DNA of 64,000 nt from Fusobacteria bacterium ZRK30 (lineage in GTDB: Bacteria > Fusobacteriota > Fusobacteriia > Fusobacteriales > Fusobacteriaceae). Shown in pieces: positions 1 to 64,000 of the stretch. The stretch covers positions 1-64,000 of the forward strand of contig CP102405.1 in NCBI GenBank assembly GCA_024628785.1, written 5' to 3'. The notes under the pieces are model-generated. The model saw only the letters and a program-made list of their open reading frames with translations, did not search any database and was not told the origin of the DNA. Every line of letters starts with the position of its first letter. Position 1 is the stretch's first letter. The translations under genes were made by a program, and so were the position numbers.

Positions 1-126
1 ATTCACTTTTAACTAGTCACTAATCTCTCTTCCCCAACTCTAGCCTTTACCTCTGTAGAAGTCAGAACGAAGTTCTTCACCTCTCTATTGACTTCTTCAA
101 GCTCCTTAAAGTAATAACGACCTTTT

Positions 127-1059
127 TCATAACCTCTTTAATCTCTCATATTCATGAACTTTTAAAATATCTTTCAGTTCTCTAGTATTTTAAATTCCCT
201 ACTTCATCTTCATCGTGAAGCTTTCCTATAAATATCTTTTTATTTTCTGTCTTTTCTGCACTATTGACATCGTAGAGTAGTTCCTCATATAATTTTTCCC
301 CAGGTCTGAGTCCTGTTATCTCTATATTTATATCTTCCCTAATGTCAGTCCCTGATAATTTTATAAGGTTTTTAGCCAGATCCATTATCTTTACTGGTTC
401 CCCCCCCCATATCTAAGATAAATACTTCTCTGCCTTTACTCATTGTTCCAGCTTCTATCGCAGACTGGCTGCTTCTGGTATAGTCATAAAGTAAATCTGC
501 TTACTCCTCATAGAAGGGATAGCTATTATAATTTCGTCGATATTAAATGCATCTACCAGCCCTGGAATATCAAATCTGTTTCCTAAAACTTTTTTCCCAT
601 AGAGAACCATATTTTTCTTTCTGGGATCATCATCTACTACTCCTATTATTTCCAGTTTTAGATGAGGGTTTTTAAGATTCTCTCGGAGTAGCCCTTCTCC
701 TGCTTCTCCTGCTCCTACTATCAATGCTTTTTTTCTGCCGGTTTTATTTTTTTTTCCTAATTGTACACTTTCTAATGTCCTGTGAACTCTAAACGCAAAC
801 CTTCCCATAAGAAAGTTACAACCATAATAATATTAAATATATCCAGGGAGTTGGTGTACCTCCAGCTTTTTTTATTTATCTTTAAAATCAAATTTAAAAT
901 AATATAGATCACTAAAAAATGAGCTATATACCTCATTCTAAAATATTTTTCCCATTTTCCTTCAAACTTTATCATAAAAGCAAATATAAAAGCTGAACTA
1001 AGTAATATGGAATCTAAAAACAGTTTAACACCGTTTCTTATCCTGTCATTTTTTAACAT
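127..1059 (-). pseudogene. Broken capD-like polysaccharide epimerase/dehydratase
   Basis: Remains of a CapD/FlaA1-type membrane nucleotide-sugar 4,6-dehydratase. The ATG at 1059 follows a GGAGG site and opens the N-terminal membrane segment (772-1059). The frame then jumps to a CoA-binding-like Rossmann part (455-808, VGAGEAG) and to the epimerase C-terminus (TIPEAASL, then [13 protein letters not shown] at 182-385). A further frameshift near 182 carries the tail to a TGA at 127. Compared with intact family members, several hundred residues of the catalytic domain and part of the membrane region are missing. There are frameshifts near 805 and 460 and at a run of nine G (minus strand) at 400-408. 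The deletions mean it cannot encode a working enzyme. A separate open stretch of about 40 codons at 9-139 was not recognised. Confidence 0.85.
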
Positions 1060-1080
1060 CTTCCCTCCTCCACAAAGTTC

Positions 1081-1368
1081 TTAATTTGTGTAAATAAACC
1101 TTTGAATATTTCGGTGATACCCTTTACAGGTCTTTCGAAATTCATCTCTATATTTTATCACATTTCTATACCATTTAATAGCATATAGATTACTATTCAA
1201 CATACCTTTTCTTCCATTTGTTTCCATACAAATATTCCCCGTGTAAACATAATTTCCGACTTTCTTAAATTTTATATTATCCCTCTTTTCATCTGCTGTA
1301 GATTTCATTTTTATTATCCAGTTGAAATTATTATTCAAAATTTTTATTTCAAATTCACTCAGTAACAA
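1081..1368 (-). other. Unrecognised open frame upstream of broken capD
   Basis: A 95-codon frame with no family I recognise and no clear ribosome site. A second frame over the same DNA runs through to the capD start and ends in an amphipathic, helix-like stretch, so this may be the frameshifted end of another decayed polysaccharide gene. The following 1369-1578 holds no gene that I can see. Confidence 0.2.
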
Positions 1369-1578
1369 CTAAGTTAATCCTATCAAGTTTAACACATTTT
1401 TTCCGAAAATTTAAGTTTTTTTTAAGGAATTTTATAATCCCAATTTCAAAATCTACTCTTGAAAGAACTTTCGTCTATAAAAACAAACAAAATCAACTAG
1501 TTATTTAAAATTCATAAAAAAATACATAGTATAAATTTATTATACCTATGTATCCTTTATTTTTTTATTTCATCTATC

Positions 1579-2523
1579 TTATTTCCAATCTACACCTTTG
1601 ATAAATTCCTTTATAAAAGCTGCAAAGATTCCTAAAAATAATCCTAATATCATCCCGATAGCCACTATCATCTTAGATTTACTCTTTTCCTCTACCTTAT
1701 AGACAGAAGATATTTTTTCAATCTGCTTTCCTAATTTTTTATCCCCCTTAACTCCTTCTAATCCCAGAGCTTGATTATCATATTTTTCATATAACTTCTT
1801 ATTAGAGTTCAATTCTTGCAATAAAGTCGGATTAGTTATTGTCAAAATTGATACCATACTCTGATTTTCCAATATTGAGACTGGCTGTTTTTTTATTATC
1901 TCTGCTATCTGTTTTTCACCTTCTCTAACTTTCACTCTGTATAGATCTCTTCTTTGGAAAACTAAAGAAATTTCATCTTCTATTGCGTTTTTTAACAACT
2001 CAGTTTTTTTCATATTTACAATATTTAAATATAATTCTATCATTTTTTTACTCAGCACTTCATCCTCTATTGTTGTATTCAATGTATAATATTTAAATTT
2101 TTCTTTATCTCCAGTTACCTTTTTCAATTCAAGAGAGTCTTGCAAAAACTCTCTTTTATCATCTGAAGTAGTTTTTTTATCTCTTGTTTTCTCAAAATAA
2201 TATTTGTTAAAGTCCTCATCAGCATAAAATTCATCTACAATATTGTCATCTAAAAACATCTCTTCCACATTAAAATCTTCTACTTCTAATTGAGCTTTTT
2301 CTTCGTAATAACTGTCGATGGAGTTTCTCAATGTAAAATTCAATCCGAATTTTTCTATCCTGTTAGATCTGATATACAGAGCTCCCCCTATACTGAAAGC
2401 TGTAATTATCACAGTAATCAGAAATATCATTCCCTTATTCCTAATCAATATTTTCAATAGATCCACTAAATCTATCTCATCTTCATAGTCTTTTTCCTTC
2501 TCATTCATAAGTTCATTTTTCAT
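1579..2523 (-). CDS. Wzz/chain-length determinant-type membrane protein
   Basis: A 314-residue inner-membrane protein of the Wzz/polysaccharide co-polymerase type. These proteins set the length of surface polysaccharide chains made by Wzy polymerases. It has the usual plan: an acidic N-terminus with the family-like IDLVDLLKILIRNK stretch, a first membrane helix at about residues 32-52, a long charged, coiled-coil-rich periplasmic domain, and a second helix at about 286-305 with a short cytoplasmic tail. No C-terminal kinase domain is fused. It lies upstream of the broken capD gene on the same strand, so it belongs to a polysaccharide locus that is partly decayed. Its partner polymerase is not visible. 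Confidence 0.8.
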   Translation of the reverse strand: MKNELMNEKEKDYEDEIDLVDLLKILIRNKGMIFLITVIITAFSIGGALYIRSNRIEKFGLNFTLRNSIDSYYEEKAQLEVEDFNVEEMFLDDNIVDEFYADEDFNKYYFEKTRDKKTTSDDKREFLQDSLELKKVTGDKEKFKYYTLNTTIEDEVLSKKMIELYLNIVNMKKTELLKNAIEDEISLVFQRRDLYRVKVREGEKQIAEIIKKQPVSILENQSMVSILTITNPTLLQELNSNKKLYEKYDNQALGLEGVKGDKKLGKQIEKISSVYKVEEKSKSKMIVAIGMILGLFLGIFAAFIKEFIKGVDWK

Positions 2524-2806
2524 TTTCTCACTCTCCTATTCTTTTATTTCTAATTCATTATATCATGTTTAATATCCTATTTATCGCTAACATTTTTTAT
2601 TTAGTGCAGATATATCTACCGCGAATTACGCAAATACTCCCTAATGAAAACTTTAAATGCAGAAACTCAAAACCACTGAGCTTGTCAGATTTTTTGTCGC
2701 ATATTTTATTCCTCTGTATATCTTCATGTCCAAGGTTTTTAATAGTTCTATTGGTATTAATTAGGTCATTTGCGGTTAAATTCTTGTTATGTTTTCTATT
2801 TTTTTG
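2524..2806. other. Gene-free spacer with degenerate repeat sequence
   Basis: No coding sequence. The stretch near 2740-2800 (TTTGCGGTTAAATTCTTG) matches the stretch near 7008-7035 (TTCGCAGTTAGATTCTTG), and 2650-2690 contains a CTCA/ACTGAG element. Both belong to the degenerate intergenic family seen elsewhere in this window. Confidence 0.6.
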
Positions 2807-2832
2807 TAAAAAAAAAGAACCCTTTCGGGTTC
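2807..2832 (-). terminator. Terminator of the rpsP operon
   Basis: On the minus strand GAACCC-GAAA-GGGTTC is followed by a run of nine T. This is a textbook intrinsic terminator about 75 bases after the rpsP stop. Confidence 0.85.
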
Positions 2833-2907
2833 CTAGAAAATTGTATTACCCGTAAAGGGCACCACCAATATTTCTATAGTTTGCTTACACAAACTGAGAA
2901 TATTGCA

Positions 2908-3171
2908 TTAGTTTTTCTTTGACTCTTCAAACTTAGCCCAGATTCCAGCTTTAGTTAATAAAGATTTAACAGTTCTCGTAGGTTGAGCTCCGTTTCCTAA
3001 TAATCTTAAGATTTCTTCCTCTTTTAATACTACTTTAGAATCTTCTAATGGATAGTAGTTACCTAAGTAAGCTATTGCCTTTCCATCTCTTTTTTGTAAT
3101 GCTTCCATTGCTACTACTCTGTAAACAGGTCTTTTCTTGCTTCCTAATCTAGTTAATCTAATCTTTAACAT
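2908..3171 (-). CDS. rpsP: 30S ribosomal protein S16
   Basis: Small-subunit ribosomal protein bS16, 87 residues, the normal family length. It starts with the typical MLKIRLTRLG and carries the conserved KRPVYRVV and GNYYPL stretches and the C-terminal GAQPT motif. The start at 3171 follows GGAGAA at a good distance; an in-frame Met seven codons earlier has no ribosome site and would add an unusual extension. It is the last gene of ylxM-ffh-rpsP, the order common in Firmicutes and Fusobacteria, and is followed by a strong terminator. Confidence 0.97.
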   Translation of the reverse strand: MLKIRLTRLGSKKRPVYRVVAMEALQKRDGKAIAYLGNYYPLEDSKVVLKEEEILRLLGNGAQPTRTVKSLLTKAGIWAKFEESKKN

Positions 3172-3227
3172 AATTATTTCTCCTTTTCTCATTTTAATTT
3201 ATTTAATAATTTATTATAATTTGTTTT

Positions 3228-4565
3228 TTAAAACGGTAATTTAAACCCTTTACCCATCTTAGGCATTCCAGGCATCCCTTTACCACCACTGAACATCTTC
3301 ATCATACCCTTCATTTGTTCAAACTGCTTTAACATCTTATTGATGTCGTGAACTTGGGTAGCAGATCCTCTAGCTATTCTTTTCTTTCTACTAGCGTTTA
3401 TAACTTTCGGCTTTCTTCTTTCTTCTACAGTCATAGACTGAATAATTGCTTCAGTTTTTTTCATTTCTTTTTCTGCTGGTGCCAGGTCTCCTAGATCTCC
3501 TACACCTGGTAACATCTTTAGGATATTCCCTATAGGTCCCATTTTCTTTATATTTTGTAATTGCTTTAGAAAATCTTCTAAATCAAATTCTTGCTTTCTT
3601 AATTTTTCTTCTAATAACTTAGCTTCATCTTCATCTATGGCACCTTGAGCTCTTTCAACCAGGGAAACTACATCTCCCATTCCTAGAATTCTAGATACTA
3701 ATCTTTCAGGATGAAATAATTCGATATCCTCTAATTTTTCTCCTACACCAATGAATTTAATCGGTTTCCCAACTACTGCTTTGATCGATAGTGCAGATCC
3801 ACCTCTGGTGTCTCCGTCTAACTTTGTTAACACTACACCGTCTATACTTAAAGTTTCGTTGAAACTACTTGCTAAATTAACTGCGTCTTGACCAATCATT
3901 GCATCTACTACTAATAGTATCTCCTGAGGTCTGACTTTTTTTCTTATCTGATTTAACTCTTCCATAAGACCTTCATCTATATGGAGTCTTCCTGCTGTAT
4001 CCAGAATTATATAAGTCGCTTCCTCGGCCCTGGCTTTTTTTACACCAGTTTGACAAATACCTACAGCATCTTTACTTCCCTCTTCGTAATATACAGGTAC
4101 ACCAATTTGGTCTCCTAAAACTTGAAGTTGTTTCATAGCTGCCGGTCTGTATACGTCTGCTCCTACTAAAAACGGTTTCTCACCATTTTTTTTCAAATAT
4201 TTAGCTAGCTTTGCTGCAAAAGTCGTTTTACCTGCCCCTTGTAATCCCGCTAACATGATTATTGTAGGACCTCTGTGAGCTTTAGTTAACCTCGCGTTTG
4301 TCCCACCTAATAGTTCTGTTAATTCATCATTTACAATCTTTATGAATTGCTGTCCAGGATTGATTCCACTGAGAGTATTCTCTCCTACAGCTTTTTCCTT
4401 TATTTTATTTACAAAGTCCTTTACTACACGGTAGTTAACATCAGCTTCTAATAACGACAATCTTACTTCCTTTAATGCCGCCTTTATATTATCCTCTGTT
4501 AATTTTCCATGTCCCCTTACCTTTTTAAATATTCCTTGGAATTTATTTCCTAAATTATCTAACAT
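3228..4565 (-). CDS. ffh: Signal recognition particle protein Ffh
   Basis: SRP54 GTPase that binds signal sequences on nascent chains and delivers ribosomes to FtsY at the membrane. It has 445 residues: the N-domain helical bundle (about 1-90), then the G domain with GLQGAGKTT at 107-115, DTAGR at 189-193 and TKLDGD at 247-252, and the M domain (about 300-445). The M domain ends in a methionine- and glycine-rich tail that binds 4.5S RNA and signal peptides. The start at 4565 (MLDNLG) is chosen because AGAGGTG precedes it. It starts 11 bases after the ylxM stop, implying co-transcription and probably coupled translation. No SRP RNA gene was seen in the window. Confidence 0.97.
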   Translation of the reverse strand: MLDNLGNKFQGIFKKVRGHGKLTEDNIKAALKEVRLSLLEADVNYRVVKDFVNKIKEKAVGENTLSGINPGQQFIKIVNDELTELLGGTNARLTKAHRGPTIIMLAGLQGAGKTTFAAKLAKYLKKNGEKPFLVGADVYRPAAMKQLQVLGDQIGVPVYYEEGSKDAVGICQTGVKKARAEEATYIILDTAGRLHIDEGLMEELNQIRKKVRPQEILLVVDAMIGQDAVNLASSFNETLSIDGVVLTKLDGDTRGGSALSIKAVVGKPIKFIGVGEKLEDIELFHPERLVSRILGMGDVVSLVERAQGAIDEDEAKLLEEKLRKQEFDLEDFLKQLQNIKKMGPIGNILKMLPGVGDLGDLAPAEKEMKKTEAIIQSMTVEERRKPKVINASRKKRIARGSATQVHDINKMLKQFEQMKGMMKMFSGGKGMPGMPKMGKGFKLPF

Positions 4566-4575
4566 AGAACACCTC

Positions 4576-4890
4576 TTATATATCAAAACTTGCTATTAAG
4601 CTGTCTAACTTTGCTTCACTATAATTTGCTTTTAGTTCTTTCAAACTCTGTCTTATCTCTTTTTCTCTCTTTAGGAACCCAATTTTTTCTTCATACCCCT
4701 TTAAAATTTTAATTCCCCTCTTGATATTATCATAGACTGCCTGTCTGCTGATACCATGAGACTTTGCAATCTCAGAAAGGGAATAATCTTCTTCAAAGTG
4801 TTCTTCCATATAGGTTCTCTGTTTATCACTTAAAAGGTTCCCGTAGTAACCTAAAAGTATCGAAATTTCTAAAAATTCATTTAATTCCAT
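4576..4890 (-). CDS. ylxM: YlxM/p13-like helix-turn-helix protein
   Basis: A small (104-residue) sigma-70 region-4-like DNA-binding protein of the YlxM family, which is regularly encoded just upstream of ffh and is thought to modulate the SRP operon or its assembly. The helix-turn-helix lies at about residues 34-57, with the family signature ISRQAVYDNIKR. The rest is charged helix. It is the first gene of the ylxM-ffh-rpsP operon. A consensus promoter lies immediately upstream, so close that the message would be almost leaderless if this start is right. Confidence 0.9.
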   Translation of the reverse strand: MELNEFLEISILLGYYGNLLSDKQRTYMEEHFEEDYSLSEIAKSHGISRQAVYDNIKRGIKILKGYEEKIGFLKREKEIRQSLKELKANYSEAKLDSLIASFDI

Positions 4891-4903
4891 AATTTACCCC
4901 TGT

Positions 4904-4932
4904 ATTATAATATATCTCCATCATTATGTCAA
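4904..4932 (-). promoter_or_regulatory. Sigma-70 promoter of ylxM-ffh-rpsP
   Basis: On the minus strand TTGACA (4927-4932), a 17-base spacer and TATAAT (4904-4909): a perfect consensus. Only 13 bases separate the -10 box from the ylxM ATG. Confidence 0.85.
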
Positions 4933-5435
4933 GTGTTTTTTCTTTACATTAAAACTATTATATCAAACTTTTCCTTCTATCTCAACTTTTAATTTTTTCT
5001 CATCAATCTACAGAAGTCTATTGAACGCGGATCTCTATCAAGAGCACCCGATATGAGCATCACCAACATCTCTAAAAGTTTATAGGTACACGGGTTAAGT
5101 CTGATTAATAGCTATGATTGTCGCTGATATAAAAACTTGCTTTTTTGCCACCGATCTACACCAATCTTAATTATTCTACCTCTACAACACAGAAATTTTT
5201 ATTTTTTGGGTTTTAATCGAAGTTTATAGTCGTTCTACTTCAGCCCTCTGTTTCTACAATGACGATTGTGTATTACAATACAAAGACAATTAGAAACTTC
5301 TTGATCCTCTTTGGTTCGTTTCTCAGATCAAGCTGAGTAAATGAACCCGTATTAAAGATGGAATCTTTAGACTTATGTTTTGATACAGATTTTACTTTTT
5401 TTGAGTTCTGTGACTAAAAGTTTTTAAAATAAGAT
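4933..5435. other. Gene-free region with structured repeat element (copy A)
   Basis: There is no gene in this 500-base stretch. From about 5215 to 5370 it matches 15720-15876: both share AAGTTTATAGTCGTT, GTGTATTAC and AAGACAATTA blocks in the same order. The 3' part forms two successive hairpins, 5313-5347 (GGTTC pairing with GAACC, CTCAG with CTGAG) and 5352-5370 (TAAAGAT pairing with ATCTTTA). Confidence 0.6.
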
Positions 5436-5467
5436 AAAAAAGGATTTGAAAAATTCAAATCCTTTTT
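5436..5467 (-). terminator. Terminator of the symporter gene (bidirectional)
   Basis: Long inverted repeat AAAAAGGATTTGAA / TTCAAATCCTTTTT with a three-base loop, lying 14 bases beyond the symporter stop. T-runs occur on both strands. Confidence 0.85.
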
Positions 5468-5480
5468 ACTATATTTCAAT

Positions 5481-6713
5481 CTATGCTTTTTTCAACACAG
5501 GTTCTTTTGCCGATTCCTCTATTATCATCTTTTCTACGATTATAGCACAAGAAGCATCTCCTAATACATTTGTAGAAGTTCTCATCATATCAAACAACCT
5601 ATCTACTCCAAAGATAAGCGGTAAAGCTGTTACTGGAATTCCTGCTGCTACCAATACCGCTACTACCAATAATGCCGGTCCTGGAACTCCTGCAGTTCCA
5701 ATTGCTCCCAATACAGAAGTTAAAATTATTGCTATATATTGAGTCATCCCCAACTCTATCCCAAACATTTGAGCAAAGAATACTGCTGTCAATGCATATA
5801 ACATAGCATTTCCATTCATATTAATTGTAGCTCCTAGTGGTAATACAAATGACGTCACCTCTTGTTTCACGCCTAAATCTTCACATTCCTGTTTGTTTAT
5901 AGGCAGCGTAGCCATAGATGAAGCAGAAGCAAATGCCAATATCTGAGTTTCTTTCATTCCTTTTAAGAAAGTCAGCGGATTCATTCCACCTAACACTTTT
6001 ACCAACATAGGAATCACAACAAAGTGAATTATTCCCAACGTTCCACTGAAAACAGCCAATAACTTAAGAACTAATACCATTATATCCATACCAAATAACG
6101 CAATTGAATTAGTCATCAATCCAAATACTCCTAGTGGTGCAATGACCAACACTTTTTTTATCATCCAGATCATTCCATCATTTACAGTATCCAAAATATC
6201 CGTTACTGGTTTTTGTTTTTTCTCATCCATTGTAGACAACGCTATTCCGAAGAATAGTGCAAAGAATAATATCTGCAAGATATTCCCACTTACCAATGAT
6301 TCAAACGGATTTCCAGGGATAATCCCCTGAATTGTATCCCAAAACCCGGCTACATTAGAATTTTCTGCATATGTAGTGGCATCTGTCATCAATGAAGCCG
6401 GAACCTTTACACCTAAACCTGGTTTAAAGATATTTCCTGCCAACAATCCCAATACAACAGATATTGCTGATGTACCTAAATAATAAACTATTGTAAATAC
6501 TCCAACTTTCCCTGCTGATTTAGTTTTTCCCAGTGCTGCTGCCCCAGAGATAATACTGAAAAATACCAAAGGTATAACCAGCATCTTGATCAAACTGATA
6601 AAAATATTTCCCATTGGTGCAAAGATCACACCTTTTTCTCCTAAAAATGCTCCTGCTATGATACCCAGAACCATCGCTATCAATATCATTGTACTGTTAC
6701 TTATTTTTTTCAT
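5481..6713 (-). CDS. Dicarboxylate/amino acid:cation symporter (DAACS/GltP type)
   Basis: A 410-residue inner-membrane secondary transporter of the glutamate/dicarboxylate symporter family, taking up acidic amino acids or C4-dicarboxylates with Na+ or H+. Family marks are visible: the ASASSMATLP stretch (the serine-rich re-entrant loop HP1), NMNGNAMLYAL (the NMDGT-like substrate/Na+ site, here NMNGN), TAGVPGPALL (HP2), and DRLFDMMRTSTNVLGD, which holds the substrate-binding Asp and Arg. The start at 6713 is preferred over the Met three codons earlier, because GGGG sits nine bases before it but directly abuts the earlier ATG. It stands alone between spacers. The exact substrate cannot be told. 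Confidence 0.9.
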   Translation of the reverse strand: MKKISNSTMILIAMVLGIIAGAFLGEKGVIFAPMGNIFISLIKMLVIPLVFFSIISGAAALGKTKSAGKVGVFTIVYYLGTSAISVVLGLLAGNIFKPGLGVKVPASLMTDATTYAENSNVAGFWDTIQGIIPGNPFESLVSGNILQILFFALFFGIALSTMDEKKQKPVTDILDTVNDGMIWMIKKVLVIAPLGVFGLMTNSIALFGMDIMVLVLKLLAVFSGTLGIIHFVVIPMLVKVLGGMNPLTFLKGMKETQILAFASASSMATLPINKQECEDLGVKQEVTSFVLPLGATINMNGNAMLYALTAVFFAQMFGIELGMTQYIAIILTSVLGAIGTAGVPGPALLVVAVLVAAGIPVTALPLIFGVDRLFDMMRTSTNVLGDASCAIIVEKMIIEESAKEPVLKKA

Positions 6714-6722
6714 CTTTTTCAT

Positions 6723-7092
6723 CCCCTTTAATTCAATAAAACATTTATTCTTACACGATATACTTTAATCTAGTTAAAAATTATAATATGATTATACTAA
6801 TTTTTCACAATTAATTAAAATATCTAAATAGTATCGTATTTATATGAAAAAGAAATAGAACGAAATTAACACTTAAACAAATAGAATGCGAATCTTTTTG
6901 AGATACACGGAAAATTCTATAATTTATACTAATTTTTAGAACCTCTTAACACAGAGATCCCCTGAGAGGTTATACGAGTATTAATTTTATTCGTATTATT
7001 GGCGTTATTCGCAGTTAGATTCTTGTTTATATTTTTTATTTCATGTCCATTTTTTTCGTAAACTCTGTGTGAAAATCTTTTATTTTCCTCTA
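6723..7092. other. Gene-free spacer with degenerate repeat sequence
   Basis: No gene. It contains ACACAGAGAT (6950-6959), GGCGTTATTCGCAGTTAGATTCTTG (around 7002) and AACTCTGTGTG (7061-7071), members of the degenerate intergenic family. The hairpin CCTCTTAACACAGAGATCCCCTGAGAGG-like pairing near 6943-6971 is weak. Confidence 0.5.
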
Positions 7093-7190
7093 TTTGAGAA
7101 AGGCCTCAATATGATATAATAAAAAGACAATATAGCGTTATATTTAAATTAAATCTAACTATAAAAAACATGTTAAATTGGGGGGTCAAA

Positions 7191-7943
7191 ATGACACTAA
7201 ATAAAATACTTAAAATAGCTTCCTATGCAGGAAAATTGGTCTTAGAAAATGGTGGTGAAACCTATAGAGCTGAAGATATAGTAACCCGGATCTCCGATAC
7301 CCATAACGCTACTGCCGATTGTTTTGCAACCCTGAGCGGTATCATAGTATCAGTCACTAGGGACGATGTAACTGTTTCAAATGTTATCCGTATAAAATCC
7401 AGGACGGTAAATTTAGAGAAGGTCCATCAAATAAATGACCTTGCCAGAGACACGAAAAACTATAACTGCGATGAATTCATGGAAAAATTAAAGGCTGTGG
7501 ACAAAGTTCCTAGATATTCTAAATTCCTTAACTTTATCTTTCATTGTACAACAGCCGCTTCTTTTGCACTGATTTTTGGAGGGAATACCCAGGATTTTAT
7601 AGGGACACTCCCCATTGGAGGAGCCATCTACCTTCTTTCTTACTCTTTCAGTAAGTATGAATTAAACGGAATATTTGTAAATACATTAGGAGGAGCCCTC
7701 AGCGCTTTTATGGCTCACTACCTTCATATGATCCACCTGATAGACAACACAGATAAAGCTGTTATCGGTTCTCTGATGTTATTAGTTCCAGGACTTGCAT
7801 TGACCAATGGGATCAGAGATATTATTGCAGGAGATTATATGACAGGGATGGCTCGTGGAGCAGAAGCTCTCCTTGTGGCTACTTCTTTAGCTGTAGGAAC
7901 AGGTGTTGCTATAGGATACATTATGACAGGAGGTACTTTTTAG
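7191..7943 (+). CDS. Threonine/serine exporter family protein, large subunit (YjjP/ThrE N-terminal part)
   Basis: A 250-residue member of the ThrE (DUF1212) family, the part equivalent to E. coli YjjP. It has a soluble N-terminal domain (about 1-110) with the family's NGGETYRAED stretch and then about five membrane helices (115-250, GSLMLLVPGLALTNGIRDIIAGDYMTG). Together with the next gene it rebuilds a full ThrE-like exporter that expels threonine, serine or small organic acids. The start at 7191 has GGGGGG six bases upstream; an ATG at 7170 lacks this spacing. The next gene starts directly after its stop codon, so the pair is translationally coupled. Confidence 0.87.
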   Translation: MTLNKILKIASYAGKLVLENGGETYRAEDIVTRISDTHNATADCFATLSGIIVSVTRDDVTVSNVIRIKSRTVNLEKVHQINDLARDTKNYNCDEFMEKLKAVDKVPRYSKFLNFIFHCTTAASFALIFGGNTQDFIGTLPIGGAIYLLSYSFSKYELNGIFVNTLGGALSAFMAHYLHMIHLIDNTDKAVIGSLMLLVPGLALTNGIRDIIAGDYMTGMARGAEALLVATSLAVGTGVAIGYIMTGGTF

Positions 7944-8393
7944 ATGTTTGTACAAACTTTGATCGCTATTTTAGCGACTTTAGGATTCGGTATTATATTT
8001 AATATTCGTGGGAAAAATTTGGTTTTTTCCGCCCTGGTAGGAGGCATAAGCTGGTTCACTTACTTACTCTGTGTTAAATACAATACTTCTTTGATTTTTT
8101 CTTATTTTGCACCATCTGTTGTTTTAACTGTATGCTCGGAGATTTTAGCCAGATTTTTAAAAACCCCGGTTACATCTATCCTAATCAGCGGATTGATACC
8201 ACTAGTTCCCGGAAGCGGTATATATTACACCATGTTTTATATATTAGAAAAAGATATGGAAAAAGCAGTCTTTAAAGGTGTCGAAACTATGTTTGCAGCA
8301 GGAGCTCTTTCTTTTGGGATAGTAGTTGTTTCATCTCTTGTAAGGATCCTTAAGACCGGACAAAAAAACAGGTATTCAAGAAATATATCGTAA
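7944..8393 (+). CDS. Threonine/serine exporter family protein, small subunit (YjjB/ThrE_2)
   Basis: A 149-residue protein with four to five membrane helices, matching the C-terminal half of ThrE and E. coli YjjB (SGLIPLVPGSGIYYTMFYILEKD is typical; the PLVPGSGIYY core is conserved). It begins right after the stop of the YjjP-like gene with no gap. The two together form a split threonine/serine or succinate-type exporter. It is followed by an intrinsic terminator, so this is a two-gene operon. Confidence 0.87.
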   Translation: MFVQTLIAILATLGFGIIFNIRGKNLVFSALVGGISWFTYLLCVKYNTSLIFSYFAPSVVLTVCSEILARFLKTPVTSILISGLIPLVPGSGIYYTMFYILEKDMEKAVFKGVETMFAAGALSFGIVVVSSLVRILKTGQKNRYSRNIS

Positions 8394-8402
8394 GAAAGTT
8401 AG

Positions 8403-8433
8403 TAGGAGTTTTTTATGGAACTCCTATTTTTTT
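8403..8433 (+). terminator. Terminator of the exporter operon
   Basis: TAGGAGTT / AACTCCTA stem followed by seven T, ten bases after the stop. Confidence 0.85.
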
Positions 8434-8533
8434 ATTTTAATTCCATTTATAATTTATTTCAAATTACTTCTTAATTTAGCTTTTTCAGTGAATTTATTAT
8501 ATACTAGAATTCAAGACAACAATCTAATTTTAA

Positions 8534-8548
8534 GCAACATGACGTTGC
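8534..8548. repeat. GACGTTGC palindromic repeat, copy 1
   Basis: GCAACAT-G-ACGTTGC, followed by ATCTAGA. One mismatch in the seven-base arms. It lies 64 bases upstream of the ABC-F start. See copies at 35684, 42810, 47281 and 63211. Confidence 0.7.
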
Positions 8549-8611
8549 ATCTAGACATAAAAAAAATTAGAAATAATATAACAATAAATCAAAGTTTAGA
8601 AGGAGATATAG

Positions 8612-10480
8612 ATGTTACAAGTTACTATGGATAAAATAACTAAGTATTACGGTTCAAATTTAATATTAGACGATATATCACTTAGGATAATAGAGGGAGA
8701 AAAGATTGGTTTAATCGGAAAAAATGGTAGCGGTAAATCGACTATCTTTAAAATAATCTCTAAAATAGAGGATTACAGCGGCGGAAACCTGACCTTACAA
8801 AAAAATCTTAAAATCGGATATTTAATACAAGATTTTACCAGTTTTTTAGATAGTGATGTCAACGAAGTTTTATATAGTGGATTCGATAATCTTTTAACTA
8901 TAGAAAAAAAAATCAACACTTCATTAAAACTGATCGAAGATCACACTTCTTCTACCTACAATGAGGATCTCATAAATTACGGTAAATTGCAGGAGGAATT
9001 TGAGTCTCAAGGTGGTTACGAGATAGATGAAAAAATCAAAAAAATAAAGTTAGGATTAAAGATTCCTGATGAATTTTTGAAAAAAAAGATTAGTGAACTT
9101 AGCGGTGGGGAGAAAAACAGAGTTTTTCTTGCAAAAGCTTTAGTAGACGAACCTGATATATTGTTATTGGACGAGCCTACAAACCATCTGGATCTTAGCT
9201 CTATAAAGTGGCTGGAAGAATTTGTTAAAGGGTATAAAAAGAGTATTTTTTTAATTTCTCATGACAGGTATTTTTTAGATAATACCATCGATAAAATCTA
9301 TGAATTAAATCATAAAGGTATTGAGATATTCAACGGAAATTATAGTTACTACGTTGTAGAAAAAGAAAGAAGATACCTCAAAGAATTAGAGATATATTTA
9401 GCCCAGGAGAAAAAAATCAAACAGATGGAAGATGCCATCAGAAGGTTCAGGCACTGGGGAAGTAATGGTGATAACGAATCTATGTTTATCAAAGCAGAAA
9501 ATATGAGAAAACGTATAGAGAAGATGGAAAAAATAGATAAACCAAAGATCGAAAAAAACATTTCATTTGATTTTGACAGCCAGGGAAGAAGTGGTAAAAG
9601 AGTTATTAAAATCAAAAAAGTTTCTAAGGAGATCAATGATAAATTGCTGTTTAAAAACATCTCTTTAGACCTGTATCTAGGTGAAAAATTAGGTATCATA
9701 GGATCTAACGGCAGTGGTAAATCTACACTTTTAAAGATGATCTTAGACCAAGCAGAGGGGATCACCCTGGGAAGCAGCTTAAAGATAGCCTATCTTGACC
9801 AAAATCTTACATTTAGAGATTATCAATCTACTTTAATCGATGTTTTCAGAAACGAAAGTATTGTCAAAGAATCCGATCTTCATAGAAGTTTAGCAAAATT
9901 TCATTTCTACCAGGAAGATCTAAATAAGAAAATAGAATCCCTTAGTGGTGGTGAAAAAGCCAGATTAAAATTAGCTATCATGATAAATAACGGATTTAAC
10001 CTTCTTATCTTAGATGAGCCTACAAATCATCTGGATCTGCATTTTAAAGAAATTTTAGAAGAAACCCTGGCTTCATTTAATGGTACTCTTTTATTTATTT
10101 CCCATGACAGATATTTTTTAAATAAAATTGCAAACAGGATCGTTGAATTAAAGGATCAAACTTTGTATGATTATCCAGGTAATTTTAATTACTACTTAGA
10201 TCAGACTTCGGAAGTAATCGTAAAAGCTGTAAAAAAAGATAAAGTAGACACCAGAGTCAGAGATAACCAGAAACAAAAAAATGATCAACGCAGATTAAAA
10301 AAATTAAAAAATCTTGAAACAAAACTTTTAAAAACCCTGGATGATTTAGAGATCGATATCTCTTTAAACCAGAATGATTACACAAAATTAGGGAATTTAA
10401 TCGAAGAAAAAGAAAAAAACGAGGTAGATTATGAAAATCTATTGGAAGAGATGTTTGAATTAGAGGAGCTTTTATCTTAA
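8612..10480 (+). CDS. ABC-F family ATPase (Uup-like)
   Basis: A 622-residue soluble protein with two ABC ATPase domains and no membrane part. ABC-F proteins act on the ribosome (translation factors, antibiotic resistance) or, for Uup, affect DNA stability and ribosome work. Walker A is GKNGSGKST at 36-44, with the first signature SGGEKNR and LLLDEPTNHLD. The second half has GSNGSGKST (about 364), LSGGEKAR and LILDEPTNHLD. A charged linker between the domains is the P-site interaction motif region, and the C-terminus (about 535-622) is a coiled coil, as in Uup and related groups. Start at 8612 after AGAAGGAG. A monocistronic gene with its own terminator. Which ABC-F subgroup is not certain. 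Confidence 0.9.
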   Translation: MLQVTMDKITKYYGSNLILDDISLRIIEGEKIGLIGKNGSGKSTIFKIISKIEDYSGGNLTLQKNLKIGYLIQDFTSFLDSDVNEVLYSGFDNLLTIEKKINTSLKLIEDHTSSTYNEDLINYGKLQEEFESQGGYEIDEKIKKIKLGLKIPDEFLKKKISELSGGEKNRVFLAKALVDEPDILLLDEPTNHLDLSSIKWLEEFVKGYKKSIFLISHDRYFLDNTIDKIYELNHKGIEIFNGNYSYYVVEKERRYLKELEIYLAQEKKIKQMEDAIRRFRHWGSNGDNESMFIKAENMRKRIEKMEKIDKPKIEKNISFDFDSQGRSGKRVIKIKKVSKEINDKLLFKNISLDLYLGEKLGIIGSNGSGKSTLLKMILDQAEGITLGSSLKIAYLDQNLTFRDYQSTLIDVFRNESIVKESDLHRSLAKFHFYQEDLNKKIESLSGGEKARLKLAIMINNGFNLLILDEPTNHLDLHFKEILEETLASFNGTLLFISHDRYFLNKIANRIVELKDQTLYDYPGNFNYYLDQTSEVIVKAVKKDKVDTRVRDNQKQKNDQRRLKKLKNLETKLLKTLDDLEIDISLNQNDYTKLGNLIEEKEKNEVDYENLLEEMFELEELLS

Positions 10481-10492
10481 AAGCTCTTTTTT
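10466..10492 (+). terminator. Terminator overlapping the ABC-F stop codon
   Basis: GAGCTTTT-ATCT-TAAAAGCTC-TTTTTT. The stem includes the last codons and the stop codon itself. Confidence 0.85.
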
Positions 10493-10554
10493 CAAATATG
10501 TAAAGTCAGAAACTTTTTTTGCCACTAATTGCACAAATTATACGAATTTTTAGT

Positions 10555-10585
10555 AAAAAAAAAGCGATAGAATAAATCTATCGCT
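10555..10585 (-). terminator. Terminator of the cold-shock gene
   Basis: On the minus strand AGCGATAGA / TCTATCGCT followed by a run of nine T. Confidence 0.85.
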
Positions 10586-10604
10586 TAACTTTCAAATAAA
10601 GAAA

Positions 10605-10805
10605 TTATACAGTTTCGATGTTTGAAGCTTGAGGACCTTTAGCACCTTCAGTGATTTCGAAAGTTACTTCTTCCCCTTCTTTTAAAGTTTTGAATCCTTC
10701 TTTGTTGATTTGAGAGAAATGTGCGAAGTAGTCGTTTCCATCTTCAGCTTGGATAAATCCAAATCCTTTATCGTCATTAAACCATTTAACTGTTCCTTTT
10801 AACAT
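10605..10805 (-). CDS. Cold-shock protein (CspA family)
   Basis: A 66-residue single cold-shock domain, a five-stranded OB fold that binds single-stranded RNA or DNA and melts RNA structure. It has RNP1 KGFGFI at 13-18 and an RNP2-like YFAHFS at 26-31 (V-F-V-H-F in most relatives). Length and ends ([20 protein letters not shown]) are standard. A consensus promoter starts about 110 bases upstream, giving a long untranslated leader as in cold-inducible csp genes. Temperature control is therefore plausible but not shown. It stands alone, between hflX and its own terminator. Confidence 0.95.
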
Positions 10806-10922
10806 GTGTGTTACCTCCGTAAAATTTTAATACAGTAAAGCTTTCTCAAAATCCATTTAACTTCAATCCCAGAAGGGCTTCTTACTCAATGAAACTTTTG
10901 TTAACTTCCTGTTACTTCTTAT

Positions 10923-10951
10923 ATGATACTACGACCTTTAGGTTTTGTCAA
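10923..10951 (-). promoter_or_regulatory. Promoter of the cold-shock gene
   Basis: On the minus strand TTGACA (10946-10951), a 17-base spacer and TATCAT (10923-10928). It predicts a 5' leader of about 110 bases before the ATG at 10805. Confidence 0.8.
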
Positions 10952-10964
10952 GTATTTTTACTTT

Positions 10965-12272
10965 TTATACTAAAAACAAATTGTATTTATTGATGTCATG
11001 CCCGTTTAAATAGGCCTTCACATGGAGTCCGTCATCTAAATATTGGTGCTCTACAACCTTGGTATTCTCCAATATATAATTGGCCATAGACCCTCTTTCA
11101 AATGGAATAATTAAATTTACAATTTTATAATCTTTCATTATTTTTTCTTCAATCCCAAAGATTAATTCATCCAATCCATCTCCATTTAATGCAGATATGG
11201 GTACAGTTGTTTCCAGAGGATCAATAATTTCTAAAAGTTTTTCAGGGTCTAACCGGTCTTTTTTATTTTGAACTATTATATATGGAATTTCCTGTGCTCC
11301 CAACTCCTTCACTACGTTTTTAGTAACCTTCAATTGATGTTCATATTCCTCATTGGATACATCTACCACATATAAAAGCAGATCTGCATCTTTTACCTCT
11401 TCCAACGTTGACATAAATGCATCAACCAGAGTATGGGGTAATTTATTTACAAATCCAACTGTATCGGTTAATATAAATTCTAGATTATCCTTTAATTTTA
11501 CCTTTCTATGAAATGGATCCAATGTAGCAAACAACATGTCTGCAACTGGTGATTCATGTTTACTCTTCAACGGATTATTTACCCTTAAGAAAGTATTCAT
11601 TAAAGTGGATTTTCCTGCATTTGTATATCCAATTAGAGCAACTGTCTGGAGGTGACTCTTTCTTCTTTTATTTTTTTGGACTTCCCTTTGTTTTTTCAGA
11701 CCTTCTATAGATCTTTCCACGTCCCTTATCCTTTTATCGATGGTTCTCCTGTCCAATTCTAATTTTTTTTCTCCCAGTCCTCTGGATCCTATTCCTCCGG
11801 CTTGTTTTGACAGCTGGGTGCTTCCTCCTACAATCCTAGGTTTTTCATACCTCAATCTGGCTAGTTCTACCTGTAGTTTCCCCTCCTTACTCTTAGCTCT
11901 ATTGGCAAATATATCCAAGATTAAGCTGGTTCTGTCTATTATTTCCATATCCAGAATACTCTCTAAATTTCTTATCTGTATCCCGGAAAGTTCGTCATCT
12001 ACAAGGAGTATATCAGCCCCATACCTGGCCGCCAAAGCCTTTATTTCCTCTAACTTTCCACTTCCCAGATAAGTTCCTGCCTCTATTCTGTTTTTTCTTT
12101 GACTTATTGTATAAACAGTTTCTATTCCTGCAGCGTGAGATAATTCCTTTAACTCTGCCAGTGAATCTTCTAAAGATACATTACTTTTTCTAGCAAAAAC
12201 CTCTATCCCTACAACTATAGCCTTTCCAATAACACTGTCTATAAAACCTTTTACTTTTCCCGGTCTTCCCAT
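10965..12272 (-). CDS. hflX: GTPase HflX
   Basis: Ribosome-associated GTPase that splits stalled or hibernating 70S ribosomes. It has 435 residues: the N-terminal HflX domain (about 20-200), including the glycine-rich GGIGSRGLGEKKLELDRR segment, then the G domain with GYTNAGKST (215-223), DTVGF (270-274) and NKKD (336-339), and a short C-terminal domain. Start at 12272 after AAGGAGAG. It lies 15 bases downstream of the small SHOCT gene and so is probably the last gene of the operon that begins with the two-component regulator at 14574. Confidence 0.95.
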   Translation of the reverse strand: MGRPGKVKGFIDSVIGKAIVVGIEVFARKSNVSLEDSLAELKELSHAAGIETVYTISQRKNRIEAGTYLGSGKLEEIKALAARYGADILLVDDELSGIQIRNLESILDMEIIDRTSLILDIFANRAKSKEGKLQVELARLRYEKPRIVGGSTQLSKQAGGIGSRGLGEKKLELDRRTIDKRIRDVERSIEGLKKQREVQKNKRRKSHLQTVALIGYTNAGKSTLMNTFLRVNNPLKSKHESPVADMLFATLDPFHRKVKLKDNLEFILTDTVGFVNKLPHTLVDAFMSTLEEVKDADLLLYVVDVSNEEYEHQLKVTKNVVKELGAQEIPYIIVQNKKDRLDPEKLLEIIDPLETTVPISALNGDGLDELIFGIEEKIMKDYKIVNLIIPFERGSMANYILENTKVVEHQYLDDGLHVKAYLNGHDINKYNLFLV

Positions 12273-12287
12273 AAATCTCTCCTTTAT

Positions 12288-12548
12288 CTAATCTTCTATT
12301 ATTTTTTTTAACTCTTCATACTCCTCTTTGGTTATCTCTCCTTTAACTAACCTCATTTTCAACCTCTCTAAAGGAGTTTCTGATTTTTCAAGGAATTCTC
12401 CTTTTTTCCCCTTCATCAGTCTATAGACTAAGTATAACAATATTAGAGGGAAAATAAAACCCGCTACTCCCCGAAATAACATAAAGACCCAATAAATCCC
12501 TCCTGAAAATCCATTCATTGTCTCATGATTCATCATATGACTCCCCAC
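12288..12548 (-). CDS. Small SHOCT-domain membrane protein
   Basis: An 86-residue protein with one strong membrane helix (about residues 15-37) and a C-terminal SHOCT motif (PLERLKMRLVKGEITKEEYE), a short helical module found at the ends of many bacterial membrane proteins. The start is a GTG at 12548, seven bases after AAGGAGG; ATG codons just inside are too far from that site. It overlaps the end of the histidine kinase by a few bases and follows it in the operon. The role is unknown; a link to envelope sensing by the kinase is only an inference from position. Confidence 0.75.
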   Translation of the reverse strand: MGSHMMNHETMNGFSGGIYWVFMLFRGVAGFIFPLILLYLVYRLMKGKKGEFLEKSETPLERLKMRLVKGEITKEEYEELKKIIED

Positions 12549-12550
12549 GT

Positions 12551-13927
12551 TTATACCTCCTTGGATACTTTTTTCAGTGTAAACCAAAATTTCACACCAT
12601 CACTTATATTTTCTACACCAAATTCTGATCCATGTCTTTCTAAGATCCCATTAACTATGGTAAGACCTAAGCCTGTCCCCCCATATTTTTTATTTCTTGA
12701 TTTTTCTACTCTGTAGAATGCCTTCCAAATATTTTCCAGCTTATCTTCCGGGATAGAAGATCCTGTATTTATAATCTCTACTCTGGCTTTATCTTCAATA
12801 GTTTCTAAGTTCACCCTAAGTTCACCGCCATCTTTTACATAGGATACACCATTACTCAAGAGGTTATTTACAACCTGTCTTATCTTAAATTCGTCTCCCA
12901 AAGCCACTAGATCTTCCTCTAAATTCAGTATCAAACTTACATTTTTCTTTACCAGATCGATCTTGTATTTAGAACTTTCTTCCCTTAACAGATCAAACAG
13001 ACTCAACTCCTCTATCTCTATATCTACTATTTTTTCCTCTAATTTTATAAGTTTTATCAATTCATTCAAAAGGGCGCTTATATTATCTCCCTCAGACATA
13101 ATAGTCTTCAGATATTCCTTCCCTTCCTCCTTATTTTCAATCAGATCATAGAGTAGCATCTCAGCATGGGTATTTATCACCGTTACAGGGGTCTTTATCT
13201 CATGGGTCACGCTGGCAATAAACTCCTTTCTTAGTTCATCTATCTTTTTCCTTTTTTCTACCTCATCTTTAAGCTTCATATTGGATAGTTTTAGCTGCCC
13301 TATATTTTTTTCTAGTTCAGAGGAGAGAAAATTTATATTATCTCCTAATTCTTCTAATTCATCCCCGCTTTTTATGTTGGCTCTATAGGAAAAATCCATA
13401 TTTACCATCCTTCTTATAATAGAATTTAGAGCTATTATCGGTCTCGTAATATGAAGGGAAAATATATATACAAAAAAAAGTGAACCTATCAATATAGCTA
13501 CCCCTTCATATATATAAAATTCATTGACTATTCCCACTGTACTTTGTATAGAATCCATAGATATCCTCAGAGTTATAAACTGTCCTGTTGGAAGTAATTT
13601 ATAATATTCTAAGTGCTCCATTCCCATGTGTCTGCTTACTCTGTTTCCCTCATTATTTTCATCCAATTCATACTTTTGTATACGCTTGGTATTTATTCTA
13701 TCCCTCATATTTATTGTAATGTTATATTTTTGTGCATAGGTATCCAGCTCCTCCTCTGTAGGAACCCCCTTAGATATCAGCTTCCGTACTTCCTTTATCT
13801 GAGCTATCCTCCTATTAGAATAAAAATCTTCCAAATAGTTGTTGTTTATATATATCCCCCCGACTATAACTAAGGAGACAAGGGCTAAGGAAAATATAAA
13901 CACCTTATGAGTTAATTTTAATTTCAT
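12551..13927 (-). CDS. Sensor histidine kinase
   Basis: A 458-residue membrane sensor kinase. Order: membrane helix (about 8-26), extracytoplasmic sensing domain (27-140), second helix (141-160), HAMP (about 160-212), HisKA with the phospho-accepting His242 in SVTHEIKTPV, and a HATPase_c domain with N-box (NNLLSNGVSYVKDGG) and G-box (KKYGGTGLGLTIV) motifs. The sensing domain matches nothing I recognise. The gene overlaps the response regulator start by four bases (ATGA), as in paired systems. The stimulus is unknown. Confidence 0.92.
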   Translation of the reverse strand: MKLKLTHKVFIFSLALVSLVIVGGIYINNNYLEDFYSNRRIAQIKEVRKLISKGVPTEEELDTYAQKYNITINMRDRINTKRIQKYELDENNEGNRVSRHMGMEHLEYYKLLPTGQFITLRISMDSIQSTVGIVNEFYIYEGVAILIGSLFFVYIFSLHITRPIIALNSIIRRMVNMDFSYRANIKSGDELEELGDNINFLSSELEKNIGQLKLSNMKLKDEVEKRKKIDELRKEFIASVTHEIKTPVTVINTHAEMLLYDLIENKEEGKEYLKTIMSEGDNISALLNELIKLIKLEEKIVDIEIEELSLFDLLREESSKYKIDLVKKNVSLILNLEEDLVALGDEFKIRQVVNNLLSNGVSYVKDGGELRVNLETIEDKARVEIINTGSSIPEDKLENIWKAFYRVEKSRNKKYGGTGLGLTIVNGILERHGSEFGVENISDGVKFWFTLKKVSKEV

Positions 13928-14574
13928 CTTTTGTCCACCTCAAATTTATAACCTATCCCTCTTACAGTAGTTATATGTTCAGCACCGATTTTTTTCCTCA
14001 AGGTTTTTATATGGGTGTCTACAGTTCTATAATCTCCATCGTAGGCAAAATCCCATACATCAGCTAATATTTTTTCCCTGTTCAGAGCTATTCCGCTGTT
14101 TAATACCAAATAATTCAAAAGTTCAAACTCCTTAGGAGATATATTGGTGTCCTTCCCCTTTATATATACCTTATGATTATTTAAGTCAATATCTAAAACA
14201 CCGTACCTCTTCCTTCCACCTATTAAGTTGAGGAGTTTTTTCACCCTTGTAATTAATATTTTCAGACTAAATGGTTTTTTTAGATAATCATTCGCTCCCA
14301 CTTCTAATCCTTCTATCTCATCATCCTCTTGAGATTTTGCTGTAAGCATCAGGATTGGCAGACTAGATTCCTCCCTTATCATCTTCAATACTTCAATACC
14401 ACTTATTTTGGGCAGCATCCAGTCCAGTACAATCAAATCAATCTTCTCACTATAAAATATATCCATAGCTTCTGCTCCGTCACGAGCTTCTAAGACCTCA
14501 AATTCATTTATTTCCAATATTTTTTTTATTACTTTTCTTATATTCTCCTCATCTTCTACAACTAGTATTTTCAT
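13924..14574 (-). CDS. OmpR/PhoB-family response regulator
   Basis: A 216-residue two-domain regulator. The receiver domain (1-120) has the acidic pocket EDEE at 7-10, phospho-acceptor Asp51 (LIVLDWMLP) and the conserved Lys in LKKPFS. The C-terminal winged helix (about 125-214) has the typical NSGIALNREKIL and TVDTHIKTLRKKIG recognition stretch. It is first in the operon with the histidine kinase, the SHOCT protein and probably hflX. Start at 14574 after AAGGAGAGG. Confidence 0.94.
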   Translation of the reverse strand: MKILVVEDEENIRKVIKKILEINEFEVLEARDGAEAMDIFYSEKIDLIVLDWMLPKISGIEVLKMIREESSLPILMLTAKSQEDDEIEGLEVGANDYLKKPFSLKILITRVKKLLNLIGGRKRYGVLDIDLNNHKVYIKGKDTNISPKEFELLNYLVLNSGIALNREKILADVWDFAYDGDYRTVDTHIKTLRKKIGAEHITTVRGIGYKFEVDKR

Positions 14575-14818
14575 AGCAACCTCTCCTTTTTAACGTTTTG
14601 ATACAGATTAAAACCTCTAAACATCTTTCACAAATTTATACCCCTCTACCCACACACCACAGAAGTCTTTATTTTGTCGTAGACTACTTCTTCTTATTTC
14701 CTTCTATGAGATGACGAATATCAGAAATACCTTATAAATTAAAAGATATTTCTAAATGTCAGGAGAGAATAGAGGGGAAAAAAATCTCTGTGTCCCATTT
14801 TATTAATATAACACTACT
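14575..14818. other. Gene-free spacer
   Basis: No gene seen. It contains ACCACAGAAG (14667) and AAATCTCTGTGTCCCA (14781), fragments of the degenerate intergenic family. Confidence 0.4.
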
Positions 14819-15460
14819 TTATGAAATTAATGTGAAGACTATTTCTACACCTGCCTCTCCTGCAGTCCAAAGAGACTCTGCATTTTTTATTAAAAATCTG
14901 TAAAAGTTAGGATCTGTATAGGAAGCAATCCCTAGGAATAAAAGTAAAAAAGATCCTGTAGGTCTTATTAATTTACCTTCTTTTCTCCTATTTAATCCAA
15001 GCAATAATAATCCTAAAATTAAAAATAAAATCGTCTCTTCTATAGAGTGGCTGAGTCCTATCCCCACCACAAGTGAGATCAAAGTAAATAAAAGAAAGAG
15101 GATTATACTCCCCCATTTTTTTATCTTTCTATTTAAGATTGGAACGTGCAATAGTGCACTCCCTTTCCATCCCTTGGGAAACAGGTCATAGAGAAAATGT
15201 ATTCCCATCCCTATGGAAAACCCCATTATAAAATATCTGAATCCAATCTCTTGCTCTCCTCCAAAACTTAAAAAACCACCTTGTTTTTTCATATATATAT
15301 ATATGAAAAATACAGTGATTAAAGGGCTATGAGTCAATATAGATCTATGTTTTAATTTTAATTTAAAATCCCAGTCTGGATATTTTATTCCTATGAATAC
15401 GGAGAATAACCCCAATACTAAACCTATTGTATCTATTGTTGTAAAATCTAAATTCTGCAT
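14819..15460 (-). CDS. YdjM-like membrane metal-dependent hydrolase
   Basis: A 213-residue polytopic membrane protein of the YdjM/DUF457 group, annotated as membrane-bound metal-dependent hydrolases. The potential metal ligands are visible: YPDWDF (about 29-34), HRSILTHS (about 40-47) and GIHFLYDLFP (about 105-114). About five to six membrane helices follow. The start at 15460 (MQNLDF) has a modest AGGTAGGA site; a Met seven codons earlier has none. No operon partner is evident. The substrate is unknown. Confidence 0.75.
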   Translation of the reverse strand: MQNLDFTTIDTIGLVLGLFSVFIGIKYPDWDFKLKLKHRSILTHSPLITVFFIYIYMKKQGGFLSFGGEQEIGFRYFIMGFSIGMGIHFLYDLFPKGWKGSALLHVPILNRKIKKWGSIILFLLFTLISLVVGIGLSHSIEETILFLILGLLLLGLNRRKEGKLIRPTGSFLLLFLGIASYTDPNFYRFLIKNAESLWTAGEAGVEIVFTLIS

Positions 15461-15944
15461 CGTTCCTACCTTTTTTATCAATTTTATTTTTTTCAGTCAC
15501 AAATTATCACGAATAAATCTCCAGCACTAAGAAATAAATTTGCCACCTATATACACTAATCTATAAAACTTTACCGCTACAGCACAGATTAAAAAATCCT
15601 CTCAATGCAGAAACACAGAGATCACTGAGCTAAATCTTTTTTCTTGGCTAGAACCCTCTATCCTTGACGCTGACTAGATTCTGACTTTTTTAGTTTTGAC
15701 TTTTATTTTGATTCTAAAAATGAAGTTTATAGTCGTTGAGCTTCAGCTGTACTTTTCCTACAATAACGATCGTGTATTACTCACTAAGACAATTATAAAT
15801 CTTCTTGATTTTCTTTGGATCTTTTTCTTGCATCAAGACAAGAAATGATCTCAGTTAAGGGCGAAACCCTTAGAACTTTCTTTAGTAATGAATTACACAA
15901 AGGTTATACGATTATTAATTTTTTTCACCCCTTACACTAAGAAT
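15461..15944. other. Gene-free region with structured repeat element (copy B)
   Basis: A 480-base stretch without a gene. It holds a degenerate GCAGAAACACAGAGATCACTGAG block (15610-15635 region), a TTGACGCTGACTAGATTC block also found near 58350, and repeat copy B (about 15720-15876). Copy B has hairpins at 15818-15850 (GATC..TTCTTG / CAAGAA..GATC) and 15854-15876 (TAAGGG-CGAAA-CCCTTA). Confidence 0.6.
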
Positions 15945-16469
15945 TTAATTATACTCCAATATATTTTCATACTCTCTGTATCTTTCCTCCCCTAATATCT
16001 CCATCATCTCGATATTGGAGTAGATCACATCATTTTTTCCCATATAAGTTTCTATTTTTTTTATTTCTTTTTTAGTAAATCCATAATACTTCAATACTTT
16101 AGGAGAGACTGAATTTATCTTTAACTTATTTAAAGTTCCTCCACCTCTTACCTCTATATTTTTAGATAACTTTTCCACACTTTTATCCCCTATACCAGCT
16201 ATCCTGGAGAGGTCTTTTAGTCGATCTACCCTCCCTACTATTTCTTTATATTCAAATATTTTTTTAGCAATACTAAGACTTATTCCCACTTTTAAATAAT
16301 CCTCTAATTCAGCATCGTTTATATTCAGTTTTGTATATTCATCTCCACTGCTGAAGATTATCTCTTTTTTTAATTTTATACTCTTTTTTTCAGGTCTTGT
16401 TTTATTATAAATAAAGCTTGTCGTCAACATCACTATAATTATAATGATCAACTTAATATTTTGATTCAT
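15945..16469 (-). CDS. ComEA-like helix-hairpin-helix protein
   Basis: A 174-residue protein with an N-terminal membrane anchor (about residues 5-20) and a ComEA-type helix-hairpin-helix region (about 50-105: KLNINDAELEDYLKVGISLSIAKKIFEYKEIVGRVDRLKDLSRIAGIGDKSVEKL; key GIS and GIG hairpins). ComEA binds DNA at the membrane during natural transformation. The C-terminal 70 residues hold a second, weaker repeat (KINSVSPKVLKYYGFTKKEI). The start at 16469 is preceded by GGGTGAG. The pilT-like gene lies nearby, so DNA uptake or pilus work is plausible, but the rest of a competence set is not in view. Confidence 0.7.
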   Translation of the reverse strand: MNQNIKLIIIIIVMLTTSFIYNKTRPEKKSIKLKKEIIFSSGDEYTKLNINDAELEDYLKVGISLSIAKKIFEYKEIVGRVDRLKDLSRIAGIGDKSVEKLSKNIEVRGGGTLNKLKINSVSPKVLKYYGFTKKEIKKIETYMGKNDVIYSNIEMMEILGEERYREYENILEYN

Positions 16470-16608
16470 CCTACTCACCCCTTGCATATAGAATAAAACC
16501 TTTTATCTTGTCACAAAATAATAATTTTTCACTGTTTTTTGGCACAGGTTACAAATGTTTCAATCTTTTAAACACGGTTCTCTTGGAGATACATTAAAAT
16601 TCTAATTT

Positions 16609-18003
16609 TTATTTAAACAATTCTAATTTTTTAGGCAGCCTCTCCTTCATCTGTCTCACATATGCAATAGGCTCCTTAGGACTCACTATCCTCTTTATCT
16701 TATCTACTGTAAGGCTTTCAGTCACTACAGATTTAGTGATGGCTCCCCCGCCTAATCCAAGGGTTGACTGATTTTCCTCTATCATCTCAATGTTAAATAT
16801 CGATTCTGTTCCCTCTACAGCAAATCCCATGTTTTCTCCCCATTCAAGGCTGTTTTTCTGCCTGTACATATAATAAGGTTTCATATTTTTACCTTCTGTT
16901 ACCTCATATAATTTTTTTTCTATTTTTTCATAGTCCAAAGGTATAGATGTCTGAACATCTTTAAATAAAACAGAAGCTTTTTTTAGCGCAAGTACATGGG
17001 TTGTGAGGTTTTCCGCAGGATATTTTTTTAATTCCTCCAGAGTATACAAAATATCCTCTGTAGTCTCCCCTGGTAGTCCTAAGATCAGATCCATATTAAT
17101 TATAAGCCCTATCTTTTTAGCGTAGTTAAACATCTGATCAAATTTATCCCTGTCCAAAGGACGATTGAGCTTTTCTAAAGTTTTCAGATTAAATGTCTGA
17201 GGGTTCAAACTGATCCTTTCAACCCCGTAAGATCTCATGATATCTAATTTTTTTAAAGTAAGTGTGTCCACCCTCCCGGCTTCCAGGGTAAATTCCTTTA
17301 GATAAGTTAAATTTATATTTCCTTTTACTGCTTTTAACACCCTTTCCATATCAACCTCTGTCAATATGCTAGGGGTCCCACCTCCAATATAGAGCGATTC
17401 AATCTTATTGGAAGTCCCCTTTAAAAATTCCCCTGTAAGAGTTATCTCCTCTAAGAGAGTCTCTACAAATTCATCATAGTATTTACCTATTTTTCCCTTC
17501 ATCTCATAGGAAGCAAAGGAGCAGTATCTGCACTTTGTAGGGCAGTAGGGGATTCCGATATACATATTTATATGATCTCTATTGAGAAACTCCATCTCTT
17601 TTTTCACCACATCTATGAGCAATTTTACTTTTTTAGGAGTCACCAGATATAGTTCGCACAAGATTTTTTCAATCTCCCCATATGTATATGAGAGATTCAA
17701 AAACCTTCTCACTAATTTTGTCGGCCTTACACCAATGAGTCCCCCCCATGGGTATTTTTTATCCATTAATTTTAGTAAGCCCACCTTGGACATAACTGTC
17801 CTCTGATCCTCTAACCTGTCTAAATTATTCTCATATAAAAATACAATTTTCTTCCCTGCTGCCTCTAATTCCAACTCTAAGAATTCATCACATCTTTTTT
17901 CCATGATAACTATTTTTTCGTCTATTAATTCCGGTATAAGAACACGAATAAATTCCTTTAGATTATTTTTTTTTATCTCAAAATTTGATTTAATATTTTC
18001 CAT
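16609..18003 (-). CDS. Radical SAM protein, HemZ/coproporphyrinogen dehydrogenase-like
   Basis: A 464-residue radical SAM enzyme of the HemN/HemZ family. An N-terminal domain of about 140 residues carries the HemZ-type GGLIGVRPTKLVR motif at 87-99. The radical SAM core follows, with the 4Fe-4S cysteines C154, C158 and C161 (YCPTKCRYCSF), the GGGTP motif and NPQTFN. HemZ enzymes are thought to convert coproporphyrinogen III to protoporphyrinogen without oxygen, but many relatives act in heme degradation or other radical chemistry. No other heme gene is nearby, so the exact substrate is uncertain. Confidence 0.82.
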   Translation of the reverse strand: MENIKSNFEIKKNNLKEFIRVLIPELIDEKIVIMEKRCDEFLELELEAAGKKIVFLYENNLDRLEDQRTVMSKVGLLKLMDKKYPWGGLIGVRPTKLVRRFLNLSYTYGEIEKILCELYLVTPKKVKLLIDVVKKEMEFLNRDHINMYIGIPYCPTKCRYCSFASYEMKGKIGKYYDEFVETLLEEITLTGEFLKGTSNKIESLYIGGGTPSILTEVDMERVLKAVKGNINLTYLKEFTLEAGRVDTLTLKKLDIMRSYGVERISLNPQTFNLKTLEKLNRPLDRDKFDQMFNYAKKIGLIINMDLILGLPGETTEDILYTLEELKKYPAENLTTHVLALKKASVLFKDVQTSIPLDYEKIEKKLYEVTEGKNMKPYYMYRQKNSLEWGENMGFAVEGTESIFNIEMIEENQSTLGLGGGAITKSVVTESLTVDKIKRIVSPKEPIAYVRQMKERLPKKLELFK

Positions 18004-18038
18004 TTTTTTACTTCCCTCTCCTAAATATCATACCTTTT

Positions 18039-19064
18039 TTATAATATCCTGTTGTTATATTCCTCTCTAGTTATAATCCCTTTATCGAATAAGGTTTCTA
18101 AAGATTTCTCCATTGTTATCATCCCAAACCTGGCCCCTGTCTGTAAAGCAGACGGTATTTGATGTATTTTTCCTTCCCTTATAAGGTTTCCTATAGCCGG
18201 TGTTCCTACCAATATCTCTAAAGCTACTCTTCGACCGCTTCCATCTTTTAATGGAACTAACTGCTGAGCTATTACTCCCCTTAGAGAAGTGGATAACTGA
18301 GACCTAATCTGTCCCTGTCTTTCCTTTGGAAATACATCTATTATTCTATCTATTGTTTTAGCCGCACTGTTTGTATGTAGAGTTCCAAAAACTAGATGAC
18401 CTGTCTCAGCTGCTGTGATTGCAGCCTCTATAGTTTCTAAATCCCTCATCTCTCCTACAAGGATTACATCCGGATCCTGTCTGAGGATATATTTTAATGC
18501 AGTTCTAAATGAAGCTGTATCCGATCTGATCTCCCTTTGTTCTACCAAACTTTTCTTATGGCTATGCAGGTATTCTATAGGATCTTCAATTGTTATTATA
18601 TGGTGTGGTTTCTCATCATTTATCTTATCTATCATAGCTGCCAAAGTAGTCGTTTTCCCACTCCCTGTAGGTCCTGTGACCAAAACCAGTCCATTTTTAT
18701 ATTCTGTAAATTGTTTCAGGGTTCCCGGTAATTTTAACTGTTCAAAGGAAAGAATTTCAGTATTTAATACTCTTATAGTTATCCCAATTGTTCCCCTCTG
18801 CATATGTATATTTACTCTGTATCTTCCCAATCCTGCTACCCCAAAGGCAAAATCATATTCATGGTGTTCCTTAAACTCTATATATTGATCTTCTGACAGA
18901 ATTGTTTTAGCTAGATCTTCTAATTTTTTAGGCACCATCTTATCAAAATCACCTGTGTCTAACAGATCCCCATTTATTCTTATCATAGGCGGTCGCCCTA
19001 CTACAAAGTGAACATCTGATCCGCCAACCTCTTTAGCTTTCTCTAAAACTTTTCTTAATTCCAT
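18039..19064 (-). CDS. pilT: Type IV pilus retraction ATPase PilT
   Basis: A 341-residue hexameric ATPase that depolymerises type IV pili for twitching motility and DNA uptake. It has an N-terminal PAS-like domain (1-110), Walker A GPTGSGKTT (131-139), the Asp box, Walker B (DVILVGEMRD) and a His box (GHLVFGTLHTNSA). The C-terminal AIRNLIRE motif, needed for retraction in characterised PilT proteins, reads AIGNLIRE here, with Gly in place of Arg. It follows the GNAT gene by 15 bases on the same strand. No pilin or assembly genes are in the window. Confidence 0.93.
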   Translation of the reverse strand: MELRKVLEKAKEVGGSDVHFVVGRPPMIRINGDLLDTGDFDKMVPKKLEDLAKTILSEDQYIEFKEHHEYDFAFGVAGLGRYRVNIHMQRGTIGITIRVLNTEILSFEQLKLPGTLKQFTEYKNGLVLVTGPTGSGKTTTLAAMIDKINDEKPHHIITIEDPIEYLHSHKKSLVEQREIRSDTASFRTALKYILRQDPDVILVGEMRDLETIEAAITAAETGHLVFGTLHTNSAAKTIDRIIDVFPKERQGQIRSQLSTSLRGVIAQQLVPLKDGSGRRVALEILVGTPAIGNLIREGKIHQIPSALQTGARFGMITMEKSLETLFDKGIITREEYNNRIL

Positions 19065-19079
19065 AAAATCTCCCCTGTT

Positions 19080-19583
19080 TTATTTGATTATATACTCTTC
19101 GTATAGTTCATCATTATCCTCTGCCAAGCCTATAAAAACAGCATTGTTTTTTAAAATTATTTTTCTTGATCCCTCATTATCAGAGGTGCAAGACACTCTT
19201 ACCTCTCCTACCCCTAGTTCTTTAGCTTTTTCTATCCCCAGCCGTAGTATATTTGTTCCATACCCTAAAAATCTTTTTTTAGGAGGTATATCATAGCCTA
19301 TGTTTCCATGAACAGGTACACTCTCATGTCTTATCTTTATCATCCCTCTAATCTCTTTTCCCTCAGTATCTACAAGCCAATATTCAGTTGTAGCAACATC
19401 GCCTTCAGGCAAATTTCTTCCACTTCTTATTTCCTCTAACCTTCTTAAATAACCATCAAAATTATCCAAAGCATCCATATATGAGTAATACAAAAGGTCA
19501 TTTTCTTTCCGATAATCAAGTATTATCTCTTTAAATTGTCTTTCAAGTTTTTTTACAGGTAATATTAATTTTATACCTATCAC
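19080..19583 (-). CDS. GNAT-family N-acetyltransferase with unclear start
   Basis: A GNAT acyltransferase of about 164-167 residues. It has the central strands with GYDIPPKKRFLGYGTNIL (acetyl-CoA pyrophosphate-binding Gly-rich turn) and the late CTSDNEGSRKIILKNN helix typical of the family. The start is odd. A perfect ribosome site (GGGAGGTGAT, minus strand 19588-19579) sits at ideal distance from an AUA codon at 19574, exactly where the homologous fold should begin (IKLILPV). The nearest canonical start, the GTG at 19583 used here, lies inside that site. Upstream Mets run into the terminator of hldD. The substrate is unknown. Confidence 0.75.
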   Translation of the reverse strand: MIGIKLILPVKKLERQFKEIILDYRKENDLLYYSYMDALDNFDGYLRRLEEIRSGRNLPEGDVATTEYWLVDTEGKEIRGMIKIRHESVPVHGNIGYDIPPKKRFLGYGTNILRLGIEKAKELGVGEVRVSCTSDNEGSRKIILKNNAVFIGLAEDNDELYEEYIIK

Positions 19584-19684
19584 CTCCCGAATCTCATTTG
19601 TTTCTTTTTTAGATCTTTTTATAATTTTTTTCTCTACGTTTAGAAAACACCTCATAGTAAAAAATAAGTTTTTCACTATAATTA

Positions 19685-19712
19685 AAAACAAGGAAAAAAT
19701 TTCCTTGTTTTT
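19685..19712 (-). terminator. Terminator after hldD (bidirectional)
   Basis: Inverted repeat AAACAAGGAAA / TTTCCTTGTTT flanked by T-runs on both strands, 54 bases beyond the hldD stop. Confidence 0.75.
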
Positions 19713-19765
19713 ATCTTTAAATTCCTATTCTTTTATTCTATAGTTCTTTTAAATATCCTTTAAAT

Positions 19766-20764
19766 TTATAGATATGGATTTTCTTTAGCCAGATGATTTT
19801 GAACGTAATCCTTTATTCCCTCTTCCAATGTATGGAATTTCTCTGTGTATCCCACGGACTTTAATTTTTTCATCTCTGCACAAGTATAATATTGATACCT
19901 TCCTCTAAGATCCTCAGGCATAGGTACATACTCTATAACTTTAGATTCTTCCAATGAATAATCATTTGCACCTGCTCTTATTGCATTTAATGCAAGATCT
20001 TTAAAACTTCTGGCAATCCCGGTTCCTATATTATAGATTCCTGATTTATCCTCACTCTCTATAAAGAACTTCAATACCTTTACTACATCTTTTATATAAA
20101 CAAAGTCTCTTAACTGACCTCCATCTTCATATTCCGCCTTATGAGATTTAAATAATTTTACAAGTCCATCTTTTTTATATTGGTTGAATGCATGAAATAC
20201 CATAGATGCCATTCTTCCTTTATGATATTCCTGAGGTCCGTAGACATTAAAAAACTTTATTCCAACCCATTGTTTAGGAGTTTCCTCCTGTTTAAGTGCC
20301 CAATCATCAAAGAATTTTTTAGAGTATCCATATTTATTCAGTGGTTTTAATTTTTTTAGTTCCTCTGGAGTCACATCATCGTCATAACCTAACTCTCCTA
20401 ACCCATAAGTAGCAGCAGATGAAGCATAAATATAGTTAATCCCCCTTTCTGTACAGAATTTCCATAATTTTTTTGTATATTCATAGTTGTTATCCATCAA
20501 GAAGTCCATATCTGCTTCTGTAGTCGCAGAGCACGCTCCCATATGCACTACTGCCGTTATTTTTGATGCATTTTCCTCAACAGACAGCCAGTCAAACAGA
20601 TCATTTTTGTGTACCCAGTCGTAGTAATCTCTATCTCTTATATTCAACCACTTATCTTCTTTTTCTAACTCTCCAGACAAGATAATATCGTTTCTTCCAC
20701 CTTCATTTAATTCCCAAGTTAGTGCACTGGCAATAAACCCACATGCTCCTGTTATTAATATCAT
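19766..20764 (-). CDS. hldD: ADP-L-glycero-D-manno-heptose 6-epimerase
   Basis: A short-chain dehydrogenase/reductase enzyme (332 residues) that epimerises ADP-heptose at C6, the last step in making the heptose donor for the LPS inner core. It has the NAD(P)-binding turn TGACGFIAS at 5-13, the HMGACSATTE family signature, the catalytic Ser-Ala-Ala plus YGYSKKFFDDW (Tyr-x-x-x-Lys; Tyr at about 147), and the family C-terminal DLRGRYQYYT stretch. Length is normal. Its pathway partner hldC lies far away at 51.7 kb in this window, so the pathway genes are scattered. Confidence 0.95.
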   Translation of the reverse strand: MILITGACGFIASALTWELNEGGRNDIILSGELEKEDKWLNIRDRDYYDWVHKNDLFDWLSVEENASKITAVVHMGACSATTEADMDFLMDNNYEYTKKLWKFCTERGINYIYASSAATYGLGELGYDDDVTPEELKKLKPLNKYGYSKKFFDDWALKQEETPKQWVGIKFFNVYGPQEYHKGRMASMVFHAFNQYKKDGLVKLFKSHKAEYEDGGQLRDFVYIKDVVKVLKFFIESEDKSGIYNIGTGIARSFKDLALNAIRAGANDYSLEESKVIEYVPMPEDLRGRYQYYTCAEMKKLKSVGYTEKFHTLEEGIKDYVQNHLAKENPYL

Positions 20765-20975
20765 ATTCCTAAACCTCCAATTATTTTAGTTCTAGATTTT
20801 TTTATAACCTAATTTTAACATAATTATATATGGATGAGCAAGAAAACTCCTTTATTTTCAGCCTTATTTTCGAAAATATAATCTTTTAAAAAATCCTATT
20901 TAACTTATCTTTCTCCTCTGTACAATTGTAGAAAAAATGACCAGTAATAGAAAAAGCATTAGAGATCCTGAATGT
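20765..20975. other. Spacer between hldD and trxA
   Basis: AT-rich divergent spacer holding the start regions of both genes. A weak TTGCTC-N18-TAAAAT pair for hldD lies near 20815-20845. Nothing else was seen. Confidence 0.4.
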
Positions 20976-21004
20976 TTGACACAGTATATTTAATATGCTA
21001 GTAT
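20976..21004 (+). promoter_or_regulatory. Promoter of trxA
   Basis: TTGACA (20976-20981), a 17-base spacer and TAGTAT (20999-21004), 45 bases before the trxA ATG. Confidence 0.75.
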
Positions 21005-21048
21005 TACTTAAAGATGTTTATAATCAACATAATTTAGGAGGGGTTTTA

Positions 21049-21357
21049 ATGAGTAAAGTTATATATACCGATGAAACTAGTTTTGATACAGTTATCCAAG
21101 ATGGGATTGTTTTAGTTGATTTTTATGCTGACTGGTGTGGTCCTTGCAAGATGTTAGCTCCAATTTTAGATGAATTATCTGAAGAGGTTAGTGCCAAGAT
21201 TGTTAAAGTAAATGTAGATGATAACCCGGGATTATCTCAAAAATACGGTGTTAGAAGTATCCCTACTATGATAGCTTTTAAAAATGGAGAAGCTGTTGAT
21301 CAAATAATTGGATTAGTTCAAAAAAGTGCTTTAAGTGAAAAATTAAATTCATACTAA
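21049..21357 (+). CDS. trxA: Thioredoxin
   Basis: A 102-residue cytoplasmic thioredoxin that reduces protein disulfides. The active site is WCGPCK (W29, C30, C33), with the cis-proline in SIPTM and the usual VDFYADWC and VNVDDNP stretches. The start at 21049 follows AGGAGGGG; an upstream in-frame codon at 20995 has no ribosome site and overlaps the promoter. A single gene with its own promoter and terminator. No thioredoxin reductase is adjacent. Confidence 0.97.
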   Translation: MSKVIYTDETSFDTVIQDGIVLVDFYADWCGPCKMLAPILDELSEEVSAKIVKVNVDDNPGLSQKYGVRSIPTMIAFKNGEAVDQIIGLVQKSALSEKLNSY

Positions 21358-21363
21358 GAGTGA

Positions 21364-21384
21364 GGGTCTTCGGACCCTTTTTTT
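21364..21384 (+). terminator. Terminator of trxA
   Basis: GGGTC-TTCG-GACCC followed by seven T: a stable UUCG tetraloop hairpin. Confidence 0.92.
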
Positions 21385-21467
21385 ATTCTAAAAATTTGGG
21401 ACGAGATAAATTTTCTATCTATTAAAAAAGATTATGGATCCTTAAATTGAAATTTAGTTTCTTACAT

Positions 21468-21495
21468 TTGAAATTGTAAAAAACTATGCTATAAT
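21468..21495 (+). promoter_or_regulatory. Promoter of the LptD-like gene
   Basis: TTGAAA (21468-21473), a 16-base spacer and TATAAT (21490-21495), 52 bases before the start codon. Confidence 0.7.
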
Positions 21496-21547
21496 TTAAT
21501 AATTATAATAGGAAAAATTTGCTTGAAACTAGGGGAGACATGATGAT

Positions 21548-24500
21548 ATGAAAAATTTAAACTCAAAAACCCTTGCTATCCTCCTATTTTGTGTTGTTCA
21601 AATATCCTTTGGTGCAAAAGAACCGGGATTTGGAAATGACCTAAATAAGGCGGCTTCAGCAGGGCTTTTTTCAACTGTAAACGATATAAGTAAAGTTAAT
21701 ACCTCTAATGACGGGGCTGCTGTCTCTAGCGAAAGTTTAGTTATCGATACAAAGAATGATACCTTAACAGCTGATGGCGGGGTAAAATTTCAGTACCAGG
21801 GCTTAAAACTCCAAGCCTTTGGTTTTAAGAGAGATAAGGACTCAAATATAGTTACTGCTACTGGAGATGTCAGGATAGAGATGGGAGATGGTTCTAACCA
21901 AGCCAGAATTGACTCTCATAAAACTCTTCTTTCATTGGACAGCAGTATCTTAAAATACTATGATAGTATTTCCTATATGGAAGTAGGAACTGTAACAGGT
22001 GCCGAAGCTCCCAACGACAGGATATACTTTGGTGGAGAAGTAGGAGAATATAATGAAGAAGCTTTCACTCTAAAAAACGCCTGGTTTACCACTGATTTTA
22101 GTATCTTAGAAACTGGAGATTATAAAAAGGGCGGGTATTATCTTGAGACTAAAAAATTAAAAATAGTCCCGGATAATAAGGCTGAATTTCAAGATATCGA
22201 TCTATATATAAGCGGTCATAAGGTCGGCTGGTTCCCTTGGTATGCAGTCAATATAAGACAAGGTTCCAAAGTACCTCTTTTCCCTGTCTGGGGAGATAAA
22301 ACCGATTATGGATTTCATATATCCAGTGGTGTCAACTACGGAGATAATAACAGTAAATACTTTAAAGGTGGTATAGCCCCTAAATTTGCTGACGAGTTAG
22401 GACTCTTAGTTGGAAGATTTGAAAACTGGTATGATCTGGGAGATTATGGAAAAGGTCTGGTTACTGCTGATGACCTATTAGTAGTAAAAAAAGACAGTTC
22501 TATCGATGACAGATGGGATCTTGCTGCCAATCATGAATATAAAAATGATAAGGGTTATTTAAAATTAGGTCTTCAGAGTACAACAGTAAATAAGATAAGT
22601 TCTTTAGAAGATTACAGAGATGATTTGGAGAGAGGTGGTTACTATGACCCTACCAGTCCTAACTACGGTGGGGAAGAAAGAAATGATGGGGAAGCCATTA
22701 ATTTCATCACTCTGGACTCTGAATTTAAAAATATAGGTGAAAGAAATGATATAACCCTTCATTCTAAGGTTAAGATGTTAGCTGGAGGAGAAGATGCATA
22801 CAGACAACTAGTCGATAACCGGATGGACGATGCTTCTTTTGGTTCCCAGTTAGACCATAAATTGTACACCGATCTTGGTTTCACCAAAGACAACGACGAT
22901 TATATGATCTCTGCCTACTATGACTACCTAAAAGATTTAGATCCTGGTTCCACATCAAAGGAAGATGATGACCAGTCCAGACGTGAAAATTTTGGATTTG
23001 CATTTAACTTAAAGGAAGCTAAGATAGATTTTGCTTACGATCATCAAAGCGGGGACAAATTGAGAAAACTCAGATCTTGGGAGCGTAGCCCGGATTTAGA
23101 GGACATCATAAAGCTTCAGGGAGGAACTATAAACTATGTTCCTTGGTCTGTGTATGAATATGATAAAGATGACAGCGATAAGATCAAACTACACCTTGGA
23201 GAATATGATCTCGGTAGCAGCGGAGCAACCTATAAGGTAAAGTTTGACAGTCTCAGGTCTGAAAAGGAATTAAATTTAGACAACGATCCATTTAGAGAGA
23301 CTAGTAGTTCAAATAATCCAAATTTCAATAAAAGAGATCAGCAGTATAACAAGGAAGAAAATATCATCTATAGTAAAAGTAGTGAAGATAAGGTTGCTAC
23401 TGAATTTTTCTACGACCAATACAGGTTAGAGCTTACCTTTGGACGTACCAAAGAGGAGAACTGGGACAGAGAGGGAATATACAATTATAATGAGGTAGCA
23501 GAAAATGATGCCTATAATATCTATATCAATGAATCGGATTTTGCCCAGATTGAAGTGGAAGATAAAAGACTTAACTTAGGTTATCTCGGTGAAATAGGAT
23601 TAAGATATAACCTTAGATATGACAGTTATACCAAGGGGTATGATTCCTATACTGGTGATAATAGCGGCGGAGATTCATCTCTGCGTCACCAGGTGGATTT
23701 CAATCACAAGGTTACCCTCTTAGATAATACCAACAACCATTTTAGAGATATAGACCTTAGATTAAATAATGAATTCAATTATTTTGGACAACTCTATTCT
23801 TATGACAATGGGAGCCGTAATGGTGACTCTACATATAACGGGCAGGTCAGATTAAAAAACAAAGACAGTATCAACGAATTCAAAGATAAGGTTACATTAG
23901 ACCTTGGAAATACTACAACTATCTATACTGCCGGATATAAACAGAGTAATGACGGCTTTGACAGAGATGTAAAAAGAGGAGACCTCTTTACCAACAACAT
24001 AGATTTTTTAGTCAATGATGAGAAAAAGTTAAACTTATACTATGATCTGGATAAAAGATTTACACGTGGAGAGCTCACCCCTTCAGGCTATGCCTTTGAC
24101 GATGAATATAATGATCTTACCAGCAACAAATTTGGTGGTAGTTACTATATAAATGAAAATTACAGATTTTATTATGGTCATGAAAAAATTGATTATACCC
24201 TAATGAAATCTCAAAATATTCCTACTACCGATCCAAATTACAACTATGACGCAAATGAAAAAGTATCGGAAAGTACATATGGAATCGAGATCAAAGATGA
24301 TCTGGATGTCTATAACTTTACCTATACCCATGGTTCCGATGACAGAACAGACAATAATTCAGAAACTTTTAATATTAAAAATGACATTATCGGTGCCAGC
24401 TATCTGAATGGAGGAGATGTAGAACACTTCTACCGTGCTACTTATGGAATTTATAAGTATGGGCCATCACAAAGTTTAAAAGATTATTCTTCAGATCAGG

Positions 24501-25225
24501 TTTCATTCAGATATGAATACAGGGATAAAAGATTTACCGATGAGGAGCTTAGAAGTTACGCTTCAGCTGAGTATAACAAAGATAAATTAGAGATCACTCC
24601 TGCTGAGATAAGCAGGGTAAAACAAATTTTAAATGAAAGAAATGACAACCAATTGGACTTTAGTCTAAACTCTATTATGTTTGAGGAGATGAATCGTCCA
24701 GAATATAAAAAATACTTTACCCTTTCCCTTATGGCAAAAGTGCATAGGGAAGCCTATAACCAAAGCAATGATTTCTTCGGAAGTTTAAAGGAATTAGAGG
24801 GAGATGTCTATGGTTCTTATAAACGATTTGGACTGGGATATACATATCGTGAAGAAGCCAGCTTTAACAGCAGCTATGACAGAGATATCACCAAACAGGA
24901 GCATGAATTCAGGATGCGAGCCGGGATAGGAAAACCCAGCCAGGGGTGGAACATAAAGTTATCCTATAAAACCGAACTTAATGATGAAGACGAATATGGT
25001 GTCTACCTCGGAAAGGAAATGGGTTACTATGAATGGTCTGTAGGATATACCAAAGATTACGACAGAAATACAGGATCATATGATGACCGTTTAGCTGTTC
25101 AATTTACTCTGCTTACATTCCCAGAAAATCCTCTCTTCGGAATTGGATATAAGGACAAGGATGGAAGTATGACTCCTAACCTATGGCTTGGTAGTGGAGT
25201 AGAGGTAGATGAACCAAAGAAATAA
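21548..25225 (+). CDS. Large LptD/OstA-like outer-membrane protein
   Basis: A 1225-residue exported protein. A signal peptide (about 1-22, ending VQISFGA) is followed by an OstA/LptA-like beta domain (about 55-150: DTLTADGGVKFQYQGLK, with GDVRIEMGDG repeats) and a long C-terminal region rich in Tyr, Asp, Asn and Lys with alternating beta-strand patterns, as in LptD barrels. LptD places lipopolysaccharide in the outer leaflet. At 1225 residues it is much longer than the usual 750-850; the extra length lies in the barrel-like part and is very acidic. The heptose genes in this window fit an LPS-bearing envelope. Start at 21548 after AGGGGAG. No LptE is nearby. The family call rests on overall plan and is not proven. 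Confidence 0.72.
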   Translation: MKNLNSKTLAILLFCVVQISFGAKEPGFGNDLNKAASAGLFSTVNDISKVNTSNDGAAVSSESLVIDTKNDTLTADGGVKFQYQGLKLQAFGFKRDKDSNIVTATGDVRIEMGDGSNQARIDSHKTLLSLDSSILKYYDSISYMEVGTVTGAEAPNDRIYFGGEVGEYNEEAFTLKNAWFTTDFSILETGDYKKGGYYLETKKLKIVPDNKAEFQDIDLYISGHKVGWFPWYAVNIRQGSKVPLFPVWGDKTDYGFHISSGVNYGDNNSKYFKGGIAPKFADELGLLVGRFENWYDLGDYGKGLVTADDLLVVKKDSSIDDRWDLAANHEYKNDKGYLKLGLQSTTVNKISSLEDYRDDLERGGYYDPTSPNYGGEERNDGEAINFITLDSEFKNIGERNDITLHSKVKMLAGGEDAYRQLVDNRMDDASFGSQLDHKLYTDLGFTKDNDDYMISAYYDYLKDLDPGSTSKEDDDQSRRENFGFAFNLKEAKIDFAYDHQSGDKLRKLRSWERSPDLEDIIKLQGGTINYVPWSVYEYDKDDSDKIKLHLGEYDLGSSGATYKVKFDSLRSEKELNLDNDPFRETSSSNNPNFNKRDQQYNKEENIIYSKSSEDKVATEFFYDQYRLELTFGRTKEENWDREGIYNYNEVAENDAYNIYINESDFAQIEVEDKRLNLGYLGEIGLRYNLRYDSYTKGYDSYTGDNSGGDSSLRHQVDFNHKVTLLDNTNNHFRDIDLRLNNEFNYFGQLYSYDNGSRNGDSTYNGQVRLKNKDSINEFKDKVTLDLGNTTTIYTAGYKQSNDGFDRDVKRGDLFTNNIDFLVNDEKKLNLYYDLDKRFTRGELTPSGYAFDDEYNDLTSNKFGGSYYINENYRFYYGHEKIDYTLMKSQNIPTTDPNYNYDANEKVSESTYGIEIKDDLDVYNFTYTHGSDDRTDNNSETFNIKNDIIGASYLNGGDVEHFYRATYGIYKYGPSQSLKDYSSDQVSFRYEYRDKRFTDEELRSYASAEYNKDKLEITPAEISRVKQILNERNDNQLDFSLNSIMFEEMNRPEYKKYFTLSLMAKVHREAYNQSNDFFGSLKELEGDVYGSYKRFGLGYTYREEASFNSSYDRDITKQEHEFRMRAGIGKPSQGWNIKLSYKTELNDEDEYGVYLGKEMGYYEWSVGYTKDYDRNTGSYDDRLAVQFTLLTFPENPLFGIGYKDKDGSMTPNLWLGSGVEVDEPKK

Positions 25226-25233
25226 TACACTTT

Positions 25234-25262
25234 TTGACATTTTGAACAAAATATGTTAGAAT
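25234..25262 (+). promoter_or_regulatory. Promoter of the thrS leader
   Basis: TTGACA (25234-25239), a 17-base spacer and TAGAAT (25257-25262). It gives a leader of about 225 bases before the thrS ATG. Confidence 0.85.
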
Positions 25263-25300
25263 TTCCAGATAATAACAATATTTCAGTAGGAGCTTAGACT

Positions 25301-25339
25301 ATGAGATTACTTACCACCACAACGGATACTTTTATTTAG
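25301..25339 (+). CDS. Threonine-rich leader peptide of thrS
   Basis: A 12-codon frame, MRLLTTTTDTFI, five of whose residues are threonine, four of them consecutive (ACC ACC ACA ACG) and using three of the four Thr codons. AGGAG lies eight bases before the ATG. It sits between the thrS promoter and a strong terminator, the arrangement of attenuator leader peptides such as thrL. Proposed role: ribosome stalling at Thr codons when charged tRNA-Thr is scarce, which prevents termination and raises thrS. It is too short for normal gene calling. Confidence 0.75.
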   Translation: MRLLTTTTDTFI

Positions 25340-25414
25340 GATTTGTAAATATACAGATCTTATTTCCTTTGTAAAAATATAAGTTTTGTATCTGTCTGGA
25401 ATGAAAAAATATTT

Positions 25415-25451
25415 AACCCATCTAGATATGATCTAGGTGGGTTCTTTTTTT
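25415..25451 (+). terminator. Attenuator terminator before thrS
   Basis: AACCCATCTAGAT / ATCTAGGTGGGTT stem (13 pairs with one G-T) and a three-base loop, followed by CTTTTTTT. It lies upstream of the thrS start and not after the previous gene, so it must be read through for thrS expression. A possible competing pairing joins 25390-25399 to 25418-25427, and ACAGAT at 25353-25358 can pair with ATCTGT at 25390-25395. Confidence 0.85.
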
Positions 25452-25496
25452 AGAAAAAAATTAAATTATATAAAAAAATTGAGGAGTGATGTAAAG

Positions 25497-27410
25497 ATGA
25501 TTAAGATAACTTTACCAAGCGGGGATATCAAAGAATTTGATGGTCCAGTAAACATGTTTCAAATTGCCAAAAGTATAAGCAACTCACTAGCTAAAAATGC
25601 TGTAGCAGCAAAGGTCAATGGAGAATTAGTAGATATGACTACAATGGCTTCAGAAGATGCTGCTGTGGAACTTATCATGCCTAACAGTGAAGAGGGAATA
25701 GAGATCATCAGACATTCCACTGCACATCTTATGGCTCAAGCTGTAATCAGACTTTTCCCCGAAACTAAAGTAGCTATAGGACCCTCTATCGAATACGGAT
25801 TTTACTATGACTTCGACCCTAAGGAACAGTTTACAGAGGAAGACCTGGCTAAGATCGAAGCTGAGATGAAAAAACTAGTTAAGGAAGATATTAAGATAAC
25901 TAAAGAAAACATCTCTAAAGAAGATGCAATAGCAAGATTTAAGGAAGCTGGAGAGGATTACAAGGTAGAGATCATTACTGATATTGCAGTAGGAGCTCTT
26001 ACTCTATATTCCCAAGGTGAATTCACAGACCTATGTCTTGGACCTCATGTACCTTCTACAAGATATTTAAAGTCATTTAAACTTATGTCAGTAGCCGGGG
26101 CTTACTGGAGAGGAGATTCTTCTAACAAGATGTTGCAAAGAATATATGGTATAGCTTTTGATTCAGATAAAGCCTTAAAACTACACCTGAAATTCTTAGA
26201 AGAAGCTGAAAAAAGAGATCATAGAAAATTAGGTAAGGAGTTAGACCTATTCTTTATGAGTGAGTTTGGTCCAGGGTTCCCATTTTGGTTACCAAAGGGA
26301 ATGGAATTAAGAAATGTATTAGAAGACCTTTGGAAATCAGAACATAGAAAAGCCGGATACCAGGAAGTTAGAACTCCTATTATGCTTAACAAGGAGTTAT
26401 GGGAAACTTCTGGTCACTGGTTTAACTATAAAGAAAACATGTATCTTTCTGAGATAGATAAACATGAATTTGCTATAAAACCTATGAACTGTCCTGGAAG
26501 TGTTTTAGTATACAAACATGGATTACATTCTTATAAAGATTTTCCTATCAGAATGGGTGAATTAGGTATCGTACATAGACATGAATTCTCTGGTGCATTA
26601 CACGGATTATTTAGAGTTAGAAACTTCACACAGGATGATGCACATATCTTTATGACTCCAGACCAAATCGAAGAAGAGATCATAGGAGTTATCAACCTGA
26701 TCGACAAGTTCTACAACAAGCTATTTGGATTCGAATACCATATCGAACTATCTACTAAACCTGAAAAGGCTATTGGATCAGACGATATATGGGATAAAGC
26801 TGAATCAGCACTAGAAGGTGCTATGAAGAAAATCGGATTAGATTATAAATTAAATCCAGGAGACGGAGCATTTTATGGTCCTAAGTTAGACTTCAAAATC
26901 AAAGATTGTTTAGGTAGAGAATGGCAATGTGGAACTATCCAGCTTGACTTCAACCTTCCTGAAAGATTTGATATGAATTATATCGGAGAAGACGGAGAAA
27001 AACATAGACCAGTTATGGTTCATAGAGTAGTTTATGGTTCAGTTGAAAGATTCATTGGAATCTTAATCGAGCATTTTGCAGGTGCATTCCCATTATGGTT
27101 AGCTCCTACACAAATAAAATTACTTACTCTAAATGATGAAGTAGTTCCATACGCTAAGGAAGTTATGGCTGAATTAGCTAAAGTTGGAATCAGATGTGAA
27201 TTAGATGACAGAGCAGAAAAGATAGGATATAAGATCAGAGAAGCTAATGGTAAATTCAAGATTCCTGTTCAATTAATCTTAGGAAAATCTGAAGCTGAAG
27301 CTAATGAAGTAAATGTAAGAAGATTTGGTTCAAAAGATCAGGAAACTATGAAATTAAATGATTTCATCTCTATGATCGTAGAGGAAGCAAAGGTAAAATT
27401 TGATAACTAA
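25497..27410 (+). CDS. thrS: Threonyl-tRNA synthetase
   Basis: Class II aminoacyl-tRNA synthetase (637 residues) that charges tRNA-Thr. Order: TGS domain (1-62, GDIKEFDGPVNMFQIAKSI), second additional (editing) domain with HSTAHLMAQA (about 72-81) and the CLGPH metal/editing motif, catalytic core (about 240-535) with MNCPGS and motif 2 RMGELGIVHRHE, and the C-terminal anticodon-binding domain. The start at 25497 follows GAGGAG and gives the canonical MIKITLPSG; a codon at 25437 lies inside the terminator. Control is probably by the Thr-rich leader and attenuator upstream. No T-box motif was found. Confidence 0.97.
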   Translation: MIKITLPSGDIKEFDGPVNMFQIAKSISNSLAKNAVAAKVNGELVDMTTMASEDAAVELIMPNSEEGIEIIRHSTAHLMAQAVIRLFPETKVAIGPSIEYGFYYDFDPKEQFTEEDLAKIEAEMKKLVKEDIKITKENISKEDAIARFKEAGEDYKVEIITDIAVGALTLYSQGEFTDLCLGPHVPSTRYLKSFKLMSVAGAYWRGDSSNKMLQRIYGIAFDSDKALKLHLKFLEEAEKRDHRKLGKELDLFFMSEFGPGFPFWLPKGMELRNVLEDLWKSEHRKAGYQEVRTPIMLNKELWETSGHWFNYKENMYLSEIDKHEFAIKPMNCPGSVLVYKHGLHSYKDFPIRMGELGIVHRHEFSGALHGLFRVRNFTQDDAHIFMTPDQIEEEIIGVINLIDKFYNKLFGFEYHIELSTKPEKAIGSDDIWDKAESALEGAMKKIGLDYKLNPGDGAFYGPKLDFKIKDCLGREWQCGTIQLDFNLPERFDMNYIGEDGEKHRPVMVHRVVYGSVERFIGILIEHFAGAFPLWLAPTQIKLLTLNDEVVPYAKEVMAELAKVGIRCELDDRAEKIGYKIREANGKFKIPVQLILGKSEAEANEVNVRRFGSKDQETMKLNDFISMIVEEAKVKFDN

Positions 27411-27422
27411 TATATAATATAA

Positions 27423-27453
27423 AAGCTAGAAAATCATAGATTTTCTAGCTTTT
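27423..27453 (+). terminator. Bidirectional terminator between thrS and the GNAT gene
   Basis: AAGCTAGAAAATC-ATA-GATTTTCTAGCTT with T-run on the + strand and A-run before it, serving both converging genes. Confidence 0.9.
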
Positions 27454-27457
27454 TTTA

Positions 27458-28009
27458 TTATCTAAACTTTACAAAATCTTTTTTATCTAACTCATAAACT
27501 TTTATCACCTGCAAATCCTCAAGTGTTTGTACTAATATTTCTTTAGTTTCTATATATTTCATACTGTTATTTATCATTACCTTCCCTGAGTTTGGATTTT
27601 CAGCTACATGCCTTGCCCTTAGTTTTTCAAAACCTACCTCATTAAAAAGATAATCCATCATTAGATTTAGAGCATTTGTCATTATTTTTTTATTCCAGAA
27701 TCTCGATCCTAAACAATACCCTATCTCTCCTACTTTTTTATCTAAATCTTGCTTTACTAAATCAATACTTCCGACTACTTCACCCTCTACTTCTATTGCC
27801 CACCTATATTTTTCAGTGCTATACTCACCTACCCATGATGTCAAAAGTTCTCTTGTCAATTTAATATCTCTATGAGGATCCCATGTTATATACTCTGTTA
27901 CTTTTTCATCATTGCAATAATTTTTAAACATATCGTATTCATCACCTAACTTAAACTTTCTCAAAACGAAATTTTCATGTATCAAAGTTTTAGTCCCTAA
28001 ATTTTTCAT
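27458..28009 (-). CDS. RimJ/RimL-type GNAT acetyltransferase
   Basis: A 183-residue GNAT protein of the RimJ/RimL/Acetyltransf_3 group, which acetylates ribosomal proteins, antibiotics or small amines. It has the typical start LIHENFVLRKFKLGDEYDMF, the IGYCLGSRFWNKKIMTNAL segment (acetyl-CoA loop, with the Gly-Arg-x-x-Gly pattern weakened) and the VAENPNSGKVMINN motif late in the fold. Start at 28009 after AAGGATAA. A lone gene with terminators on both sides. The substrate is unknown. Confidence 0.88.
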   Translation of the reverse strand: MKNLGTKTLIHENFVLRKFKLGDEYDMFKNYCNDEKVTEYITWDPHRDIKLTRELLTSWVGEYSTEKYRWAIEVEGEVVGSIDLVKQDLDKKVGEIGYCLGSRFWNKKIMTNALNLMMDYLFNEVGFEKLRARHVAENPNSGKVMINNSMKYIETKEILVQTLEDLQVIKVYELDKKDFVKFR

Positions 28010-28060
28010 TTATCCTTCCCCCCTTTCTTTTTCAAGAGTATATAACATAAACAACAAATA

Positions 28061-28098
28061 AAAAAGCTAATTTCTATAATTATAGAAATTAGCTTTTT
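28061..28098. terminator. Terminator after disA (palindromic, bidirectional)
   Basis: AAAAAGCTAATTTCTATAA / TTATAGAAATTAGCTTTTT perfect palindrome just beyond the disA stop. Confidence 0.85.
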
Positions 28099-28107
28099 TA
28101 TTATTAT

Positions 28108-29166
28108 CTATTTTTCCCATTCAGCTGTCATTTTTAGTCTTTTTATCCCTTTTTTTATGGATCTGGCTTTAAACATACTGATCCCTCTTATCTCCATCAA
28201 TTCCTCTTCTGTCAATTCCAATATTTTAGATAAGATTCCATATTTACCTATTATTTTCTCGGTGTCTTTTCTCGTAATCCTTGTTATCTTGTTTAAGATC
28301 CTGTATCCCTTAGTGTCTAATTCCATGTCAAAGGTAGCTGCTGATCTTCCATATCCCAAAGCCCCTGCTATATTTTCCGACTCCAGAAGTTCCAAATCTC
28401 CTAATCCTAAAAGTCTTTCCTTTACTTCAGCTGCTCCAAATTCCTCTTCCCCTGGATTTATATAATCTCTGATGAAATTTTCTTCCTCTTTCAAAACTCC
28501 CTTAAACAGTTCCTCCAATTGAATCTCTAAAAATTTCCCCTCTGATCCTAATTCTATTATTGAATGTTCCACTTCTACCCTTATTCTTACCAGCATCTCA
28601 AATCTTTGAAGAACAGTGACAACCTCTGAAAGAGTTACCATTCCGTCAAATTCTAAAAGAGTAATATTTTGCAGTGCCCTGTCCAGTACATGTTTATACC
28701 TCTCAAAAGTTTTCATTGCCTGGCTGGCTTCAATCATTATATCAGCCAGATTTTTTACCTTATATCTAAAATCTCCCTTATAGAGAGTAATCCGATTTCT
28801 TCTTTCTGAGATAGCTATAACTAAATTATCTGTCTGTCTGGCTACCCTTTGAGCAGTTCTATGCCTGGTCCCACTCTCATTGGTTTTAAATGATTTATCT
28901 GGCTGTAGATGTACATTGGCATATTTAATCTTTGTAGCATTCCCATCTAAGATGATAGCTCCATCCATCTTAGACAACTCATGGAGTCTTTGAGGAGTAA
29001 ACCTGCAATTTAATTCAAACCCACCATCTATAAGATCACCTAAAGTATCGTTGGCGTCTAAAACTACCAACGCACCAGTCCCAGCATCTAAGATGTTATC
29101 CAAACCTTCTCTGAATGTTGTTCCAGGGGTTACCTGAGAAAATATTTTCTTTAAATTCTGCTCCAT
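28108..29166 (-). CDS. disA: DNA integrity scanning diadenylate cyclase DisA
   Basis: A 352-residue octameric enzyme that makes c-di-AMP from two ATP and scans DNA for branched structures. The DAC domain (about 1-150) has DGAIILDG (the DGA motif at about 69-71) and the GTRHRTA motif (RHR at about 103-105). A helical linker follows, and the C-terminal helix-hairpin-helix DNA-binding domain ends with LTEEELMEIRGISMFKARSIKKGI. Start at 29166 (MEQNLKK) after AGGTG. The start lies next to the radA stop, so the two are coupled. radA-disA pairing is a well-known order. Confidence 0.96.
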   Translation of the reverse strand: MEQNLKKIFSQVTPGTTFREGLDNILDAGTGALVVLDANDTLGDLIDGGFELNCRFTPQRLHELSKMDGAIILDGNATKIKYANVHLQPDKSFKTNESGTRHRTAQRVARQTDNLVIAISERRNRITLYKGDFRYKVKNLADIMIEASQAMKTFERYKHVLDRALQNITLLEFDGMVTLSEVVTVLQRFEMLVRIRVEVEHSIIELGSEGKFLEIQLEELFKGVLKEEENFIRDYINPGEEEFGAAEVKERLLGLGDLELLESENIAGALGYGRSAATFDMELDTKGYRILNKITRITRKDTEKIIGKYGILSKILELTEEELMEIRGISMFKARSIKKGIKRLKMTAEWEK

Positions 29167-29168
29167 AA

Positions 29169-30527
29169 TCACCTCATCCTCTCTGCAAGTTCTGCTAAAT
29201 TTTTTAGATATATCATCTTTAAATTATAACTATTATGTTCAATCTCTTTCTTATTGGAATGAGGCAGATACACCCCTGAAAAACCAAGTTTTTCCAATTC
29301 TTTCAGCCTCTTATCTACAAAGGATACCTTTCTTATCTCTCCACGGAGACCCAGTTCTCCTAGAGCTGCTATTTTTTGACTGACCTCTATTCCCTTAGTT
29401 ATAGAGATCATTGCCATGACCACTCCTAAGTCTGCCGCTCCATCATAGATCTTTATACCTCCCGGAATATTTACAAAAACATCCTTGGAGGATAAATTCA
29501 GCCCTATCTTTTTTTCCATAACAGCATTGAGTATCTGTACCCTGTTTCTGTCAAATCCCTGTACCACTCTTTTTGGAATTCCAAAGGGTGATTCATTCAC
29601 CAAGGTCTGAACTTCCAATAAAAATATCTTAGTCCCTTCCAATACCGGCACTACTATACTTCCAACATTTTTTTCATCTCGTTCACTGAGAAAAAATTCC
29701 GAAGGATTTTTTACCTCTACCATTCCTTTTTCTTCCATATTGAATATTCCAAGCTCATTGGTAGATCCAAATCTATTTTTTAAACTTCGTAAGATCCTAT
29801 AAAATAAGCCCTCTTCTCCCTCGAACTGCAACACCGAATCTACCATGTGTTCCAACAGTTTAGGTCCTGCTACTTTTCCATCTTTGGTAATATGTCCCAC
29901 CAAAAAGAAAGATATATCATGGGTCTTAGCCAACTCCACTATCTTTAAAGTACATTCTCTTATCTGAGTTGTGGTTCCTGGGATAGAATCAAAATTTGAG
30001 CTGTATAAAGTCTGGATAGAATCCACAACAACAACCTTAGGTTTCTTCCTGAGAACATAATCATAGATAGATTCCATCTCTGTCTCCGACATGATGGATA
30101 TATTGTTTCCAGATAAACCTAACCTGTCTCCCCTGTGTTTTACCTGGGATGGTGATTCCTCACCGGATATATATAGTACTTCTCCATACTGTGAATATTG
30201 ATCTACTGCCTGCAGCAGCAGAGTGGATTTTCCTATTCCGGGATTACCTGTCAAAAGAACTACTGCCCCCTTTACAAGACCTCCTCCCAATACTCTGTCA
30301 AACTCATTAAATTTCGTAGTATATCTATAATTTTTCTCTACTTCTACATCTTTAAAGTTAACTACCTTGGTATTACTGATTTTCTTTTTAACACTGCTTT
30401 TAGAAGAGGCACTGCTGACCTCTTCCTCCAATGTCCCCCAGCTGTCACATTCCGGGCATTTTCCCAGCCATTTAGAAGATTCATAGCCACAGTCTGAGCA
30501 TATATATATAGTTTTTAATTTAGCCAT
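29169..30527 (-). CDS. radA: DNA repair protein RadA (Sms)
   Basis: A 452-residue RecA-like helicase that processes recombination intermediates. Zinc finger C10-x2-C13...C24-x2-C27, Walker A GNPGIGKST (94-102), the RadA signature KNRFG (250-254) and a C-terminal Lon-like domain (about 300-452, without the proteolytic dyad role). Lies between coaD and disA on the same strand. Start at 30527 after a GGAGTG site. Confidence 0.97.
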   Translation of the reverse strand: MAKLKTIYICSDCGYESSKWLGKCPECDSWGTLEEEVSSASSKSSVKKKISNTKVVNFKDVEVEKNYRYTTKFNEFDRVLGGGLVKGAVVLLTGNPGIGKSTLLLQAVDQYSQYGEVLYISGEESPSQVKHRGDRLGLSGNNISIMSETEMESIYDYVLRKKPKVVVVDSIQTLYSSNFDSIPGTTTQIRECTLKIVELAKTHDISFFLVGHITKDGKVAGPKLLEHMVDSVLQFEGEEGLFYRILRSLKNRFGSTNELGIFNMEEKGMVEVKNPSEFFLSERDEKNVGSIVVPVLEGTKIFLLEVQTLVNESPFGIPKRVVQGFDRNRVQILNAVMEKKIGLNLSSKDVFVNIPGGIKIYDGAADLGVVMAMISITKGIEVSQKIAALGELGLRGEIRKVSFVDKRLKELEKLGFSGVYLPHSNKKEIEHNSYNLKMIYLKNLAELAERMR

Positions 30528-30595
30528 GAATTCACTCCTTTATTCTTAATATTTTGTAATTATTAAAATCAAATATAAACCTCTAAAAGATTACT

Positions 30596-31102
30596 CTACT
30601 GAGATCCCTCTTTTATCTTTTTTGCTCTTTCTTTTACATCTTCTACTATCTCCGGTGAAATAAATTCATCTATTTTTCCACCATGTAGCGCTACTTCCCT
30701 TACCAGGCTGGCACTGAGATATAGACTTTCCCTCGATCCAGGTAAGAATATTGTCTCTACCTGATTGTCTGAAAGAGATTTATTTGTAAGAGCCAGCTGC
30801 AGTTCATATTCATAATCTGAAACTGCCCGTAACCCTCTTACTACAATATTAGCCTTATTCTGTAAAACAAAATCTACCAACAATCCATCAAAAGTCTTTA
30901 CTTCTATATTATCAAATTCCGATAAACATTTTTCAACCAATGCTTTTCTTTCCTTTAAATTGAACCAATATTTTTTATTATGGCTGTTTAAAATTCCCAC
31001 TATCAATTTATTTGAAAACTTACTGGCACGTTTTATAATATCCAAATGTCCCTTAGTTATAGGGTCAAAACTTCCTGCACATACTGCTACTATTTTTTTC
31101 AT
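30596..31102 (-). CDS. coaD: Phosphopantetheine adenylyltransferase
   Basis: A 168-residue nucleotidyltransferase that converts 4'-phosphopantetheine and ATP to dephospho-CoA, the penultimate CoA step. Motifs: GSFDPITKGHLDII (10-23, with the T/HxGH site), VVRGLRAVSDYEYE and the C-terminal ISSSLVREVA equivalent (LSASLVREVA). It starts one base after the rng stop, so it is translated with it. CoA supply fits the fatty-acid genes upstream in the same block. Confidence 0.97.
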   Translation of the reverse strand: MKKIVAVCAGSFDPITKGHLDIIKRASKFSNKLIVGILNSHNKKYWFNLKERKALVEKCLSEFDNIEVKTFDGLLVDFVLQNKANIVVRGLRAVSDYEYELQLALTNKSLSDNQVETIFLPGSRESLYLSASLVREVALHGGKIDEFISPEIVEDVKERAKKIKEGSQ

Positions 31103-31103
31103 C

Positions 31104-32579
31104 TTACATCTCCATTACTATCTCATAGTCATTATTGTTTTTTTCTTCATTTTTCTTATTTTTTTTCAGGATAAATTCCTTTTTACGTAATTTTAAATAT
31201 CCCTTTATAAACTCAATATAAGCCTCACAAATAAAGTCGTATAACTCTGTACTTGTGGTCAGCTTTATCAATCTGATGTCACTATCTTCTGCTATTTCCC
31301 TTATCTCTCTCATTATATCTAGGATTATACTCTCCTTAGATTTCACTGTTCCTGTCCCGGCGCAGCATGGACAAGGTTTTTGGTAGTACTTAGCCAGGGG
31401 ACTTCCCTGTCTTTTTCTTGTCATTTCTACCAGACCAAGGTCTGTAAAATGGATGATATTGTTCTTTATTCTATCCTTTTTCAAACTTTCTTCCAGTACT
31501 TCTACTACCTTCAGCTTATCTTTCTCTACCTTCATATCTATAAAATCTATGATAATAATACCACTGAGGTTTCTCAGTCTCAGCTGTATCGCAATCTCTC
31601 TTGCTGCTTCGACATTAGTTTCCACTACAGTGTCTTCCAGGTTCATTACCCCTGTATTTCTGCCTGTATTTACATCTATACTTATGAGAGCTTCTGTCTT
31701 TTGGATGATCAAATATCCCCCACAATCCAGCCATACCTTTTCATTTAAAGCCGTCTCCAATCCCTTAGTTACATTGTAGTGATCAAAAATATGAAGGGAA
31801 CTCTGAAATAATTTCACCTTGGTTTTAAATGTATTGTCGGAAAAGGCCTTTACATAGTCTACTATCTCCCAGTACTTCTCCTCATCATCTATTATTAATT
31901 CATCTATCTGATTAGAAAAGACATCCCTTACAGTTCTTGTGACCATATCGTTATCTTGGTATAGAACCTCTCCTACCTTACTTTTTTTAAATCTATTTTC
32001 TATATTTTTCCATTTTTTTACTAAATATTCAACCTCTTTTTCAAAATGAAGGTTGTTTTTATCTTTAGCTGCAGTCCTTATAATAACACCCATCTCATCA
32101 GGTTTTATAGTATCGATCAGGGTTTCGAGTCTCTCTCTCTCTTTGGGATCCTTTATCTTCTGTGAGATAGCAATATGGCTGTCATTTGGCATCAATACCA
32201 GATATTTTCCCGGTATAGTGTAATGTGTAGTTACACGGGCACCCTTGTCACCTCTGGGCTCCTTTACTATCTGGACTATTATCTCATCTCCTACACTCAA
32301 GATATCCTCTATAGGTCTATTACTATTTTCTACGCCATTTAGGTATTTTTCTTCAAATTCACGCAGATCCCGGACATGCAAAAAAGCATTTTTTTCTAAG
32401 CCAATATCCAAAAATGCTGATTCCATCCCAGGTAATACATTAGCCACTCTAGCCTTATATATATTACCATTTATTCGATTTTGTTCATTTCTTTGTATAA
32501 AAAATTCTGTGAGTTTTTCCCCTTCTAAAAGAGCTGCTCTTTCCTCAAAATCACTTATACTTATTATTATTTGATTCAT
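31104..32579 (-). CDS. rng: Ribonuclease G (Rne/Rng family)
   Basis: A 491-residue endonuclease that matures rRNA and tRNA and degrades mRNA. It has an N-terminal S1 domain (about 36-130, with GNIYKARVANVLPGMESAFLDIG), the catalytic region with IDVNTGRNTG and IIIDFIDM (metal-binding Asp residues), the MTRKRQGSPL motif and the zinc-link CPCCAGTG. The C-terminus is Lys/Asn-rich and short; the degradosome scaffold of RNase E is absent, hence RNase G. It overlaps the radical SAM gene by four bases (ATGA). Confidence 0.94.
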   Translation of the reverse strand: MNQIIISISDFEERAALLEGEKLTEFFIQRNEQNRINGNIYKARVANVLPGMESAFLDIGLEKNAFLHVRDLREFEEKYLNGVENSNRPIEDILSVGDEIIVQIVKEPRGDKGARVTTHYTIPGKYLVLMPNDSHIAISQKIKDPKERERLETLIDTIKPDEMGVIIRTAAKDKNNLHFEKEVEYLVKKWKNIENRFKKSKVGEVLYQDNDMVTRTVRDVFSNQIDELIIDDEEKYWEIVDYVKAFSDNTFKTKVKLFQSSLHIFDHYNVTKGLETALNEKVWLDCGGYLIIQKTEALISIDVNTGRNTGVMNLEDTVVETNVEAAREIAIQLRLRNLSGIIIIDFIDMKVEKDKLKVVEVLEESLKKDRIKNNIIHFTDLGLVEMTRKRQGSPLAKYYQKPCPCCAGTGTVKSKESIILDIMREIREIAEDSDIRLIKLTTSTELYDFICEAYIEFIKGYLKLRKKEFILKKNKKNEEKNNNDYEIVMEM

Positions 32580-33607
32580 AATATACCACTCTCTAAAATT
32601 TTATTTAAGATCTCTTCCCTAGTATATTCTATCTTATTTACCACTACTTTTTCTAGTGATAAACTATTATCAATCTTTATAGTCATCTTTTTCCCAAAGA
32701 ACAATTTATTCTTCTTCTTCATTCCAACTATTTTAGAGATATTTTTCTCGTGGGTAACTATATCCAAAATTTCTGAATTTAAAGACCTTAAAAATCTCCC
32801 GTAAATCTCTGTTTCAATGGTTTCCTTAAAAGCCGGATGAAAGGGCCCTGCTTTTATTACTCCCTCTTCACAGAGGTCATCAGAAGGTTGTAATCCCACT
32901 CTGATTATATTTATATTGTTTAGTTCAAATAAAATCATGATCGGCAGCACCCTGACAACAGCTTCTTCTAACTCCATAGGGCTGTATTCCTTATCATAAT
33001 ACATCTTTTCCAGCTTGGTATTATTTATAACCAATGTGGGATATATCCTAACCATATCCGGTTTTATCTTCACTACCTTTTCTGCTGTTTTGTAATCTGT
33101 CTGATTAGTAGATCCAGGTAGTCCGGGCATTACCTGTATTCCCAATTTAAAACCATAACTTTTTATTAAAGTAGATGCCGCTTCTACTATATCAGATCTA
33201 TAACCTCTTTCTGACTTAGCCAAGACCTCATCATCTAGAGATTGAACTCCTAACTCTATAGTTGTAACACCATATTTTAAAAGGAGGTCTAATATCTTTT
33301 CATTAATATAATCAGGTCTTGTAGATAATCTAATTCCATCTACAAGACCTTTATCGATATATGGTTTAACTGTAGCTAAATACTTTTCCTGTATCCTTTT
33401 GTCAATTCCTGTAAAGGTTCCACCAAAAAAAGCTACTTCTTTTTCTGAATCTTTTGGTAGAAGCTCTAAATATTCTTCTATTATTTCTTCAATATCAGAA
33501 CATGTGACATCAGTTTCCCTGCCATTTATTTTTACTTGGTTACAAAATACACAGGTATGGGGACATCCAAAATGACTAATAAATATTGGAATATTATAAT
33601 GTTTCAA
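32576..33607 (-). CDS. Radical SAM protein, ELP3-like without acetyltransferase domain
   Basis: A 343-residue radical SAM protein of the bacterial group related to Elp3/YhcC. The Fe-S cysteines are C15, C19 and C22 (FGCPHTCVFCNQ), followed by AFFGGTFTGI (the GGxFT motif), STRPDYI, ELGVQSLDDEVL and MPGLPGSTN. This type recurs between rnc and rng in Fusobacteria and clostridia. Full Elp3 has a C-terminal GNAT domain for tRNA U34 modification; that is missing here, so the reaction is open. It overlaps the 3' end of rnc by 14 bases. Confidence 0.85.
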   Translation of the reverse strand: MKHYNIPIFISHFGCPHTCVFCNQVKINGRETDVTCSDIEEIIEEYLELLPKDSEKEVAFFGGTFTGIDKRIQEKYLATVKPYIDKGLVDGIRLSTRPDYINEKILDLLLKYGVTTIELGVQSLDDEVLAKSERGYRSDIVEAASTLIKSYGFKLGIQVMPGLPGSTNQTDYKTAEKVVKIKPDMVRIYPTLVINNTKLEKMYYDKEYSPMELEEAVVRVLPIMILFELNNINIIRVGLQPSDDLCEEGVIKAGPFHPAFKETIETEIYGRFLRSLNSEILDIVTHEKNISKIVGMKKKNKLFFGKKMTIKIDNSLSLEKVVVNKIEYTREEILNKILESGIL

Positions 33608-34301
33608 TATACTTTATTCCCAAACTGTCACAGGCATGTTTCGCGGCTTTCTGCTCTGCTGTTTTTTTATTTCTTCCCTCTCCTGATCCCACTAATTTTT
33701 TATTCATAAATACACCTATCTTAAAAAATTTAGCATGATCCGGTCCATCTTCACCTATAAGTTCATAGGTAGGTACTTCCTTATATTTTCTTTGGCTGTA
33801 TTCTTGTAGTGCTGTTTTAAAATCTATCAATTCATCATTTTCATAGATATGCTCTATCTCATAAACTAGGTGAGATAACCCGTATTTTCTAGCTGTCTCT
33901 AAATCTGAATCTAGATAGATAGCTCCTAATACCGACTCAAATACATCTCCTAAAATTGAAGACCTGTCTCTTCCACCGGTAACTTCCTCTCCCTTACTCA
34001 GGAATAGATATTCACCTAACTTTAATTTTCTTGATATTTTTGCCAATACCGGTTCACTTACTACCATTGATTTTAATTTAGCCAGATCACCCTCTGAGGA
34101 TTCTTTAAAATTTTTATATAAATATTCAGTAACGACAAGATCTAGAACTGCGTCTCCTAACAGTTCTAGTCTTTCGTTGCTTATTTTTTTATATTCCTTA
34201 TTTTCATTTCCATAAGATCTATGAAGTAAGGCATGTTTTAAAAGTTTTTCATCCTTAAAAGTGTGACCTAGAATTTTTTCTAATTCCAAGTATTTTTTCA
34301 T
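33594..34301 (-). CDS. rnc: Ribonuclease III
   Basis: A 235-residue double-strand RNA endonuclease for rRNA and mRNA processing. RNase III domain (about 1-150) with the signature NERLELLGDAVLDL (41-54) and the second acidic metal site DVFESVLGAIYLD. C-terminal dsRNA-binding domain (about 158-230) with GSGEGRNKKTAEQKAAKHA. Standard length. It follows fabF by 24 bases in the common fab-rnc order. Confidence 0.97.
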   Translation of the reverse strand: MKKYLELEKILGHTFKDEKLLKHALLHRSYGNENKEYKKISNERLELLGDAVLDLVVTEYLYKNFKESSEGDLAKLKSMVVSEPVLAKISRKLKLGEYLFLSKGEEVTGGRDRSSILGDVFESVLGAIYLDSDLETARKYGLSHLVYEIEHIYENDELIDFKTALQEYSQRKYKEVPTYELIGEDGPDHAKFFKIGVFMNKKLVGSGEGRNKKTAEQKAAKHACDSLGIKYIETL

Positions 34302-34325
34302 TTTCCCACCCTTAGTATATTATTT

Positions 34326-35567
34326 TTAGTTCTCGTATTTTTTCATAGCTATTACTGCGTTATGTCCACCAAATCCTAATGATGTAGATATTCCTACTCT
34401 TATTTCCTTATTTCTTGCTTCATTTGGAACGTAATCTAAATCACATTCTTCATCTGGATTTTCATAGTTGATAGTCGGCGGCATTATTCCTTCGTTAATT
34501 CCAAGGGCTAATATTACACCTTCAATTCCACCTGCTGCTCCAAGTGCATGACCTGTAGCTCCCTTTGTAGATGATACTGCTAACTCTTTAGCATAATCTC
34601 CAAAAACAGTCTTTATAGCTGCTGTTTCCAACCTGTCATTAGCTGGTGTAGAAGTTCCATGTGCGTTGATATAGTCAACTGTAGTCTTCTCTATATCTCC
34701 TTGCTTTAAAGCCATCTCTATCGCTCTTGCTGCTCCCTCTCCACCTGGTCCAGGAGAAGTGATATGATGTGCGTCACAAGTTTCTCCATATCCTACCATC
34801 TCTGCATATATCTTTGCTCCACGGGCTTTAGCCTGCTCTAATTCTTCTAAGATCAATATTCCTGATCCCTCTCCCATTACAAATCCATCTCTATCCACGT
34901 TAAATGGTCTAGATGCTTTAGTTGGTTCATCATTTCTAGTTGATAATGCTTTCATGTTAGCAAAACCTGTGATTGCAAATTCTGTGATACAAGCTTCTGT
35001 TCCACCTGCTATCATAGTATCAGCTTTTCCATATTTTATCATCTCAAAAGCATCTCCAATTGAGTGAGTTCCAGCAGCACATGCTGTTACTATAGTTTTG
35101 TTAGGTCCCTTAGCACCAGTATATATTCCTACATTTCCAGAAGCCATATTAGCTATCATTGCAGGTATTGTAAATGGTGATACTCTTCTAGCACCTTTGT
35201 TTAATAAAGTTTTATGTTGGTTTTCAAAAACTTCCATTCCACCAATTCCAGAACTAACAATAGTTCCTACAGAAGTTGCATTTTCTTCAGTTATCTCAAA
35301 TTTTGCATCTTCCAATGCCATCTTAGCTGCTGCTATGGCAAATTGTGTATTTCTAGCTAATTTCTTAACTTCCTTTTTTTCAATTCCAAAATCTATAGGA
35401 TCGAAGTCAGTTACTTCTCCAGCTATCTTTACCGATGTATTTTCAGTATCAAAACTCTCTATTTTCTTTATTCCACACTCTCCAGCTTTTATTTTAGCCC
35501 AAGATTTTTCTACCCCTGTTCCTAGTGCAGTTATCATCCCTACCCCAGTAATTACAACTCTTCTCAT
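34326..35567 (-). CDS. fabF: 3-oxoacyl-ACP synthase II
   Basis: A 413-residue condensing enzyme that extends acyl-ACP with malonyl-ACP in type II fatty-acid synthesis. Catalytic Cys163 (VTACAAGTHS), His at about 304 (NAHGTSTPAND) and His at about 341 (GATGHALGAAG). Full length. Start at 35567 after GAGGTGAAG. It is separated from acpP by about 215 bases that hold the acpP terminator and a palindromic repeat, so it may have its own promoter. Confidence 0.97.
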   Translation of the reverse strand: MRRVVITGVGMITALGTGVEKSWAKIKAGECGIKKIESFDTENTSVKIAGEVTDFDPIDFGIEKKEVKKLARNTQFAIAAAKMALEDAKFEITEENATSVGTIVSSGIGGMEVFENQHKTLLNKGARRVSPFTIPAMIANMASGNVGIYTGAKGPNKTIVTACAAGTHSIGDAFEMIKYGKADTMIAGGTEACITEFAITGFANMKALSTRNDEPTKASRPFNVDRDGFVMGEGSGILILEELEQAKARGAKIYAEMVGYGETCDAHHITSPGPGGEGAARAIEMALKQGDIEKTTVDYINAHGTSTPANDRLETAAIKTVFGDYAKELAVSSTKGATGHALGAAGGIEGVILALGINEGIMPPTINYENPDEECDLDYVPNEARNKEIRVGISTSLGFGGHNAVIAMKKYEN

Positions 35568-35683
35568 TTCTTCACCTCATAATATTTAAGTTTTTTAAAT
35601 AACTACCTCTAAATTGTAGCTTCCTACCAATTGTTGATTTTCTATTATCACATCTAATCTACAGACAGTTTTTTAAATGAAAA

Positions 35684-35698
35684 ACAACTTGACGTTGT
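35684..35698. repeat. GACGTTGC palindromic repeat, copy 2
   Basis: ACAACTT-G-ACGTTGT followed by ATCCAG, in the fabF-acpP spacer. Outer pairs changed from G-C to A-T in both arms relative to other copies; one inner mismatch. Confidence 0.7.
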
Positions 35699-35736
35699 AT
35701 CCAGTTAACTATAAATCTAAATTTTTATAACTTCTA

Positions 35737-35772
35737 AAAAATAAAAAATAATAGGGGATATAACTCCCCTAT
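35737..35772 (-). terminator. Terminator after acpP
   Basis: On the minus strand ATAGGGGAG-TTATA-TCCCCTAT followed by a T-rich tract. The stem begins 11 bases beyond the acpP stop. Confidence 0.8.
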
Positions 35773-35782
35773 CTATAATCTT

Positions 35783-36007
35783 TTATTTAGCTGCTTCTAC
35801 GAAGTTAACTACATCTTGAACAGTTTTGATCTTTTCAGCATCTGCATCAGGAATTTCGATATCGAATTCTTCTTCGAATGCCATTATTAATTCAACTGTA
35901 TCTAATGAATCTGCTCCTAAATCGTCGATGAAGTTCGCCTCTAAAGTTACTTGATCCGCGTCTACACCTAATTGATCTACTATTACTTCTTTAATTTTAT
36001 CTAACAT
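35783..36007 (-). CDS. acpP: Acyl carrier protein
   Basis: A 74-residue acidic four-helix protein that carries growing acyl chains on 4'-phosphopantetheine attached to Ser34 ([10 protein letters not shown]). Typical [14 protein letters not shown] start. The start at 36007 follows AAGGAGGAAAAATT; an in-frame Met 22 codons upstream lacks a site. It lies between fabG and fabF, the most common order, and is followed by a terminator, consistent with high expression of acpP over fabF. Confidence 0.97.
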
Positions 36008-36086
36008 AATTTTTCCTCCTTGAATTTTAAGTTTACTATATATAATAATAACAAATTTTATACATTTTTTCAACCTTTAAAAGGTT

Positions 36087-36836
36087 TTATTGCATTATCA
36101 TTCCACCGTTTACACTTAGGGTTTGACCTGTTATGTATGATGATAAATCCGATGCTAAAAATAACACTGCGTTAGCTACATCTTCTGGAGTTCCCATTGT
36201 TTCTAAAGGAACATTTCTCATCATCATCTCTTTAGCTTCCGGGCTTAAAACATCAGTCATTTCTGATTGGATATATCCTGGAGCTATAGCATTTACTCTT
36301 ACACTTCTTTTAGCAGCTTCTCTAGCTAAAGATTTAGTCATTCCGATTAATCCTGCTTTTGAAGCCGAGTAGTTTACCTGACCTGCGTTACCCATAAGTC
36401 CTACTACTGAAGCCATATTGATTATGCTTCCTGTTCTTTGCTTAGTCATCGTTCTATAAAATGCTTGAGTTGTATTGAAAGCACCCTTTAAATTGATATC
36501 AATAACTAGATCAAAATCAATTTCCTTCATTCTCATGAATAACCCGTCTCTTGTGATCCCGGCATTGTTTACCAATACATCTACTCTTCCAAATTTTTCC
36601 ATTGTAGCTTTAGCTAACGCTACACAACTTTCAGAATTTGTAACATTACTTTCAACAAATAATGTTTCTACATTGTATTTTTCAGCTATTTCTTTAGCTG
36701 TAGCTTCTCCTGCTTCTACTAATATATCTGTAATTACGATATTGGCTCCTGCTTCTGCTAATTTTTCAGCAACAGATTTACCTATCCCTCTACTTGATCC
36801 AGTAATTACCGCAACTTTATCTTTTAAATTAATCAT
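36087..36836 (-). CDS. fabG: 3-oxoacyl-ACP reductase
   Basis: A 249-residue NADPH-dependent SDR enzyme that reduces 3-oxoacyl-ACP. TGSSRGIG at 12-19 (cofactor turn), NNAG, the catalytic Ser-Tyr-Lys set (NMASVVG; VNYSASKAG, Tyr at about 154, Lys 158) and the C-terminal ITGQTLSVNGGM. Start at 36836; its GAGGAGG ribosome site lies in spacer DNA that is itself a decayed copy of the fabD 3' end. Confidence 0.97.
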   Translation of the reverse strand: MINLKDKVAVITGSSRGIGKSVAEKLAEAGANIVITDILVEAGEATAKEIAEKYNVETLFVESNVTNSESCVALAKATMEKFGRVDVLVNNAGITRDGLFMRMKEIDFDLVIDINLKGAFNTTQAFYRTMTKQRTGSIINMASVVGLMGNAGQVNYSASKAGLIGMTKSLAREAAKRSVRVNAIAPGYIQSEMTDVLSPEAKEMMMRNVPLETMGTPEDVANAVLFLASDLSSYITGQTLSVNGGMIMQ

Positions 36837-36839
36837 TCT

Positions 36840-36936
36840 ACAAATACCTCCTCAATTGTTTTTCTAGCTAATCTTTTTCAACATTTTCTGATCCTAACTT
36901 CATAAAATTTAGTTACTCCAGTATCCCTTAGTTACA
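36840..36936 (-). pseudogene. Decayed duplicate of the fabD 3' end
   Basis: The fabD-fabG spacer translates, in one minus-strand frame, as LRDTGVTKFYEVRIRKC, a stop, then KRLARKTIEEVFVE. The true FabD C-terminus reads LRDTGVTKFYEIGPGKVLKG, then LVRKIDKTLEVVNVESI. The match is clear at both DNA (36901-36931 against 37029-37057) and protein level, so a segment of about 95 bases was tandemly duplicated and then mutated. It now supplies the fabG ribosome site. Confidence 0.85.
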
Positions 36937-36942
36937 AAGGTT

Positions 36943-37836
36943 TTATATTGATTCGACATTTACCACTTCTAAAGTTTTATCTATCTTCCTAACCAATCCT
37001 TTCAATACTTTTCCAGGACCAATCTCGTAGAATTTAGTCACTCCAGTGTCTCTTAATTTTTCAATTATTTCAACCCATCTTACAGGACCAAAAGTTTGGT
37101 GGTATAATTCTTCCTTTATTTTTTCAGCATCCTTTAAAAACTCTACTCCTGTATTAGATAATACTTCAATATTTCCTTCTTTAAAGTTAAATTTATCAAA
37201 ATCAGCTTTTAATTTGTCTCCTGCAGGTTTCATAAGTGATGAATGAAATGGTCCGGATACAGCTAAAACCATAGCTCTTCTAGCACCAGCTTCTTTTAAC
37301 TCTTCACAGGCTGCATCAATAGCATCTTTTGATCCTGCTATTACAGTCTGCTTAGGCTCATTGTAGTTTACAGCTTCTACTATTCCATCTATATTTTTAC
37401 AGATTTCCTCAATTTTAGCTGATTCCAATCCAATGATAGCTGCCATAGTCCCGTCTACTTCTCCTGAAACCTCATTCATAATCTCCCCTCTAAGGGCAGT
37501 TAATCTTACTGTATCAAAAGTTGATAATACGTTAGCAGCTCCCAAGGCTGAGTACTCACCCAGTGAATGTCCTGCCACATAATCTGCTTCGATTCCGCTG
37601 TCCTTTAATAACTTCGTCAATACTAACGACATAGTTACTATAGCAGGCTGCGTATATTTTGTTTGTTTTAATTTCTCCTCAGGTCCATTAAACATAGTTT
37701 CTTTTAAGTCTAATTCTAAGCTCTCAAAAATTTCATCGAAATATTTTTTAGCCATCTCATTTGTTTCGTATAATTCCTTACCCATTCCAACATATTGTGT
37801 ACCTTGTCCTGGATATATAAACGCTATTTTCGACAT
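36943..37836 (-). CDS. fabD: Malonyl-CoA:ACP transacylase
   Basis: A 297-residue enzyme that moves malonyl from CoA to ACP. Catalytic Ser91 in GHSLGEYSA, QGTQ at 11-14 (oxyanion), and the GPFHSSLMKP His motif (His at about 196). The start at 37836 follows GAGGAGGG; an ATG six codons earlier lies upstream of that site. A promoter with two operator-like palindromes lies directly upstream (37853-37894), so fabD-fabG-acpP can be transcribed apart from plsX-fabH. Confidence 0.96.
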   Translation of the reverse strand: MSKIAFIYPGQGTQYVGMGKELYETNEMAKKYFDEIFESLELDLKETMFNGPEEKLKQTKYTQPAIVTMSLVLTKLLKDSGIEADYVAGHSLGEYSALGAANVLSTFDTVRLTALRGEIMNEVSGEVDGTMAAIIGLESAKIEEICKNIDGIVEAVNYNEPKQTVIAGSKDAIDAACEELKEAGARRAMVLAVSGPFHSSLMKPAGDKLKADFDKFNFKEGNIEVLSNTGVEFLKDAEKIKEELYHQTFGPVRWVEIIEKLRDTGVTKFYEIGPGKVLKGLVRKIDKTLEVVNVESI

Positions 37837-37852
37837 AGTCCCTCCTCTATTC

Positions 37853-37866
37853 ATAACACCTGTAAT
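37853..37866 (-). promoter_or_regulatory. Operator-like site O2 of fabD
   Basis: ATAACACCTGTAAT (+ strand), a near copy of O1, touching the -10 box of the fabD promoter on its downstream side. It matches motifs at the tetR and fadL promoters. Confidence 0.6.
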
Positions 37867-37894
37867 TTATATCATATAACACCTGTTATGTCAA
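37866..37894 (-). promoter_or_regulatory. Promoter of fabD-fabG-acpP
   Basis: On the minus strand TTGACA (37889-37894), a 17-base spacer and TATAAA (37866-37871), about 30 bases before the fabD start. Confidence 0.8.
37876..37889 (-). promoter_or_regulatory. Operator-like site O1 of fabD
   Basis: ATAACA-CC-TGTTAT, a perfect palindrome lying in the spacer between -35 and -10 of the fabD promoter, where a bound repressor would block RNA polymerase. Centre-to-centre distance to O2 is 23 bases. Confidence 0.65.
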
Positions 37895-37905
37895 ATTTTG
37901 TATGA

Positions 37906-38901
37906 TTAATATGCCCATTTCATGACGCATGATGCATATGTTAATCCAGCTCCAAAGCCTACCAATGCTATATTATCACCTTTTTTAATCATCCCTTTTT
38001 CCACTGCTTCTCCCAATGCTAAACCTACAGAAGCTGCTGAAGTATTCCCGTATTTATCTAAGTTGATTACAAACTTTTCTGTCGGGAATTTCAATTTTTT
38101 CGCTGCGGAACTAATAATCCTCATATTAGCTTGATGCGGCACAATCAATTCTAATTCATCTATACCTATCCCTGTATTTGCCAATACTTTTTCCACTGCT
38201 CCAGGCATTGCTTTTACAGCAAATTTAAAAACTTCCGGCCCTTTCATCTTAAGGTAGTGAGATCTATTATCTACAGTTTCATGGGTCGCAGGAGCTCTAG
38301 ATCCACCTGCCGGGATAACCAACACATCATCCAAGTCTCCGTCAGCACCTAGGTGAGAACCTATAATACCATGACCTTCTTCTACTTCTCCTAACACTGC
38401 TGCTGCTGCTCCATCACCAAACAACACACAGGTATTTCTGTCTTCCCAATCTAAGATTCTTGAGAACACCTCTGCACCTATTACCAACACTTTTTTATAC
38501 ATACCAGTAGCTATAAAGTTTCCTCCAGCTTCTAACCCGTATACAAAACCACTACAAGCCGCACCTAAATCAAAGGCCGCTGCATGGTGTGCACCTAACC
38601 TTTTTTGTAATATAGCCGATACAGATGGAGTAAAATAATCCAGTGTCATGGTAGCCACTACTATTAGATCTAATTCCTCTGCCTTTGTATTAGATGATTC
38701 CAAAGCTTTCACTGCTGCATTATAGGCAAGATCTGAGGTAGCTTCGTTTTCCGCAGCTATCCTTCTCTCCTTTATCCCAGTCATTTTTTGTATCCACGCA
38801 TCTGAAGTATCCACTATTTTTTCCAAATCAAAATTTGTCATTATCTTTTCAGGGACATAGGTTCCTATTCCCAATATTCCAAAACTTTTAATAGTTTTCA
38901 T
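37906..38901 (-). CDS. fabH: 3-oxoacyl-ACP synthase III
   Basis: A 331-residue enzyme that starts fatty-acid synthesis by condensing acetyl-CoA (or a branched primer) with malonyl-ACP. Catalytic Cys116 (DLGAACSGFV), His in VPHQANMRI (about 248) and Asn in NTSAASVGLAL (about 278). The start at 38901 follows GGAGG at five bases; a Met four codons earlier lies within that site. The start overlaps the end of plsX by 14 bases. Confidence 0.96.
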   Translation of the reverse strand: MKTIKSFGILGIGTYVPEKIMTNFDLEKIVDTSDAWIQKMTGIKERRIAAENEATSDLAYNAAVKALESSNTKAEELDLIVVATMTLDYFTPSVSAILQKRLGAHHAAAFDLGAACSGFVYGLEAGGNFIATGMYKKVLVIGAEVFSRILDWEDRNTCVLFGDGAAAAVLGEVEEGHGIIGSHLGADGDLDDVLVIPAGGSRAPATHETVDNRSHYLKMKGPEVFKFAVKAMPGAVEKVLANTGIGIDELELIVPHQANMRIISSAAKKLKFPTEKFVINLDKYGNTSAASVGLALGEAVEKGMIKKGDNIALVGFGAGLTYASCVMKWAY

Positions 38902-39904
38902 CTTTTCCTCCAATTACCTTTTTTAAACTTTCTATAAAGTTGTTTTCTGCAAATTTATTACCAACTAAGATAGCATTTTTTATAGCTTTTGAATCTGAGT
39001 TCCCATGCGCCTTTATAGATATCCCATTGAGTCCCATGAATAACGCTCCACCATATTCCGATGAATCAGACTGTTTTTTCATCTCTTTGAATACAGAACT
39101 CATAAGTAAGGCTCCTATTTTGGCCAACAGACTTTTCTTGACACCGTCCTTTATGATATTTTTCATAAAATGAACCGTCCCCTCTGCTGTTTTTAAAACT
39201 ATATTCCCTGTAAATCCATCTGTTACCACTACATCTACAGTCCCATTAGTCATCTCACGAGTTTCTATATTTCCGCAAAAATCTATATTTTTATTTTCTT
39301 TTAACAGGTAGAATGCAGATTTAGTAAGTTCATTTCCCTTACCATCTTCCTCTCCTATATTAAGTAAACCGATCCTAGGACTCTCTATATTTAATAATAC
39401 CTTAGCATATTCATTTGCCATAGTGGCAAACTGGTCCAGGTACTCCGGCTTACAATCAGCATTTGCCCCTGCATCGAGCAACACTATATGTTTGTTATCG
39501 TTTGCCGGGAATACCGTTGTTATAGCCGGTCTCAGAACCCCTTTAATCCTTTTCAACTTCAACTGACTTGCAGTCATAAGGGCCCCTGTATTTCCAGCTG
39601 ATATACAAGCTGTTGCTTCCCCATTTTTTACCATCTCTAAAGCCACATTCATAGATGCATCTTTTTTAGCTCTTACAGCTACTGTCGGAGATGTCTTTTC
39701 ATCCATCTCTATCACTTCTGTCGCATTTTTTATCTCTATTCTATCCTCATCATAACTATATTTTAATAGTTCTTCTTTTATAAGTTCTTCCTTCCCTACA
39801 AGGATCACACGGATATTTTTATTTTCACCGATAGCTTCCACTGCACCCTTTACTGTTTCTAAGGGAGCATAGTCACCACCCATAGCGTCTAATGCTATTC
39901 TCAA
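38888..39904 (-). CDS. plsX: Phosphate acyltransferase PlsX
   Basis: A 338-residue soluble enzyme that converts acyl-ACP to acyl-phosphate for phospholipid synthesis. It starts with the conserved RIALDAMGGDYAP and carries SAGNTGALM and LLDAGANADC. The start is a TTG at 39904, six bases after GGGGTG; longer ATG starts (39955) would add 17 residues absent in the family. It follows rpmF and a terminator, and precedes fabH with overlap. Confidence 0.95.
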   Translation of the reverse strand: MRIALDAMGGDYAPLETVKGAVEAIGENKNIRVILVGKEELIKEELLKYSYDEDRIEIKNATEVIEMDEKTSPTVAVRAKKDASMNVALEMVKNGEATACISAGNTGALMTASQLKLKRIKGVLRPAITTVFPANDNKHIVLLDAGANADCKPEYLDQFATMANEYAKVLLNIESPRIGLLNIGEEDGKGNELTKSAFYLLKENKNIDFCGNIETREMTNGTVDVVVTDGFTGNIVLKTAEGTVHFMKNIIKDGVKKSLLAKIGALLMSSVFKEMKKQSDSSEYGGALFMGLNGISIKAHGNSDSKAIKNAILVGNKFAENNFIESLKKVIGGKDENY

Positions 39905-39997
39905 TATTCTCACCCCTTTTCCTACTTCTAACTCTATCCTACCATATTTTTTCATTTTTTTTCCCTTGTTTTTTCACTTTATCATTTATTTTTATAT

Positions 39998-40029
39998 AAA
40001 AAAAAGGTAAGAATACTCTCACCTTTTTT
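39998..40029 (-). terminator. Terminator between rpmF and plsX
   Basis: On the minus strand GGTGAGA-GTAT-TCTTACC followed by eight T. It probably lets yceD-rpmF run at a higher level than plsX-fab. Confidence 0.8.
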
Positions 40030-40037
40030 CTCAAAGA

Positions 40038-40220
40038 TTATTCAGCTTCGTTAGTTAAAACTTGCTTACCTTTGTAACTTCCACATTCTAAACATACTCT
40101 GTGAGGTCTCTTTGGAGCTCCACAGTTAGAACACGTAGCTAAGTTAGTTCCTTTTAAAGCGTGGTGCGATCTTCTCATGTTTTTCTTAGCTTTTGATGTT
40201 TTCTTCTTAGGTACTGCCAT
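40038..40220 (-). CDS. rpmF: 50S ribosomal protein L32
   Basis: A 60-residue zinc-ribbon ribosomal protein bL32. [10 protein letters not shown] start, with zinc ligands C30, C33, C43 and C46 (CSNCG, CLECG): the zinc-binding C+ form. Part of the standard yceD-rpmF-plsX-fab order. Confidence 0.97.
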
Positions 40221-40261
40221 TATATTCCCCTCCTAACTTTTATTTTAATTATAATAAATTA

Positions 40262-40753
40262 TTAATTCTTTAAATCCAGCAGCTTCTGCCATCTGGAGTC
40301 TATACCACTGTCACGATATTTTTCTAGTTCTTCTAACCCGCCGCATTCTGGTTCACAGGCTGGAAATTGAGGCATATCCAAAATAATGTAATCTCTCACT
40401 AAAGAGCTTATATCCACCTCGCCATCAACTAACTCTTCTACCATGTCATCTAATACTTGTGCTTCCTTACCTAGAGATTCGATATACTCATCATAATCTT
40501 TAGTTTCTTTGTAATCTCCGAAAAATTCTCCAGAAACCTTTACTTCGATCTCCTCTAAACACCTAACACAATTAGTCTTTACAAAAGCTGTATATTCACC
40601 TCTAATGATGACCTCGCCTTCAACTAATTCTAATAAGTAATCTACATCCACTTTAGGAACTACTGCTCCTTCTATTAGAATATCTTCTAACGTCTCTGTA
40701 AATTGAAATTTAGTTTCTCTTTTCATTTTTAACTGATCAATATTTTTTTTCAA
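40262..40753 (-). CDS. yceD: YceD family protein (DUF177)
   Basis: A 163-residue protein of the YceD/DUF177 family, encoded with rpmF in most bacteria and linked to 23S rRNA accumulation. It has the CVRCLEE motif (about 63-69) and the ACEPECGG cysteine motif near the C-terminus, which may bind metal. The start is a TTG at 40753, seven bases after GAGGTG; the next Met is nine codons in. First gene after a perfect promoter. Confidence 0.9.
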   Translation of the reverse strand: MKKNIDQLKMKRETKFQFTETLEDILIEGAVVPKVDVDYLLELVEGEVIIRGEYTAFVKTNCVRCLEEIEVKVSGEFFGDYKETKDYDEYIESLGKEAQVLDDMVEELVDGEVDISSLVRDYIILDMPQFPACEPECGGLEELEKYRDSGIDSRWQKLLDLKN

Positions 40754-40783
40754 GTCACTTCACCTCTATAATGTTACCTATGC

Positions 40784-40812
40784 ATTATATTAAACTTTCC
40801 AATCTTTGTCAA
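40784..40812 (-). promoter_or_regulatory. Promoter of the yceD-rpmF-plsX-fab block
   Basis: On the minus strand TTGACA (40807-40812), exactly 17 bases, TATAAT (40784-40789): perfect consensus, 30 bases before the yceD start. Confidence 0.9.
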
Positions 40813-41011
40813 GTAAATTTTCTTAACAAAGGTTTTTATTTTGGCCCCTATTTTATCCCAATAGTTATTCCTGCCAACCTTTTCGGTCTAAATTTAGTTT
40901 ACTAAAAACAATTTACAACTAAATTTATTTTAATAAGGTAATTTATTCTATTATAAATGTCCAATCCACCTACCATTATATAACGTATGTTATTTTATTT
41001 CAATCAAAATA
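40813..41011. other. Spacer between yceD and hydF
   Basis: AT-rich divergent spacer. Beyond the two promoters no gene or repeat was recognised. A short open frame on the minus strand near 40758-40858 was not recognised. Confidence 0.3.
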
Positions 41012-41041
41012 TTTACATTATAGGTCAATTAACGATATAAT
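41012..41041 (+). promoter_or_regulatory. Promoter of hydF
   Basis: TTTACA (41012-41017), an 18-base spacer and TATAAT (41036-41041), 34 bases before the hydF ATG. Confidence 0.65.
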
Positions 41042-41075
41042 ATAAATTATAAAATATATTTAAGAGGTGATTTTA

Positions 41076-42305
41076 ATGTCAAATTTAAATAAAACTCCAA
41101 GTTCAAATAGACTGCATATCTCTATTTTTGGAAAAAGAAATATGGGAAAATCAACGCTGATCAATGCAATCACAGGACAAAATCTGGCCATTGTTTCTGA
41201 TTTTGCAGGGACAACAACCGACCCCATCTATAAAGCTATGGAGATCCTGCCTATCGGGCCATGTGTTCTTATAGACACAGCCGGAATAGATGACGTAGGT
41301 GCATTAGGAGACCTGCGTATAAAGAAGACTATGGAAGTTGTAAGAAAAACCGATATAGCCCTTATCACAGTTGATTACAACGGTTTTTTAGAATTTGATT
41401 ACAACATCATCGACATCTTAAAGAAAAATAACACTCCATTTATAGTGGTTATCAATAAGGCAGATATAGAAAAGCCAAACTCTGATTTTTTAACCGAGTT
41501 AGAAAATTTAAAATATCCATATATAAATTTATCTGCAGAACAAAAAGACAGGATGGAGGATATGAAAGGACTTATCATCCAGCATTCTCCTCAAGAATTT
41601 GAAAGTCCCAGTATCTTAGGAGATCTTATAGAGAGTGGTGATCATGTTGTTTTAGTTATCCCTATCGATACCGGAATGCCCAAAGGCCGTATAATTCTGC
41701 CCCAAGTGCAGACTATGAGAGATATTCTAGATAATAGCGGAATTATCCATACCTGTAAAGACACTGAATTACAGGCCACTTTAGATGGGTTGAAAAATCC
41801 TCCTAAATTAGTTATTACAGATTCCCAGGCTTTTGAAAGAGTTTCGGCTATAGTTCCAGATAATGTCCTTCTGACTTCATTTTCCATCCTTTTTGCCAGA
41901 TACAAAGGTGACTTAAGCAAGATGATAGATGGAGCTAAGACACTTATGTCACTTAAAAATGGTGACAAATTTTTAGTTTCAGAAGCCTGCACCCATCATG
42001 TTCAAAAAGATGATATAGGCAGATATAAGATCCCAAAATGGATAGGCGAAAAGATAGATACAGGGATAGATTTTGACATTGTAGCAGGAAGGGAATACCC
42101 TGAAAATTTAAAAGATTATAAATTGGTTATCCACTGCGGCGGGTGTACACTGAACAGAAAAGAGATGTTAGGGAGAATAGATATAAGTTACCGTGAGGGA
42201 GTCCCTATCCTAAACTACGGTCTTTGTATCGCTGCTCTTTACGGTATCCTGGACAGAGCCCTAAAGCCCTTTCCGGAAGTAGATGAAAAATGGAAGACAA
42301 AGTAA
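41076..42305 (+). CDS. hydF: [FeFe]-hydrogenase maturation GTPase HydF
   Basis: A 409-residue scaffold that assembles the 2Fe subcluster of [FeFe]-hydrogenase and hands it to HydA. N-terminal GTPase (GKRNMGKST at 19-27, DTAGIDD, NKAD), a dimerisation domain and a C-terminal Fe-S domain with the conserved ACTHH and HCGGC cysteines (about 307 and 353-356). The start at 41076 follows AGAGGTGA; an ATG at 41067 lies in that site. hydE, hydG and hydA are not in the window. Implies fermentative hydrogen metabolism. Confidence 0.95.
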   Translation: MSNLNKTPSSNRLHISIFGKRNMGKSTLINAITGQNLAIVSDFAGTTTDPIYKAMEILPIGPCVLIDTAGIDDVGALGDLRIKKTMEVVRKTDIALITVDYNGFLEFDYNIIDILKKNNTPFIVVINKADIEKPNSDFLTELENLKYPYINLSAEQKDRMEDMKGLIIQHSPQEFESPSILGDLIESGDHVVLVIPIDTGMPKGRIILPQVQTMRDILDNSGIIHTCKDTELQATLDGLKNPPKLVITDSQAFERVSAIVPDNVLLTSFSILFARYKGDLSKMIDGAKTLMSLKNGDKFLVSEACTHHVQKDDIGRYKIPKWIGEKIDTGIDFDIVAGREYPENLKDYKLVIHCGGCTLNRKEMLGRIDISYREGVPILNYGLCIAALYGILDRALKPFPEVDEKWKTK

Positions 42306-42365
42306 AAAAATAACTCAACCACGATATAGTATATTTCATAAACAAAATTAGGAGAGAATTTAAAA

Positions 42366-42803
42366 ATGAAAAAATTAGCATTAGTTATAATTATCGCTGC
42401 TACTTTAGTAGGCTGCAGCAGCACCCCAAAGAAAACTGTATCATACCCTAAATCCCATGTACAAAACTCCAGATTTAAAGTAGGCAACACCGTCAGAGGT
42501 AAAGCTTCTTGGTATGGAGATTATTTCCACGGGAAGAAAACGGCCAGTGGGGAAAAGTATAATATGTATAATTTGACTGCTGCCAGTAAAACATTGCCTT
42601 TTGGCACTATTGTCAGAGTAAAAAACTTAGATAACGGAAAATCTGTAAAAGTTAAGATAAACGACAGAGGCCCCTATGTAAAGGGTCGTATGATCGATCT
42701 GAGCAGAGCTGCATTTAAAAAGATAGCTCCTTTAGGATCTGGAGTATTAAATGTTGAAGTTACTATCTTAGACACTTCAAACACCTTTAGATATAAGCAC
42801 TAA
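42366..42803 (+). CDS. rlpA: RlpA-like septal lipoprotein
   Basis: A 145-residue lipoprotein. The signal peptide ends in the lipobox LVGC (Cys17), followed by a double-psi beta-barrel (about 45-140) with GKASWYGDYFHGKKTASGEKYN and the catalytic-type KINDRGPYVKGRMIDLS segment (Asp in NDRGP). RlpA proteins cleave naked glycan strands at division septa; here the C-terminal SPOR domain is missing, as in many short homologues. The gene starts 60 bases after hydF. Confidence 0.9.
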   Translation: MKKLALVIIIAATLVGCSSTPKKTVSYPKSHVQNSRFKVGNTVRGKASWYGDYFHGKKTASGEKYNMYNLTAASKTLPFGTIVRVKNLDNGKSVKVKINDRGPYVKGRMIDLSRAAFKKIAPLGSGVLNVEVTILDTSNTFRYKH

Positions 42804-42809
42804 ATTTTA

Positions 42810-42824
42810 GCAACGTGACGTTGT
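42810..42824. repeat. GACGTTGC palindromic repeat, copy 3
   Basis: GCAACGT-G-ACGTTGT followed by ATCCAGA and a 70-base AT-rich tail that matches the tail of the copy at 47281 (TTTTATTTAT, CATAAATTTTAT). Confidence 0.75.
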
Positions 42825-42967
42825 ATCCAGAAAGACATAATCTATATTTATATAATATTTTATTTATCACATAAATTTTATTGTAAATTTCTAGATACTT
42901 TGGTAGCACTCTTTATCGACTAAAAAATTTGGTGATATCCTTACAAGTATATTTTTCCAGATAATAA

Positions 42968-42999
42968 AAAATGAGCAAGATATCTTGCTCATTTTTTTA
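42968..42999. terminator. Terminator after tetR gene (palindromic)
   Basis: AAATGAGCAAGAT / ATCTTGCTCATTT palindrome with T-runs in both directions. Confidence 0.85.
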
Positions 43000-43578
43000 T
43001 TAATTTAATTGTTTATCTTTTTCCACACCTAGGTGGAAATAGATAATCGATGCAGGACCACTTATCAGTCTTCTTCTTATAAAGTTGTCCGATGGTGTTT
43101 TGAAGTACCCCGTTGCAATAAGGGTAGAGAGACCATGGGCATATGTCCAGCAGTCAATGGTCAAGGTTTCCTTAACATCAGCCGGCAGACTGTCAAACCT
43201 TTCATCTTTTTTCATCTCCTCAAAGATAATCCTATGAAACTCAGATATCAATGTACTGTATGAACTATTTCTTAAAAATATAGATTTAAATAATGGTTTT
43301 TCTTCCCTTGCAAATTTACAGATTCCCATTCCTATATTAAGAAAGGGCACCTCCTCTTTTTCCTTACTTACATATGTTAAAAATAGATTTTTAGCTCTAT
43401 TTATCAATTCTTTTTTTAATTCATCCATAGACATAAATAAACCATAGATGGGAGCAGGAGAACAGTTCAATTCCTTGGCTAAACTTCTAGCTGTGATATT
43501 TTCCAAACTACCCCTCTCTAACATACCAAAAGCTTTGTCTATTATTTGTTCTCTTGTGAATATAGGTTTTTTAGGCAT
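43000..43578 (-). CDS. TetR/AcrR-family regulator, proposed fatty-acid regulator
   Basis: A 192-residue TetR-type repressor. N-terminal helix-turn-helix (about 10-55: FTREQIIDKAF, then TARSLAKELNCSPAPIYGLF) and a C-terminal ligand-binding domain of the WHG type (about 80-180). It lies 150 bases downstream of the FadL-like gene on the same strand, with a terminator between. Its promoter overlaps a 14-bp motif also present twice at the fabD promoter and twice at the fadL promoter. From this I infer control of fatty-acid uptake and synthesis, with autoregulation. The ligand (acyl-CoA, acyl-ACP or free acid) is unknown. Confidence 0.88.
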   Translation of the reverse strand: MPKKPIFTREQIIDKAFGMLERGSLENITARSLAKELNCSPAPIYGLFMSMDELKKELINRAKNLFLTYVSKEKEEVPFLNIGMGICKFAREEKPLFKSIFLRNSSYSTLISEFHRIIFEEMKKDERFDSLPADVKETLTIDCWTYAHGLSTLIATGYFKTPSDNFIRRRLISGPASIIYFHLGVEKDKQLN

Positions 43579-43606
43579 TCTTCCCCCTCCAATTTTATTT
43601 TTTTGT

Positions 43607-43635
43607 ATTATAACACTTGTTTTTTATTTTTTCAA
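43607..43635 (-). promoter_or_regulatory. Promoter and operator-like site of the tetR gene
   Basis: On the minus strand TTGAAA (43630-43635), 17 bases, TATAAT (43607-43612). The motif ATAACACTTGTTTT (+ strand, 43610-43623) overlaps the -10 box, suggesting autoregulation. Confidence 0.65.
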
Positions 43636-43694
43636 CCACTATTATATATAAGTTTATATTTTATAACTAAATTTTAGTTGTAATTTTATATAAA

Positions 43695-43720
43695 AGGGGA
43701 ACCCAACGAAGGGTCCCCCT
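43695..43720 (-). terminator. Terminator of the FadL-like gene
   Basis: On the minus strand AGGGGGACCC / GGGTTCCCCT stem followed by a T-rich run, just after the stop. Confidence 0.8.
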
Positions 43721-43726
43721 AAATAA

Positions 43727-44935
43727 TTAAAATTTATATGCTGCACTTATTCCAGTGGCAATTATATTTTTTTTGTAATTTACTTCTCCAACTTCATGAT
43801 CGATATAATCTACATACATCGTTGAGAATGTCCACTCTAAGTTAGGAGTCTGCTGAAATTTAGCTCCTGCAGTAAATATATGCGAGTTTAATGCAAACTC
43901 AGTATCGTTAAATGTTTCATCAGTTGCACCTGTGTCTGCATAGTTATATCCAGTAGTCAGAGTCCATCTTTCAGATACTTGATACTCTGTACCTACATTT
44001 ACTTCCCATCCGTTTTCAAATCCGTCTTTACCGTCTGTATCAGCTTCTGAAACGAAATAGTAGTTTCCTCCACCCATTACAGTCCACTTATCAGTCATCT
44101 TATAAGCTATTCCATACTTTAATTCAGCAGGAAGGTCTCTCCATCTTTTGTCCCCGTCAACAATCGGAGCTAGGTCATTTATCCCTAATGTAGGTAACCC
44201 TTCTATAACTTTCGCTAAATTTGTATCTGTGTTTTTTACATCCGTTTCAAACTCCAGCTTAACCTTCGTATTGTAAGTCAAGGCCATATTCAGTCTGTCG
44301 TTAGGCCTGTAGTTTATACCAAAGGTTCCACCCAATCCCTGAGCAGTTCTTTCTGCATCATAAGTATCATTTAATCCTGCAGGATTGTTTTCTACATCGA
44401 TTTTTATATTTCTTTGAGCATAGATATATTTCATCCCTGCTGCTACCGACCATTCATTGTTGATACTGTACGCAGTTCCAAAGTTAGCCATGGCATAGGC
44501 ATTTTTCCCCTCAATAGTACCATTTCCTCCACCAAATTGCGTGAGTAAAGAATCCAATAGAGGTACTCCATCTTCATAGTCTAAAGTAGGTCCTCCTGCG
44601 GCTCCTCCGGTATTACCGTAGAATGCCCAGTTCCCGCTTTTATGAACATAACTTAAGTTAGGTATAAGTCCTAACGGGTCATTAGCCTTGTAGTTATCTC
44701 CGCCTTTTTCCATCTCATAAGTGATGTTAGACAGCTGACCACCTACAGATATATAGTTACCATCTTCTAAATGAACTAAACCTGCCGGGTTATAATAAGC
44801 TGCCTCTGCTGTTAATGTTGCATTTTGAGCTGGATTTCCCATATATGCCGGTGTTGAATTAGCAAGTGCATCTATACTAGCTCCATATGATGCTGTGCTT
44901 AATAAAGCTATGCATCCAAATAATATTTTCTTCAT
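43727..44935 (-). CDS. OmpP1/FadL-family outer-membrane channel
   Basis: A 402-residue outer-membrane protein. Signal peptide (about 1-18, STASYGA), then the N-terminal hatch with the family motif TAEAAYYNPAGLVHL (42-56) and a barrel of amphipathic strands ending in an aromatic residue (ATGISAAYKF, C-terminal Phe). FadL proteins bring long-chain fatty acids or other hydrophobic compounds across the outer membrane. Start at 44935 after AAGGAGAA. Promoter with two operator-like sites upstream and a palindrome in the leader. Confidence 0.92.
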   Translation of the reverse strand: MKKILFGCIALLSTASYGASIDALANSTPAYMGNPAQNATLTAEAAYYNPAGLVHLEDGNYISVGGQLSNITYEMEKGGDNYKANDPLGLIPNLSYVHKSGNWAFYGNTGGAAGGPTLDYEDGVPLLDSLLTQFGGGNGTIEGKNAYAMANFGTAYSINNEWSVAAGMKYIYAQRNIKIDVENNPAGLNDTYDAERTAQGLGGTFGINYRPNDRLNMALTYNTKVKLEFETDVKNTDTNLAKVIEGLPTLGINDLAPIVDGDKRWRDLPAELKYGIAYKMTDKWTVMGGGNYYFVSEADTDGKDGFENGWEVNVGTEYQVSERWTLTTGYNYADTGATDETFNDTEFALNSHIFTAGAKFQQTPNLEWTFSTMYVDYIDHEVGEVNYKKNIIATGISAAYKF

Positions 44936-44963
44936 TTTATTCTCCTTCTTCCCCTTGTTTTAT

Positions 44964-44981
44964 AGGTCAAAAATTTGACCT
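44964..44981 (-). promoter_or_regulatory. Palindrome in the fadL leader
   Basis: AGGTCAAA-AA-TTTGACCT, perfect eight-base arms, 29-46 bases before the start codon and downstream of the predicted transcription start. A possible second operator of unknown partner. Confidence 0.5.
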
Positions 44982-44990
44982 TTCTAATTA

Positions 44991-45052
44991 ATTACTAGTG
45001 TAATATAACATCTATTATTTTAAAAGTCAAGGTTTAGAATAACACTCGTTTT
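44991..45052 (-). promoter_or_regulatory. Promoter of the FadL-like gene with two operator-like sites
   Basis: On the minus strand TTGACT (45025-45030), 17 bases, TATATT (45002-45007). ATAACACTCGTTTT lies at 45039-45052 just upstream of -35. ATTACACTAGTAAT (minus strand, 44991-45004) overlaps the downstream end of the -10 box. Both resemble the fabD and tetR sites. Confidence 0.6.
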
Positions 45053-45293
45053 TCATTACCTTTTCAATCACCAATCTCTTTAGGCTAAACAACTAAATCT
45101 TAGTTTCTTCTTATAGTGATTAATCCAAAACTATTAATTATACTCATCTTCTAATTCTTAGTGAGATAGAATTACAAGAAAATCAATCAATTACAAAGGA
45201 TCTAAAGAGATAGACATGAGGAAGATAAAAAAGGTTTTAAATCACTCCTACCTGGGGTATAATTATTATATAGAAAAAACTAAAGGAGTTAAG

Positions 45294-46586
45294 ATGTATA
45301 TAGAACTAGCTAAGGAGATAAAAAAAATAAATGGTTGCCTGTATATCGTAGGTGGAGCTGTAAGAGATTTTTTCCTCTACAGTAAACCCATGAAAGAAAA
45401 TTCAAATATCGATATAGAAATTTCAGGGGTTTCTCCTGAGCAGATAGAAAAAATATTAGATAGTTTCGGCAGATGGAAATTGGTTGGTACTCTCTATAAG
45501 GTTTACATCATAGAGAACCTGGAGATTACTCTGCCGCGGGATGATAGCGGATTTAACCCAGCTTTAGATATAAAAACTTCCATTCTAAACAGAGACTTGA
45601 CCATCAACTCCCTCTATTATAACCCTCTGACAGATCAGACTATAGATCTTTATAGGGGTAAATCGGATATTAAAAATAAAACTTTACACTATGTCGATCA
45701 GAAAACCTTTTTAGGAGATCCCCTCAGGTTATTTAGAACTATTGAGCTGGCAGGGAGACTAGACTTTGAACTTTCACAGGATTTAAAAAAATTGATCTCG
45801 ACAAATTTTCACCTCATTCAAAATATTCCAAAGGAAAGAATCATGGGAGAATTAGAAAAAATCCTTTTAAACCATAAAAAGCCTTCCAAAACTTTCAGAC
45901 TGTTAGACGAAGTTGGGGGACTAGAGATCCTCTTTCCAAACCTGTATTACTCTAAAAAAGTAATCCAGGATAAAATTTTCCATCCTGAGGGAGATGTTTT
46001 TACCCATACCCTTATGACCCTTGATATCCTAAGAACATCTGAAAGAACAATGGAGCTTATGATAGCACTTTTATTTCATGATATCGGAAAAAACATCACA
46101 CAAGACACCGGTTTTAAAGGTCATACCAGGGTATCCAGAGATATGTTTTTAGATCTGATAGATAAATTTACAAACAATAAAAAACTTATATCTTCTGCCT
46201 CTGATTTAATTTTTTACCACGTTTCCCCATTGATACTGATGTTAAACAACAAGGTCAATAAGGTCACCATAAGGAAGTTAGCTGTCAAAGTCAATATCCC
46301 AAAACTCCTAAAAGTCTATAGAGCTGATGTTTTAGGAAGGGGACGGGCAGACAACTCCGAGGAACTTGAGAATATCCAAAAGATAGATTCTATCTATCAC
46401 CAGATAAAGGATGACCTGACACCTTTAGTCAATGGTAAACACCTTCTTTCATGGGGTTATAAAAGCGGCAAAGAATTTAAAAAGATCCTAAACTATCTAT
46501 ATAGATTACAGCTGGAGGAGAAATTTGTCAGTGTAGAAGAAGCAAGGGATATAATTGAGTTCAGAGAACTTAAGATTAAAAAATAA
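45294..46586 (+). CDS. CCA-adding/poly(A) polymerase-family nucleotidyltransferase with HD domain
   Basis: A 430-residue class II nucleotidyltransferase that adds or repairs tRNA 3' CCA ends or makes poly(A). Head domain with VGGAVRDF (19-26), the [14 protein letters not shown] motif (about 104-117), a neck domain ([16 protein letters not shown]), and an HD phosphohydrolase domain ([18 protein letters not shown]). Oddity: where relatives have D-I-D (as in DIDIEV), this protein has N38-I-D40-I-E42, so the first metal-binding Asp appears replaced by Asn. The start at 45294 follows AAAGGAG. Activity as a CCA enzyme is therefore not certain. Confidence 0.85.
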
Positions 46587-46709
46587 GAGTTAGAATATCA
46601 GCTTTAACCTATTTAAATCAAACTTTAACAAAATAACAAGGAGAAGGGTCGAATATTTACAAAAATATCTAATTATGATATTCTTGTACTAGAATGATTA
46701 GGAGGATTT

Positions 46710-47276
46710 ATGAAAATTTTTAAAAAAATGTTACTTTTAACCATCTTACTTTCCTTTATAGGTTGTTCTAAAAACGCCTATGTTAGAAATATTGAAAAAG
46801 GCTACAGTAAGAGTAAGGAAGATTCCACTATTTATGTTAAAGACAGTGAACAATGGAAATATACCAGGAAAAAGATAAAGTATTCTGTCTATGAAAACCA
46901 GCACTTCTTAGTACTGAAAGAAGATAAAGAGACTCAGGAAAAAACTCTATACCTGGCTTTAAAATACAGGGGAGATGAGTGGCTCTATATGAATGGACTT
47001 GACCTGATTTCCGACGAAACTTATCATATGGATTTTATGGCTAGAAAATTAAATACAGCTTTTTGGAGAGACAAATCAAATCTTGTAGATTCTATCGAAG
47101 AGTATATTGCATTTGCTTTAAAGCCTCAAGAGATCGATGCCCTCAAAAAAATGGTTGTTAATAATCATGGGAAAATAAAATATTATAGTGAAGTTGATGA
47201 CAGATCAGCAACAACAACAATAACTGCAGAAGAAATTCAAAATATGGGTAAGATCTTAGATCTATACTATAAATAA
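46710..47276 (+). CDS. Predicted lipoprotein of unknown function
   Basis: A 188-residue protein with an N-terminal signal and lipobox (LLSFIGC, Cys19). The mature part is mixed, charged and without a family that I recognise; a Thr run (SATTTIT) lies near the C-terminus. Start after AGGAGG at 46710. A palindromic repeat follows its stop by four bases. Likely exposed to the periplasm or on the cell surface. Confidence 0.7.
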   Translation: MKIFKKMLLLTILLSFIGCSKNAYVRNIEKGYSKSKEDSTIYVKDSEQWKYTRKKIKYSVYENQHFLVLKEDKETQEKTLYLALKYRGDEWLYMNGLDLISDETYHMDFMARKLNTAFWRDKSNLVDSIEEYIAFALKPQEIDALKKMVVNNHGKIKYYSEVDDRSATTTITAEEIQNMGKILDLYYK

Positions 47277-47280
47277 AAAA

Positions 47281-47295
47281 GCAACGTGACGTTGC
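47281..47295. repeat. GACGTTGC palindromic repeat, copy 4
   Basis: GCAACGT-G-ACGTTGC, perfect seven-base arms around one base, followed by ATCCAGA and an AT-rich tail like that after copy 3. Confidence 0.8.
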
Positions 47296-47408
47296 ATCCA
47301 GACAAGCATAATTCAGGTTTTTATAACTTTTTATTTATTATCATAAATTTTATAATTTCCTAAATAATAAAATATAGGGGTCACTCCCCTGTCAAAAGGA
47401 GAGATATT

Positions 47409-48104
47409 ATGTCAATTAAATTAAAGCATTGCTTAACATCACATGTAACAAAATTCAATCCTCAAAGTCGTGGGTTTGATATAGCGGGACAATTCGACAC
47501 TTTGGTTCAGCCTATTTTTCCAATTGGAATGCCTCAGTTATCTATATACTTAGCATTTGAAGGATTAAATAGAGATACTAACTTTGAGATGAGAATCAAC
47601 AGTCCTAGTGACGAATTATTATCTAGTGGTGAATTACCAGTTCCTAGAGATATGTTTGGTCATGGTAGAAAAGTTATTAACATTGAAAAATTTGTTATTT
47701 CTGAAAGAGGAGCATATACATTAGATATCTTAGAAAAAACTCCCAGCGGATTAAAATTCTTACTTACTGAGACTTTATTTACTACATCTTATCCACCTAA
47801 GAGACAATTTCAAGATGGAGAAGTAGAAGCGATCTTATCTTCTAAAGAGAAGATCATCAAAACTATCAAAAGTGACTTCAAACCGGTAGACCTAGAAACT
47901 GGTGTAAAATTACAGCTAAGTTTAGATGTCAATGAAAAGCTGGAAGAAGGTCACATCTTATTCCCTGAAAATAATACACTTACTCTTGAAGGAAATGAAT
48001 ATGACCTTACTGGATTAAGAAGGGAAATGGAATGGATGTTTGGAAGACCTATCCCTGAGCAGCAGCCTCAAAATGAAGAAACTTCTACAGGTGAAACTAA
48101 ATAA
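47409..48104 (+). CDS. Conserved-looking protein of unknown function
   Basis: A 231-residue soluble protein without signal peptide or membrane helix. The first 150 residues look like a beta-rich sandwich (LSIYLAFEGLNRDTNFEMRI; GAYTLDILEKTPSG) and the C-terminal 30 residues are acidic and Gln/Glu-rich, likely disordered. I do not recognise the family. Start at 47409 after AAAGGAGAG. A GGGG-TCACT-CCCC hairpin lies just upstream in the leader. Codon use is like its neighbours, so no sign of recent transfer. Confidence 0.75.
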   Translation: MSIKLKHCLTSHVTKFNPQSRGFDIAGQFDTLVQPIFPIGMPQLSIYLAFEGLNRDTNFEMRINSPSDELLSSGELPVPRDMFGHGRKVINIEKFVISERGAYTLDILEKTPSGLKFLLTETLFTTSYPPKRQFQDGEVEAILSSKEKIIKTIKSDFKPVDLETGVKLQLSLDVNEKLEEGHILFPENNTLTLEGNEYDLTGLRREMEWMFGRPIPEQQPQNEETSTGETK

Positions 48105-48119
48105 TATACACTCAATATA

Positions 48120-48152
48120 AGAAACGCCCCTTGAAATTCAAGGGGCGTTTCT
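48120..48152. terminator. Bidirectional terminator
   Basis: AGAAACGCCCCTTGAA / TTCAAGGGGCGTTTCT inverted repeat between converging genes. The T-tails are short. Confidence 0.75.
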
Positions 48153-48154
48153 AT

Positions 48155-49489
48155 CTATTTGGCTACATTCCCGCTTACATTGAGTACATCCCAAGTTCTT
48201 GCAAATGGAGGAGCATAACAAAAATCCATCATTCCTAACTCTGAGGTCTTCATCTTTGCAGCAACTGCCATGGCAATTACATCCACTCGGAGTACAGCTC
48301 CATTTTTCCCTATGATCTGCCCTCCTAAAATAACCTTAGTCTCGGCATCATATATTAATTTTACAAAAATATTCTCCTGACCCGGATAATAATTAGTTTG
48401 ATTTTTATCCTTTACTAAGATAGTTTTATAGTTTACTCCGTCTAACTTAGCTTCTTTTTCTGTAATCCCTGTTCTCCCAGCTTCTAAATCCATCACCTTA
48501 ATACAGGCTGATCCCAGAGTCCCGGTGAATTTATTTTTAGCCCCGGCTAAATTTTCACCTACAACTCTTCCAATCTTATTAGCTGTAGTAGCCAGTGGAA
48601 TATATACATTTTTCTTTCTGACCTTATGATATACCACTGCACAGTCTCCTGCCGAATAGATGCTGTCTACAGATGTTTTACCCTCTTCATCTATTATGAT
48701 AGCTCCTCTATCCATCTCAATCCCTGTACCCTCCAGGAATCCCGTTGCAGGCCTCACACCTGTGGCTATCACTACAACATCAGCCCTGTATTCACCCTTA
48801 TCGGTAATAACTCTTTCTACTTTGCTGTTCCCCTCTATTTTTTTTACAACCTCTTCTAAATGAAGATCTACACCGTGGGATCTAATCTCTTCTTCCATAA
48901 GATCTGTTATCTCACAGTCAAAAGAAGCAGACATTACTCTTTTTCCCCGTTGTATAACCCTTACATTTTTCCCCAGTTTTTTCGCCGCTTCCACAACTTC
49001 TATTCCTATGTACCCGGCACCGATTACTAAAATATCTTTATTTTCTTTTTTCATCATAGCTTTCTTTAAGTCTATTCCGTCATCTATAGATTTCAACGTG
49101 AAAATATTTTTTAAAGTCTGTATTCCTTCAACTGGCGGTAAGACAGCATTAGCACCTGTAGCTACCATGAGTTTATCGTATGAACTTTCAAAAATTTCAT
49201 CTGTTTCTAAATTTTTAACCATTACTATTTTTTTCTCTGGATCTACCTTTAAAACCTCATGATTGATGTTCACTTCTACACCAGATTCTCTAAACTGCTC
49301 TGGAGTTCTGGCAATCATCCCTTGGGGATTATCAAAGAAATCTCCTACATAGTAGGGTAATCCACAGGCTCCAAAAGATACAATGCTCCCCTTTTCATAT
49401 ACTATAACCTCTGAATTTTTAGCCATCCTTTTAGCTTTTGCTGCCGCACTCATTCCCGCTGCTACTCCACCTATAATAACTATTCTCAT
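48155..49489 (-). CDS. CoA-disulfide reductase/NADH oxidase-like flavoprotein
   Basis: A 444-residue FAD-dependent pyridine nucleotide-disulfide oxidoreductase. FAD turn IGGVAAGMSAA (6-16), redox-active Cys42 in SFGACGLPYYVGD (single-cysteine type, as in CoA-disulfide reductase and Nox), NADH turn VIGAGYIGIE (about 152-161), SAGDCA FAD motif and a C-terminal dimerisation domain. It reduces CoA disulfides, polysulfides or O2, protecting an anaerobe from oxidative stress. The start at 49489 follows AAAGGAGG. A single gene. The exact electron acceptor cannot be told from sequence. Confidence 0.9.
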   Translation of the reverse strand: MRIVIIGGVAAGMSAAAKAKRMAKNSEVIVYEKGSIVSFGACGLPYYVGDFFDNPQGMIARTPEQFRESGVEVNINHEVLKVDPEKKIVMVKNLETDEIFESSYDKLMVATGANAVLPPVEGIQTLKNIFTLKSIDDGIDLKKAMMKKENKDILVIGAGYIGIEVVEAAKKLGKNVRVIQRGKRVMSASFDCEITDLMEEEIRSHGVDLHLEEVVKKIEGNSKVERVITDKGEYRADVVVIATGVRPATGFLEGTGIEMDRGAIIIDEEGKTSVDSIYSAGDCAVVYHKVRKKNVYIPLATTANKIGRVVGENLAGAKNKFTGTLGSACIKVMDLEAGRTGITEKEAKLDGVNYKTILVKDKNQTNYYPGQENIFVKLIYDAETKVILGGQIIGKNGAVLRVDVIAMAVAAKMKTSELGMMDFCYAPPFARTWDVLNVSGNVAK

Positions 49490-49558
49490 AAATCCTCCTT
49501 TATCCCCTGCGAAACTAATAATTAAAAACATATAGTCAGATTTTTTATAATGTCATTC

Positions 49559-50419
49559 TTATATTTCAATATTAAATTTTGTTGTTCCAGATAATCTTTC
49601 ATTATCTAGCTTTATCAACCCTTCTGATTTTTTAAACATCTCTTCTCGCCATTTTTCCAGACTTTCTAAATCAGATGAAGGTTCCTGAATATATAACTTA
49701 ATCATCCTTTCGAATATTTCACCTGAAAAACCCGCGATCATAAATGAAATTAACCCTATTTGATTTCTATCATTAACTCTAAATCCCCTAATATTATATT
49801 TATTATTATTTGAAAAATTATGAATAAGTGACATCTGGTTATGAGCTGCCGCACATAGAAAACTATAGTGTCTCTTTGCTCCTTTACTTTTGTAAGGATC
49901 ATCTGTTTTTTCATCTAAATAAAAGCTTTTCCAGTTAAGTTTATAATCGTTATGTTCTTTTTTCTTTCCTCGTTGTTTTTTTAATTCTTTTCCCAATACT
50001 TCTTGTAATGCCTTTAACTCTTTTTTAGTAAGCTCTATTTTTGATATTCCATCTTGTTTTGACAGATAATCTAAACCTTTGCAGTAGATATAAGCCAATG
50101 CCCTTTTCGGCTTTTTCAGCATAAAATTTAAATCCAAGAATCCTTCTAAAACACTTCTAGATAAAACAGATATATTTTGTTGGGAGTGTTTTCCCGACAA
50201 TATAATTATCCCATCTATTTTTTCAAATATTTCCTTTAAAATAGAAATCATTATCTGCTGCTGTTTTTCTTCCCAGCCAATTACCTTGCTTTTATTTAAA
50301 GAAACTATTATATCTAATCCTTTTTGAATAATTTCTTCCAACATCATCCCAAAGTTTTTATACATCTCTTTTGTTTTATCAGTTGCTTCCTCTATCAACT
50401 CTTCTTTTGTAATTCCCAT
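49559..50419 (-). CDS. DUF5677-like protein
   Basis: A 286-residue, mostly helical soluble protein. The stretch LSRSVLEGFLDLNFML (about 85-100) and the later CAAAHNQMSL resemble DUF5677 proteins, whose function is unknown and which often occur in accessory regions. Start at 50419, eight bases after AGGAG. No partner gene on either side is related. Not obviously part of a defence system by its neighbours. Confidence 0.6.
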   Translation of the reverse strand: MGITKEELIEEATDKTKEMYKNFGMMLEEIIQKGLDIIVSLNKSKVIGWEEKQQQIMISILKEIFEKIDGIIILSGKHSQQNISVLSRSVLEGFLDLNFMLKKPKRALAYIYCKGLDYLSKQDGISKIELTKKELKALQEVLGKELKKQRGKKKEHNDYKLNWKSFYLDEKTDDPYKSKGAKRHYSFLCAAAHNQMSLIHNFSNNNKYNIRGFRVNDRNQIGLISFMIAGFSGEIFERMIKLYIQEPSSDLESLEKWREEMFKKSEGLIKLDNERLSGTTKFNIEI

Positions 50420-50522
50420 ACTCATCACTCCTAAAAATAATTTTTATTCGTGTCATCAGCATAAATTTGCAGTTAGAAGTTTTTCGTTGTAAATATCTTC
50501 TTTTACTTTTTTAAGTATAATC

Positions 50523-51215
50523 TTATTTCTTCTTTTCTCTGGCTTCCTTTTCCCTCTCAGCCTGAGTTTTTGAGATATAATATGGCTCCAACGTATACAG
50601 ATTATCTGCATCTTTTTCTACTGCCATCTCAGCCATAATTCCTGCCCTTACCATTGAGTTAGATTTAAAATTATATATGGCATTTTCACCCATAACTTCA
50701 TCTATTATTTCCTTATAGACAATACTCCCGTCACCTGTAAAGATTATTTTTTCATCTTTAAAATCTTCCAATACTAATCTTAACTCCTCAGCTCCATAGT
50801 GAGATACCCTTTTTATTTTGTCGCCATTATATTCATAGGCAGAGTAGTATACCCTTCCCTTTCTGGCATCTATAAGTGACATAATTTTGTTGGGAGTCTG
50901 TGACACAGTATGTGCAAGGATATCCAATTCATTTACTCCTACAATGTCGCAGTCGATACTATAAGCCAATCCTTTGGCTGTTCCTACTCCTACTCTTATC
51001 CCTGTAAATGATCCAGGCCCTATACTGACAGCTACTCTGTCTATATCCTTTGGCTTAAGCTTAGCCAGATCAAATACCGTGTCTACTATGGACATCAAAG
51101 AATCTGAATGATTCAACTTTATATTTGCATTTATCTCCGATAAAATTCCTATCTCACTATCGTATAATGCTACACTACCTGTTTTAGTAGAAGCATCGAT
51201 TCCTAATACTACCAT
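50523..51215 (-). CDS. tsaB: tRNA t6A biosynthesis protein TsaB
   Basis: A 230-residue ASKHA-fold protein, partner of TsaD in making N6-threonylcarbamoyl-adenosine on tRNAs. Start LGIDASTKTGSVAL, central SIGPGSFTGIRVGVGTAKGLA typical of TsaB. The C-terminus is Lys/Glu-rich. It overlaps the end of tsaE by seven bases. tsaD is not in the window. Confidence 0.95.
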   Translation of the reverse strand: MVVLGIDASTKTGSVALYDSEIGILSEINANIKLNHSDSLMSIVDTVFDLAKLKPKDIDRVAVSIGPGSFTGIRVGVGTAKGLAYSIDCDIVGVNELDILAHTVSQTPNKIMSLIDARKGRVYYSAYEYNGDKIKRVSHYGAEELRLVLEDFKDEKIIFTGDGSIVYKEIIDEVMGENAIYNFKSNSMVRAGIMAEMAVEKDADNLYTLEPYYISKTQAEREKEAREKKK

Positions 51216-51661
51216 AATTTATTTAACTCCTTCTCTCTCTTTTCATTTCCGATAAATTTCATCTCAACTTCACGAGAATTTTCATCTCTATGATATATTT
51301 TTATCTCTATATATTCCTTGGGTAACTCTGTATCTATTATGTTGGCCCACTCTATTATTGTCAGTCCATCGTTATGCAGATAATCTTCATATCCTATCTC
51401 ATATACTTCCTCAGGATCACACAATCTGTAAACATCAAAATGATATAGGGGCATCTTTCCCCCTAGATGTTCTAAGACATAGTTAAATGTAGGACTTTTT
51501 ATATTCCCAGTGATTCCTAATTCTTTCGCTATTGTTTTAGTCAGAGTTGTCTTTCCTGTTCCTAAATCTCCTACCAGTGCTATTACGTCATTTGGAATTA
51601 CAAATTCAGCTAACTTAACTGCTAATTCTGTCAATTCCTCAAATGATAGTATTTTTTTCAT
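51209..51661 (-). CDS. tsaE: tRNA t6A biosynthesis ATPase TsaE
   Basis: A 150-residue P-loop ATPase that drives the TsaB-TsaD complex. Walker A GDLGTGKTT (31-39), SPTFNYV (about 57-63), HFDVYRL (about 75-81) and the IIEWA motif. Directly upstream of and overlapping tsaB, the usual pairing. Confidence 0.96.
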   Translation of the reverse strand: MKKILSFEELTELAVKLAEFVIPNDVIALVGDLGTGKTTLTKTIAKELGITGNIKSPTFNYVLEHLGGKMPLYHFDVYRLCDPEEVYEIGYEDYLHNDGLTIIEWANIIDTELPKEYIEIKIYHRDENSREVEMKFIGNEKREKELNKLW

Positions 51662-51698
51662 ATCTATACCTGCCTTTTTTTCTCACAAATTATATTTC

Positions 51699-52166
51699 TT
51701 ATTTTCCGCTTATCTTTTTCACTACATTACTTGTTGATTTTCCATCTACCAAAGTAAGGATCCTTACCTCTCCTCCGTTTCTCTCTACGACTACAGTTTC
51801 AGGAAGATCTTCCTTCTTATAATCTCCTCCCTTTACATGGATAGAGGGTTTCAATGCCTCTATTATCTCTACAGGAGTATCCTCCGGAAATATTATAGAA
51901 TAATCTACAGCTTTTAATCCGCACAATAATTCTGCCCTGTCCACCTCACCATTTATAGGTCTTGTAGGCCCCTTTAACCTTCTTACAGAATCATCAGAGT
52001 TAACTCCTACGATTAATATATCCCCGCATTCACGGGCTTCATTTAAATATCTTAGATGTCCCACATGCAGGATATCAAAACACCCATTGGTAAAGACCAC
52101 TTTTTTCCCATCTTTTTTTAGTTTTTCAACTAATTTACCGGCCTCTTCTCTAGTTAATATACTCAT
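51699..52166 (-). CDS. hldC: D-glycero-beta-D-manno-heptose 1-phosphate adenylyltransferase
   Basis: A 155-residue nucleotidyltransferase (RfaE domain II) that makes ADP-heptose from heptose 1-phosphate and ATP. TNGCFDILHVGHLRYL (26-41, with the HxGH site at 34-37) and a C-terminal GKSTSNVVKKI. The kinase domain (RfaE I) is a separate gene not in view. Together with hldD it shows an ADP-heptose pathway for LPS. Start at 52166 after TTAGGAGG. Confidence 0.93.
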   Translation of the reverse strand: MSILTREEAGKLVEKLKKDGKKVVFTNGCFDILHVGHLRYLNEARECGDILIVGVNSDDSVRRLKGPTRPINGEVDRAELLCGLKAVDYSIIFPEDTPVEIIEALKPSIHVKGGDYKKEDLPETVVVERNGGEVRILTLVDGKSTSNVVKKISGK

Positions 52167-52352
52167 TAATTCCTCCTAATTTTTTCTTTTTATATCTATA
52201 AATTATACCTTAATTTCAATTCTTTTAAAAGTCCTTCCATCAAATCTGACTATAGTTTTCTCTATTGTCATATTTTAAAAATTATTTTTCAATATAATAA
52301 TTTTTTAATATTCATGACCACGTGAAAACACCAAAGAGGAAAGAGTAAGCTT

Positions 52353-52688
52353 CTACCTATGCCTCATCTCATCCAATTCAAATATCAGTTTATCATATGA
52401 AGACTGCATCCTTTTCATCTTTTCTTCATATTCCCTTGTTTTTTCCTCTACCTTTATTTTCAGCCTGCCATCTACATCACCTAATTTTGCCTTCAGTTCC
52501 TTTAATTCACTGTTTCTAACCTTTAATTTCTGCTTTAAGGTTGTATTTTCTTCCTCTATTTTTTTATATTCATTCTGAATCTCTAATTTATCCCTGCCTA
52601 ATTTATCCAGTCTCCCTCTCAATTTTTCTACCTTACCCAACAACTCTATCTTTTCCCTTCTATACCTGCTCTTTAATACAAAAAACAT
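52353..52688 (-). CDS. Small coiled-coil protein
   Basis: A 111-residue, almost wholly helical protein rich in Lys, Glu and Leu with heptad spacing from about residue 12 to 108. No signal peptide or membrane helix beyond a short hydrophobic start (MFFVLK). No family recognised. Start at 52688 after AAGGAG. The upstream spacer carries a large inverted repeat. Confidence 0.6.
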   Translation of the reverse strand: MFFVLKSRYRREKIELLGKVEKLRGRLDKLGRDKLEIQNEYKKIEEENTTLKQKLKVRNSELKELKAKLGDVDGRLKIKVEEKTREYEEKMKRMQSSYDKLIFELDEMRHR

Positions 52689-52757
52689 CCTTTATTCTCC
52701 TTTTTCTTATATATTTTATACAATAATATTAACACGATTTTATTAGTTAATAAAACA

Positions 52758-52824
52758 TTATAACTAGACTTATGCAAAAATATTTTATAAAAAACTTTAG
52801 GAATTTGCATAACTCGAGTTATAA
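52758..52824. repeat. Imperfect 21-bp inverted repeat
   Basis: The left arm (52758-52778) and right arm (52804-52824) are complementary at 19 of 21 positions, around a 25-base AT-rich loop. The right arm contains the 14-base palindrome ATAACTCGAGTTAT. It lies between the thiF-like gene and the coiled-coil gene. Confidence 0.7.
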
Positions 52825-52832
52825 CCACTAAA

Positions 52833-52868
52833 ATAGAGAGGAATAACCCTAGGATTATCCCCCTCTAT
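52833..52868 (-). terminator. Terminator of the AOR operon
   Basis: On the minus strand a long stem (ATAGAGGGGGATAATCC / GGGTTATTCCTCTCTAT) followed by TTTTAG, just after the thiF-like gene stop. Confidence 0.7.
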
Positions 52869-52876
52869 ATTAATTA

Positions 52877-53545
52877 CTATACTTTCAACCTCGTAAAACT
52901 ATTATACTCAAGATCAATATAAAGGACCTCGTTATTTAATAGTTCTCCTTTATTTAATAGAAACTTAATTACTTCTCCTACCTGGATAGAAGCTGCCAAG
53001 GCAGGTGTAAAGCTGGGATTCCCCATCTTATTTTCTAGGTCATCCCCACTATAAATTTTATCCAAAATAAAATCTCCCGGCATGATCACCGCTACCTGTG
53101 CTATCCACCCTCCTATAGCTCCATGAACCATAGGGATCTTGTTTTTAGCACAAGACTTCTCTACAACCCTTTTTAGCCTGGAAGAGTCCAGTGCATCCAC
53201 TACTATATCTGCACCTTTTATAATTCCATCGATATTATGATCAGATATCTTTTTATTGACTGCTACAACTTTTATCTCCGGGTTTATAATCTCCACCCTT
53301 TTCTTGGCTTCCTCTACTTTTAATAAGCCTAAATTATCTTCTGTAGAGATTATCTGCCTATTTAGATTAGATACCTCAAATTTATCAAAATCTACAAGGA
53401 GAAGTTTTCCTACTCCTATCCTTGCAAGCATCTCAAGTACATATCCGCCTAAACCTCCTACACCTAAGATAACTACCGTAGATTCAGATAATTTCTTCTG
53501 TTCATCAGTCGATATCATCTTTTTATTCCTGGAATACCTGTCCAT
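52877..53545 (-). CDS. MoeB/ThiF/HesA-family adenylyltransferase
   Basis: A 222-residue E1-like enzyme that adenylates the C-terminal glycine of a MoaD/ThiS partner. Nucleotide turn GVGGLGG (28-34), SNLNRQI with the conserved Arg, and DALDS. It lacks the C-terminal CxxC zinc pairs and rhodanese domain found in many MoeB proteins. The start is one base after the moaD-like stop; its ribosome site is made of the moaD Gly-Gly codons. Given the operon, it most likely serves pterin cofactor synthesis for the AOR. Confidence 0.88.
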   Translation of the reverse strand: MDRYSRNKKMISTDEQKKLSESTVVILGVGGLGGYVLEMLARIGVGKLLLVDFDKFEVSNLNRQIISTEDNLGLLKVEEAKKRVEIINPEIKVVAVNKKISDHNIDGIIKGADIVVDALDSSRLKRVVEKSCAKNKIPMVHGAIGGWIAQVAVIMPGDFILDKIYSGDDLENKMGNPSFTPALAASIQVGEVIKFLLNKGELLNNEVLYIDLEYNSFTRLKV

Positions 53546-53546
53546 C

Positions 53547-53795
53547 CTACCCCCCTCCTACAGGGGGAAAGATAGCTACTCTGTCTCCATCCTTCAGAGA
53601 CTCGTTATAATCTAATCTCCTTATCCCATTGATCATAACTATCATAATTTCTTTTTCTAAAATTCCAACCTCATCCATCAAATCATCTATTGTCAGACAA
53701 TTTTTTATCTCTATTTTTTTTACTCCTCTGCTCTCCGAAGGAAGCAACTCCCTCAGATAAGCAAAAAGTCTCACCTCTATCTGAATATTTCTCAT
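53547..53795 (-). CDS. MoaD/ThiS-like sulfur carrier protein
   Basis: An 82-residue ubiquitin-like protein ending in the essential Gly-Gly (FPPVGGG), with the DGDRVAIFPPV segment typical of MoaD. It carries sulfur as a thiocarboxylate for dithiolene formation in molybdopterin. Set between the AOR gene and its activating enzyme in one operon. Confidence 0.9.
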   Translation of the reverse strand: MRNIQIEVRLFAYLRELLPSESRGVKKIEIKNCLTIDDLMDEVGILEKEIMIVMINGIRRLDYNESLKDGDRVAIFPPVGGG

Positions 53796-53805
53796 CTAAA
53801 TACTC

Positions 53806-55533
53806 CTAAAATTCCAATGTCTTATCTAATTCTTCATCTGTAAAATCAAAAGTTACATTGTGAGGAGCAACTGCTTCCTCTTTAAAAAATTCAGGTAATC
53901 TGTCTTGAGCTTTTGTTATTCCCGCTCTTTGATTAAATGCTTTTTCCAGCTTTAATACTTCCTGTCCCCCTGCAAGGATCTCATTAATATCAAAATTAGT
54001 GTTATATTTTGAATTTATCATATTAGCTACTTCAGGGAACGCTGTTTCGTCATCTAAGATAGGGAAAGCTACAAATATACAGAACCCTAAACTATCTAAA
54101 ACTGCCGTTGCTATTTGAAGGTTTCTGGATAATTCCACCTGTCCGTCTTTCTTCAATGGATCTACAACTCCTCCTACACCTAAGATATTCGATGTAACTG
54201 CATATCCTGCCGTATGATCTGCTCCCATTGGAGTCGTTGCATAGGTTACTCCCTGCCCCTTTACCGATCTCGGATCGTAAGCCGGAAGTGCCTGTCTTTT
54301 TACTACTGGCACCCTCTCTGTTCCAAATGCCTGCCCTGTAAATGCAGCTCCATTACCTATGATTCTTCCGATAGGTGAACCTTTACCGATCTCTTCTAAT
54401 AGTTTTATTGCACCTTTATCATCACCAAATTCTAAATACCCCCCTTCCATTGCCACTCCTACTGCAACTCCGGTATCTATAGTGTCCACTCCAAAATCAT
54501 CACACATCTTATCCATCTTGGCTATTGAATCCAGATCTTTTATGTGACAATGAGATCCAAATGCCCAGATAGTCTCATACTCAAATCCACCTGTTAGATA
54601 ATCCCCTTTTTTATCGTTATAAACCTGGGAACATCTCATGATACATCCAGGATGACAGGCATGGGTTGTCTGCCCCTTTCTTTTTTCAATGGTTTCAAAC
54701 ATCGTTTCTCCACTGATATTTTCTGCAAATTCAAACCTGCCCTCTCTAAAGTTATCTGTAGGTAATCCTCCAGCTTCATTTAAAATATTTACAAGAACCG
54801 CAGTTCCATAGGCTGGCAGACCTTGTCCAGATACAGGATGAGCTAAAACTGATTTAGAGAAGTTTCTAGCTGCTGCTCTAAAATTATCTATATTATGGTA
54901 CTCAACTTTATTTTCTTTCCCGGGATCAATAACTATTGCCTTTATTCCTTTAGATCCGAGAACTGCCCCGGTTCCACCTCTTCCACAATGTCTTGTAGGT
55001 CTCCCCTCTGGATCAGTAACTGCAATTGATGCTGCAGTTAATCTCATTTCTCCAGCCTGTCCAAGTGACATGACAGTTACTTTTTCCCCGTGTTTTTCCC
55101 TCAAGATATTTCCTACCTCGTAGTTTCCTTTCATCTTTAAGTAACTAGCATCCTCTATTGTAATCCCTTCTGGAGTTATTTTTATAAGGTTTAATTCCTG
55201 GTTTTTAGGTTTATTCTCTATAATAACTGCCTTATACCCTAACTTTGCGAGACTCTGGGCTGCTGTTCCCCCTGCATTTGATTCCTTTATCCCGCCAGTC
55301 AATGGACTCTTAGTTCCTACACTAAGTCTTCCTGAACTTGGTGCTAAAGTTCCTGCAAAAAGACCTGGAGCTATTACTAATTTATTGTTTTTCCCTAGTG
55401 GATGTGATGTTGCATCAACTTCATCAGATATAATCCTAGATGTCAGTCCTCTCCCGCCTAATCCTACATATTCCTCTTTTACCTCTTCAAAACTAATGCT
55501 CTTGGTACTCATGTCAATTCTACAAATTTTCAT
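53806..55533 (-). CDS. Tungsten-type aldehyde:ferredoxin oxidoreductase
   Basis: A 575-residue AOR-family enzyme that oxidises aldehydes to acids (or the reverse) using a bis-pterin tungsten cofactor and one 4Fe-4S cluster. Domain 1 has YVGLGGRGL (22-30) and SGRLSVGTKSPLTGG (67-81). The cluster cysteines are C293, C297 and C301 (CHPGCIMRC) plus a fourth in SLGFCIF (about 483), and GADHTAGYAVTSN binds pterin. Start at 55533 after AAGGAGGAAC. It heads the AOR-moaD-moeB operon and is preceded by a Moco/Tuco-like RNA leader. The leader and the TupBC genes suggest tungsten, though AOR-like paralogues with other substrates exist. Confidence 0.93.
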   Translation of the reverse strand: MKICRIDMSTKSISFEEVKEEYVGLGGRGLTSRIISDEVDATSHPLGKNNKLVIAPGLFAGTLAPSSGRLSVGTKSPLTGGIKESNAGGTAAQSLAKLGYKAVIIENKPKNQELNLIKITPEGITIEDASYLKMKGNYEVGNILREKHGEKVTVMSLGQAGEMRLTAASIAVTDPEGRPTRHCGRGGTGAVLGSKGIKAIVIDPGKENKVEYHNIDNFRAAARNFSKSVLAHPVSGQGLPAYGTAVLVNILNEAGGLPTDNFREGRFEFAENISGETMFETIEKRKGQTTHACHPGCIMRCSQVYNDKKGDYLTGGFEYETIWAFGSHCHIKDLDSIAKMDKMCDDFGVDTIDTGVAVGVAMEGGYLEFGDDKGAIKLLEEIGKGSPIGRIIGNGAAFTGQAFGTERVPVVKRQALPAYDPRSVKGQGVTYATTPMGADHTAGYAVTSNILGVGGVVDPLKKDGQVELSRNLQIATAVLDSLGFCIFVAFPILDDETAFPEVANMINSKYNTNFDINEILAGGQEVLKLEKAFNQRAGITKAQDRLPEFFKEEAVAPHNVTFDFTDEELDKTLEF

Positions 55534-55553
55534 AATGTGTTCCTCCTTATTTT

Positions 55554-55656
55554 GGTCTACTCCTTTCCAAATGCGGGAGGAAATTCAGTTTCCTGAAAGA
55601 CCCATTGGTGTCATTTCATAGATATCAAATATCCTTAGAAATTTCCACTCGGAGAT
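55554..55656 (-). ncRNA. Candidate molybdenum/tungsten cofactor (Moco/Tuco) riboswitch
   Basis: The 5' leader of the AOR gene. Reading the minus strand from 55656: CTCCGAGTGG, a small hairpin GATAT-TTG-ATATC, then a helix GGTCT/AGACC (55598-55602 with 55554-55558). That helix encloses the GAAA-loop hairpin TTCAG-GAAA-CTGAA and the conserved-looking TCCTCCCGCATTTGGAAAGG. The last stretch closely resembles the conserved 3' part of the E. coli moaA Moco RNA as I remember it (CTCCCGTATCTGGAAAGG). The ribosome site lies right after the helix. The family call is by recall, not by a covariance search. Confidence 0.68.
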
Positions 55657-55707
55657 AACATTAATATAATAACCTTACATTAAAGTATACAATATATATT
55701 TTTTATT

Positions 55708-56640
55708 TCAAATTTCTTTCATTGCAGTTTTTTTCTGATATGATAGCCATCTATTAGTCTTTTTTAGCTTTAAAAATTTCATCATTTCTAACGACCATTT
55801 ATCTGTGCTGTCAATCTCTAAATACAATATTCTTTTCCCACTCTTCTTTGTGTATCCAATCTGTAGGTTAGTTAAAACTTCAACACTTTCATACCTCATA
55901 AAATCATATTCTTCAGCTACACCTCTCCACCCTAAATCCATTCCTAATTGGTCATTTTCATACATTAAAGCGAAGGCGATTATTCTTTTTTCTTTTTTTA
56001 AAATAAATGAACCTTGTGCAATTAAATCTTCTTTAACTATCTTTCCCCATGTTTCTATACTGACTTCCTTTACTGGATTATCAAGGTGTGATTGAGTATA
56101 GCAACCTTTTGCTAATTTAAAGACTTCTTTCAACTCATTGTCAGATTTAATATCTGATAGTGCTAAAACTTCTAAATCATGTTTATTTATATAATCTTCT
56201 ATCTTCTGTTTATTAATTTCAACTCTCGAAGTATCTATCTGAGGTTCATGAGTAGATCTGTATAGCTTGAAACCTAGATCTTCTAAAAAATCTGATCCAG
56301 TTAAATATGTTTCATAAAATGAACTCTGTAAATATGAGAAACCACCGCCTAAACTTTCAATATATTTATACATATTGGTTCCAATTTTACTTCTTCTATA
56401 TTTTTTATCCACAATCATATTGAAATAAAGAGTATTTGGATGAAAATTATTTAGCCACATACTAAAAAAACCGACAGGTTCTCCAGCAACTAAAGCTATA
56501 TATACTGAATCAACAGGTCTTTCATTCACATAGATCTCTTTATTCTTGAAAGGAATTTTTCTCTCTTCTAAGATAGTTCTATCAATAAGATCTTTGATGA
56601 ATTCTTCGTATATTTCCGATGAAGAGATTATTTTTATCAT
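55708..56640 (-). CDS. Two-part GNAT acetyltransferase-like protein
   Basis: A 310-residue protein. The first half (about 1-145) is a clear GNAT domain (YIALVAGEPVGFFSMW; NMIVDKKYRRSKIGTNMYKYIE, the acetyl-CoA loop at about 83-104). The second half (about 150-310) looks like a second, degenerate GNAT-like fold (IIAFALMYENDQLGMDL). The start at 56640 (MIKIISS) is chosen by homologous fold; a GTG four codons earlier is closer to a GGA site. No functional link to the AOR operon beyond position. Confidence 0.72.
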   Translation of the reverse strand: MIKIISSSEIYEEFIKDLIDRTILEERKIPFKNKEIYVNERPVDSVYIALVAGEPVGFFSMWLNNFHPNTLYFNMIVDKKYRRSKIGTNMYKYIESLGGGFSYLQSSFYETYLTGSDFLEDLGFKLYRSTHEPQIDTSRVEINKQKIEDYINKHDLEVLALSDIKSDNELKEVFKLAKGCYTQSHLDNPVKEVSIETWGKIVKEDLIAQGSFILKKEKRIIAFALMYENDQLGMDLGWRGVAEEYDFMRYESVEVLTNLQIGYTKKSGKRILYLEIDSTDKWSLEMMKFLKLKKTNRWLSYQKKTAMKEI

Positions 56641-56690
56641 AATTTTATTCACTCTCCATGTTCCTTTATAATTAAACACAACTTTTATAG

Positions 56691-56843
56691 GTTTATGCTA
56701 ACATTAAATGGGAAGATCTTTATAATTTAAATTATGACTATCCACATATTTATGGTCCTCTCAATATAGACGCAGTAGTTTCGATTCATGAATTTGAACC
56801 TAACGAAGAAGGCTACTTTCGTATTCCAAATGATCTAATATAA
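56691..56843 (+). pseudogene. Remnant of a DUF952 family gene
   Basis: An open stretch of 50 codons ending in TAA: WEDLYNLNYDYPHIYGPLNID, then AVVSIHEFEPNEEGYFRIP. The HIYGPLNIDAVV part is the hallmark of the C-terminal half of DUF952 proteins (about 110 residues). The N-terminal half, start codon and ribosome site are gone; a stop (TAG at 56688) precedes it. A truncated leftover gene, on the strand opposite its neighbours. Confidence 0.75.
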
Positions 56844-56893
56844 TTGATTGCTCAATATATGTAAATCATGTAAGCCATTATACAGGTGTTGTA

Positions 56894-57778
56894 TTAACCG
56901 ATATTACTTACCTTAAAGTATTTCTGTACATAAGGTTTCAAATCATTGTATTTCAAATTCAGTATCTCATTAACTGTGTATACCGTCATTAATTCTTTTG
57001 TAATTTCATAACCATAATAATATGCAACTCTACCTTGCCAAAGATTCATAGAATTTGATATACTAAATAATTCTATTTGTGATTTCCTTTCCCAATTTTG
57101 AATTTTTAGTATATTTTCTAAAGCTACTCCATTTTCATGTCTTCTTTTATCAGAATAATCTACCCATTTGTCTACACCTTGTTCATCCAAATAACCTAAC
57201 CAAAATATATCTATATCACTTTCATCGGTATAATACTTTGTCAGATATGTAGCTAACCCTTCAATAAAAATCCTTTTAACCGTTGTATCCATTCTGTCTT
57301 TATAATTCCTAAAATACATTTCTGGATTTAATTTATAATGAATTGGATGAACAATTTCATGAATTACAAAAGATTTAGGATTATATTTATCTTTTGCATT
57401 GTCATAAGCTAACAAATCTACGATCATATATGATTTATCTTTAAGTATTATCCCATGTGAATCTACTGTCATGTCACCCAACAAAAATATAACACCATCT
57501 ATGTTATACTTCGAAAATAAAGGATGATCTGATTTTTCGTAGTCTTCAATAGTAGATTTCAATAGTGATACGCTATCCTCTAGACTTTCTATCTTTGCTT
57601 TGTTAATGCTATCTATATAGATTTCAATACTCTCTTTAATTTTTTCATCACTTCTATTAATATCGTTTAGAAAACAATTTAAGCCACAGTATTCTGTAAA
57701 TATTGGTGATGAGTAGTATTTCTCTTTTTCAATTTTATATGATCCTAACTGTATTTTATATAACTCCAAGTAATTCAT
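56894..57778 (-). CDS. Putative zinc metalloprotease (gluzincin, DUF2268-like)
   Basis: A 294-residue soluble protein without signal peptide. It has the zinc site H140-E141-x-x-H144 (VIHEIVHPIHY) and a downstream glutamate at about 173 in IEGLATYLTKYY, the gluzincin HExxH...E pattern seen in DUF2268-type predicted Zn proteases. The rest is helical. Start at 57778 after AGGTGGG. Monocistronic. Substrate unknown. Confidence 0.75.
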   Translation of the reverse strand: MNYLELYKIQLGSYKIEKEKYYSSPIFTEYCGLNCFLNDINRSDEKIKESIEIYIDSINKAKIESLEDSVSLLKSTIEDYEKSDHPLFSKYNIDGVIFLLGDMTVDSHGIILKDKSYMIVDLLAYDNAKDKYNPKSFVIHEIVHPIHYKLNPEMYFRNYKDRMDTTVKRIFIEGLATYLTKYYTDESDIDIFWLGYLDEQGVDKWVDYSDKRRHENGVALENILKIQNWERKSQIELFSISNSMNLWQGRVAYYYGYEITKELMTVYTVNEILNLKYNDLKPYVQKYFKVSNIG

Positions 57779-57840
57779 TGTCCCACCTATTTTTCAGTAA
57801 TAAATAGTTTTAACTGCCGTTGCCAAGCTTTATTAAAGAT

Positions 57841-58290
57841 CTAATCTTCTAAAACTTCTATTAAATCGCCCTCTTTTATTTCTCCACCCTTTAAGATCTT
57901 AGTAAATATGCCCTCTCTAGGCATCACGCAGTCTCCTACTAATTTTCTTATCTCACACCCTACATGACAGTCTTTCCCTATCTGAGTTACCTCTTGTAGT
58001 GTTTCACCAATCTTTAACTTTGTCCCAACTGGTATTTCATATAGAACCATTCCTTCTGTTGTAAGGTTTTCAGCAAATTTACCTGTACAAAACCCTACTC
58101 CGTCTAAATTCTTTAATTTTTTTATGCTGGAGTTATCTAGTAGACTAACCTGTCTATGCCAGTTACCGGCATGGGCATCTCCTACCAAACCATGATCTAC
58201 CTTAAACATTCCGCTTTTTATAGGCTGTTTTACTACACCCTTTGTTTCACTTATATTTATTGCAACTATCTTTCCTTTTATATTACTCAT
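57841..58290 (-). CDS. MOSC-domain protein
   Basis: A 149-residue stand-alone MOSC (molybdenum cofactor sulfurase C-terminal) protein. GLVGDAHAGNWHRQVSLL (35-52), GFCTGKFAENLTTEG and the conserved Cys in GKDCHVGCEIRK (about 107-111). Such single-domain proteins may insert sulfur or transport cofactor; some fuse to MoaC or MogA. Its place among W/Mo cofactor genes supports this. Start at 58290 after TAAGGAG. Confidence 0.88.
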   Translation of the reverse strand: MSNIKGKIVAINISETKGVVKQPIKSGMFKVDHGLVGDAHAGNWHRQVSLLDNSSIKKLKNLDGVGFCTGKFAENLTTEGMVLYEIPVGTKLKIGETLQEVTQIGKDCHVGCEIRKLVGDCVMPREGIFTKILKGGEIKEGDLIEVLED

Positions 58291-58738
58291 GATTTTCTCC
58301 TTATTTTAGTTATTTTATAATTATTTAACTTTCTTTTTGCTGAGTTCTCATATACCTGACGCAGACTAGAATCTGACTTTTATTCCTTTTTCTAGATGTT
58401 ACCCTACTTCCCAGTATATCTCTTACGAGTTTCGTCGTACCCGCCATGCCCGTCAGGCACCCCAATAAGAAACGGGGATCCATGGTCTCGCTCTATAACA
58501 TCATTTAGAAAAAGTCTGCTTTTCTTTCCTCTATTTCTTTTTCAGATAAAAAGAAATGGAGTCGGTTAAGGGCGAAACCCTTATAACCTTTCTTTTGACA
58601 CAGAGACTCACTGAGAACTAGATTAGAGTTTCACTAAGGTTTTTCTCTGGACAACTCTTCTTTCCTCTGTGTACTCTGTGTCCATTTTTTTCTTGCGTAT
58701 TTTCTCCTAATTTAGAATAGAAAAAAGTGAAGATCTAC
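58291..58738. other. Gene-free region with structured repeat element (copy C)
   Basis: A 450-base stretch without a gene. It holds CTGACGCAGACTAGAATC (58350, also near 15660), hairpins at 58529-58561 (ATTTCTTTTT / AAAAAGAAAT) and 58565-58587 (TAAGGG-CGAAA-CCCTTA) that correspond to copies A and B, and CTCTGTGTACTCTGTGTCC (58663-58683), part of the degenerate intergenic family. GC content rises locally near 58440-58490. Confidence 0.6.
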
Positions 58739-60619
58739 CTAAAACTCTATTATCTCTCCCTGATTTTCTAATTTATATCCCGGTATATTTTCCACTTCCT
58801 TAGAAAACTCTTCCGATCTTATATATTCAATAAATTTTAAAACTCTTTCATCTTCTAAACTGTCCTTTAAAACTGCAAAATCATAATCTTCATAATCTAC
58901 AGATATAAAATCAAGATCCAATATATCTGCTGCGGATTTAACTCCTAAAGCCAGGTCACAGGTCGAAGACTTCACCGACATTGCTGCTGCCAAATGAGTT
59001 GTAGCTTCCCTTTCATATCCCTTTATATCGTTATTATCTATACCTAATTTTTCCAGATTATAATCCAAAAGAATACGGGTTCCTGCTCCCCTTTGTCTGT
59101 TCATAAATGTCAGATCATTCCGGGTCAGGTCTTCTATTCCTTTTATATTCTTTGGGTTTCCTTTAGGAACTATCAGTCCCTGTTCCCTCTTTATTCCTTT
59201 TATTAATGCCACATCTCCAGAAGGGAAATATTTATTTAAAACATCTATATTGTAATCCCCGCTTTTACTGTCCAGCATATGGATAGGAGCTATGGTAGTT
59301 TCCTTTTTCTTTAGGGCCAACACCCCACCAAAACTTCCTACATGAGATAGGGACAACCTTACCTTGTCAGAAATCCTGTCCATTATAGGATCATTACTTC
59401 CAATTACTACTATGGATTTTTTTATAGCTGAGAGCGGCTTAAGTAATCTTATCTCTACCTCTTCACCTATATCATGTCCCTCGTTATTCCTGGAGATCAC
59501 AAGGATTCCATCAGCTTTTACCAGACTCATACTGACACCTGCTCCCCTGTCTAGGGGAGTTGCAACTAATTTTCCACCTACATAACCTAAGGTCATACGA
59601 ACAAATTCCTTATGCTTTAACGATGAGTGTATCCTCTTAGATAAACTGGCTTTTACTATGATTTCCTTTTCATCATTCCTGCATAACATCTTCTCTAGGA
59701 GTGATTTTACAAACTGCTGGTAAACAAAATATGCTGATACCGGGTATCCCGGTATTCCTATTACAGGTTTGTTCTTAATAAATCCCAATATAGTCGGCTT
59801 CCCTGGTTTGATAGCTATACCATGGATTATTACCTCTCCTAATTCTTCTATGAGAGATTTAGTATAATCATGGGTTCCTGCTGATGATCCTGCATTGATT
59901 ATTACCACATCATTTTTTTCCACGGCATCTAATATATTTTTCTTCAATAACTCCTTCTCATCCCGAACAGGTGAATATCTGTATGGCTCTCCTCCTGACA
60001 TGGTAATCATAGCCTCAAACATCCTAGAGTTAGAATCTATTATATCTCCTACCTTTAGATTTCTATAGTCTTCTACTATCTCACTTCCCGTTGGAATAAT
60101 TGCAACTTCTGGCTTTTTAATTACCTCTATCTCAAATATTCCCCCGGCAAATAAAGCTCCGATATCCTCTGGTCTGATCTCGTGAAACGAAGGTAAGATC
60201 ATATCATTTTTTATTATATCTTCTCCGACATTTCTGATATGCTGATATGGATATGCCGATTTTATTATTCTGACATCTCCATTTTCAAGTTCCACTACTT
60301 CCTCTATCATTATGACAGCATCAAATTTACTCTTAATAGGATTTCCTGTATTCACATAGAGAAAATCGTTCCCTTTTTTTAAGATTACAGGATTAGTTTC
60401 ACTGGCCGTCTCTGTATCTTTTGATCTGACTAATATTCCATCCATGGCTGAAGCATTAAAATTAGGAGATGATACATTGGCAAAAACAGGTGACGATGTT
60501 ATCCTTCCCAAAGATTTTTCCGTGGAGATTATCTCCTTTTTACTGTATTTTTCTATCCTGTTAAAAAACAGTGGTTTAGTTTCTTCTAAGCTGATATTAT
60601 CTATAAATGTATTTCTCAA
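58739..60619 (-). CDS. MoeA with C-terminal periplasmic-binding-like domain
   Basis: A 626-residue fusion. Residues 1-400 form a MoeA protein, which inserts metal into molybdopterin ([60 protein letters not shown]). Residues 405-620 are a PBP-like domain ([50 protein letters not shown]) of the kind found with ModE or MoeA; it may sense molybdate, tungstate or cofactor in the cytoplasm. It follows a second MoeA gene by 11 bases, in an operon with the TupBC-like transporter. Confidence 0.92.
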
Positions 60620-60630
60620 ATTTCTGCCTC

Positions 60631-61851
60631 CTAAAATCTATATACCTTTACCCTGCTTCCCTTTTCCAATCCCTCTATATTGTTTTCCAATATTATATAT
60701 CCGTTGGATTTAGTCATAAGGGTGGTCATCCCTGATTTCCCGAAAATAGGATTAATGACTATCTCATTGTTTTCAATAGTTTTGTTAATCATCTGATATG
60801 TTGTTCGCCCAGGGGTAGAATGAAGGTTATGGGATAAAGTTCCATAGTAGTAATCATCTTTATCCTCGAAAAAATATAGGCTTTCAATAAGTTTTTTTAC
60901 AACAATATTAAAAACAACCATGGAGGAAATAGGATGCCCGGGCAACCCAAAGATAAGTTTATCGTGAGATTTACCAATAATAGTCGGTTTTCCCGGTTTT
61001 ATCGAAATCCCATGAACGAAAACTTCTCCCCCGTCCAGTAGGGAGATCACCTTACTTGTATAGTCATAATTCCCTGCAGAACTCCCCCCTGATATGAGAA
61101 CTATATCTGATTTTTCAGTGGATTTTTTTACCTCTTCCAGTATAGTATCAAAATTATCTTTCACTATTTTTTTCTCTATCACAACTCCAAATTTCTGGAT
61201 AGCCAGAGAAAGGGTGTAGGAGTTCACATCCCTGATTTTCCCCATCTTGTACTCTTCATCTTCCCCTATGATCTCATCTCCTGTAGAAATTATAGAAAAT
61301 TTGAATTTTTTAAATACAGGCAGGTCATATATCCCAAGAGATGCCAAAGCCCCTATATTTTCAGGGGTTATAGTTGATCCTTTTTTCAGGATAATGTCAT
61401 CTGACTTTACATCTTCTCCCATAAGCATTATATTTTCAAAACTGCTTACCGGTTTATGGACCAATAAAGTATCCTCTAATATCTCACAATACTCTATCAT
61501 GATCATAGAGTCTGCTCCTTCCGGAATCATAGCCCCTGTAGGGACATATACGGCTTCTCCCCTTTCTAATTTTTTAGAGGTATCTTCCCCCATCAAAACT
61601 TCACCTTTTATGGTGAAAAATGCAGGTATACCCTGGGAAGCTCCCAGGGATTCCTTAGATTTTATAGCATATCCATCCACTGTAGACCTATTAAATTCAG
61701 GGACATTGACACTGGCTACAACGTTTTCACACAGTACTCTGCCTAATGACTCTTCCAATTTACATGTCTCTTTTTTTCCTTTAAGTGTTGGTATCTTTTT
61801 TAAAATTAATTCCTCTATCTCATCTATATCCGTTACCTTCAAAAAATTCAT
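60631..61851 (-). CDS. moeA: Molybdopterin molybdenumtransferase MoeA
   Basis: A 406-residue MoeA without fusion. VNVPEFNRSTVDGYAIKS (about 47-64), GEDVKSDDIILKKG, ISTGDEI, LISGGSSAGNYDYTS and [14 protein letters not shown] are all present. Ends with the usual small beta domain. Two MoeA proteins side by side suggest separate handling of tungsten and molybdenum, as proposed for other tungsten users. Close spacing with tupC-like and the fused MoeA indicates one operon. Confidence 0.94.
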   Translation of the reverse strand: MNFLKVTDIDEIEELILKKIPTLKGKKETCKLEESLGRVLCENVVASVNVPEFNRSTVDGYAIKSKESLGASQGIPAFFTIKGEVLMGEDTSKKLERGEAVYVPTGAMIPEGADSMIMIEYCEILEDTLLVHKPVSSFENIMLMGEDVKSDDIILKKGSTITPENIGALASLGIYDLPVFKKFKFSIISTGDEIIGEDEEYKMGKIRDVNSYTLSLAIQKFGVVIEKKIVKDNFDTILEEVKKSTEKSDIVLISGGSSAGNYDYTSKVISLLDGGEVFVHGISIKPGKPTIIGKSHDKLIFGLPGHPISSMVVFNIVVKKLIESLYFFEDKDDYYYGTLSHNLHSTPGRTTYQMINKTIENNEIVINPIFGKSGMTTLMTKSNGYIILENNIEGLEKGSRVKVYRF

Positions 61852-61868
61852 ATTTTAAACTCCTTATT

Positions 61869-62477
61869 TTATTCCATTCCTAATTTCTCCAGAACTATTT
61901 TTTCCCCCTTTAGATTTTCAAAAAAACTATGATCATGGGTTACAACAATTATTGTATTCCCCTGCTGGTTATAATTTTTTAAAATATCTATAAGTTCAAG
62001 TTTAGCTGATCTATCCAGGTTTGCCGTAGGTTCATCCAACATCAACAGTTTTGGAGAAAATGAGAGTGCCCTTACAATTGCAACTTTCTGGGTTTCCCCG
62101 CTGGAAAGTTTAGAAGCTTCCTTATTTTTTAATCCATTTAAATTAAATATATCTAAAAGAGCTGACATACTCTTCTCTATATTTGCTCTTTTTCTGATCT
62201 TCAACGGGTATGCAATATTTTTATAGACATCTCCTTTGAGCATATATGGGTTTGCATCTACCAATGAGATCTCATCTTCTGTAAAAGAGTCACCTATTTT
62301 ACCCTGATAGTCCTTATCTACCTTGGCTAAAATATTTAACAGGGTAGATTTCCCTGCTCCGTTTTCTCCAAGCAGATAACTAATCCCGCCATGTTTAAAC
62401 GTAAGTTCAGGAATATTTAAAATCTCTTTCCTGTTAAATTTTTTTTTTAAACCTCTAATCTGAATATCCTTTATCAT
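61869..62477 (-). CDS. Tungstate/molybdate ABC transporter ATP-binding protein (TupC-like)
   Basis: A 202-residue ABC ATPase. Walker A GENGAGKST (37-45), Q-loop region LVDANPYML (Asp instead of the usual Gln), signature LSSGETQKVAIVRAL and LLMLDEPTAN, and the switch His in VVTHDHS. Starts two bases after the permease stop. Shorter than MolB/ModC and without a C-terminal regulatory domain, which fits TupC. Confidence 0.87.
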   Translation of the reverse strand: MIKDIQIRGLKKKFNRKEILNIPELTFKHGGISYLLGENGAGKSTLLNILAKVDKDYQGKIGDSFTEDEISLVDANPYMLKGDVYKNIAYPLKIRKRANIEKSMSALLDIFNLNGLKNKEASKLSSGETQKVAIVRALSFSPKLLMLDEPTANLDRSAKLELIDILKNYNQQGNTIIVVTHDHSFFENLKGEKIVLEKLGME

Positions 62478-62479
62478 GA

Positions 62480-63175
62480 CTAGTTATTCACCTCGATCTT
62501 ATGAACATATATGAAATTGTTAATTAAAAATGTAATCCCCAATAATATTATCCCTAAGGCTATTCCTGTAGAATAATCTCCCATTGAGTTTAACATAGAG
62601 ATAGAGGTCGTCATCACTCTGGTAGAACCCTTAAGGTTCCCTCCTACAATCATTACTGCCCCTACCTCTGTTATCGCACGAGAAAAGCAAGTTATAACTA
62701 TTATCAGCAGCTCATCTTTCAGCTCAAATAGGATTAAAAATAACCTGTCTTTTCTCCTGCCGCCCAGTATTTTTCCTACCCTGTTTATTTTTCGTGCCTT
62801 GGACCGGCTCAGTGTATAGGTCAGACTGAGACACAGAGGCAGGATTAAAAATGACTGGGCTATTACAATAGCTGTAGGTGTATACAGTAGTTCTAAAAAA
62901 CCAAATACTGAGTTTCTAGATAAAATTAAAGCTACTATCAAACCTACTACTACTGACGGAACTCCCATCAAAGAGAATATTGTTCTGGCAAAAAAAACTT
63001 CTCCTTTAAATTTTTTCAGCCCCAACTTTAATCCTATAGGTATAAATATAACTGAAATTATTGTTGTTGAAATAAAGGCAACCCCTATTGAAAGGAAAAT
63101 AACTTCATACAACTCCTTATTTAAAGAAATTATCAGTTGAAATGCCCTTATAAATCCATTTAATATATAATCCAT
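62480..63175 (-). CDS. Tungstate/molybdate ABC transporter permease (TupB-like)
   Basis: A 231-residue permease with about five to six membrane helices. FSRAITEVGAVMIVGGNLKGSTRVMTTSI (EAA loop region) is typical of TupB and related tungstate permeases; the AITEVGAVMIVGGN core is distinctive. A TupA substrate-binding gene would be expected upstream but is not in the spacer to moaA, so the binding protein must lie elsewhere. Confidence 0.88.
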   Translation of the reverse strand: MDYILNGFIRAFQLIISLNKELYEVIFLSIGVAFISTTIISVIFIPIGLKLGLKKFKGEVFFARTIFSLMGVPSVVVGLIVALILSRNSVFGFLELLYTPTAIVIAQSFLILPLCLSLTYTLSRSKARKINRVGKILGGRRKDRLFLILFELKDELLIIVITCFSRAITEVGAVMIVGGNLKGSTRVMTTSISMLNSMGDYSTGIALGIILLGITFLINNFIYVHKIEVNN

Positions 63176-63210
63176 ATTTTTTCCTTTTAAGTTTACTTCA
63201 CAATAAATAA

Positions 63211-63225
63211 GCAGCGTAACGCTGC
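63211..63225. repeat. GACGTTGC palindromic repeat, copy 5 (compensated)
   Basis: GCAGCGT-A-ACGCTGC followed by ATCCAGA. Relative to copy 4 both arms changed (A to G and T to C), keeping perfect pairing. It lies 36 bases upstream of the tupB-like start. Confidence 0.8.
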
Positions 63226-63373
63226 ATCCAGATAATCGTTAATCAAAGATTTGGTAAATTTTAGATTATATATTCGACTTGTACAACTTAACTTTAATTA
63301 TAAATTTTCTTTAAATTTTTTCTAAAATTAAAATATATTGTCTATTTTAAAGAAAAAAGAGCTGTTTACTCAA

Positions 63374-64000
63374 TTAACCACCTATACTTACCATATTTTT
63401 TTTTATATATTTTTTTTCATCTAACTTATGTTCTTTCGGTTTTTCCCCCATAATTTCTTTTAGGGCTCCCATAGGATCTTTCTCAGCCAAAACCTCTAAC
63501 AGGTCATACTCTGTATCAGAATGTAAACACAGTTTTAACTTACCCTCAGAAGTTATCCTTATCCTATTGCAGGTAGAACAAAATTTATTTGAATTAGGAG
63601 ATATAAATCCTATCTCTCCCTTTGAACCTGATGTTTTATAAATTTTAGCTATATTTTCTTCCCTGTAAAATTTTAATTCCCTGTATTTTTTTATAACTTC
63701 TGCTTCTGAATAATGTTTCCCCTTACCCCACTCTATATTATCTCCCATTGTCATCAATTCAATAAACCTTACCTGAACTTCCCGATCTTTGGTAAATTTT
63801 ATAAACTCTCCTATTTCATCACTGTTGAAATCATTGATTAAAACACAATTTATCTTTACAGGAACCATATTCAACTCTTCTAATTTATCTATAGACAATA
63901 AAATTTTACCTAAACCATCTACCCCTGTTATACCTTTAAATTTCTCCCTTTTAAATGTATCCAGGCTTAAGTTTACCCTGTCTAGTCCCGCTTTTTTTAA
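63374..64000 (-). CDS. moaA: GTP 3',8-cyclase MoaA (cut by the window end)
   Basis: The C-terminal 208 residues of the radical SAM enzyme that starts molybdopterin synthesis from GTP. The visible part begins KKAGLDRVNLSLDTFKREKF (radical SAM barrel), continues with PVKINCVLINDFN and VRFIELMTMG, and holds the second Fe-S cluster cysteines in KFCSTCNRIRIT and LKLCLHSD. It ends in the functionally needed Gly-Gly. The N-terminus with the CxxxCxxC motif lies beyond position 64000. Upstream of the TupBC-MoeA genes on the same strand. Confidence 0.95.
   Translation of the reverse strand, partial: LKKAGLDRVNLSLDTFKREKFKGITGVDGLGKILLSIDKLEELNMVPVKINCVLINDFNSDEIGEFIKFTKDREVQVRFIELMTMGDNIEWGKGKHYSEAEVIKKYRELKFYREENIAKIYKTSGSKGEIGFISPNSNKFCSTCNRIRITSEGKLKLCLHSDTEYDLLEVLAEKDPMGALKEIMGEKPKEHKLDEKKYIKKNMVSIGG

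Follow-up and report, generated by a model that had tools for sequence, protein, structure and literature searches.

A stray copy of the 3' end of fabD lies in the spacer between fabD and fabG in the window, the whole 64,000-nucleotide stretch of Fusobacteria bacterium ZRK30 that was analysed. With a probability of roughly 0.8, we favour a reading in which a slip placed this fragment in an old spacer on the stem shared by the window's genome (G000) and the genome closest to it (G007), sparing the old fabG ribosome-binding site, and the copy then decayed. The gene names used here (fabD, fabG and the others) are those that we take to apply from recognition of the proteins and from operon order. 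The features are as follows.

36087 to 36836, minus strand: fabG (3-oxoacyl-ACP reductase), an open reading frame, apparently vertically inherited in G000.
36837 to 36863, minus strand: fabG leader, probably native, with GAGGAGG at 36847–36853; AAAACAATTGAGGAGG is its ribosome-site block (identity in G007 and, for the core, in G006; shuffles).
36861 to 36933, minus strand: copy of the fabD 3' end, decaying and frameshifted; its LRDTG frame runs into a stop (alignment, shuffles, genome control and codon states).
36934 to 36942, minus strand: stretch after the fabD stop, AACCTTTGT, not fabD-like and probably the start of the old spacer (alignment boundary).
36943 to 37836, minus strand: fabD (malonyl-CoA:ACP transacylase), in the open reading frame 36943–37854; likely ATG at 37836 after AGAGGAGGGACT; stop TAA at 36943–36945.
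36986 to 37058, minus strand: source segment in the fabD 3' end (local alignment).

The ATG of fabD at 37836 was chosen by inspection within its open reading frame, and the first three bases of the fabG leader overlap the end of the copy alignment.

A local alignment matches the spacer at 36861–36933 to the 3' end of fabD at 36986–37058, in the orientation of the adjacent source gene and with similarity beyond chance. The score of the spacer (36837–36942) against fabD was 43, and 2000 dinucleotide-preserving shuffles gave a mean of 22.2 (sd 3.0) and a maximum of 37. When the spacer was compared with the last 150 bases of fabD from G000, G007, G002 and G006, the observed score was reached by 0 of 2000 shuffles under both scoring schemes. 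A control on 464 kb of the 3.6 Mb of the window's own genome, with open reading frames from a simple caller and each pair shuffled 60 times, covered all genes bordered at their 3' end by a spacer of 50–300 bases. The fabD copy ranked first of the 183 spacer/gene-tail pairs (z 9.0), and the runner-up (z 5.3; L134, 8636–8797) was an A-rich low-complexity match, with further rows at z 4.2 and below. fabD itself gave a single match in the genome at E ≤ 0.001. The sequence-only reading had taken the spacer for a tandem copy of the fabD 3' end in decay. It was correct as to the copy, whose alignment with fabD is far better than that of shuffled sequence; a simple tandem duplication would not account for it without a further step.

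It is barely credible that the resemblance arose by chance. AT-rich sequence does yield frequent short matches, and a search of the genus returned a 37-base, 86% match to 36853–36889 on another G005 contig (L111). That match falls within a long open frame that otherwise bears no resemblance to fabD; it was taken as chance and not as a fabD relic, and it serves as a warning that short AT-rich matches arise easily. The same search also returned two further short matches in G006 (C17 and C24). Against chance stand the shuffles and the rank in the genome control, together with the 11 consecutive codons LRDTGVTKFYE and the fact that the matching part adjoins its source in two genomes, of which G007 shares descent with G000 and is not an independent case.

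The minus-strand frame in which LRDTGVTKFYE is followed by a stop had been noticed from the letters alone, and its 11 codons do match fabD. There are seven differences from the window's fabD in these 33 bases, all of them synonymous by our reading. Small indels follow and then the stop in that frame, the copy being frameshifted. The recognisable copy is ~73 bases long and not the ~95 bases first proposed. It ends near RK, and the last 13 codons and stop of fabD are absent from it in both G000 and G007. A plain tandem duplication would be expected to carry these in its second copy, so it would require a subsequent deletion, unless the insertion was templated. The copy also contains an 11-codon micro-ORF (MKLGSENVEKD; 36868–36903, minus strand), which G007 lacks and which was not retained as a functional element.

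Eight Psychrilyobacter genomes were compared, including the window's own, and seven of them gave a fabD match, the exception being G001 (76% complete). The fabD fragment was found in two of the seven comparable genomes, G000 and G007. The distance from the fabD stop to the fabG ATG is 106 bases in G000, 87 in G007, 55 in G006, and 10 in each of G002 to G005. The spacer shuffle tests covered G000, G007 and G006, the 10-base spacers of the other four being too short. The G007 copy is shorter and more decayed than that of G000. Against its own fabD, 0 of 2000 shuffles reached the score of the G007 spacer under both schemes; its similarity to distant fabD tails is weaker, with up to 33 of 2000 shuffles reaching the score (against G006). 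The 55-base spacer of G006 showed no fabD similarity: shuffles reaching its score numbered 416 of 2000 against G000 fabD and 1658 of 2000 against its own under the first scheme, and 129 and 1197 of 2000, respectively, under the second. This copy-free spacer probably represents the ancestral state. The AACCTTTGT stretch at 36934–36942 is kept in G007 with one change and is probably homologous to the start of the G006 spacer.

The ribosome-binding site of fabG appears to have a separate history. The sequence-only reading placed this site within the duplicate, as a translation signal made from coding DNA, and took the KTIEEVF part of the spacer as the end of fabD; neither claim was supported. The 27-base block that carries GAGGAGG (36837–36863) did not outscore shuffles when aligned with its own fabD tail (under the two schemes, 1051 and 618 of 2000 reached its score), and the KTIEEVF part is not detectably fabD. 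The block is identical in G007 (27/27), its core AAAAACAATTGAGGAGGTA is identical in G006 (19/19), where no copy is detectable, and the copy looks younger than the split from G006. The site is probably older than the copy, which would have landed upstream of an old fabG leader. On the simplest reading, the resemblance of KTIEEVFVE to KTLEVVNVE is chance or a purine-rich likeness, and a very old common origin of the block and fabD is not favoured.

A rival explanation holds that the duplicate runs to the fabG start and that the ribosome site came, no later than the genus ancestor, from fabD coding DNA (KTLEVV to KTIEEV), with G006 having lost most of the copy. By reading, a 9-base deletion would bring the frame KTIEEVFVE, with a TGA overlapping the fabG ATG, into line with KTLEVVNVE of fabD. 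With permissive scoring (1/-1, gap opening -2), one alignment of the whole spacer also reaches the fabG start, at a score of 32 compared to 30 for the front alone, and the G006 spacer has TTAAGG and TTAG flanking the missing part. We nevertheless consider this explanation unlikely, given the shuffle results for the block, the G006 spacer that is not fabD-like even in its best comparison (129/2000, against G000 in the second scheme), and two codon states in the copy that are otherwise found in G000 and G007 only. G006, moreover, already comes close to an outgroup that has this ribosome-site block in a spacer clean of fabD sequence. It is very improbable that the entire fabG leader of Psychrilyobacter, together with its ribosome site, derives from an old duplicate of the fabD 3' end that was recruited in the genus ancestor, and that selection kept only the ribosome-site part in G006.

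The age of the copy can be estimated from its codons, and the comparison of the same spacer in relatives that had been proposed for dating was informative in this respect. The copy has ACT and GGA, as does the fabD of G000 and G007 only; these states are absent in the fabD of G002 to G006. It also keeps AGG, GAT and TAT at codons where the fabD of G000 and G007 has AGA, GAC and TAC. At these codons G002 to G005 have AGG, GAT and TAT, and G006 has AGA, GAT and TAT, which leaves the direction of the AGG change ambiguous. This mixture results in a higher score of the copy against the fabD tail of G002 (69) than against its own (43), and it suggests that copying took place on the stem of the G000/G007 pair, a dating that rests on five codons in ~61 aligned bases. 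In a tree of fabD the two remnants form a group (76), which attaches with weak support (41) between G000/G007 and the remaining genomes, and the G000 remnant alone falls beside G003 at 40; the tree thus agrees with a stem origin in direction, not with force. In a protein tree of eight neighbouring genes, G006 falls outside the other six at 58, G000 and G007 group at 90, and G002 to G005 do not form a single clade (branches of 39–44). Within the genus, branch support was low (36–52) in a nucleotide tree built with outgroups from six concatenated genes.

The better match to G002 fabD could also be read as the scar of an allele replacement, in which recombination left the end of a fabD from another lineage at the joint, an event related to an exchange of fabG in G002 to G005. 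Recombination has been active here, as seen from the discordant fabG of those genomes. The window's fabG is 99% identical to that of G007, 95% to that of G006 and 70–72% to those of G002 to G005 (L064, L065, L068 and L112), whereas the neighbouring genes found in these four are 88–99% identical to the window's. The dS of this divergent fabG is 1.5–2.1 in three pairs computed against G000 or G007; all dS values given here refer to chosen genome pairs. We consider such a scar decidedly unlikely, however, since the copy has ACT and GGA, which G002 to G006 lack, and no donor was found. The fabG of G000 and G007 compared to that of G006 gave a dS of 0.54–0.59, within the range of the neighbouring genes (0.39–1.02, with rpmF at 0.12 left out), and there is thus no sign of fabG import in G000 or G007. 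A fragment arriving together with an imported fabG was rejected, as fabG in these two genomes looks vertical.

The divergent fabG of G002 to G005 is a separate matter. In the trees it has a long branch to itself (100), and in the protein tree its position next to the native Psychrilyobacter fabG has a support of only 58. Outside G002 to G005, its best FabG match among 96 genomes of the order is the native Psychrilyobacter protein (72–73%), with the next at 67%. In these four genomes the native gene was probably replaced in place by the fabG of an unsampled relative. Near the fabG stop, G003 switches to the G000 type, with 49 and 50 of 50 columns matching in two 50-column bins compared to 46 and 44 for G002. 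Gene displacement in situ is a known concept within operons; it fits the divergent fabG of these four genomes but leaves the fabD fragment of the window unexplained.

Returning to a slip on the stem of G000 and G007, the event would have occurred during replication or repair and copied ~73 bases of the fabD 3' end into a short pre-existing spacer. The slip may have been a switch of template, or it may have been a short tandem duplication whose second copy later lost its end; a one-step switch into the spacer and back would account for the copy as well as duplication plus deletion. The insertion would have separated the start of the old spacer from the old fabG ribosome-binding site, leaving the latter in place. 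By reading, TTAAGG and TTAG stand in the G006 spacer at the positions of the two ends of the copy and are possible microhomologies at the joints; the same arrangement is also readable as the scar of a deleted older copy. In Salmonella, confirmed spontaneous rearrangements are reported to have had short homologous repeats at their endpoints (PMC3411829). The present event is likewise local and may also have involved short stretches of shared sequence at its joints, but it is old, small and decayed and is recognised by comparison, and its joints are approximate.

After insertion the copy would have drifted as untranslated DNA, gaining substitutions and a frameshift, with a net loss of ~19 bases in G007. 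Seven of 59 aligned columns, in addition to gaps, differ between G000 and G007 in the front of the spacer, and none of the 27 in the ribosome-site block. The first figure, a raw count of differences set beside a fabD dS of 0.25, is roughly what drift might give. Against free decay, the first 11 codons have only synonymous differences from fabD and are more conserved than expected. None of the eight promoter-like sites listed by a 2-kb scan (shuffles averaged 8.2) lies within 36837–36942, and no terminator-like site was found there. The fold of the spacer is not stable (z -0.18), and no Rfam match was found in 35500–38200. The copy seems functionless, an ordinary mutational fossil.

Non-functional coding fragments are known to persist in bacterial spacers as gene remnants. 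The fragment described here likewise persists in a spacer, but its source is intact and adjacent, making it the copy of a fragment and not a dead gene. It provides a small and roughly datable example of how the spacer of a core operon may grow: a coding fragment lands, the ribosome site is untouched and the fragment decays. It also illustrates that the coding-like look of a spacer is no proof of a coding origin for its translation signal; the example is of modest wider value.

Several further observations were made in the same operon. In the fabH-fabD spacer (37855–37905, minus strand), an operator-like inverted repeat, ATAACAGGTGTTAT, was read between TTGACA and TATAAA, which are 17 apart; this pair was not among the promoter-like sites listed by the 2-kb scan. 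A second copy, TTACAGGTGTTATG, lies downstream of ATAACAGGTGTTAT, and the arrangement is present in seven of seven genus members with single changes in some. ATAACANNTGTTAT occurs at only three places in the genome, and a backward control pattern at none. For acpP and fabF (34326–36007, minus strand), G000 is nearly as close to G002 (dS 0.10 and 0.20) as to G007 (0.07 and 0.17), unlike for fabD and fabH, and recombination between species in this downstream half of the operon is possible. A promoter-like TTGAAA-17-TATTAT precedes acpP at 36045–36073 (minus strand), with similar arrangements seen by eye in G016, G020, G011 and G009. Just after the fabG stop, the palindrome AACCTTTTAAAGGTT is present in G000, G007, G003 and G006, and has one base changed in G002, G004 and G005.
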